NCBI GenBank assembly: GCA_004294855.1
Contig: SHOI01000011.1
Span: 1-35,873 of the forward strand
DNA: 35,873 nucleotides
Direction of reading: 5' to 3'
From: Sphaerochaeta sp.
Lineage (GTDB): Bacteria > Spirochaetota > Spirochaetia > Sphaerochaetales > Sphaerochaetaceae
Below are positions 1 through 35,873 of the stretch, in pieces; the stretch's first letter is position 1; each line of letters opens with the position of its first letter. The notes below the pieces were generated by a model, which saw nothing but the letters and a program-made list of their open reading frames with translations, did no database searches and was not told the DNA's origin. Both the position numbers and the translations under genes were made by a program.

Positions 1-2
1 CG

Positions 3-827
3 ATCGATGTAGGCTTTCCCACCACTCACGGCCGGGGCGGCGAGGATGGAAACCTTCAAGGGCTTTGCACCCTTGCCAAAATCCCTTTGGCTGGCTGCGA
101 TACCGTCTCCTCGGCGGTCGGGATGCATAAGGCGTTGGCCCAATCGATCTTCGATCGGGCCGGCATACCTACGATTCCGACGATCATCGTCACCGAAGCG
201 ATGCCGGTCACCGACTCGCTTCTGGAGGAGCTTCGACAAAGCCTTGGTTCGAGTCTCTTCGTAAAGCCGGAGAACGCCGGATCGTCGGTGGGGATCACCG
301 TTCTCATCGAAGCCGATCTGCCAAGCCTTGCCCGGGCCCTTCGCCTGGCCCTCTCCTACAGTGAGCGGACGTTGGTTCAGCCCTATTACCCTGAAGTGAT
401 CGAAGCGGAATGCGCCGTCTTTGAAGATCCCGAACAAGGAATCATCGCTTGCGGACCGGGGGTGATCAAAAACCCGAAGAAAGAAACGTTCCTCTCCTAC
501 AGCCAGAAGTATACCCTTCAAGGCGGAGCGTACCTTGAGCTTCCCTCCGGGTTGAGTGATGAAGTCGAAGAGGAGATTCGCACCCTGGCGGTTCGGGCGT
601 TCGAGGCGATCAAGGGCAATGGATATGCCCGGGTGGACTTCTTCCTCGTCGACGAAAGGCCGATCCTCAATGAGATCAATACACTGCCCGGGTTGACGGC
701 AACCAGTCATTGGCCGAAGCTTCTTCAATATGGCGGGTATTCGATTGAGCGCGTCGTCGACCTCCTTCTGGAGCAGGCGATCTCAGATTTCGATCGAAGA
801 TGGAATCTGAGGACGAGCCATGATTGA
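3..827 (+). CDS. ddl: D-alanine--D-alanine ligase, 5' truncated by window edge
   Basis: Frame is open from base 3 (IDVGFPTTHGRGGEDGNLQGLCTLAKIPLAGCDTVSSAVGMHK...), typical Ddl HG..GEDG..QG and GC..SA.GMDK motifs; C-terminal ARVDFFLVDERPILNEINTLPGLT ATP-grasp motif. The ORF-track start at 87 is an internal TTG. Confidence 0.93.
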   Translation: MDVGFPTTHGRGGEDGNLQGLCTLAKIPLAGCDTVSSAVGMHKALAQSIFDRAGIPTIPTIIVTEAMPVTDSLLEELRQSLGSSLFVKPENAGSSVGITVLIEADLPSLARALRLALSYSERTLVQPYYPEVIEAECAVFEDPEQGIIACGPGVIKNPKKETFLSYSQKYTLQGGAYLELPSGLSDEVEEEIRTLAVRAFEAIKGNGYARVDFFLVDERPILNEINTLPGLTATSHWPKLLQYGGYSIERVVDLLLEQAISDFDRRWNLRTSHD

Positions 828-2007
828 GACCGTCATCTTCCACGTCGACATCGATGCGTTCTTCGCCGCGGTCGAGATTCTCGACAACCCCGACTTGGCG
901 GAAAAACCCCTGATCGTCGGCGGCTTTTCCAAGCGCGGCGTCGTGTCCACGGCAAGCTATGAAGCGCGGAAGTACGGAATCCACTCGGCGATGCCGATGA
1001 TTCAGGCCCTCCGCCTCTGCCCCCATGCCACGGTGGTTCCCGCCCGCCATGCCCGCTACAGCGAGGTCTCCGCCCGGGTGATGGGGATTCTTCGGGAGTT
1101 TTCTTCCGACGTCCACCAGATCTCGATCGACGAGGCGTTCCTTGACATGAGCGGGACGGAGCGCCTGTGGGGTCGGCCCCGCGAGGCCGCCCTGAAGCTG
1201 AAAGAGCGGGTGCACGAGGAAACCGGGATGACGATCAGCGTGGGGATCGGCCCCAACCGGCTGATCGCCAAGATGGCCAGCGACTACAACAAGCCGGATG
1301 GACTGTGCAAGGTTTCCGAATCGAAGAAGGAGCTCTTCATCGACGCGGTTGGGTTGAAAAAACTTTGGGGGGTTGGAAAGGCGACTCAGGAGGAGCTGAA
1401 GCGGCATCGGATCACCACGACGGAGGAGCTTCGAGCGATTCCGATTGAGCGCCTGAAAAAGCTCTTCGGCAACTCGATGGGCTCCTTCCTCCATCACGTC
1501 GTCCGGGGAATCGACCCGGGAATCTTCGGCGAAGCGAAAAGCCGGTCGATCTCAACGGAGCACACCTTCCTCGAGGATGTCGGCGACCGTGAGGTGTTGG
1601 AGGAAACGCTTCTTTCGATGAGCCATGAAGTGATGTTCCGCTCGCTGGACGAACGGAAGATCGCTCGAACAATCGGAATAAAAATCCGACTTTCCGACTT
1701 CTCGACTTCCACCGTTCAAACCACTCCCGCCGCAGCGATCCTCAGCGCCGAGCAGGTCTATGCGCTCGCAAAGGAGCTCCTCGCCCGGAAATGGCGATCG
1801 GGCATGAAGGTCCGCCTGATCGGCGTCGGGTTGTATCAGCTGTACGACGGCGCTTCCCCAATCCAAGGCGAGCTCTTTGAAAGTGAACACGAAAAGAAGC
1901 GGAAGCTGGAAGAAGTCGTCCTCGCCCTCCAGAAAGAGGGGCACAGGCTCATCAAGGCGGCCAACCTAGGCAAACACCCCCTCGGCGATGATGATCAGCA
2001 CGGCTAA
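820..2007 (+). CDS. dinB: DNA polymerase IV (Y-family)
   Basis: N-terminus IFHVDIDAFFAAVE, YEARKYGI.SAMP, SIDEAFLDMSG, SVGIGPNRLIAKMASDYNKPDG; overlaps ddl stop by 8 nt. Confidence 0.95.
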   Translation: MIETVIFHVDIDAFFAAVEILDNPDLAEKPLIVGGFSKRGVVSTASYEARKYGIHSAMPMIQALRLCPHATVVPARHARYSEVSARVMGILREFSSDVHQISIDEAFLDMSGTERLWGRPREAALKLKERVHEETGMTISVGIGPNRLIAKMASDYNKPDGLCKVSESKKELFIDAVGLKKLWGVGKATQEELKRHRITTTEELRAIPIERLKKLFGNSMGSFLHHVVRGIDPGIFGEAKSRSISTEHTFLEDVGDREVLEETLLSMSHEVMFRSLDERKIARTIGIKIRLSDFSTSTVQTTPAAAILSAEQVYALAKELLARKWRSGMKVRLIGVGLYQLYDGASPIQGELFESEHEKKRKLEEVVLALQKEGHRLIKAANLGKHPLGDDDQHG

Positions 2008-2784
2008 GGCGATTCGATAGTACCCAAAGCCGATGAACGTATGGGTCTTCAGGAACGAGCGCAGGCGTTTCATTACAATCAGAGAGACCAGGAACGCCGT
2101 CATGCCCCCGGCGAGCATGATCATCCACTCATTGGCGGAATAGCTCAGGCCGAGCTTCAACATTTTCAGGAGGGTTGCCCCGGCGATCACGGGAATCGCC
2201 ATGAAAAAGGAGAAGTTGGCGGAAAGCGGCCGGGAAAGACCGATGATCAGTCCGCCCAACACGGTGGAACCGCTGCGGGACGTCCCCGGAATGAGGGCAA
2301 GAACCTGAAACAGTCCAAGCAGGAACGCATGCCTGTATGTCAACGACTCGATCGAATCGGTGACTCTGAAGCTCGTCCTCCTTGCATGCCTCTTCTCCAG
2401 GATGATGTAGAGCAAACCGTAGAACGCCAGGGCTGAAGCGATCACCATCGGGCCTTGAAGACGGGCAACGATCATATCATCAAACAGAACTCCCATGACA
2501 CCGGCGGGAATCGTGGCGACGATGATCTTCCCCCACAGGTTCAAGCTCGCTAATTGTTTCGTCTTATCCCTTGTAAACGGGTTCAGATCCTTGAAATAGA
2601 GCACCCCCACCGCAAGGATGGAAAAGAACTGGATTCCGACGAAAAAGAACTCTTTGGCGCTTGCTGAAAGAGCAAGTGGAAGATACGGCTCCGCAAGCAG
2701 CAGGTGGGCGGTCGAGCTGATCGGCAGCCATTCGGTGATTCCCTGGACGATTCCAAGGAGAATCGATGAGATGATATCGGTCAT
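1966..2784 (-). CDS. uppP: undecaprenyl-diphosphatase (UppP/BacA family)
   Basis: MTDIISSILLGIVQGITEWLPISSTAHLLLAE and PGTSRSGSTVLGGLIIGLSR motifs; start chosen at internal Met (MTDII). Confidence 0.95.
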   Translation of the reverse strand: MTDIISSILLGIVQGITEWLPISSTAHLLLAEPYLPLALSASAKEFFFVGIQFFSILAVGVLYFKDLNPFTRDKTKQLASLNLWGKIIVATIPAGVMGVLFDDMIVARLQGPMVIASALAFYGLLYIILEKRHARRTSFRVTDSIESLTYRHAFLLGLFQVLALIPGTSRSGSTVLGGLIIGLSRPLSANFSFFMAIPVIAGATLLKMLKLGLSYSANEWMIMLAGGMTAFLVSLIVMKRLRSFLKTHTFIGFGYYRIALAVLIIIAEGVFA

Positions 2785-2870
2785 TGACACTCCTTGTGGC
2801 AGTCTAGTTGAATCCCTTGAGGACGGCAAGCCGTCTTGTCGACACTCCGTTCAAATGATACAGTCGCCCT

Positions 2871-3377
2871 ATGGGATTGAACATTGTGTTGGTTGAACCG
2901 GAAATACCACAGAATACCGGGAACATCTCCCGGACCTGTGCGGCGACGCACACCAGTCTGCATTTGGTTCATCCCTTGGGGTTCACGATCACGGAGAAAC
3001 ACGTGAAACGGGCAGGCTTGGATTACTGGAAATACCTTGAGCTGGTCGAGTATCCCGATATCGCCGCTTTTTTTGACCAACACGAAAAAAAAGAGTTATA
3101 CTACGTTACAACGAAGGCGGAACGAACCTATGCCGACATCGCCTATGGTGATGAGTGTTTCTTTCTCTTCGGTAAGGAAACACTCGGGCTGGATGAGGAG
3201 CTCCTGGCGAAGAACCGATCGAGGTGCATCCGCCTGCCGATGGTTCGTGAAGCGCGGAGCCTCAACCTCTCGAATGCCGTAGCGGTAATCGTCTATGAGT
3301 ATTACCGGCAGAAAGGGTTTGAAACGTTAGTGAAAGCGGGAGCGCTTCACCACCGTCAATGGGAGTCGCAAGCATGA
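2871..3377 (+). CDS. trmL: tRNA (cytidine(34)-2'-O)-methyltransferase, SPOUT family
   Basis: MGLNIVLVEPEIPQNTGNISRTCAATHTSLHLVHPLGF and FLFGKETLGL, IRLPM...RSLNLSNAVAVIVYE. Confidence 0.93.
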   Translation: MGLNIVLVEPEIPQNTGNISRTCAATHTSLHLVHPLGFTITEKHVKRAGLDYWKYLELVEYPDIAAFFDQHEKKELYYVTTKAERTYADIAYGDECFFLFGKETLGLDEELLAKNRSRCIRLPMVREARSLNLSNAVAVIVYEYYRQKGFETLVKAGALHHRQWESQA

Positions 3378-4180
3378 GAAGAGTCGGAATGATCGGCTGT
3401 GGCGTGATGGGCAGCGCTATCACCCGCACCCTCCAAGATGAAGGATTCGTGTATGATATCGATCCCGAGCGCGCCCGTGCTCTGGCCGACGGAACAAGGT
3501 TTCAGGTGGCGGAAACATTGGAGACTGTGGTCAAAAAGTGCGATCTCCTCATCTTGGCGGTCAAGCCACAGACTCTTTCAAGTATTTTCCCCACCCTCGT
3601 ACAGGCCGGCTCAAAGGATAAACGCTGGATCAGCATCGCTGCGGGAGTCTCCACTTCGACGCTTGCCGAAAATCTCGGCACCACCGAAGTCGTTCGGTAT
3701 ATGCCGAACATCGCCGCCCGATACAAGCAATCCGTTACTGCCGTCGCCGCTCACCCCGAGGCGGGCAGAGAGCTGCTGGAGGAGGCGAAGACGATCGCTC
3801 TCGGTTTCGGGCGTGTCCATGTTCTTGATGAACGACTGTTTGACGGATTCACCGCGATCAGCGGTTCGGCGGTCGCCTTCATCATCAAGTTTCTGGATTC
3901 CCTCGCTCAGGGCGGAGCGGACGAAGGACTCGCCTATCCCCTCGGTCTGACGATAGCCGCCCAAACCGCCGAGAGCGCCGTCACCCTGATTGAAGAAAGC
4001 GGGTTGCAGCCCCGGGATCTGATCAATCGCGTTTCCAGCGCAGGGGGAACGACGGTTGAAGGCATCAAAGCCCTGAATGACGGAAACCTGCAGGCGACCG
4101 TCATGGATGCGGTCAGAAAAACCGCCCAACGATCGAGAGAGCTTGAAGAAGCAGCATTAAACCATACAGAGAGGAAATGA
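3374..4180 (+). CDS. proC: pyrroline-5-carboxylate reductase
   Basis: MRRVGMIGCGVMGSAI Rossmann motif, AVKPQTL, SIAAGVS, VVRYMPNIAA, FTAISGSAVAF, SAGGTTVEGIKAL; ATGA overlap with trmL. Confidence 0.93.
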   Translation: MRRVGMIGCGVMGSAITRTLQDEGFVYDIDPERARALADGTRFQVAETLETVVKKCDLLILAVKPQTLSSIFPTLVQAGSKDKRWISIAAGVSTSTLAENLGTTEVVRYMPNIAARYKQSVTAVAAHPEAGRELLEEAKTIALGFGRVHVLDERLFDGFTAISGSAVAFIIKFLDSLAQGGADEGLAYPLGLTIAAQTAESAVTLIEESGLQPRDLINRVSSAGGTTVEGIKALNDGNLQATVMDAVRKTAQRSRELEEAALNHTERK

Positions 4181-4187
4181 GGATACC

Positions 4188-5462
4188 ATGATTGACCTAC
4201 GGGAACTGAAAAGTCGCTATGACGAAATTATCACGAATATCAAGAACCGCTCGATGAAGATCGACCTTGATGCGATCATCGCCTTGCAGGATCAGCGAAG
4301 CAGCCTGCTTCAGGAGGTTGAGTCCCTCCGCTACGAGCGCAACGAAAACGCTCAAAAGATGAAAGGCAAGCTCGATCAGGAAACCCGCGCCCGCCTGATC
4401 GAAGAGGGAAAGAATCTGAAGGCGAAGATCGCCGAAACGGAAGAACGCTTCAACCGGGTTGAACAGGAATACCTTCTTCTCGGCCGGCAGATTCCCAACT
4501 ACGCCCACCCTTCCGCCCCCGTGGGCAAAGAAGATACCGACAACCTCATCCTCAAACGGGTCGGAACTCCTCCGACCTTCACCTTCAAACCGCTGGATCA
4601 CGTCGAACTCGGCGAGAAGCTTGATCTCATCGACTTCGAGGCGGGGACGAAGGTGACCGGACCGAAGTTTTACTTCCTCAAGAATGAAGCGGTGATCCTT
4701 CAGATGGCTCTTGAGCGCTATGCTTTGGACATTCTCATCAAACACGGTTTTTCTCCTTACATCACCCCCGACATCGCCAAGGAAGAGATCCTGGAAGGGA
4801 TCGGATTCAATCCGCGGGGACCGGAGTCCAACATCTATACCTTGGAAGGCACGGGAACGGCGTTGGTCGGCACCGCCGAGATCACCTTGGGCGGTTATCA
4901 CGCCGAGGAGATTCTCGACATCAATCGCCTCCCGATCAAGATGGCCGGTCTCTCGCACTGCTTCCGCCGCGAGGCGGGTTCGGCCGGCCAATTCTCCAAA
5001 GGCCTCTACCGGGTTCACCAGTTCTCGAAGGTCGAGATGTTCATCTACTGTCTTCCCGAAGAATCGGATGCGATTCACGAGCAGCTTCTTGCGATCGAAG
5101 AGGAGATCTTCTCCGGCCTGGGTCTCGCCTATCAGGTGGTGGATACCTGTACCGGGGATCTCGGTGCCCCGGCGTACCGGAAATTTGACATCGAGGCATG
5201 GATGCCCGGCCGCGGCGAGAACGGCGAATACGGGGAAGTCACCTCGACAAGCAACTGCACCGACTATCAAAGCCGCTCCCTGCGGGTTCGCTACAAGGAT
5301 GCCGATGGGCAAAACCAATATGTTCACACCTTGAACGGAACTGCGGTGGCTACCAGCCGGGCGATTGTCGCCATCCTGGAAAACTTTCAGGAGGAGGACG
5401 GCTCGATCCGAATCCCGGCGGTTCTCGTTCCGTACACCGGTTTCGACCGGATTGGAGGTTAA
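4188..5462 (+). CDS. serS: serine--tRNA ligase
   Basis: MIDLRELKSRYDEI..., class II motifs FRREAGSAGQFSKGLYRVHQFSKVEMF, EVTSTSNCTDYQSRSL, LNGTAVATSRAIVAILENFQEEDGSIRIPAVL. Confidence 0.97.
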   Translation: MIDLRELKSRYDEIITNIKNRSMKIDLDAIIALQDQRSSLLQEVESLRYERNENAQKMKGKLDQETRARLIEEGKNLKAKIAETEERFNRVEQEYLLLGRQIPNYAHPSAPVGKEDTDNLILKRVGTPPTFTFKPLDHVELGEKLDLIDFEAGTKVTGPKFYFLKNEAVILQMALERYALDILIKHGFSPYITPDIAKEEILEGIGFNPRGPESNIYTLEGTGTALVGTAEITLGGYHAEEILDINRLPIKMAGLSHCFRREAGSAGQFSKGLYRVHQFSKVEMFIYCLPEESDAIHEQLLAIEEEIFSGLGLAYQVVDTCTGDLGAPAYRKFDIEAWMPGRGENGEYGEVTSTSNCTDYQSRSLRVRYKDADGQNQYVHTLNGTAVATSRAIVAILENFQEEDGSIRIPAVLVPYTGFDRIGG

Positions 5463-5465
5463 CGG

Positions 5466-6920
5466 ATGTTTCATCGCTCAGCGCTCAGTACCGATTTCTA
5501 TGAACTGACGATGGCTCAAGGATATTTTCTGGAGCGGAACAATCCAAATGTCGTCTTTGAGATGTTTTATCGAACCAACCCGTTTGGAGGCGGATACGTC
5601 CTCTTTGCCGGCTTGCACGATCTGATCGACAAGCTTGAAGCCTTTCGTTTCAGCCCGGAAGATATCGCATACCTTTCAGGTCTGGGCATCTTCACAAAAG
5701 AGTTCCTGGAGTATCTCTCCAAGTACCGCTTCACCGGTGACATCTACTCGGTTGAAGAGGGAACGGTCGTGTTCCCCGGTGAACCGCTCATGCGCGTTCA
5801 CACGACGATGATCGATGCCAGCCTGATCGAGGGAATCCTGCTCAACACCCTTAACTTCCAAAGCCTCATCGCCACCAAAGCTTCCCGCGTCTCTCTTGCC
5901 GCCAAGCGCGGGTCGGTCTTCGAGTTCGGCCTGCGCCGAGCCCAAGGTCCCGACGGGGCGCTTTCGGCAAGCAGGGCGGCGTTTATCGGCGGATGCCAGT
6001 TTACCAGCCACACCTTGGCGGGAAAGCTCTATGATATTCCCGTCTCGGGAACGATGGCCCATTCATGGGTGATGGCGTTTGATTCGGAACTTGAATCGTT
6101 TAGGGCGTATGCCAAGCTTTACCCCGGTTCCACGATCCTCTTGATCGACACCTACGACACCCTCGGCAGCGGAATCGAAAACGCAATCATCGTCGGCCTC
6201 GAGGAGAAGGAAAAGGGAAACACCATCGGTGTCCGGATCGACAGCGGCGACCTCTCCTACCTGCCAAGGGTGATCCGCAAGCGGCTGGATGACGCCGGTC
6301 TTGAGGATGCGTTCATCGTCGTTTCCAACGATCTGACGGAAGAGATCATCCAGACGCTGGTGCATGACGGGGTTCCCATCGACAGCTGGGGAATCGGAAC
6401 CCACCTCGTCACCGGCGGCATTCAGGCATCCCTGAACGGAGTCTACAAGCTCGCCGCCAAGGAGTTTCAAGATGGGAGCTATCTTCCGACGATGAAGATC
6501 TCCAACTCCTTCGAAAAGACGACCAATCCCGGAATCAAGCAGCTCTACCGCTTCTACGACGCTGAAGGAGGAGCGATCGCCGATCTGGTCACCTGTTTTG
6601 ACGAAGAAATTTCGGTCGGAAACGACTATGTCTTCTACCACCCGTTCGCCGAAACCGAATTCTTCGAGATGAAGAAAGAGCGGTACGTTCGAATTGAAGC
6701 ATTGCTCAATCCCGTGATGAAACATGGAAAACGCCTTGGCGAGAAGCCGAATCTGAAAACCCTGCAAGAACGGGGAATCCGAAGCCTGGATACGATTCAT
6801 AAAACGTATTTGAGGCAGATCAATCCCCACATCTACAAGGTGAGCCTCTCGGAGAAACTCAAAGCGCTGAAGATCGAGATTCTTGTCTCGCACCGAAGGA
6901 AAGCCGCCAAGATCACGTAG
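5466..6920 (+). CDS. pncB: nicotinate phosphoribosyltransferase
   Basis: STDFYELTMAQGYF, EFGLRRAQGPDGALSASRAAFIGG, GTMAHSWVMAF, GVRIDSGDL motifs. Confidence 0.93.
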   Translation: MFHRSALSTDFYELTMAQGYFLERNNPNVVFEMFYRTNPFGGGYVLFAGLHDLIDKLEAFRFSPEDIAYLSGLGIFTKEFLEYLSKYRFTGDIYSVEEGTVVFPGEPLMRVHTTMIDASLIEGILLNTLNFQSLIATKASRVSLAAKRGSVFEFGLRRAQGPDGALSASRAAFIGGCQFTSHTLAGKLYDIPVSGTMAHSWVMAFDSELESFRAYAKLYPGSTILLIDTYDTLGSGIENAIIVGLEEKEKGNTIGVRIDSGDLSYLPRVIRKRLDDAGLEDAFIVVSNDLTEEIIQTLVHDGVPIDSWGIGTHLVTGGIQASLNGVYKLAAKEFQDGSYLPTMKISNSFEKTTNPGIKQLYRFYDAEGGAIADLVTCFDEEISVGNDYVFYHPFAETEFFEMKKERYVRIEALLNPVMKHGKRLGEKPNLKTLQERGIRSLDTIHKTYLRQINPHIYKVSLSEKLKALKIEILVSHRRKAAKIT

Positions 6921-7662
6921 AAAGAAGCGCCTCGATTGCATGAAACAGCGCAAGGGCGATCGTCTGTCGATACTGCGGATCGAGGAGCAGGGCCAACTCC
7001 TTGTCGTTGGAAAGAAAGCCCGCCTCGACCAGAACCGCCGGCATCCGGGCGGCGTTGAGCACCCACAAATCCAGCTCTTTGATCCCGCGGTTTACTTGCA
7101 TTGGCAGGCCTTTGACCAACGCACTGCTGACCACGGTCGCCACCTTCCTCGCCTCATCAAAGAGGAGGATGTTGAGCTCTTTTTTATTGTGCTTTGAAAA
7201 GAGTGCGATATGCTCTTTGGGGGTTGTGGAATCAAGGATGGGAACCTCCTTCTCCTTGAGCTTGGTGAAGACCTCGAACCCTTGGGCGGCGGGGTGCTCG
7301 GCGCTGTTGATGTGGATCGAAAGCAGCAGGGCGCTCGTCTTCGGGGGAAGAACCGTCTGATAGGCGATCCTCCCCCGCTCTTCCAGAGTAAGAAACCGGT
7401 CGTCCCTCCGGGTCATCACCACATTCAGGGACGGATGGGCCTCATTCAGCAACCGTTCCAGACGGAGGGCGATATCCAGCGTCAGCTCCCGTTCGACGAT
7501 CAGCGAACCTTCAAAAGATCGGATCGCTCCGGGGTCGTGCCCGCCGTGACCGGCGTCGATGACGATCGTGCCGAGCGGAAGGGCGAAGGGATTATCCACC
7601 GAAAAGAGCGGTACGGCAATGAGACACATCAGCAGAATGATTGTTCGAACTATTTTTGCCAC
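6913..7662 (-). CDS. N-acetylmuramoyl-L-alanine amidase (Amidase_3)
   Basis: Signal-like N-terminus then TIVIDAGHGGHDPGA, TRRDDRFLTLEERG, LLSIHINSA, ELDLWVLNAARMPAVLVEAGFLSN. Confidence 0.92.
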   Translation of the reverse strand: MAKIVRTIILLMCLIAVPLFSVDNPFALPLGTIVIDAGHGGHDPGAIRSFEGSLIVERELTLDIALRLERLLNEAHPSLNVVMTRRDDRFLTLEERGRIAYQTVLPPKTSALLLSIHINSAEHPAAQGFEVFTKLKEKEVPILDSTTPKEHIALFSKHNKKELNILLFDEARKVATVVSSALVKGLPMQVNRGIKELDLWVLNAARMPAVLVEAGFLSNDKELALLLDPQYRQTIALALFHAIEALLST

Positions 7663-8549
7663 GCGGTAACCAACCCGTCATAGTCGATCTTCTGCAACCA
7701 CTGATGCCGCTCCCTCACTTCCCCCCGGTAGGAGGAGCGATCGTAGTTGGCCGGTGGTTTTCGCACTTTGTTCTTCCCTTTCACCCGCCGGATCGAGAGG
7801 TTCTTCGTATAACAGCGCTCAAATCCGGTGCGCTCGCTTCGATCTTCGATAATCGATTCCCGATTGGGAAATTGAATCAGCAAATCGGGGCTGAGGGTTA
7901 TCCGATATCCGAACAGATAGCTGCGCAGGCCCAGATCCATCAGTTGAAAGAAATCACTGTGAATCAGCTCGTCATAGCCGCGAAGCCGTTGAAAGAGGGC
8001 GCGGTCATAAAAGCCGAGCCCCATCACGGGATAGAGGGTATGATCGGGTTTGTCCGGATCCATTGAGGGAAAGTCGGAGCCGGGATCGAGGATTTTTTCA
8101 AAGGGGGTCGGTGTTCGCAGACAGGGGACGATCTCGCGGTACGCATTCGCGATGATTGCCGAAGCGACAACCGGGTGGTTGCTTCGACTCATCAGACTCA
8201 AAAGCCGGTCGTATTCGAAGGTTACCACGACGGCGTCGGTGCGAAGAAGAAGAAAATAGTTGGTGTTGCACACCGAAGCGACGGCGTTCACCTTCTCTCC
8301 GATGTAGGTATTGCCGGAAAACACGATCAACGAGATCCGGCGGTAGAGTTCCTGGAGCCGGGGGAAGTCAAACCGCCCGTCCTGAGTGATGACGAACAAG
8401 GGAACTCTTGGCATGCTCCGCTGGTAGAGTTCAATCGATTCTATGAGTTCTTCAGCGCTCCCGCTGTCGATCAGGGCGATCGCCAGCTGGTCAACGCCGT
8501 AGGAGGTGTGCATATCACGGGCGGAATAGATTCGATAGTTAGTCGTCAT
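7650..8549 (-). CDS. glycosyltransferase-like (GT-A / family 2-like) protein of unknown substrate
   Basis: YFLLLRTDAVVVTFEYDRLLSLM and PVMGLGFYDRALFQRLRGYDELIHSDFFQLMDLGLRSYLFGYRI resemble GT2 C-terminal acceptor region; overlaps proB and amidase genes by 11-13 nt. Confidence 0.5.
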   Translation of the reverse strand: MTTNYRIYSARDMHTSYGVDQLAIALIDSGSAEELIESIELYQRSMPRVPLFVITQDGRFDFPRLQELYRRISLIVFSGNTYIGEKVNAVASVCNTNYFLLLRTDAVVVTFEYDRLLSLMSRSNHPVVASAIIANAYREIVPCLRTPTPFEKILDPGSDFPSMDPDKPDHTLYPVMGLGFYDRALFQRLRGYDELIHSDFFQLMDLGLRSYLFGYRITLSPDLLIQFPNRESIIEDRSERTGFERCYTKNLSIRRVKGKNKVRKPPANYDRSSYRGEVRERHQWLQKIDYDGLVTAWQK

Positions 8550-9663
8550 GCTCCAAGAATACCATATCTTCCGGTCGGAAGATCACCCCTTTGTGCGAGT
8601 TGCCCAAAATGGCGGTAAACTCCGACGAGTCATGACCGGCGACCTGCCTCAGATCGGTGGAAGAAAACGAGGACACCGCCCTTGCGAAAGGAGAACCATC
8701 GGGCGTCCGCACTTCAATGATCGCCCCTTCAGCGAAGGTGCCGTCCACCTTCACCACCCCCTTGGGCAGCAGACTTTTCTTTCTCAACAGAGCGTTCTTC
8801 GCTCCCTCGTCGATCACGATCGCCCCCTGAAAGGAGTTGTTCAGGATCCATCGCTGGCGTTGGCTGAGCGCTTTCGCCGGGTGGATGTACGTTCCCAATT
8901 GTTCACCATCCAGAATCCGCACCATGATATCGGATTCATATCCGCTGGCGATGATCGTCCCGCACCCGGCGAACGAAGCGATCTTCGCCGCAAGGAGCTT
9001 GGTTTTCATCCCGCCGGTGGCGTACGTCGAACCGGCACCGGAAGCATAGGAGAGGATCGTCGAATCAAGGGTGTCGATCTCGCTCAACAGGTTCGCCTCG
9101 GGATCCTTTTTGGGATCCGCATCATAGAGGCCGTCGATGTCGGTGAGAATGATCAGCAGCTCGGCGTCGATTTTGCTCGCGATGAATGCGCTCATTCGAT
9201 CGTTGTCCCCGAACGCGGAGCCGAGCGAATCGATGGAAACGACGTCATTCTCATTGAAGATGGGAACCACCCCCAATTCCAGAAGGGTCGAAACGCTGTT
9301 GCGGAGGTTCACGTATGTGCGCCGATTGTTTACATCCAGGCGGGTAAGGAGGATCTGCGAGCAGATCAGATTGTGGGCTTTGAATGCTCGCCGGTAAGAG
9401 CTCATCAGCAATGGGTTCCCGATCGAGGCGCACGCCTGACGGAGGGCGGTCTGTTTCACCGGTCCTTTCAAGCGAAGCTCCTTCGCCCCCATCCCGATCG
9501 CGCCGGAGGAGACAAGCAGCACCTGATACCCCTTCTCCATCAATGCGGCGATCTGGGCGGCGATCGTATCGATATACGCCTCGTCGATCCCCGCCTTCGT
9601 GGAGAGCAGATTCGTACCGACTTTTACGACGACTCGTTTGACTTGAGGAAGGTCGCGCTTCAC
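8539..9663 (-). CDS. proB: glutamate 5-kinase (with C-terminal PUA domain)
   Basis: VKRVVVKVGTNLLS, LVSSGAIGMG, FNENDVVS, FGDNDRMSAFIAS, GTYATGGMKTKLLAAKIA motifs; C-terminal extension consistent with PUA. Confidence 0.95.
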   Translation of the reverse strand: MKRDLPQVKRVVVKVGTNLLSTKAGIDEAYIDTIAAQIAALMEKGYQVLLVSSGAIGMGAKELRLKGPVKQTALRQACASIGNPLLMSSYRRAFKAHNLICSQILLTRLDVNNRRTYVNLRNSVSTLLELGVVPIFNENDVVSIDSLGSAFGDNDRMSAFIASKIDAELLIILTDIDGLYDADPKKDPEANLLSEIDTLDSTILSYASGAGSTYATGGMKTKLLAAKIASFAGCGTIIASGYESDIMVRILDGEQLGTYIHPAKALSQRQRWILNNSFQGAIVIDEGAKNALLRKKSLLPKGVVKVDGTFAEGAIIEVRTPDGSPFARAVSSFSSTDLRQVAGHDSSEFTAILGNSHKGVIFRPEDMVFLEHDD

Positions 9664-10988
9664 ACCGATCCTCCTTGCACCAGGGAAGGAGCATCGACGG
9701 AAAGATTCTTGTGGAGGTATCGTTTTGCATCCTTGCCGCTGTAGGCAGCCACGATCTGACCCGAACCGGCAAGGAGGAACTTCGTGCTCATCAGCCCATC
9801 CAAGCCGACCGGGCCGCGGGCGTGGATCTTCGTTGTGGAGATTCCCACCTCCGCCCCGAAGCCGAACCGGAACCCGTCGGCGAAGCGGGTCGAACAGTTC
9901 GCAAACACGTCCGCCGAATCGACTTCGGTGAAAAATCTCCTGACCGCCTCGGGATTCTCGCTGACGATCGCATCGGTGTGGTGGGACCCATATGTTTCGA
10001 TATGCCCGATCGCCTCTTCCAAGGAATCGACAACCCGGATATTCAGCTCCAATGAAAGGTATTCGTTGAAATAATCGCCTTCTTCAAGCGGGATGCACTC
10101 AATCGCCGCTTGCGTCCGCTCATCACCGTGAATCGTAACGTTTGCTTCCTTGAGCGCCTTGCCGACCTCCGGCAGGAACTCATCGACAAGCGAAGCATGA
10201 ACCAGCAGGGTTTCAATTGCGTTGCACGCCGCCGGATATTGCGTTTTTGCATCGATGATGACGGGAAGCGCCTTCTTCAGATCCGCCTGCTCGTCGATGT
10301 AGAGGTGGCAGATCCCGTCGCTGTGGCCGAGGACGGGAATCGAGGTGTTTTCCATCACGTAGGTGACGAACGCATTGGATCCGCGGGGGATGAGCAGATC
10401 GATCTCATCGTTCATCTTCAGCATCTCTTTGACGTCGCCGTGGCTTTCAAGCAGGGTGACATAGCCATCCCCGAGGGAGGATCCCCGGCTGCTTTGTTTG
10501 ATCGACTCCACCAGAGCGAGGTTGGTTCGTTTCGCTTCGCTGCCGCCCTTGAGGATGATCGCGTTCCCGCTTTTGATGCACAGACCGACGATCTGGACCA
10601 GCGCATCGGGCCGCGACTCGAAGATCATTCCGATCACTCCGATCGGAACGGAGATCTGCTCCAGGATCAGTCCGTCATCCAGCAGACACCGTTGGAGAAC
10701 CTTGCCGACCGGGTCGGCCAAAGCGGCTACCTGCTCAAGGCCGAGGACGACCTCGTTGAGCTTCTGTTCGTCAAAGACCAGACGTTTGATCAAGGCGGCG
10801 CCGATCTGTTGCTCCTTCGCTTCAGCGACATCCTGCTCGTTGGCTTTTCGGATCGTCGGCCAATCCCGCCTCAACCCTGCGGCTACCTTCCCGAGCAGAT
10901 CGATCCGCTCTTCGTTCGTGCTTACGCCGAGGACTCGGGAACTTTCTTTCAGCGCCTTGATCCGCGCCTTCACGCTGTGACTCATCAT
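9660..10988 (-). CDS. proA: glutamate-5-semialdehyde dehydrogenase
   Basis: QISVPIGVIGMIFESRPDALVQI, LKGGSEAKRTN, IPRGSNAFV, GHSDGICHLYID, NAIETLLVH, SADVFANCSTRFADGFRFGFGAEVGISTTKIHARGPVGL. Confidence 0.96.
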   Translation of the reverse strand: MMSHSVKARIKALKESSRVLGVSTNEERIDLLGKVAAGLRRDWPTIRKANEQDVAEAKEQQIGAALIKRLVFDEQKLNEVVLGLEQVAALADPVGKVLQRCLLDDGLILEQISVPIGVIGMIFESRPDALVQIVGLCIKSGNAIILKGGSEAKRTNLALVESIKQSSRGSSLGDGYVTLLESHGDVKEMLKMNDEIDLLIPRGSNAFVTYVMENTSIPVLGHSDGICHLYIDEQADLKKALPVIIDAKTQYPAACNAIETLLVHASLVDEFLPEVGKALKEANVTIHGDERTQAAIECIPLEEGDYFNEYLSLELNIRVVDSLEEAIGHIETYGSHHTDAIVSENPEAVRRFFTEVDSADVFANCSTRFADGFRFGFGAEVGISTTKIHARGPVGLDGLMSTKFLLAGSGQIVAAYSGKDAKRYLHKNLSVDAPSLVQGGSV

Positions 10989-11060
10989 ACTCGTGCTCCT
11001 TACGCTAGATTACCCGGAAGGAGCCATCGGTATCAAGGCAGCCTGCGTTGTTTTCCCCTT

Positions 11061-12097
<1,037 letters not shown>

Positions 12098-12101
<4 letters not shown>

Positions 12102-13684
12102 GAAATCCTCCGAAATGCTTTTGCCCGCATCCCGTCGATGACCTCCAATACCGATCCACCGAGGGCCCGGGCCTTGTCACTGATCGTCTCGCAGTATGAT
12201 GCGATGCCGCGCGGGTCTATATCCGCCACCTTGAAGTTCGTTGGAACGACGATTCCGTCGTGCAGCATCCCCCGGACCACCCCGTCGATCGGAGCGATGA
12301 TCTCATCCGTTCCGACCGCTGCGATCACGTCGCCCTGTTTGACCAAGTCACCGATCTTCTTATGGCCGACAAACGTGCCTGCGCTCGCAGAATGCAGAAC
12401 TCGTTCCTCAGCAAAGCCGCCGATCTTCCCCGGAATTCCGGTATTCGGTTCGGCGAATCCCCGACTGATGACCTTCCCGAGGTCATGCCCCCGCTTCGTT
12501 TCGATCACGTAATCGCAATCGACCCCCGCTTCAAAGCCGGGTCCGAGGGCGATGACCAGCGGCGCCATCCCTTTGTGAGTTCCCAGGTTCTTCTTGGCGA
12601 TGATCGCATCGACGACCGCGAAGGGTCGAAGACGTTCGATCATCGAAGCGCTCGGGTCGACCATCAGTGCGACGATCCCCTGATCGAGCAGCGTCTTCGC
12701 CTCCTGGTCGCTCTCGGCCCTTCGGCAGACTACCGTTTCAAGCGCCACTTCCCCGGTGTACACCGCTTCGCTGAAGGCGACGGTTCGGCGGATCGTCGTC
12801 GGCTGCTCGATTTCAAGGGCGCATACCCGGTATCCCGCCTTGGCAAGCCGGACGATCACGCCGGTGGCCAGATCCCCCGCCCCGCGGACCACGACGAGGT
12901 TTTCCGCTTTCCTGCTGAGACTCTGGCCGGATCGGTCATGGAGCACCATCATCACCTCGGCCATCACGGCGATCGCGATCTCATGAGGGGTCTCGGATCC
13001 GATATCCAGACCGACCGGGCTGTAGAAATGGTCCAAGCGTTCGATGGAAATGTTTCGCTCACCCTCCAGGGCTCTTCGATAGGTGTTCACTTTGGTCCGG
13101 GAACCCAGCATTCCGATGTAGGCGGCGTCGCTGGTGATGACCGCTTCCAATACGGATTTATCCAGGCCGTGGGTCGCTATGACGATGGCGCAATCCCGAT
13201 CGATCTCAAGGCTCTTCATCGCCTCCTCGACCGTCTCCCCCACATGGAACGCCCCGGCATCGGGAAAGCGTTCGCCGGTCGCATACTCCGCCCGGGTTTC
13301 GATCACTTCGATCCTGAACCCGCATCCCGCTCCGAGGCGGGCGATCTGTTCATTCACATGCCCCCCGCCAAACAACAGCAGGCGGCGCTTGCTTGCAATC
13401 ACGTCGACGAAAAACTCAAGCGTTCCACCGCAGGCATGACCGTCGGTGACGGCCAGCGAGACATCCACATGGGTGCTTTTTCCTTCAGCGATCGCGGCGA
13501 CCGCTTCCTTGGTCACGGTGAACTCGGCGATCCCCCCGCCGACGGTTCCGATCGTACTCCCATCTTTTTTGACGATCATGTGGGCGTTGCTCCGCGGTGT
13601 GGAGCCGACGCTTTTGGTGATCGACACGAAGGCGAACGGGATATTCCGATCCTGCAGAGCAGCTGCTTGTTCAAATATGTTCAT
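12098..13684 (-). CDS. fused XdhC-family accessory factor + EF2563/YqeB-family selenium-dependent molybdenum hydroxylase maturation protein
   Basis: Residues 1 to ~258: XdhC/CoxI features (SVGSTPRSNAHMIVKKDGSTIGTVGGGIAE, LLLFGGGHVNEQIARLGAGCGF, YIGMLGSRTKV, SPVGLDIGSETPHEIAIAVMAE). Residues ~260-528: YqeB/EF2563 features (LVVVRGAGDLATGVIVRLAKAGYRVCALEIEQPTTIRRTVAFSEAVY, IAKKNLGTHKGMAPLVIALGPGFEAGVDCDYVIETKRGHDLGKVI). Confidence 0.9.
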
Positions 13685-14397
13685 ACTTCACCTCGACAGG
13701 TCCCGGCAAGGACTGCTGTAATTCGTTTTTTGGTTCGACCCAGACGAAGGGCTTCGGCGACGACCTCGTCACGTGCGGCATCGCTTTGATTATAGACCAG
13801 GATGACCGGATGTGCCGAGGTTCCTTTCAGAATCCCGTCGGGATGGTCAAGCAGGACATCAAGCGTATCGAGGGTGATCCACGCTTCCTTCGAGCCTGTG
13901 GCAGCGCGATATTCCCCCACGCGATGGAAGGTCTCCTCGTCCAGCCGCTTCCCGATTCCGCTCAGTCCGACGACGGCGATGACGCAATCGACCCATGGAG
14001 GAATTACCGGTTCTCCCTCATTGTGAAATTTGAACGGTCTTCTCCGCGCCCCGTCCGCTTCGATGAGCGTATATCCCGCCAGCTTGCTCGTCTTTTCGAG
14101 CAGATCGGGATCCACGCTCCCGAGCTTGTCCGAATCGGGTGCCGCCCAGAGCACCCGACGACCGGGCCCCACCTTCGGCGGATTGTTCGGATCGATTGCG
14201 ATCTCATCGAACGGGTACTCCATATCGCGCGGCGAAGCCAGATGGGTCGTCGTTGTGATGAGTACCCCCTCTTCCTTGAATTGGTCCGCCAAACCGATGA
14301 TGATGCTTGTCTTCCCGCCGCTTCCGGTGACGGCGATTCGTCTGGCGGAAAGCGATTCAATGAGGGTTCCGAGTTCATCAAAGAGGGAAAGAGCCAT
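13681..14397 (-). CDS. yqeC: selenium-dependent hydroxylase accessory protein YqeC
   Basis: SARRIAVTGSGGKTSIIIGLADQFKEEGVLITTTTHLASP P-loop, YTLIEADGARRRPFKFHNEGEPVIP; overlaps the next gene by ATGA. Confidence 0.9.
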   Translation of the reverse strand: MALSLFDELGTLIESLSARRIAVTGSGGKTSIIIGLADQFKEEGVLITTTTHLASPRDMEYPFDEIAIDPNNPPKVGPGRRVLWAAPDSDKLGSVDPDLLEKTSKLAGYTLIEADGARRRPFKFHNEGEPVIPPWVDCVIAVVGLSGIGKRLDEETFHRVGEYRAATGSKEAWITLDTLDVLLDHPDGILKGTSAHPVILVYNQSDAARDEVVAEALRLGRTKKRITAVLAGTCRGEV

Positions 14398-14420
14398 ACA
14401 CCCAAGTCTAATCGCCTGCC

Positions 14421-14426
14421 ATTATA
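14421..14426 (-). promoter_or_regulatory. candidate -10 element of the yqeC operon
   Basis: TATAAT exact on minus strand, ~24 nt upstream of the yqeC start; no good -35 seen. Confidence 0.4.
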
Positions 14427-14505
14427 CAGTCAATTATAAAATGGGATAATCCGTTTGTATTTTTGAATACATAATGATACGCTGGCAGAATACCGAGGAG
14501 GAACC

Positions 14506-15603
14506 ATGAAACGTCTATTGCTTATCGCAACCGGCCTGTTGCTGGCCGCAGCCCTCATTGCACTGCCTGCAAGCGAAGCGGCACCGAAGACTCTTTCCTA
14601 CAGCGCCACCGATGCAAGCGGGAGGACCATCACCCTCGACGGCAAACCGGAAAAGGTTCTTGTCGCCGCAAAAGCCGCCCTCATGCCGGCCCATGCGCTC
14701 TTTTTGTTCCCGGAAGCGCAGGAGATGGAGATCAGCCTCTCCAAGACCGATCAGGGGCTCGGGGATTTCTTTCCCCTCGTCTGGCCGCACATCAATCCCG
14801 GCGGAAGGCTCGACCAGAACGCAAGCGTCGAGGAGCTGATCACGAAGCAAAGCGATCTCATCCTGTTGAAAGCGACCCACTATGAAAGCATGGGGAAAAA
14901 GCTCGATCAGGTCGGAGTCAAGAACTTCACGATGAGCCTGGAGACCTGGGATGAATGGCAGGCCGAACTGATCCAGCTCGGAAAACTGCTGGGTTCGGAA
15001 GAGCGCGCCCGACACGTCCTTGACGTATATGAAAAACGTATCGCTGCACTTAAACAGCGGGTTGCCGGCTTGCCGGATGACCAAAAGCCCGACGTCCTTC
15101 TTCTCCAGGGAGCTCGGAGCGACAATGCCTATTCCTTTAAAATCGCTCCCGATTCGTGGCTCCAGACCTGGGTCGTCGAATTGGTCGGAGGAAACCCGGT
15201 CTGGAAGGGATCCAACAAAGCGGCAAGCGGCTGGTCGGTGGTGACCTTCGAGCAGATCGCAGCATGGGATCCCGATCTCATTGTTACCATCAGCTACAAC
15301 ACCCCCGCTTCCATATATCAGGATGCGATCCTTGACTCGCCGGTGTGGAAGAAGCTCGCCGCGGTACGAACCGGCAAGGTGTATGCAAGCCCCTCCGATC
15401 TGATGAACTACATTCAACCGGTGGCATCGTGGATCCTCGGCGCCCAATGGCTGGCAAAGACGATCCATCCTGAGCTCTTTTCCGATCTGGACATGGATGC
15501 CGAAATCCGCAGCTTCTACACGGATTTCTACGGGATCACCGACATGACGCTGCTCGACGAATTCGTTTCGCGCTTTGAAAAGTCGGTGGTGAACAATCGA
15601 TGA
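14506..15603 (+). CDS. ABC transporter periplasmic substrate-binding protein, FecB/BtuF/MolA-like (cluster A-II)
   Basis: Signal peptide MKRLLLIATGLLLAAALIALPASEAA; RTITLDGKPEKVLVAA; ASVEELITKQSDLILL, FEQIAAWDPDLIVTISYN. Confidence 0.85.
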   Translation: MKRLLLIATGLLLAAALIALPASEAAPKTLSYSATDASGRTITLDGKPEKVLVAAKAALMPAHALFLFPEAQEMEISLSKTDQGLGDFFPLVWPHINPGGRLDQNASVEELITKQSDLILLKATHYESMGKKLDQVGVKNFTMSLETWDEWQAELIQLGKLLGSEERARHVLDVYEKRIAALKQRVAGLPDDQKPDVLLLQGARSDNAYSFKIAPDSWLQTWVVELVGGNPVWKGSNKAASGWSVVTFEQIAAWDPDLIVTISYNTPASIYQDAILDSPVWKKLAAVRTGKVYASPSDLMNYIQPVASWILGAQWLAKTIHPELFSDLDMDAEIRSFYTDFYGITDMTLLDEFVSRFEKSVVNNR

Positions 15604-16610
15604 GCGAGTACGAAAAGCAAAAACGCCAAAAGATGATCACGCTCACGGTTCTCCTCGCCTTGAGCGTGCTCTTTGGCATCCTCTCGTTGTTTCTCGGCCG
15701 GTATCCGAAAGCGGGGTTTACTTCGCCCGTTCTGTTTTATACCGATTCAGTCGCCCGGACGATTCTTACCAAAATCCGGCTTCCTCGGGTCGTCTTGGCG
15801 CTCGCTTCCGGAGCGATGCTCGGGGCAAGCGGCTTCACCTTTCAATTGCTCTTCTCCAACCCGCTCGTTGAGTCTGGCTTCCTCGGAGTAAGCCAGGGAG
15901 CAGCGTTCGGAGCGGCCCTGATGATCATCTTCGCCGGCGCATCTTCGCTCTCCATCCAGCTTTCAGCGATGTTCTTCGGACTCCTGGGATTGGTATTTTC
16001 CTATTATCTTTCCACTCGATTTCGTTTTGGAGGACCATTGTTGCGCCTCGTCTTGGCGGGGATCGCCGTCTCGGCCTTCTTCTCCAGCGGCTTGGGGGTG
16101 ATCAAGCTTGTAGCCGAACCGACGAAGGATCTTCAGGACATCACCTTTTGGATGATGGGTGGACTCTGGAACGCTTCCTGGGGTTCTATCATTCCGACTT
16201 TGGTCGTAATAGCGATCGCGTTGACGATCCTCCATATGAATCGTTTCACCCTCAATCTTCTTTCAATCAATGAAAAAACTTCTTTTTCCCTGGGTCTCAA
16301 TCCAAAACGTCAGCGAGTCATCCTGCTCGTCGTCGCCACGGTGGGAACAACGTTCACAATCAGCGTGACCGGCCTCATCGGATGGGTCGGGCTGATCACC
16401 CCTCATATCGCCCGAAAGACCTTCGGCAGCGAAGCGACCCACGCCCTTCCCGCCTCGATGGTCATGGGTGCCTTCTTCCTGCTTTTATGTGATTCGTTCG
16501 GAAGAACGATTCTTCCGACGGAAATACCCATCGGGTTATTGACCAGTCTCTTCGGCGCGTTGATCTTCGTCCTCATCCTTTCCGGCAAAAGCCAGGAGGG
16601 CAAGGCATGA
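15600..16610 (+). CDS. FecCD-family ABC transporter permease
   Basis: IRLPRVVLALASGAMLGASGFTFQLLFSNPLVESGFLGVSQGAAFGAA and TGLIGWVGLITPHIARKTFGS.HALPASMVMGAFFLLLCDSFGRTILPTEIPIGLLTSLFGALIFVLIL; ATGA overlap with the upstream gene. Confidence 0.93.
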   Translation: MSEYEKQKRQKMITLTVLLALSVLFGILSLFLGRYPKAGFTSPVLFYTDSVARTILTKIRLPRVVLALASGAMLGASGFTFQLLFSNPLVESGFLGVSQGAAFGAALMIIFAGASSLSIQLSAMFFGLLGLVFSYYLSTRFRFGGPLLRLVLAGIAVSAFFSSGLGVIKLVAEPTKDLQDITFWMMGGLWNASWGSIIPTLVVIAIALTILHMNRFTLNLLSINEKTSFSLGLNPKRQRVILLVVATVGTTFTISVTGLIGWVGLITPHIARKTFGSEATHALPASMVMGAFFLLLCDSFGRTILPTEIPIGLLTSLFGALIFVLILSGKSQEGKA

Positions 16611-17362
16611 TGTTCCTGTCGATAGAAAAACTCTCCTATCAATACCCCAATGGAATCAATGCGCTTCAATCCGTTACGCTTTCAATTGACAAAGGCTCCT
16701 CAGTAGCGATCCTCGGATCCAACGGGGCGGGAAAATCAACGTTGCTCGATATACTTTTAGGATACAAACCGAGCACTTCGGTTTCTCTTTATGGCAAACC
16801 GCTTTCGACGTATGGCCGGAAGGAGCTCGGTCGGCTCATCGCTCTTGTCCCCCAAAAGGAGCAGTTCTCTTTCGCCTACACCCTCCTCGATTACACCCTC
16901 TTCGGTCGGGCTCCATACCTTTCCCCGATGGGCATCCCCACGAGCAGCGATAACCTGATCGCCTATGAAGCGTTGGCGAAAGTCGGCCTCGGCGGCTTTG
17001 AAAACCGGAGCATCACCGCTCTTTCCGGAGGAGAGCAGCAGCTCCTCATCATCGCCCGGGCGATCGCCCAGGAATCGGAGATCCTGCTGCTCGACGAACC
17101 GACCTCCAGCCTGGATCCGGCGAATCGGAAACGGATTCTCACCCTGCTCAAACAGCTCCACTCCGAGGGGAAAACACTCATCTTCACGACCCATGACGCA
17201 AACTTTGCGTATGAGCTATCAAGCGATATCGCTTTGCTGAAAGGCGGCACGTTGCTCGGCTACGGCAAGAAAGAAGACGTGGTCAAAAGCGAACTTCTGA
17301 CCACGTTGTACGATACGCAACTAACCGTAACCGAGATCGACGGTCGGACCATCATCTATTGA
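16607..17362 (+). CDS. ABC transporter ATP-binding protein (FecE/MolC-like)
   Basis: Walker A LGSNGAGKSTLLDILLG, signature LSGGEQQLLIIARAIAQ, Walker B EILLLDEPTSSLD; overlaps the permease. Confidence 0.93.
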   Translation: MMFLSIEKLSYQYPNGINALQSVTLSIDKGSSVAILGSNGAGKSTLLDILLGYKPSTSVSLYGKPLSTYGRKELGRLIALVPQKEQFSFAYTLLDYTLFGRAPYLSPMGIPTSSDNLIAYEALAKVGLGGFENRSITALSGGEQQLLIIARAIAQESEILLLDEPTSSLDPANRKRILTLLKQLHSEGKTLIFTTHDANFAYELSSDIALLKGGTLLGYGKKEDVVKSELLTTLYDTQLTVTEIDGRTIIY

Positions 17363-19098
17363 TCCAGCTCCAAATCGACGAAGCTGAACGTTCCGACGTC
17401 AAAGAGGCCCATGTCGGTCAGCTTATACGTCGGAATAACCGGCAGCGCCATGAAGCTCAGCGTGGTGAACGCATCGATGCCGGGTTTCACCGAGAGCTTT
17501 TCAATCGCCATGTCGTGGAGGTGTTGCAGCTTCTCTGCGACCACCTCGCCCTTCTCATAGCTGATGAGGCCGGCTACCGGCATCTCCAGAGTGGAAAGCG
17601 CCTTTCCGTTTTGAATGACGGTCATTCCGCCGCCCGTTTCGATCAAGTGTTCGACGGCTTTGGCCATATCCGCATCGTTGTCGCCGGCGACGATGAGGTT
17701 ATGCGAATCATGTCCGACCGTTGAAGCAATCGCTCCTTTGCGCAGTCCGAATCCGCGGATTAATCCGACTCCGACCGTTCCCAGTCCCTTGTGCCGCTCG
17801 ATGACCGCAAGCTTGACCACATCCTGGTTGGGATCGTGGACCCACACACCCTTCTCCAGCTTGACGAACGCCTCGCCCTGTTCCGTTACCACTCCGCCCG
17901 GGACGATGTCGATGACCCGCACCCGGTTGTGCTTCAACCGAAGATCAAGACGCTCAACGGAAAAATCTTTGATGTTCATCTTCGATGCAACGCGCTGATC
18001 CTTCTTCGCTTTTGATGGCTTGAGCATCTTTCCTTCCTGAGCGACAAGAACTCCACCCACATATACTTGGTGCATCTTGAATTCAACAAGATCATCAGCA
18101 AGGCAGAAGTCCGCCCGTCTTCCGGGGGCGATCGCCCCGCGATCGGTCAGATTGTAGCACTCGCCGGAGTTGATCGTCGCCATGCAGATCGCTTCAATCG
18201 GGTCGAGACCTTCATGAACGGCGATGCGGAGATTGTTGTTGATATGGCCTTCTTCAAGGATGCTGACCGGCTGTCGATCATCGGTGCAGAAACAGCAGCG
18301 GCGGCTGTTCTTCGAATCGACTCCTCCCAGCAGCCCGATGACGTTGTTGCACGCCGAGCCTTCCCGAAGGTGCACGTACATCCCTCTTCGGACCCGATCT
18401 CTCAATTCAGCGGGAGTTTCACATTCATGGTCCGTTTTGATTCCGCTTGCGCTGTACGCATCCAAATCCGCGTCATAGACCGCCGGACTGTGTCCGTCGA
18501 TGACTTTTTCCGCTTCTTTTGCAACCATGATCTTGTCGATCACCAGATCTTTTCCTGCGATCACTCCGGGATAATCCATCATCTCACCAAGTCCGACAAT
18601 GCGCTCATGGTCCATGACGCTTCTGATGTCTTCAGCGGTGATTACCGCCCCGGCGTGTTCAAAACTCACCGCGGGGACACAGGAGGGAACGACAAAAAAC
18701 ATCTGCAACGCGCTCTCTTTGCTCGCTTCAAGCATATAGTGCAATCCGTCAAGCCCGGCAACATTGCAGATTTCATGCGGGTCGGCGATCACCGTGGTCG
18801 TTCCGTGAGGAACGACGAGATTGGAAAACTCCTCAGGGGTGGTATGACTCGATTCGATGTGGACATGGCTGTCGATCAGCCCCGGGATGAGAAAGCGGCC
18901 TCCCCCATCGACGATCTTCTTCGCTTTCCCCTTACCGGGAGGTGCGAAGCCGGCGATATGGCCCTCGCTGATTATGAGGTCTGCTTCAAACCATTCTTTA
19001 TTGAATACATCGAGAATATGTGCGTTTGTGATGCACAGATCCGCGCTCTTTCTCCGCGCACTGGCAGCAATGAGGTTTTGCAACTTCTTTTTATCCAT
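17356..19098 (-). CDS. ade: adenine deaminase
   Basis: FLIPGLIDSHVHIESSHTTPEEFSNLVVPHGTTTVIADPHEICNVAG, GLGEMMDYPGVI, DGHSPAV, RCCFCTDDRQP, C-terminal VGHDSHNLIVAGDNDADMAKAV; start at internal Met behind AAGGAGG. Confidence 0.94.
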   Translation of the reverse strand: MDKKKLQNLIAASARRKSADLCITNAHILDVFNKEWFEADLIISEGHIAGFAPPGKGKAKKIVDGGGRFLIPGLIDSHVHIESSHTTPEEFSNLVVPHGTTTVIADPHEICNVAGLDGLHYMLEASKESALQMFFVVPSCVPAVSFEHAGAVITAEDIRSVMDHERIVGLGEMMDYPGVIAGKDLVIDKIMVAKEAEKVIDGHSPAVYDADLDAYSASGIKTDHECETPAELRDRVRRGMYVHLREGSACNNVIGLLGGVDSKNSRRCCFCTDDRQPVSILEEGHINNNLRIAVHEGLDPIEAICMATINSGECYNLTDRGAIAPGRRADFCLADDLVEFKMHQVYVGGVLVAQEGKMLKPSKAKKDQRVASKMNIKDFSVERLDLRLKHNRVRVIDIVPGGVVTEQGEAFVKLEKGVWVHDPNQDVVKLAVIERHKGLGTVGVGLIRGFGLRKGAIASTVGHDSHNLIVAGDNDADMAKAVEHLIETGGGMTVIQNGKALSTLEMPVAGLISYEKGEVVAEKLQHLHDMAIEKLSVKPGIDAFTTLSFMALPVIPTYKLTDMGLFDVGTFSFVDLELDQ

Positions 19099-19123
19099 CG
19101 GAACCTCCTTCATGGTTCCTTAC

Positions 19124-19151
19124 AGTGTACCACGTCGCCGGTCATCTTCAA
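19124..19151 (-). promoter_or_regulatory. candidate sigma70 promoter for adenine deaminase
   Basis: Minus strand TTGAAG-N16-TACACT, ~26 nt upstream of start. Confidence 0.35.
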
Positions 19152-19464
19152 GGCAAAACCATGTTTTTTCACATCTTTCTTAACGTGAGAACGCCCGGTT
19201 TTTGTTGTATCTGTTGCAGTATTTTTTATTTCATGTATTCAAATACAACATATTTGTTGCGGATTTTTACCGTTTTACGAGACTTGACCTTGTGTAAACC
19301 AATCGTTGTGAAGTGTCAAAATCAACTATTTCTCAATTTCTGTCAACATACCTCCGAATTCCCCAATTTATGCGAAATTTACGACAATTTTGATGATTTA
19401 TCTGTATTTATTCCCGCTAATGAGGTAGAATGGAGGTATCAAAACATCTGCAAGGAGCGAATAG

Positions 19465-20763
19465 ATGGACAAGTTCTTTAAAATTACAGAACGAAAATCG
19501 ACCGTCAAAACGGAAGTCATCGCAGGAATTACAACGTTCCTCACCATGGCTTACATTCTGGTGGTCAATCCGGGCATTCTGTCTGCCACTGGAATGTCGT
19601 TTGAGAAAGTATTTTCAGCGACGGCAATTTCATCCGCCATCGCCACGCTGATCATGGCATTGATGGCAAACCTTCCCTTCGCCTTGGCTCCCGGAATGGG
19701 ACTGAACGCGTTCTTTGCCTTCAGCGTCGTCCTCGGCATGGGGTATTCTTGGCAGTTCGCCCTCACGGCGGTCTTCGTTGAAGGTATCATCTTCATCATC
19801 CTGACCTTCGTAAACATCCGGGAGGCGATTGTCAACAGCATTCCCGCAAACCTGAAAAAAGCGATCGGGGTCGGTATTGGACTCTTCATCGCCTTCATCG
19901 GCTTGCAGAACGCCGGAATCATCATCAACAACGATGCGACTCTCGTTGCTCTCAACCCGGGATGGTTCAAGGGCGGTCCGGGCTTGGCGATGCTCGGACT
20001 CCTGATCACCGGAGTCCTCCTTGCATTCAAGGTCAGGGGCGCTCTCTTGATCGGTATCATCATCACAACCATCATCGGCATCCCCTTCGGCATCACCCAA
20101 TATGCCGGCGGCAAGTATATTCCCCCTGCGCCATATTTCTTCCAGTTCGAGTTCTCGAAAGCGGTCTTCAGTCTTGACTTCGTCGTCGTCATGTTCACCT
20201 TCCTCTTCGTCGACATGTTCGACACGGTCGGAACGCTGATCGGATGTGCAACGAAAGCGGATATGATTCAGAAAGACGGCTCGATTCCGAACGTCAAGGA
20301 AGCGCTGTTCGCCGACGCGGTCGGAACCACTGTCGGTGCCATTCTCGGAACCTCCACCGTTACGACGTTCGTCGAATCTTCGGCGGGTGTCGTCGAAGGA
20401 GGACGAACCGGATTGACCGCTCTCACGACCGCCATTCTCTTCCTTCTCTCCCTCTTCCTCGTACCGCTCTTCAGCTCGATTCCGAGTGTTGCGACCGCCC
20501 CGGCCCTGATCATCGTCGGAGTCTTCATGATCACCCCGGTTGTCGATATCGACTGGGACGACATGACGGAAGCGATTCCCGCATTCTTGACCCTTCTCTT
20601 CATGATCGTTGCATACTCGATCGCCGAAGGCATCATGTTCGGTATCATCTCCTACGTCCTTCTGAAGCTCTTCTCCAAGAAAGGCAAGGAAATCGGCGGA
20701 ATGACATGGGTCGTCTTCGCGCTCTTCGTAGCGAAGATCTTCTTTGGTGCTCTTGGAAGCTGA
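19465..20763 (+). CDS. NCS2 family (AzgA/PbuG-like) adenine/guanine/hypoxanthine permease
   Basis: MDKFFKITERKSTVKTEVIAGITTFLTMAYILVVNPGILSATGM, PFALAPGMGLNAFFAF, VDMFDTVGTLIG, ALFADAVGTTVGAILGTSTVTTFVESSAGVVEGGRTGLTA. Confidence 0.93.
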   Translation: MDKFFKITERKSTVKTEVIAGITTFLTMAYILVVNPGILSATGMSFEKVFSATAISSAIATLIMALMANLPFALAPGMGLNAFFAFSVVLGMGYSWQFALTAVFVEGIIFIILTFVNIREAIVNSIPANLKKAIGVGIGLFIAFIGLQNAGIIINNDATLVALNPGWFKGGPGLAMLGLLITGVLLAFKVRGALLIGIIITTIIGIPFGITQYAGGKYIPPAPYFFQFEFSKAVFSLDFVVVMFTFLFVDMFDTVGTLIGCATKADMIQKDGSIPNVKEALFADAVGTTVGAILGTSTVTTFVESSAGVVEGGRTGLTALTTAILFLLSLFLVPLFSSIPSVATAPALIIVGVFMITPVVDIDWDDMTEAIPAFLTLLFMIVAYSIAEGIMFGIISYVLLKLFSKKGKEIGGMTWVVFALFVAKIFFGALGS

Positions 20764-20783
20764 TCACCTCAACAACACATTCA

Positions 20784-20810
20784 GGTGGACCGATCGGTCC
20801 ACCTTTTTTT
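20784..20810 (+). terminator. rho-independent terminator after the NCS2 permease gene
   Basis: Perfect 20-bp palindrome GGTGGACCGATCGGTCCACC followed by TTTTTTT, 20 nt after the stop codon. Confidence 0.92.
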
Positions 20811-20858
20811 GCCTCTTAGCGTCTTTCATCAATATGTATTCTTGGCTACAATGAGCCC

Positions 20859-21833
20859 ATGACACCGCTTGATTCCACAAAAGAATATTTCGTTACGGGA
20901 GTTGCCGGATTTATCGGCTTTCATCTTGCGTCATCCCTGCTCAAACAAGGCTGTAAAGTCATCGGCCTTGATAACCTCAACTCCTATTATGATGTCCGGC
21001 TCAAGCGCGAGCGGCTGAAGCTGCTCGGTTGTGAACGCTTCACCTTTTATCATGCCGACCTGACCGATAAGAAGAAGCTTGAAACGATCTTTCAACGTCA
21101 TCCGATCACCCACGTGGTCAACCTCGCAGCGCAGGCGGGAGTGCGCTATTCGATCGACCATCCCGATGCCTATATCGATTCAAACATTCAGGGGTTTCTG
21201 AACGTTCTGGAAGCGATCCGCACCCACCCGGTCGAACATCTCGTGTATGCATCCTCCTCCTCGGTATATGGAAAAAACACGAAAATCCCCTACTCGATCC
21301 ATGACCGGACCGACGAGCCGGTGAGCTTGTATGCGGCAACCAAGAAAGCCAACGAACTCTTCGCCCACACCTACCAGCACCTCTATTCGATCAAAACGAC
21401 GGGGGTCCGCTTCTTCACCGTCTATGGCCCCTGGGGTCGGCCCGATATGGCGTACTACTCTTTTACCAAGAAAATTCTGAATAACGAAACGATCGACGTG
21501 TACAACAACGGTGACATGTGGCGGGACTTCACCTACATCGATGATGTGATCAATGCTCTGGAGCATATCATCCCACGTGTTCCAACCGATCCGGTCATCT
21601 ACAATATCGGAAACAACAACCCGATCCGCCTCTTGCGCTTCATCGAAGCGCTTGAAGAGGTTATCGGCAAGAAGGCAAACAAAAACTTCCTGCCGATGCA
21701 GGACGGGGATGTCTACCAAACGTATGCCGACATCTCCGATCTCCAGCGGGATTTCGGCATCACCATCAACACCCCGATCGAAGAGGGACTTGCTTCCTTC
21801 GTTGCGTGGTATCGTTCTTATTACAACGTTTAA
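20859..21833 (+). CDS. NAD-dependent epimerase/dehydratase, UDP-glucuronate 4-epimerase-like
   Basis: YFVTGVAGFIGFHLASSLLKQGCKVIGLDNLNSYYDVRLKRERL, HLVYASSSSVYG, YAATKKANEL, TGVRFFTVYGPWGRPDMAYYSFTKKIL. Confidence 0.9.
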   Translation: MTPLDSTKEYFVTGVAGFIGFHLASSLLKQGCKVIGLDNLNSYYDVRLKRERLKLLGCERFTFYHADLTDKKKLETIFQRHPITHVVNLAAQAGVRYSIDHPDAYIDSNIQGFLNVLEAIRTHPVEHLVYASSSSVYGKNTKIPYSIHDRTDEPVSLYAATKKANELFAHTYQHLYSIKTTGVRFFTVYGPWGRPDMAYYSFTKKILNNETIDVYNNGDMWRDFTYIDDVINALEHIIPRVPTDPVIYNIGNNNPIRLLRFIEALEEVIGKKANKNFLPMQDGDVYQTYADISDLQRDFGITINTPIEEGLASFVAWYRSYYNV

Positions 21834-21835
21834 AA

Positions 21836-23026
21836 ATGTATGACGTGATCGTGGTTGGAGGGGGCGTTGCCGGTCTCTTCCTCGCTGCAAACCTCCCCGA
21901 TCGAAAGGTACTGATTCTTGACCATGCCAAATCGGTGGGCAAAAAGCTTCTGATCACCGGAGGAGGGAGGGCCAACATCACCAATGACCTCTCGGCAAAA
22001 GAAATGCTTGCCCACTTTCCGACGAAAGCGATGCGGAACTTTCTCGCCCCTTCCCTGCTGAGTCTCACTCCTTCGGATCTGATGAATTGGTTCGAGAATC
22101 GAGGAGTCGAGCTCATAGTCAGAGCGGATGGACATGTGTTTCCCTCCTCCCTCGATGCCCGAACGATACGCGATGCTCTCCTTTCCCACATCCATGCGGA
22201 TATTCGCACCGCTTGCACGGTTGCAGCGATCATCAACGAAGAAGAATCGTTTACGATCCACTCATCCGAGGGATCGTTTGTCACCCGGTCCGTTTGCCTG
22301 GCCACCGGAGGAATGAGCTACCCCTCAACCGGCAGCGATGGCAGCGGATACGCCTTGGCGAAGGCGCTCGGTCACACGATCGTCCCGCCAAAGCCGGCCC
22401 TCACCCCGATTGTCACCTGTGAACAGACAGCTCACCTCAGCGGCATTTCGCTGTCCAACGTCTCCATTACCCATAGACAATCCACTGCAACCGGCGATCT
22501 TCTCTTCACCCGTGACGGGCTCAGCAGACCGGTCATCCTCAATCTTTCACGAGCGGTGAGTAAAGGCGATCCGGTGACAATTGCCGTTCTTGATTCCTCT
22601 CTCCTTGAAGAGAACCTCCTGTCCTTTCCCCAAAAACGGGTCTCAACGATCATCAGGACATTGGGAGTACCCGCATCGTTGGCAAGGGAGATCTGCGAGC
22701 GATCCCACCTTGAATCCGACCGGAATGCCGGCACGCTCCGAAAAGAGGAGCGGAAGCTCCTGTGTAAAACAGCGGGTGCATTAACTTACAAGGTGAACAC
22801 CACCAAAGGGTTCAAGCAGGCGATGGCGACCTCCGGCGGAGTCGAGCTTTCCGAGGTCAACAGAAAAACGATGGAATCGAGGCTAACCCCCGGCCTCTTC
22901 TTCTGCGGGGAGGTTCTCGACTATGACGGAGAAAGCGGCGGCTTTAACATTCAGGCGGCATGCAGTACCGCGTATCTGGCTGCTCGGACGATAGGAAAAA
23001 GAAAAAATAAGAAATCGATAGCGTAG
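21836..23026 (+). CDS. HI0933/YhiN-family NAD(P)/FAD-dependent flavoprotein
   Basis: MYDVIVVGGGVAGLFLAANLPDRKVLILDHAKSVGKKLLITGGGRANITND, SVCLATGGMSYPSTGSDGSGYALAKALGHTI, C-terminal GLFFCGEVLDYDGESGGFNIQAACSTAYLAA. Confidence 0.9.
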   Translation: MYDVIVVGGGVAGLFLAANLPDRKVLILDHAKSVGKKLLITGGGRANITNDLSAKEMLAHFPTKAMRNFLAPSLLSLTPSDLMNWFENRGVELIVRADGHVFPSSLDARTIRDALLSHIHADIRTACTVAAIINEEESFTIHSSEGSFVTRSVCLATGGMSYPSTGSDGSGYALAKALGHTIVPPKPALTPIVTCEQTAHLSGISLSNVSITHRQSTATGDLLFTRDGLSRPVILNLSRAVSKGDPVTIAVLDSSLLEENLLSFPQKRVSTIIRTLGVPASLAREICERSHLESDRNAGTLRKEERKLLCKTAGALTYKVNTTKGFKQAMATSGGVELSEVNRKTMESRLTPGLFFCGEVLDYDGESGGFNIQAACSTAYLAARTIGKRKNKKSIA

Positions 23027-23027
23027 A

Positions 23028-23051
23028 ACAAGGAGCCTTTCGGCTCCTTGT
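23028..23051. terminator. stem-loop between convergent genes; possible bidirectional terminator without a clear U-tract
   Basis: ACAAGGAGCC-TTTC-GGCTCCTTGT: 10-bp perfect stem, tetraloop, between the flavoprotein stop (23026) and the ygeW stop (23078). Confidence 0.6.
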
Positions 23052-23077
23052 CGGTCGATAACGTTGAATCGTTGCGC

Positions 23078-24277
23078 TTATTTGATGCGCTGCTTTCCCT
23101 TTTCAAGGATTTGCTCAAGCTTGGCCGCCGGGTCTTTGAAGCGGGCAAGGAAGATCATCGCCGCGATGACGTAGGGCTTGTAGCTCGCTTCCTTGTAGAG
23201 GTCGACGATGTATCGATCGAACACCGATGCTTCGACCTCCCCTTCCTTGCAGGAGACGCCGGTGATGTCGGCGGGCAGACAGTGCATGTAGAGCGCCTTG
23301 CCGTCTTTGGTGGTGGCCATCAGCTCTTCGGTGCAGGTCCAATCCTTGAACTTGGCGTTGTTCAGCAGGCAGCGCTGCTCCAGTTCCTTCAGCCCGGCCT
23401 GGTCGTTGTGCTCGACGATCTCGGTCCGCTCTTCCATCACCGCGAACGGCGCCCAGCTCTTCGGATAGACGATGTCGGCATCCTTGAACGCTTCGGCCAT
23501 CGTGTCGACCCGCTTGTACGATCCACCGTTGGATTCGGCGTTCTTTCTGGCGACTTCCTCGACCTCGCTCATCACGTTGTACCCTTCGGGGTGAGCGAGC
23601 ACGACATCCATCCCGAAGCGGGTGAAGAGCCCGATGACTCCCTGAGGAACGGAGAGCGGCTTGCCGTAGGAGGGGCTGTACGCCCAGGTCATCGCCACTT
23701 TCTTGCCCTTGAGGTTCTCCACGCCACCGAAGTGGTTGATTACATGGAGCATGTCCGCCATCGTCTGCGTCGGGTGGTCGATGTCGCATTGGAGGTTCAC
23801 CAGCGTCGGCCGCTGTTCCAGCACCCCCTGGTCGAACCCTTCCTGGACGGCGGAGGCGACTTCCTTCATATAGGTGTGGCCTTTGCCGATGTACATGTCA
23901 TCCCGGATCCCGATCACATCCGCCATGAAGCTGATCATGTTGGCGGTTTCCCGAACGGTCTCGCCGTGGGCGATCTGGCTCTGCTCTTCATTCAGATCCT
24001 GAACCTCCAGGCCAAGCAGGTTACAGGCGCTTGCAAAGCTGAACCGGGTTCGCGTTGAATTATCGCGGAAGTTGGAAATTCCAAGACCGCTTGAAAACAC
24101 TTTCGGCGAGATGTTCGCTTCCCGCATCGCGCGAAGAATTTCGGCGACTTGAAACACTGCGGCAAGTTCATCATCGGTTTTGTCCCAGGTAAGGAAGAAG
24201 TCGTCGAGATACATCCCTTCGCTCTTCAGCGTTTTGAGCTTCTCGATCATTGTTTTAATGGCGGTTTTGTCTTTCAT
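23078..24277 (-). CDS. ygeW: YgeW-type putative carbamoyltransferase (ATCase/OTCase superfamily)
   Basis: STRTRFSFASACNLLG, GETVRETANMISFMADVIGIRDD, CDIDHPTQTMADMLH, KVAMTWAYSPSYGKPLSVPQGVIGLFTRFGMDVVLAHPEGY, YMHCLPADITG. Confidence 0.92.
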   Translation of the reverse strand: MKDKTAIKTMIEKLKTLKSEGMYLDDFFLTWDKTDDELAAVFQVAEILRAMREANISPKVFSSGLGISNFRDNSTRTRFSFASACNLLGLEVQDLNEEQSQIAHGETVRETANMISFMADVIGIRDDMYIGKGHTYMKEVASAVQEGFDQGVLEQRPTLVNLQCDIDHPTQTMADMLHVINHFGGVENLKGKKVAMTWAYSPSYGKPLSVPQGVIGLFTRFGMDVVLAHPEGYNVMSEVEEVARKNAESNGGSYKRVDTMAEAFKDADIVYPKSWAPFAVMEERTEIVEHNDQAGLKELEQRCLLNNAKFKDWTCTEELMATTKDGKALYMHCLPADITGVSCKEGEVEASVFDRYIVDLYKEASYKPYVIAAMIFLARFKDPAAKLEQILEKGKQRIK

Positions 24278-24314
24278 TCATGCAGCCTCCGTGGTAATGT
24301 TCCGAAAAAAATCC

Positions 24315-24352
24315 GGACAATAATACTCTACCACAGCGGAATATTATTGTCC
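24315..24352. repeat. inverted repeat GGACAATAATA...TATTATTGTCC (operator, attenuator or terminator)
   Basis: Perfect 11-bp arms (24315-24325 and 24342-24352), 16-nt loop. On the minus strand the hairpin is followed by GGATTTTTTT. Confidence 0.75.
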
Positions 24353-24353
24353 A
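24325..24353 (-). promoter_or_regulatory. candidate sigma70 promoter for ygeW
   Basis: Minus strand TGGACA-N17-TAGAGT with an extended -10 TG (TGGTAGAGT); overlapped by an 11-bp inverted repeat. Confidence 0.4.
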
Positions 24354-24359
24354 GAAATT

Positions 24360-24377
24360 TGTTGCAGTTTGTTGCAT
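24360..24377 (+). promoter_or_regulatory. candidate transcription-factor site TGTTGCAGTTTGTTGCAT upstream of ygeW
   Basis: 17/18 identical (reverse complement) to the site at 35507-35524 next to the ygfK promoter; 6 nt from the candidate ygeW -35. Confidence 0.5.
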
Positions 24378-24386
24378 TCAAGGGGA

Positions 24387-27263
24387 TCAGAGCTTGCCCA
24401 TCTCCCTGAGTAACTTCTCGGGAGTGAAGGGCCATGACCTCATCCAAACTCCTACTGCATCATGAATTGCAACCGCGATCGCCGGGGCTGCCCCGTTGGT
24501 CGAAATCTCACTGATCGATTTCGCTCCATAGGGCCCGACCTCGTCATCGACGTCGATCAGGATCGCCTTGAAATCCTCCGGCTGCTCGGTGATCATCGGC
24601 ACGCCATAGTCGCCCAGGCGGACGTTCTGGATATACCCCTTTTCATCGATCGTCATATCCTCATAGAGGGTATGCCCGATCGACTTCAACGCCGCTCCGT
24701 ACATCTGGCAGAGCGCCATCTCCGGATTGATCGGGGTTCCCGCGTCCTGAAGGGCGTAGTACTTCTCGACCTTGATCTGCCCGGTTCGGGTGTTGACCGC
24801 GACCTGGACAAAATGAGCTCCGTACGGAATCGAGTTGTGTTCCGTAACGAAGGAACCCTTGCCCATCACCTGGCCGCGACCGTCGCCCTGCAACGCATTA
24901 TACCCCAGCGTGGCATAGGAGACCGATGCTCCCGTTTTGGTCGAGTACACCTCCCCCGGGGCACGAAGCGCGAGATCTTCGGCCTGCTCGCCGAGCTGGT
25001 GGGCGGCTTCATCGAGGATGTTCCGCTTCAGATCTTCGATCGCATAGTAGGTGGCATTGCCGCTGAAGTACGTCCCCGAAGATGCATATGCTCCGGTATC
25101 GAAGGGACAGCTGTCCGTATCACCGCTGGTAACGTTGACTTGGTCAAGGGTGACGAAGAGGCCTTCGGCAGCGATCTTGGCGTGAATCGTATCCAGACCG
25201 GTTCCGATATCCGCTCCGCCGGAAAAGAGCTGGATGTTCCCGTCGGGAAGCAGTTTCGCCCATGCATTGCTGTGGTCGAGACCCGGAAGACCGCTACCCT
25301 GCTGAATGATGGCAAAGCCTTTACCGATCTTCCAATCCCCTCCGGGACCCTTTTCCTTCTTGCCCCAGTCGATCATCTTCGCACCCTTGGCAAGCGCTTC
25401 ACCAAGACCGCAGGAGCCGACGGGAACGACCTTGCCTTCCCGGCCTTCACCGAGGCCGCGGAGGATTTCAAGCATATAGCCCGACTCGATTTTGTTCTTG
25501 TCCACCAGATCGTAGTAATCGATCCCAAGCCCATCCGCCAATTCCGCAAGAGCGGTCATCATGGCATAGGTGCCTTTAGGGGCGCCATAGCCCTGATATG
25601 CTCCGGTCGGCGGGATGTTGGTGTAATAGGTGTAGACGTCGAATTTCATGTTGTCGCACTTAAGGAGCGGCAGCGTCTTCGAACAGGCGTTCATCGGAAC
25701 GGTCAGACAGTGGTTTCCATACGGACCGGTGTTCGCCCGGACATCCATGTATACTCCGGTGAGCGTTCCATCCTTCTTCGCTCCAAGCTTCATCGTGATC
25801 CGCATCGGGTGCCGGGTGGAGTTTGCAATGAACTCCTCTTCCCGGGTATTCCGATAGTAGACGGGTTTGCCGGTCAGCCAAGTCGCATACCCGACGAGAT
25901 CTTCAACGAGAATATCCTGCTTGGAACCATACCCGCCGCCGACCCGTTCCTTGATCACCCGCACCTTGTGTTCGGGAATCTCGCACACCCGGGCGACAAT
26001 CCGCCGGACGTGGTAGGGAACCTGCGTTGAGGCGTGAAGAACCAGTCTTCCTCCATCAATCTTAGCGTAGCAGACGTGCGGCTCCAACGGCGTGCATTGG
26101 ATCTGGTTGGTCTGGTAGGTGCGCTCGATCACGAGATCCGCTTCCTTGAACCCCTTCTCGACATCCCCGATCTCCCCGTGGGCGGCGCTGGCGATGTTCC
26201 GTCGGATGTCCCCGTGAAGCGGGAACTGATAGATCACCTTGCCATCCCGGGGATCGGCGCCCTTGTTGTACTCATCAAGCCCCTCGGGAGCGCCGACGAC
26301 GTATTCGACGACCGAGTTGTGCACCAGACTCGCTCCCTCGGCCATCGCCTCCTCGACGGTGAACACCGGCTTGAGCACTTCGTACGTGACCTTGATCAGC
26401 TTCAGCGCTTCGCGGGCGATTTCAATGGTTTCCGCAACGACCGCGGCGACCCGGTCGCCGACGTGGCGAACCTTCCTGTTCATCAGCTTGCGGTCGTACG
26501 GGCTGGGTTCGGGGTTCCCCTGGCCGGCCTGCATATAGTACACATCCGGCACGTTCTTGTGGGTGATGACCGCCACCACCCCCTCCAGCGCCTCCGCTTT
26601 GGCGGTGTCGATCTCGGTGATGTACGCCATCGCATGGGGGCTTCGAAGAATCGCCATCGAATAGTAGCCCGCCTGAAGCCGGTCTTCCACGAACGCCGCC
26701 TCTCCGGCGACGAGGGTCGGTCCGTCGACTTTCCCTTTCGGCTTTCCGACATACGTGAGATGATCGCGGAACGTGGGGCTGATCGGGGTCTTGTACTTCC
26801 CGAATTCGATCAGCTCGCGGGCCAGCTGGACCGCAAGATAGTAATGTTCGTATCCCGCATCCCGGATGAAGATGCCGCTTAAGACTTCTTTGATCCGCTC
26901 GCGGGTGGGATTGGGTTCATGCTTCAGAAGCCAGGTCAGCAGCAACGCCGCCTGAGGGGCGTTGTAGGCGCTCTGGACGACTCCCGCATCGATCATCGCC
27001 CGTTGGACGGGATTCAGGTTCCGGCTGTTTCCCATCGAATCGGCGGTGAGGATCTCTCCTCCGTCCGCCTGAACCGCATTCATCAGGTTTGCGTACACGG
27101 GCAGATCGTTGAAGATGATCGTATCGCTGCCGGCAAATCCGTCCCCGTCATCGCTGTCGCGGACGTTGGTATATCCGAGGCGAACCAGCATCGCCCGCAA
27201 TGTTTCAGAGCCATCAACGTCAACCCTGTGTCTTTTTCCGTTTACCGTGAATTGAATGGTCAT
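24387..27263 (-). CDS. xdhD: XdhD-family selenium-dependent molybdenum hydroxylase (putative xanthine/purine dehydrogenase catalytic subunit)
   Basis: 958 aa; molybdopterin-binding XDH features (VAGEAAFVEDRL, YQTNQIQCTPLEPHVCYA, ERVGGGYGSKQDI, PPTGAYQGYGAPKGTYAMM, SGGADIGTGLDTI, YGAKSISEISTNGAAPAIAVAIHDAVGVW). The N-terminal ferredoxin-like region lacks Cys, as I recall for E. coli XdhD. Confidence 0.9.
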   Translation of the reverse strand: MTIQFTVNGKRHRVDVDGSETLRAMLVRLGYTNVRDSDDGDGFAGSDTIIFNDLPVYANLMNAVQADGGEILTADSMGNSRNLNPVQRAMIDAGVVQSAYNAPQAALLLTWLLKHEPNPTRERIKEVLSGIFIRDAGYEHYYLAVQLARELIEFGKYKTPISPTFRDHLTYVGKPKGKVDGPTLVAGEAAFVEDRLQAGYYSMAILRSPHAMAYITEIDTAKAEALEGVVAVITHKNVPDVYYMQAGQGNPEPSPYDRKLMNRKVRHVGDRVAAVVAETIEIAREALKLIKVTYEVLKPVFTVEEAMAEGASLVHNSVVEYVVGAPEGLDEYNKGADPRDGKVIYQFPLHGDIRRNIASAAHGEIGDVEKGFKEADLVIERTYQTNQIQCTPLEPHVCYAKIDGGRLVLHASTQVPYHVRRIVARVCEIPEHKVRVIKERVGGGYGSKQDILVEDLVGYATWLTGKPVYYRNTREEEFIANSTRHPMRITMKLGAKKDGTLTGVYMDVRANTGPYGNHCLTVPMNACSKTLPLLKCDNMKFDVYTYYTNIPPTGAYQGYGAPKGTYAMMTALAELADGLGIDYYDLVDKNKIESGYMLEILRGLGEGREGKVVPVGSCGLGEALAKGAKMIDWGKKEKGPGGDWKIGKGFAIIQQGSGLPGLDHSNAWAKLLPDGNIQLFSGGADIGTGLDTIHAKIAAEGLFVTLDQVNVTSGDTDSCPFDTGAYASSGTYFSGNATYYAIEDLKRNILDEAAHQLGEQAEDLALRAPGEVYSTKTGASVSYATLGYNALQGDGRGQVMGKGSFVTEHNSIPYGAHFVQVAVNTRTGQIKVEKYYALQDAGTPINPEMALCQMYGAALKSIGHTLYEDMTIDEKGYIQNVRLGDYGVPMITEQPEDFKAILIDVDDEVGPYGAKSISEISTNGAAPAIAVAIHDAVGVWMRSWPFTPEKLLREMGKL

Positions 27264-28081
27264 CGTTGGCCTCCTTTGAGAAATTCACCATAGAGCATCG
27301 CGACTCCTTCACCGGCGATATAGCGCTTGTACTCGCCGCTGCCGGTGTAGTCGCTCTTCACCGTTACTTCCGCCGCAACCGACTTGGCGATCTCCTCTTC
27401 GGTGGTGATTTCACCTTTCTCGATCCTGCTCTCGGTCTCCTTGAGCCGCAACACTCCGACGGTGTAGACCGCGGCGTACACGCGGACCTTCGAAAGATCC
27501 TTCTCCGCTCCGAAGCCCACCGTGACCGAAGCCCGGTTCTGGCTGCTCACCGCAAAGCGGAGCGTCCCGACGAACCGGTCGCTTTTCCTGATCTTGAATC
27601 CCAGGATCAGGGCTCCCTGATAGGAGGCGAAGTGCTCGTGGTACTCACAAGCCGGCACTTCATCCTCGGCGTACTTGCCCTTTTCATTAATTGTAGCGAT
27701 CAGGAGGATCGCCCTGCTTGCCAGCAGAACCGGTCCGACATACGAGCGACCGAGCATCAACGCGAAGTTTCCCCCGATCGTCGCCATGTTCCGCCGGGTG
27801 AAGGATCCGCAGAAGAGCGCAGCCTCCTTCAACCAGGCGGGAACCGCCGAACTGGTCGCGATCGTCTGCAGGGTCGCCATCGAACCGATGATGATCTCAT
27901 CTTTTTTCTCTTCAATCCTGTTCAATCCAAGCTTGGAAAGATCGATCGCCACCTCCGCCTGCACAGCGGATTCCAGGCGGTTGATCTCCGTCCCTCCGGC
28001 GTAGAACACACTCTTTGCATGTAAGCGTTTCAGGCTCAACGCTTCCTCTTTACTTTGTGCTACGAGGAATTTCTTCATCAT
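27260..28081 (-). CDS. ygfM: FAD-binding subunit of molybdenum hydroxylase (YgfM-like)
   Basis: FYAGGTEINRLESAVQAEVAIDLSKLGLNRIE, IIGSMATLQTIATS, RRNMATIGGNFAL CoxM/FAD_binding_5 motifs; ATGA overlaps on both sides. Confidence 0.9.
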   Translation of the reverse strand: MMKKFLVAQSKEEALSLKRLHAKSVFYAGGTEINRLESAVQAEVAIDLSKLGLNRIEEKKDEIIIGSMATLQTIATSSAVPAWLKEAALFCGSFTRRNMATIGGNFALMLGRSYVGPVLLASRAILLIATINEKGKYAEDEVPACEYHEHFASYQGALILGFKIRKSDRFVGTLRFAVSSQNRASVTVGFGAEKDLSKVRVYAAVYTVGVLRLKETESRIEKGEITTEEEIAKSVAAEVTVKSDYTGSGEYKRYIAGEGVAMLYGEFLKGGQR

Positions 28082-29466
28082 AACGCCTCCTTTCGCGCTG
28101 CTCGATCAAGCATTCGCTTGCTGATCGCATTCGCTTTTTCGGCCAGTAGCGCTTCATCGAATCCGACCAGGGTTCCCCGGTCGACCACCACCTTGCCGTT
28201 GATGATCGTATAATCAGTGTAATGGCTGTCGCCGCAGAAGAGAAGAGCCGCAACGGGGTCACTTTGAGCTCCGGCATACGCCGCAGTCGAGAGATCCCAG
28301 ATCGCGGCATCGGCGGCCCACCCCTCTTCAAGCTTGCCGACGTTGGTGAAGTTCAGCATCTTCGCCCCGTTGATTGTTCCCATCGTGAACGCTTCTTTTG
28401 CGGTAAGCGCATCGCTTCCGTAGCGAACCCGCTGCAGCAGCAGCGCCTGGCGTACTTCGGCGAGCATGTCGGATGAATCGTTCGAAGCGGATCCGTCGAC
28501 GGCGATGCCGATGTTGATCCCCATCGGAAGCATCTCGGCGACCCGGCAGATGCCGCTTCCCAGGCGCATGTTGGATGAGGGGCAGTGGGCGATGTGGCTG
28601 CCCGTGTCAGCGATGATCTTCAGCTCCTCGTCGTTGAAGTAGATCCCGTGGGCGTAATACACGTCTTCACCGATCAGGTCGCACTCCTGCATCAGTTCGA
28701 CGGGTCTCATCCCGTACATCTGGAGGCAGAAATCATTCTCATCGGCGGTCTCGCACAGGTGGGTATGAAGTCTGGCTCCGTACTTCCTCGCCAAGGCCGC
28801 CGTTTCTTTCATCAGTTCCTTTGTAACCGAAAAGGGGCTGCAGGGAGCGAGGGCGACTTTCCGCATCGCATCGGCGCTACTGTCGTGGAAACGCCGGATC
28901 GAGTCTTCGCTGTGGCGAAGGATCTGCTCTTCGGTCTGCACCACGGTATCAGGCGGAAGTCCCCCGTCCTTCTTTGACAGGCTCATCGAACCCCGGGTGG
29001 GGCTGAAACGCATTCCGAGCGTTTCGGCCGCCTCGAACTGGATCGCCATGGGGTCGCCCTGAACGTGGTGAGGATAGACGTAGTGATGGTCGGTGGTGAG
29101 GGTGCACCCCGTCCTCATCAACTCCGCCATTGCCAGAAGCGAGGAGTAATAGATGCCCTCTTCATCAAGATATTTCCAGACATCGTAGAGGAACGTCAGC
29201 CAATCGAAGAGCTTGGCGTTCTGAACCGCCGGATGGTTTCGGGTCAAGGTTTGATAAAAGTGGTGGTGGGTGTTTACAAGCCCCGGCAGAACGACGTGCT
29301 TCGAACAGTCGATCACCCGATCGACGCCCTTGGAGGAGATCTTTCCCGCAGGATCGATCCTGCCTACTTTGTTGTCGATGATAAGCAGATCGGCGCCGTG
29401 GAGGGCCTCCTTGTCGAAGCTCGTTTGAAGGGTGTAAATGTTTTTCAACAAAAGCGAGGAACTCAT
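28078..29466 (-). CDS. amidohydrolase, 8-oxoguanine deaminase-like (AtzB/TrzN-related)
   Basis: LPGLVNTHHHFYQTLTR, GCTLTTDHHYVYP, GMRFSPTRGSMSLSKKDGGLPPDTVV, VALAPCSPFSVT, RLHTHLCETADENDFC, HCPSSNMRLGSGI, VDGSASNDSSDMLAEVRQALLLQR. Start at internal Met behind AGGGAGA. Confidence 0.85.
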   Translation of the reverse strand: MSSSLLLKNIYTLQTSFDKEALHGADLLIIDNKVGRIDPAGKISSKGVDRVIDCSKHVVLPGLVNTHHHFYQTLTRNHPAVQNAKLFDWLTFLYDVWKYLDEEGIYYSSLLAMAELMRTGCTLTTDHHYVYPHHVQGDPMAIQFEAAETLGMRFSPTRGSMSLSKKDGGLPPDTVVQTEEQILRHSEDSIRRFHDSSADAMRKVALAPCSPFSVTKELMKETAALARKYGARLHTHLCETADENDFCLQMYGMRPVELMQECDLIGEDVYYAHGIYFNDEELKIIADTGSHIAHCPSSNMRLGSGICRVAEMLPMGINIGIAVDGSASNDSSDMLAEVRQALLLQRVRYGSDALTAKEAFTMGTINGAKMLNFTNVGKLEEGWAADAAIWDLSTAAYAGAQSDPVAALLFCGDSHYTDYTIINGKVVVDRGTLVGFDEALLAEKANAISKRMLDRAARKEAL

Positions 29467-29681
29467 GCCATTTCTCCCTATAGAGTCGTGGTCGTAGCGG
29501 CATGCGCTGCTGCGCAAGGAAGGTGATGGGGTGAGGAGTCCTTCAGCACCTTGATTTCCACGCCCGCCCAATGCGGCTCCCCGTGGATTCCATTATCTAA
29601 AATGATTGATAATGGGGTCTTCTCATAAGACAACCACAAGACCGAAGCCCTGTGGTTGCCGATTGCCAAAAATCAAAGAGG
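29467..29681 (-). other. 215-nt intercistronic region with two consecutive predicted RNA hairpins
   Basis: Minus strand: CAACCACAGGGC-UUCG-GUCUUGUGGUUG (12-bp stem including two G-U pairs, UUCG tetraloop; 29631-29658), then CCAUUAUC-N10-GAUAAUGG (29590-29615). No U-tract directly follows either. Confidence 0.5.
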
Positions 29682-30905
29682 TTATTTTCCTCGTGCCTCA
29701 AGGGAGTACGGCAGCATCGCATAGAACGCCGCACAGATCTCAAGGTCATCCACCCGGTTGATCTCGTTCGGTGCGTGAGCCTGATTCTCGTCACCGGGGC
29801 CGAAACCGATCGCCGGAATCTTGTGCCGGCCGGTGGTCGCCACGAGGTTCGTGGAGAACGTCCACTTGTCGACGACCGGCTTTTTCCCGAAGAGCGTCTT
29901 ATACGCATCGATTCCGCTCTGAACGAGGAAGTGATCCTCATCAAGCTTCCACGTCGGGAAATAGAGCTCCTGCGAATACTCCTTCTTCGTCCAACCGATC
30001 TTCTCGTAGTTGGGCATCTCGACGATGAAGGAATCGGGAGCGTCGCCGGTGGCTTTGGAGATGTACTCCCGAACCTGAGCGATCGCCATGTCGGCATCTT
30101 CACCCCACGTCAGGCGGCGGTCCAGATAGAGCATCGCATAGTCGGCGACGGCGCACTGGGAAGGTCCCTTGACATCCATCACGCTGACGGTGATCGTTCC
30201 CTTTCCGAGGAAGCCGTCCTCATCCGGCTGGAGATCCTTGTTCAGCTGCTCCATCGCAAGGGCGGCGCGGGCTGCCTTGTAGGCGGCGCTCACTCCGCGC
30301 TCGGGGGCGGAGCCGTGACAGGAGATCCCGCTCAAGATGACCCGGATCTCCATTCTTCCGCGGTGTCCGCGATAGAGGCGGCAGCTCGTCGGCTCGGTGG
30401 AAACGACCAGATCGGGCTTGAGGCCTTCCTCTTCGATCAGATACTTCCAGCACATTCCGTCACAGTCTTCCTCCATCACGGTGAAGGTGAAGTACACGGT
30501 ATACTCGCCGCCGTAGCCCAGCTCCTTGAGGATCCGGCCGGCGGTGATCATTGAAGCCGCCCCGCCCTTCTGGTCGGATGCACCTCGTCCATAGACGATA
30601 CCGTCCTTGATCTCCCCGCTGAACGGATCAAAGTTCCACAGATCGGGGTTTCCCACTTCAACGGTGTCGATATGAGCATCAAAGGCCAGCTTCTTCGGCC
30701 CGTTTCCCACTCGGCCGATCACCGAGCCGAGGCCGTCGATGTATACCTCATCAAAGCCGGCTTCCTCCAGCAGGGTAACAATCAGGCGGGCTACATCTTC
30801 CTCTTGGGAGCTGTAGCTCTTCGTCTTCACCATTTTCGAGAGGTTCTCAGCGGTGTAGGAGCGGAGTTCTTTCGCTCGAGCTTTGATCTTTTCATGCATG
30901 TTCAT
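29682..30905 (-). CDS. ygeY: YgeY-type M20 family putative selenium-metabolism hydrolase/peptidase
   Basis: SYSSQEEDVARLIVTLLEEAGFDEVYIDGLGSVIGR, LAFDAHIDTVEVG, GIVYGRGASDQKGGAASMI, YTVYFTFTVMEEDCDGMCW, GHRGRMEIRVILSGISCHGSAPERGVSA. Confidence 0.92.
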   Translation of the reverse strand: MNMHEKIKARAKELRSYTAENLSKMVKTKSYSSQEEDVARLIVTLLEEAGFDEVYIDGLGSVIGRVGNGPKKLAFDAHIDTVEVGNPDLWNFDPFSGEIKDGIVYGRGASDQKGGAASMITAGRILKELGYGGEYTVYFTFTVMEEDCDGMCWKYLIEEEGLKPDLVVSTEPTSCRLYRGHRGRMEIRVILSGISCHGSAPERGVSAAYKAARAALAMEQLNKDLQPDEDGFLGKGTITVSVMDVKGPSQCAVADYAMLYLDRRLTWGEDADMAIAQVREYISKATGDAPDSFIVEMPNYEKIGWTKKEYSQELYFPTWKLDEDHFLVQSGIDAYKTLFGKKPVVDKWTFSTNLVATTGRHKIPAIGFGPGDENQAHAPNEINRVDDLEICAAFYAMLPYSLEARGK

Positions 30906-30946
30906 CGTTGTACCTACCTTCCTTTTCGTATATATTCTTCGCCTTG

Positions 30947-32269
30947 TTACGGGGCGATAGTGTCCACTTCTTTCCATACTCGCTTGGCGACCTTCGCCGC
31001 CTCGCGGTAGATCTCATCCACATCGAGATGGGCGAATGTTCGATTCTCCATCACGACCTTCCCATCGACGATGACGCTCTCGACGCAGTTGCTGCTCATC
31101 CCCCAGATGAAGTGACTGGCGGCATTCTCCTGAACGAGCGGGGTCGGGTTGTGGTAATCGGTGATGACCAGATCGGCGACCATTCCCGCCTCGACCCGCC
31201 CGAAGGAGCCGTCGAAGTATTTCTCCACCAGCCGATAGCCCCGGTTCAGCGCCTCGACGTACTGCGGCGGCCACCAGGAGAGTCCTTCGTCCTTGTGCTT
31301 GAAGAATCCGATCTTCAGCTCCTCGAACATATTCCCACCGCAGCCGTCCGTTCCGATCAGAAGGTTCTTCACATCCTGAATGTGGGAGCAGTAGCCGACG
31401 TGGTTGTTCATGTTCGATCGGGGGTTGTGGGCGAAGAACACCCCTCGTTCATTGATCTTCCTGATCTCGTCCTCATTCAGATAGAGGCCGTGAACCAAGA
31501 GGGCGTTATCCGTCAGGAGCCCATACTCGTCGAGCCGGTCGACGATGTCCATCCCGTACCGGTGGTGGCTGTGGGCCACGTCGTACCGATCCTCGGCGAC
31601 GTGGAGGTGGATTCCCACCTTCGTCTTCTCAACGAGGTCGCCCATCAGCTTCAATCCCTCATTGGGGATCGTGAAGGGGGCGTGTCCCCCGATCATCGCC
31701 TTGACGAGGCTGCTCTTCTTCGAACGCTCGATGAAGCGGCGGCTTTCCTCCACCCCCGCCTCGACCTCGGCCATTCCGCCGTTGCGGTCGGTGATTTCAT
31801 AGCAGGTGGATCCGCGGATTCCGACCTCCTCCATCCCCTTGGCGATCGTGTCCAGAGAGCCGGCGATATAGGAGGGGCTGGCGTGGTGGTCGATCGCGGT
31901 GGTCGTCCCCGCCATGATCGCATCGAGCGAACAGATCAGGGAGCTGTAGTAGCACGCCTCCTCATCCAATCCGCGGTCCAAGCGCCACCACCACTCCTTG
32001 AGAACTTGGATGAAGTCCCTTTGGGGTCCGGCCTGGATCAGCATTCCCCGTGAAAGTCCGCTGTAATAGTGGTGGTGCGAACAGACGTTGCCCGGCATCA
32101 CCGTCTTATCGGTTCCGTCGATCACCTTCTTGGCGGCAACCCCCTTGGCGGCATCCTTGCCGACCTTGGTGATGGTGTTTCCATCGATGACGATATCGAC
32201 GCCCTCCAAAACGTGGAACGGGGGCTCGGTCTGCATGATTCGGGTATTCTTGATTACGAGATCTGCCAT
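30947..32269 (-). CDS. ssnA: putative aminohydrolase SsnA
   Basis: VMPGNVCSHHHYYSGLSRGML, WWWRLDRGLDEEACYYSSLICSLDAI, TTTAIDHHASPSYIAGSL, HLHVAEDRYDVAHSHHRYG, HNPRSNMNNHVGYCSHI, LIGTDGCGGNMFEE: close to my recollection of E. coli SsnA. Confidence 0.93.
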   Translation of the reverse strand: MADLVIKNTRIMQTEPPFHVLEGVDIVIDGNTITKVGKDAAKGVAAKKVIDGTDKTVMPGNVCSHHHYYSGLSRGMLIQAGPQRDFIQVLKEWWWRLDRGLDEEACYYSSLICSLDAIMAGTTTAIDHHASPSYIAGSLDTIAKGMEEVGIRGSTCYEITDRNGGMAEVEAGVEESRRFIERSKKSSLVKAMIGGHAPFTIPNEGLKLMGDLVEKTKVGIHLHVAEDRYDVAHSHHRYGMDIVDRLDEYGLLTDNALLVHGLYLNEDEIRKINERGVFFAHNPRSNMNNHVGYCSHIQDVKNLLIGTDGCGGNMFEELKIGFFKHKDEGLSWWPPQYVEALNRGYRLVEKYFDGSFGRVEAGMVADLVITDYHNPTPLVQENAASHFIWGMSSNCVESVIVDGKVVMENRTFAHLDVDEIYREAAKVAKRVWKEVDTIAP

Positions 32270-32272
32270 TTC

Positions 32273-35200
32273 TTACTCCTCAACCTCTCCCAGGAGGTAG
32301 CTGTAGGAGGCAAACACCTCCTCGACGATCGCGGCGACTTCATCACTGAGGCCTTCCTCTTCACCGACGAGCACTCCGTCCTTATCCAGTTCACACGGAT
32401 AGAGCCTGCCGTCGACCCGGATCAGGATCGTACCGTCTTCGACGAGGAGGCCGCTGTTGGTGGAGTTCTCAAAGTCGTCCCGGCGACTGAAAAGGGTGAA
32501 CTTCTTCTTATAGGGTCCGCCGTCATACGGGCAGAACGTTTCACAGTTTCCACACTCGTTGCAGAAGGCATCAAGGTGAAGAATCTGGAAAGGATTGTCG
32601 AACAGACCGGTATTGCGAAGATCGATCGGAACGTTCGCCCGGTTGGGGCAGACGTCGACGCACTTGTTGCAGATGTAGGAGCATTCCATGCAGCGATCCG
32701 CTTCGCGTCGGGCAAACCCTTGCTCCCCGAAAAGCTTCGAGAAGAGAATCCGGGATTTCCTGAGTTCCAGCTCTCCGAAATACTCATCCTCCTCCGCTAC
32801 CAGCTCTTCGATGGGCTGATCTTCCTCATCGTGGATGTGCTCTTCATCCTCATCGATCTCAACCCCTTCCGCTTCGAGGATCCGATCAATCGCATCCTCG
32901 ACGGCATCGCGGGCGCTGGCGATGCAGCGGACGACCGTCGAAGGTCCGCTCTGCGCGTCTCCGATGACGTAGACGCCGTCGATCGCCGAGGCCTTGCTCT
33001 TCTGATCGGTGATCGCCCACCCTTTCTCGTTGAGGGGAACACCGTACCAGGAGAAGATCTCCCCGTCCACTTTTTCCCCGATCGCGGTGATCATCGTGTC
33101 CGCCCGGATGGTGAACGTCTCATCGGAGGGAATCGGCCGTCTTCGACCGCTTGCGTCCTTTTCACCGAGGACCATCTTGCGGACGGTCAGCATGTTCCCT
33201 TCAAACCCTTCGGGATTCGCCAGATAGATGAACTCGGCTCCTTCCGCCCGGGCGTTCTCGAACTCCTCATGGTCGGCGGGCATCTCCGCCCGGGTTCGGC
33301 GGTAGATGACCGAGACATGCTCGACGCCGGGAATCCTCAAGGCCGCACGCGCTCCGTCCATCGCGGTGTTTCCTCCGCCTACGATCACGACATGCTTGCC
33401 GAGGGTGCACTTGGAGGGATCCTTTCGGAATTGACCGAGGAAATCCAGCGAGGTGATCACCCGGGTCCGATCACCGACCAGGGTCAGTTCATTGTCGATC
33501 TCGCTTCCGATCGCATAGAAGATGTGGGTGAACCCCTGCTTTTTCAGGGTTTCGACGGTGAGCTTTTTGGTATCCACCCCGAAGTGGAACTCAACTCCGT
33601 GGGCCTTGATGAACTCGACGTCGCTTTCGATCGCTTCAACGGGCAGGCGGAAGCCGGGAATGACGTGCCGCACGACTCCTCCGGCGGACTCCTCCCGTTC
33701 ATAGACGGTGGTATCGAATCCCGCCCTGGCGAGGAAGTAGGCGGCGGACAGGCCGCCGGGGCCCGCTCCGATCACCGCGGCGCGGTATTCGGTTTTTTCG
33801 GTCGCGCCCTCCCAGAGCTGCAGATAGTCGGCAAAGCCGCGCTCGACGGCGATCCGCTTCATATCGCGGATCTTCACCGCCCCCTCGTAGTCCATCCGGG
33901 TGCAGTGGAGCTGGCACTGATGATCACAGATGTGGCTGGTGATCGCAGGAAGCGCGTTCTTCTCGTAGATCACCGAAAGCGCTTCCCCGTAGCGGCCTTC
34001 GCCGACGAGCTGGACATACTCGGGGATATCCTGATGAATCGCACAGGCGTTCACACAGGGGGCGACGTAGCAGTCAACCAGCGGAAGCTGTTCATGAATC
34101 TTAATCGAATCGGTTCCTCTGAACTCTTTCGTCGTTGCCGTATAGAGTCCATCCTGGATATCGGCAACGAGCTTTTCCAACGCGGGAACATCGATGGTTT
34201 CCCGCTTCCATCCGTCACTGGATTCAAGAATCTCGACCATCTGCTTCAGGCGGGTGTATCCACCCGGCTTGAGCATATCGGTGGCGAGAGTGATCGGGTG
34301 GATTCCGCACTCAAAGAGCGCCTTGACGTTCACGGCGGTAGCTCCCCCGCTGTAGGAGATTGGAAGCTTGCCGTCAAACTCCTTGGAAAGAAGCAAGCCG
34401 ACATTGGTGGACAAGGGAAGAAGCGCCCGACCGGACATATACATCTCTTCCCCGGGCAGCTGCTCCTGGTCGTTCACCGAACCGAGGGTGTTGGTGAGCT
34501 TCACACCGAAACCGAGGCCTTTCTCCTTCGCCAGGTCCACGAGCCGATGCAGCATCTTGACCGCATCGGGGTATTGGAGGTCATTGTCGAAGCTTTCCTG
34601 TTTCAAGGTGATGTAGTCATATCCCAGATTGTCCAGGATTCTTCGGACGTTCTCATATCCCAACAGGGTCGGATTAAGCTTTACAAATGTGTTGAGGCGC
34701 TTTTCCGTAAGCATATAGGAACAGATCGCTTCAATCTCGGCCGGCGGACATCCGTGCATCGTCGAAAGAGTAACGGACGGAGTCAGATTCGGGCTAATCT
34801 TGTCGATCGTGCGAAGCAGTCTTTCCTCTTTCCCTTCCCAGGGGGTGCCTTCGAAGAGTCCTTCCTTGAGCAGGGTTTCAAGCTCGTTCCGGTAGCGGGC
34901 AAACCGCTCATCCTTGCCGGCGTCGATCATCGTGTCGATGAACGCCTGCATCCGGGGAGTCTTGATCCCTTCCAGGTTGTACCCGACGGACATGTTGAAG
35001 ATGAAGGAAGGCTTGCCGAACTCCCGATCGTTGAGCGTCGCATCGAGCACATGCAGGATGTACCACGCCTTGATGTATTCATCCGCCGCTTTGGGCAAGG
35101 TGAACTCGGTCGACCACTCGACGTTGTAGCCTTCATCCCGGGCATCGATGCAGGGCTTGTCCACCTCGAGGGTATCCAAGATCTGAACGGTCTTCAGTTC

Positions 35201-35440
35201 GATGAAGCGGCCGCCGACCAAATAGCTTGCAACGATGTTCTGGGCTAATTGGGTGTGGGGCCCTGCAGCGGGACCAAGGGCGGTGCTGCACGTCTGGCCG
35301 AAGATACCGAGCTGCTTCTCTCCCTTATCATGATAGAAGAGATCTTCACTGATGCTGAAGATAGAGCCATGATTGCGATATTCATTGACGATTCTGTGTA
35401 AGAGCTCGACAAATGGAACGGGTCGCATAATGTCCGACAT
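32273..35440 (-). CDS. ygfK: YgfK-type putative selenate reductase / FAD- and Fe-S-containing oxidoreductase
   Basis: 1055 aa; DHODH-like N-terminus, GltD-like middle (AAVIGAGPGGLSAAYFLARAGFDTTVYEREESAGGVVRHVIPGFRLP; VVIVGGGNTAMDGARAAL), C-terminal Cys clusters CMECSYICNKCVDVCP and CNECGNCETFCP. Confidence 0.93.
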   Translation of the reverse strand: MSDIMRPVPFVELLHRIVNEYRNHGSIFSISEDLFYHDKGEKQLGIFGQTCSTALGPAAGPHTQLAQNIVASYLVGGRFIELKTVQILDTLEVDKPCIDARDEGYNVEWSTEFTLPKAADEYIKAWYILHVLDATLNDREFGKPSFIFNMSVGYNLEGIKTPRMQAFIDTMIDAGKDERFARYRNELETLLKEGLFEGTPWEGKEERLLRTIDKISPNLTPSVTLSTMHGCPPAEIEAICSYMLTEKRLNTFVKLNPTLLGYENVRRILDNLGYDYITLKQESFDNDLQYPDAVKMLHRLVDLAKEKGLGFGVKLTNTLGSVNDQEQLPGEEMYMSGRALLPLSTNVGLLLSKEFDGKLPISYSGGATAVNVKALFECGIHPITLATDMLKPGGYTRLKQMVEILESSDGWKRETIDVPALEKLVADIQDGLYTATTKEFRGTDSIKIHEQLPLVDCYVAPCVNACAIHQDIPEYVQLVGEGRYGEALSVIYEKNALPAITSHICDHQCQLHCTRMDYEGAVKIRDMKRIAVERGFADYLQLWEGATEKTEYRAAVIGAGPGGLSAAYFLARAGFDTTVYEREESAGGVVRHVIPGFRLPVEAIESDVEFIKAHGVEFHFGVDTKKLTVETLKKQGFTHIFYAIGSEIDNELTLVGDRTRVITSLDFLGQFRKDPSKCTLGKHVVIVGGGNTAMDGARAALRIPGVEHVSVIYRRTRAEMPADHEEFENARAEGAEFIYLANPEGFEGNMLTVRKMVLGEKDASGRRRPIPSDETFTIRADTMITAIGEKVDGEIFSWYGVPLNEKGWAITDQKSKASAIDGVYVIGDAQSGPSTVVRCIASARDAVEDAIDRILEAEGVEIDEDEEHIHDEEDQPIEELVAEEDEYFGELELRKSRILFSKLFGEQGFARREADRCMECSYICNKCVDVCPNRANVPIDLRNTGLFDNPFQILHLDAFCNECGNCETFCPYDGGPYKKKFTLFSRRDDFENSTNSGLLVEDGTILIRVDGRLYPCELDKDGVLVGEEEGLSDEVAAIVEEVFASYSYLLGEVEE

Positions 35441-35472
35441 ATCTCACTCCTTTTGGGCTGTAGCCACCTTTC

Positions 35473-35500
35473 ATTTTATAGGAGTTTGCCGAGAAGTCAA
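35473..35500 (-). promoter_or_regulatory. candidate sigma70 promoter of the ygfK operon
   Basis: Minus strand TTGACT-N16-TAAAAT, about 33 nt from -10 edge to the ygfK start, which has an AAGGAG ribosome-binding site. Confidence 0.6.
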
Positions 35501-35506
35501 CGTAAA

Positions 35507-35524
35507 ATGCAACAAATTGCAACA
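35507..35524 (+). promoter_or_regulatory. candidate activator site ATGCAACAAATTGCAACA upstream of the ygfK -35
   Basis: Two TGCAACA copies at 10-bp spacing, 6 nt upstream of the candidate -35; 17/18 match to reverse complement of 24360-24377. Confidence 0.5.
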
Positions 35525-35603
35525 GTTGGATTTTCTCGCCGACTGTGATTTTATTGAAGAAGAAAAAGGGCTGTGGTAAAATTGAATTGGAAGGAGGGCT
35601 GTT

Positions 35604-35720
35604 ATGTTCTGGATCAACAAAGAAGATGAGAAAAAAATGGCTCTTATCGCTTTCCTCATTGTTTCTTTCCCTGTTTGGGGATTAGCCATTGTGCTTCTCC
35701 TTGCTTTTATCTTTTATTAA
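35604..35720 (+). CDS. 38-aa putative single-pass membrane small protein
   Basis: MFWINKEDEKKMALIAFLIVSFPVWGLAIVLLLAFIFY*; strong AAGGAGGG ribosome-binding site 5-6 nt upstream; charged N-terminus then one hydrophobic span. Below the ORF-track size cutoff. Confidence 0.55.
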   Translation: MFWINKEDEKKMALIAFLIVSFPVWGLAIVLLLAFIFY

Positions 35721-35873
35721 ACAATAATCTTTGTAACATCTTTTTTCCGAAGAGGGAAAAGATGGCTAATTCCCGTTTTAATATCAAAGTCTCGGCAGAT
35801 ACGATTGATGCTTCCAAGAAGCTTTAGAAGCTTTGTCTTCCCAGCACATACGGGGGGTGTTTCTGTTTTTATT

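Follow-up and report, generated by a model that had tools for sequence, protein, structure and literature searches.

The ygfK gene at the end of this Sphaerochaeta contig is preceded by a short repeated element, which raises the questions of whether the element is a regulatory site, which protein would read it, and with what effect on transcription. The analysed window is the whole stretch of 35,873 nucleotides, and is itself one whole contig of a 2.2-Mb genome in 270 contigs. The role of ygfK in reductive urate degradation has been described (PMC12507026). The first-pass annotation had proposed a layout of an 18-mer, N6, TTGACT, N16 and TAAAAT at this gene, and both the letters and the coordinates were borne out: TGTTGCAATTTGTTGCAT lies at 35507-35524 on the minus strand, upstream of the ygfK ATG at 35440, and the 8 bp between the second TGTTGC and the -35 hexamer read ATTTTACG (Table 1). 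We compared this arrangement across 56 orthologous ygfK promoters and found that the distance from the operator to the -35 was 8 bp in 37 promoters, 9 bp in nine, 10 bp in nine and 18 bp in one, the single outlier being one helical turn further away. The promoters themselves are near consensus, matching at 10-11 of 12 positions.

The same alignment bears on whether the cluster is controlled by sigma-54 and an enhancer-binding protein, a mode of control found in certain other bacteria that carry these genes. The ygfK/ssnA genes reportedly come up in a study of Clostridiales sigma-54 regulons, but nearly all of the 56 ygfK promoters keep a -35/-10 pair 16 bp apart and no enhancer-binding protein was found among the window ORFs of at least 150 aa. 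We regard sigma-54 control as very improbable here. Taken with the conservation and the shared sites described below, the comparisons support the reading of the element as a regulatory site of a sigma-70-type ygfK promoter that is conserved, linked to purine genes and held in common with ygeW.

Table 1. Coordinates of the operators, promoter elements, target genes and candidate regulator; positions refer to the window unless a contig is named.
Feature	Position	Strand	Remarks
ygfK operator TGTTGC-AATT-TGTTGC	35509..35524	-	halves at 35524-35519 and 35514-35509; exact core in same-genus loci with upstream sequence and 35/37 other regulator-bearing genomes
ygfK -35 TTGACT	35495..35500	-	TTGAC(A/T/G) 8-10 bp past operator in nearly all orthologous promoters
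ygfK -10 TAAAAT	35473..35478	-	TANAAT at 16-bp spacing in almost all of the 56 promoters compared
ygfK, flavin/Fe-S reductase of reductive urate degradation	32273..35440	-	TIGR03315 Se_ygfK, 1402 bits (cut-off 835)
SsnA	30950-32269		
8-oxoguanine deaminase by NCBIfam	28078-29571		
remaining purine/urate cluster: Mo-hydroxylase subunits, 8-oxoguanine-deaminase-like protein, ygeY, ssnA	24387..32269	-	
ygeW operator, direct repeat opposite to gene orientation	24360..24375	+	orientation and -35 distance conserved in same and other genera
ygeW -35-like TGGACA	24348..24353	-	
ygeW -10-like TAGAGT	24325..24330	-	preceded by TG (TGGTATAGT in relatives)
ygeW, knotted carbamoyltransferase, target gene	23078..24277	-	TIGR03316, 755 bits (cut-off 500)
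dpaL/ygeX site	contig C200		71 bp before gene
xdhA-type gene site	contig C124		71 bp before gene
regulator gene site	contig C187		11 bp before gene
candidate regulator, 321 aa, HTH-WYL-WCX	contig C187, L006, 525-1490	-	

The element had been described as two TGTTGCA copies that could also be read as an inverted repeat, and the alignment separates these two forms. TGTTGC-N4-TGTTGC with a 10-bp period is a direct repeat in 56/56 ygfK sites, and all twelve of its bases are invariant apart from one C at position 1; in the spacer, position 7 is A or G and the remaining positions vary. The inverted repeat TGCAA-N4-TTGCA was rejected, as its pairs 7-14 and 8-13 are kept in only 36/56 promoters, while the invariance of TG at positions 1-2 and 11-12 is explained only by a direct repeat. 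Among the collected loci, 10 bp was also the only enriched distance between TGTTGC words (150 distinct cases, the next being seven at 11 bp), a count that is biased since the loci were largely gathered by means of the motif itself. The ygfK promoter of G039 (L035) carries two tandem operator-like copies, TGTTGCAGTTTGTTGTG and CGTTGCAGAATGTTGCG, 27 bp apart.

We searched for further copies of the element in the window and in the genome to which it belongs. With up to three mismatches the window holds two matches, versus 0.04 expected in shuffled sequence. From dinucleotide composition the exact 12/12 direct repeat is expected 0.002 times per window and 0.12 times per 2.2-Mb genome; two exact copies were observed in the window and three in the genome, with two further copies carrying one mismatch. 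The five sites found in the genome with TGTTGCRNNNTGTTGCR at no more than one mismatch lie before ygfK, ygeW, dpaL (ygeX), xdhA and a gene for a WYL transcription factor (TF). The four enzymes all belong to purine/urate breakdown, their names having been assigned on the window genes themselves, on dpaL and, for xdhA, on an orthologue. The genome-wide search returned purine genes and the TF gene rather than a scatter of random matches with no purine link. The copy beside ygeW, an exact match to the 18-bp pattern at 24360-24377, had been singled out as the only near-identical one; this holds within the window, but the genome has the dpaL, xdhA and TF-gene copies besides. Matches such as those with three mismatches on contigs C131 and C225, and one within a nicotinamidase-like ORF (L074), were taken as chance.

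The association with purine genes extends to relatives, for which mostly draft MAGs were compared. In 24 genomes of the same genus, 231 forward matches with at most one mismatch were found versus 27 for the reversed pattern, with sites at ygfK, ygeW, xdhA, carbamate kinase, adenine deaminase, purine nucleoside phosphorylase and xanthine permease. In 22 other genomes from five families, 77 exact copies were found versus 0 of the reversed pattern. From BLAST of the neighbouring genes and reading of the loci, about 70 of these 77 copies lie at purine/urate genes or the regulator gene: ygfK, arcC (carbamate kinase), ygeW, adenine deaminase, purine permeases, Mo-hydroxylase genes, dpaL, an 8-oxoguanine-deaminase-like gene, ygeY and the regulator itself. 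Copies left unassigned are, for example, those in loci L309, L316, L318, L334, L359 and L363. The excess over the reversed pattern in these 22 genomes, together with the retention of all 12 bases in 55/56 ygfK promoters, leaves a negligible probability that the element is a product of chance or a compositional repeat. The operator is present at every same-genus ygfK locus for which upstream sequence is available and in three further families. In G002 (L085) an exact operator lies upstream of an ABC substrate-binding gene of the BMP type, whose substrates are possibly nucleosides.

The first-pass annotation had seen no TF gene in the window and named no regulator. A candidate can now be proposed from another contig of the same genome, the HTH-WYL-WCX protein on contig C187, a distant relative of DriD and PafBC. 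Its HTH_11 domain (Pfam; residues 9-46) scores 27.6 bits against a cut-off of 25 and is nearly invariant among orthologues, which share 50-95% identity; its WCX domain (PF25583; residues 245-317) scores 27.8 bits against a cut-off of 23.9, and this part matches DriD in a profile search of the PDB. The Pfam WYL profile gave no match in the orthologue L109 up to E=10. The best Foldseek matches of the regulator model were DriD, PafBC, BrxR and CapW, all WYL proteins; DriD and PafBC aligned over the full length at E ~1e-10, with TM-scores of 0.2-0.3 from a weak AlphaFold model (pLDDT 62.7, pTM 0.33). WYL domains bind nucleic acid through arginines; in the orthologue alignment, R192 and R194 are conserved. 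Among named genomes, the regulator search returned Sphaerochaeta and other Sphaerochaetaceae. A PfkB-family kinase gene (L006, 1660-2835) is divergent from the regulator gene in the own genome.

We then asked whether this protein and the motif occur together. Class-wide, 125/297 genomes have ygfK and 51/297 the regulator. When the DNA upstream of ygfK was read in 60 more genomes, the 12-base core, exact and in the orientation of the gene, was present in 35/37 genomes with the regulator, 71-137 bp before the ATG, versus 1/23 without it (Fisher p=4e-13). This p-value overstates the case since the counts are genomes and not independent events, and as the TF and the motif each mark a clade, their co-occurrence is partly shared ancestry. 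Three members of the same family, G223, G200 and G105, have kept ygfK; the regulator is absent from them and they contain zero exact motif copies genome-wide. For a case built on genome sequence, this linked loss is cleaner evidence than the co-occurrence p-value. The 16 TF-less genomes of other families hold two stray motif copies in total. The regulator gene itself carries a site directly after its -10 in 21/21 same-genus copies (L088-L108), in all of which one base of the second half is changed (TGGTGC or TGATGC, never the perfect word), and the constancy of this mismatch suggests a weaker, autoregulatory site. Of the genomes outside the genus, 13/20 have a site of no more than one mismatch at a distance of up to 200 bp from the regulator gene, versus 0/20 in the reversed control; none was seen near it in G025, G026 and G039.

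The co-occurrence, linked loss and autoregulatory sites make the WYL protein the most likely binder of the operator. An alternative is that a different regulator binds the motif and the WYL gene is merely one of its targets: a direct-repeat operator is unlike known WYL sites, and there are exceptions in both directions, in that G292 (a 96% complete MAG) has five exact sites with no TF found, while G057, like G076, has the TF and no site at ygfK. The conserved sites show no further TF gene, however, and the only other one beside them, encoding a GntR protein, is in only 6/32 motif-bearing genomes; together with the loss of TF and motif in the same three family members, this makes a different regulator unlikely. 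The GntR protein, which in some species lies beside carbamate kinase, was itself rejected as the regulator, being absent from 26/32 motif-bearing genomes. As a whole, the explanation by a Sphaerochaeta-type purine/urate operator and a WYL protein that binds it and activates ygfK appears quite probable from these genomic comparisons.

In the mechanism that we propose, each TGTTGC of the operator would be bound by one subunit of the 321-residue factor, and the one-turn distance between the two tandem words would bring both DNA-binding heads to the same side of the helix. The factor bound at ygfK, ygeW or dpaL would lie 7-10 bp ahead of the -35 and most likely recruit RNA polymerase, through a contact with alpha-CTD or sigma region 4, when its WYL domain holds a purine, a urate-pathway compound or a nucleotide; of these candidate ligands, the first two are the natural guess. 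At its own gene, the site just past the -10 would limit synthesis of the regulator.

The direction of control at the individual promoters is less uniform. The position of the element relative to the -35 had been called typical of an activator site, which fits ygfK, where the gap is helix-phased, but does not carry over to the arcC, xdhA, adenine deaminase and TF-gene sites, which overlap or follow core promoter elements. The arcC site overlies the -35 and the spacer, with a good -10 following 8 bp on; the xdhA site falls between the two hexamers, and those of adenine deaminase and the TF gene come after the -10. By position, the adenine deaminase and TF-gene sites look like repression and the ygfK, ygeW and dpaL sites look like activation, whereas arcC and xdhA could be of either sign, their sites being placed like those from which DriD and SiwR activate. 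The same operator and the same WYL protein could also work by repression throughout, with a purine-derived ligand freeing the purine promoters. The placement of the four sites within or past core elements would suit this, as would the ygfK promoter being already near consensus, and one direction of control per pathway is the simplest logic. Yet the ygfK site is outside the core promoter, its helix-phased gap is kept in five families with an outlier displaced by exactly one turn, and the ygeW gap is similar; moreover, DriD activates while bound over the -35, contacting alpha-CTD (PMC12340889), so the arcC position is no proof of repression. We consider uniform repression a serious possibility but the lesser one, and favour activation at ygfK with moderate confidence.

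Reading the candidate as an activator invites comparison with the studied WYL proteins. DriD, a homodimeric WYL activator of Caulobacter crescentus (PDB 8tp8, 9pfv), has the same order of HTH, helical bundle, WYL and WCX, is the best PDB fold match of the regulator model (315 columns) and the best by sequence in WCX, works as an activator on sites that coincide with the -35 or lie close to it, and has a site at its own promoter. It differs in its operator, a 20-bp pseudo-palindrome ATACGAC-N7-GTCGTAT versus the direct repeat TGTTGC-N4-TGTTGC here, and in sensing ssDNA after DNA damage (PMC12340889), whereas the regulon here is purine/urate degradation. The mycobacterial WYL activators SiwR and PafBC share the domain order and act at sigma-70-type promoters, with PafBC also a fold match, but their regulons are DNA damage or stress; the SiwR site is a 19-bp imperfect palindrome between the -35 and the -10 (PMC10693628). 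The (pseudo-)palindromic operator of the DriD/SiwR type is not found at the ygfK sites, although it is a trait of the studied members and not a definition of the family. BrxR and CapW, also of the WYL family, are weaker fold matches to the regulator model, and they are said to control phage-defence genes and not metabolism.

The target genes are orthologues of the reductive uric acid degradation cluster, xdhD-ygfK-ssnA-hyuA-ygeW-ygeY-ygeX-yqeA, which specifies the route XdhD-YgfK-SsnA-HyuA-YgeW-YgeY-YgeX, an anaerobic pathway biochemically solved only recently (PMC12507026). In that paper the terms "regulator", "transcription factor" and "WYL" occur zero times, and in the non-subscription literature searched, no paper joined "WYL domain" and "purine catabolism". 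The papers found describe WYL-family regulators for DNA damage and phage defence. We think it slightly better than an even prospect that a WYL regulator has here turned metabolic, sensing a purine/urate compound and switching on anaerobic urate degradation via tandem heads on a 10-bp direct repeat. If true, a WYL protein would present tandem DNA-binding heads instead of mirror symmetry, and the tandem direct-repeat operator differs from the operators of the studied WYL proteins. The analysis offers a candidate regulator-operator pair for anaerobic urate degradation, conserved in no fewer than five spirochaete families and accompanied by a gene list, and a candidate promoter system that would respond to urate or purines.

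Within the genus, and in several others too, ygeW has a reversed site with a gap similar to that of ygfK and a TG-extended -10, and the genes between the two promoters are probably transcribed from the ygfK promoter, to judge from gene order. A perfect 11-bp inverted repeat, GGACAATAATA-N16-TATTATTGTCC (24315-24325 and 24342-24352), spans the ygeW promoter from -35 to -10; its arms seem to covary in relatives (GGACAATGG.../...CCATTGTC and GACAGGGGAA.../...TTCCGCTGTC), and it looks like a second conserved element, a hairpin or an operator. In the window, the intergenic region that separates adenine deaminase from the NCS2-type permease contains no operator with 0-1 mismatch, though one was expected from relatives. 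This gap does hold degenerate TGTTGY words at 19203-19270, TGTTGTATCTGTTGC (9-bp spacing) and TTTGTTGCGG, possibly a decayed or altered form of the exact operator that relatives have there. A 38-residue membrane peptide (MFWINKEDEKKMALIALFLIVSFPVWGLAIVLLLAFIFY) is encoded by a small ORF on the plus strand at 35604-35720, divergent from ygfK and with a promoter-like TTGAAG-N17-TAAAAT of its own at 35554-35582; in the closest relative, G023, this region differs in sequence. In G001 (L068, 1003-11923), a CRISPR array and cas-like genes lie close to the ygfK cluster.
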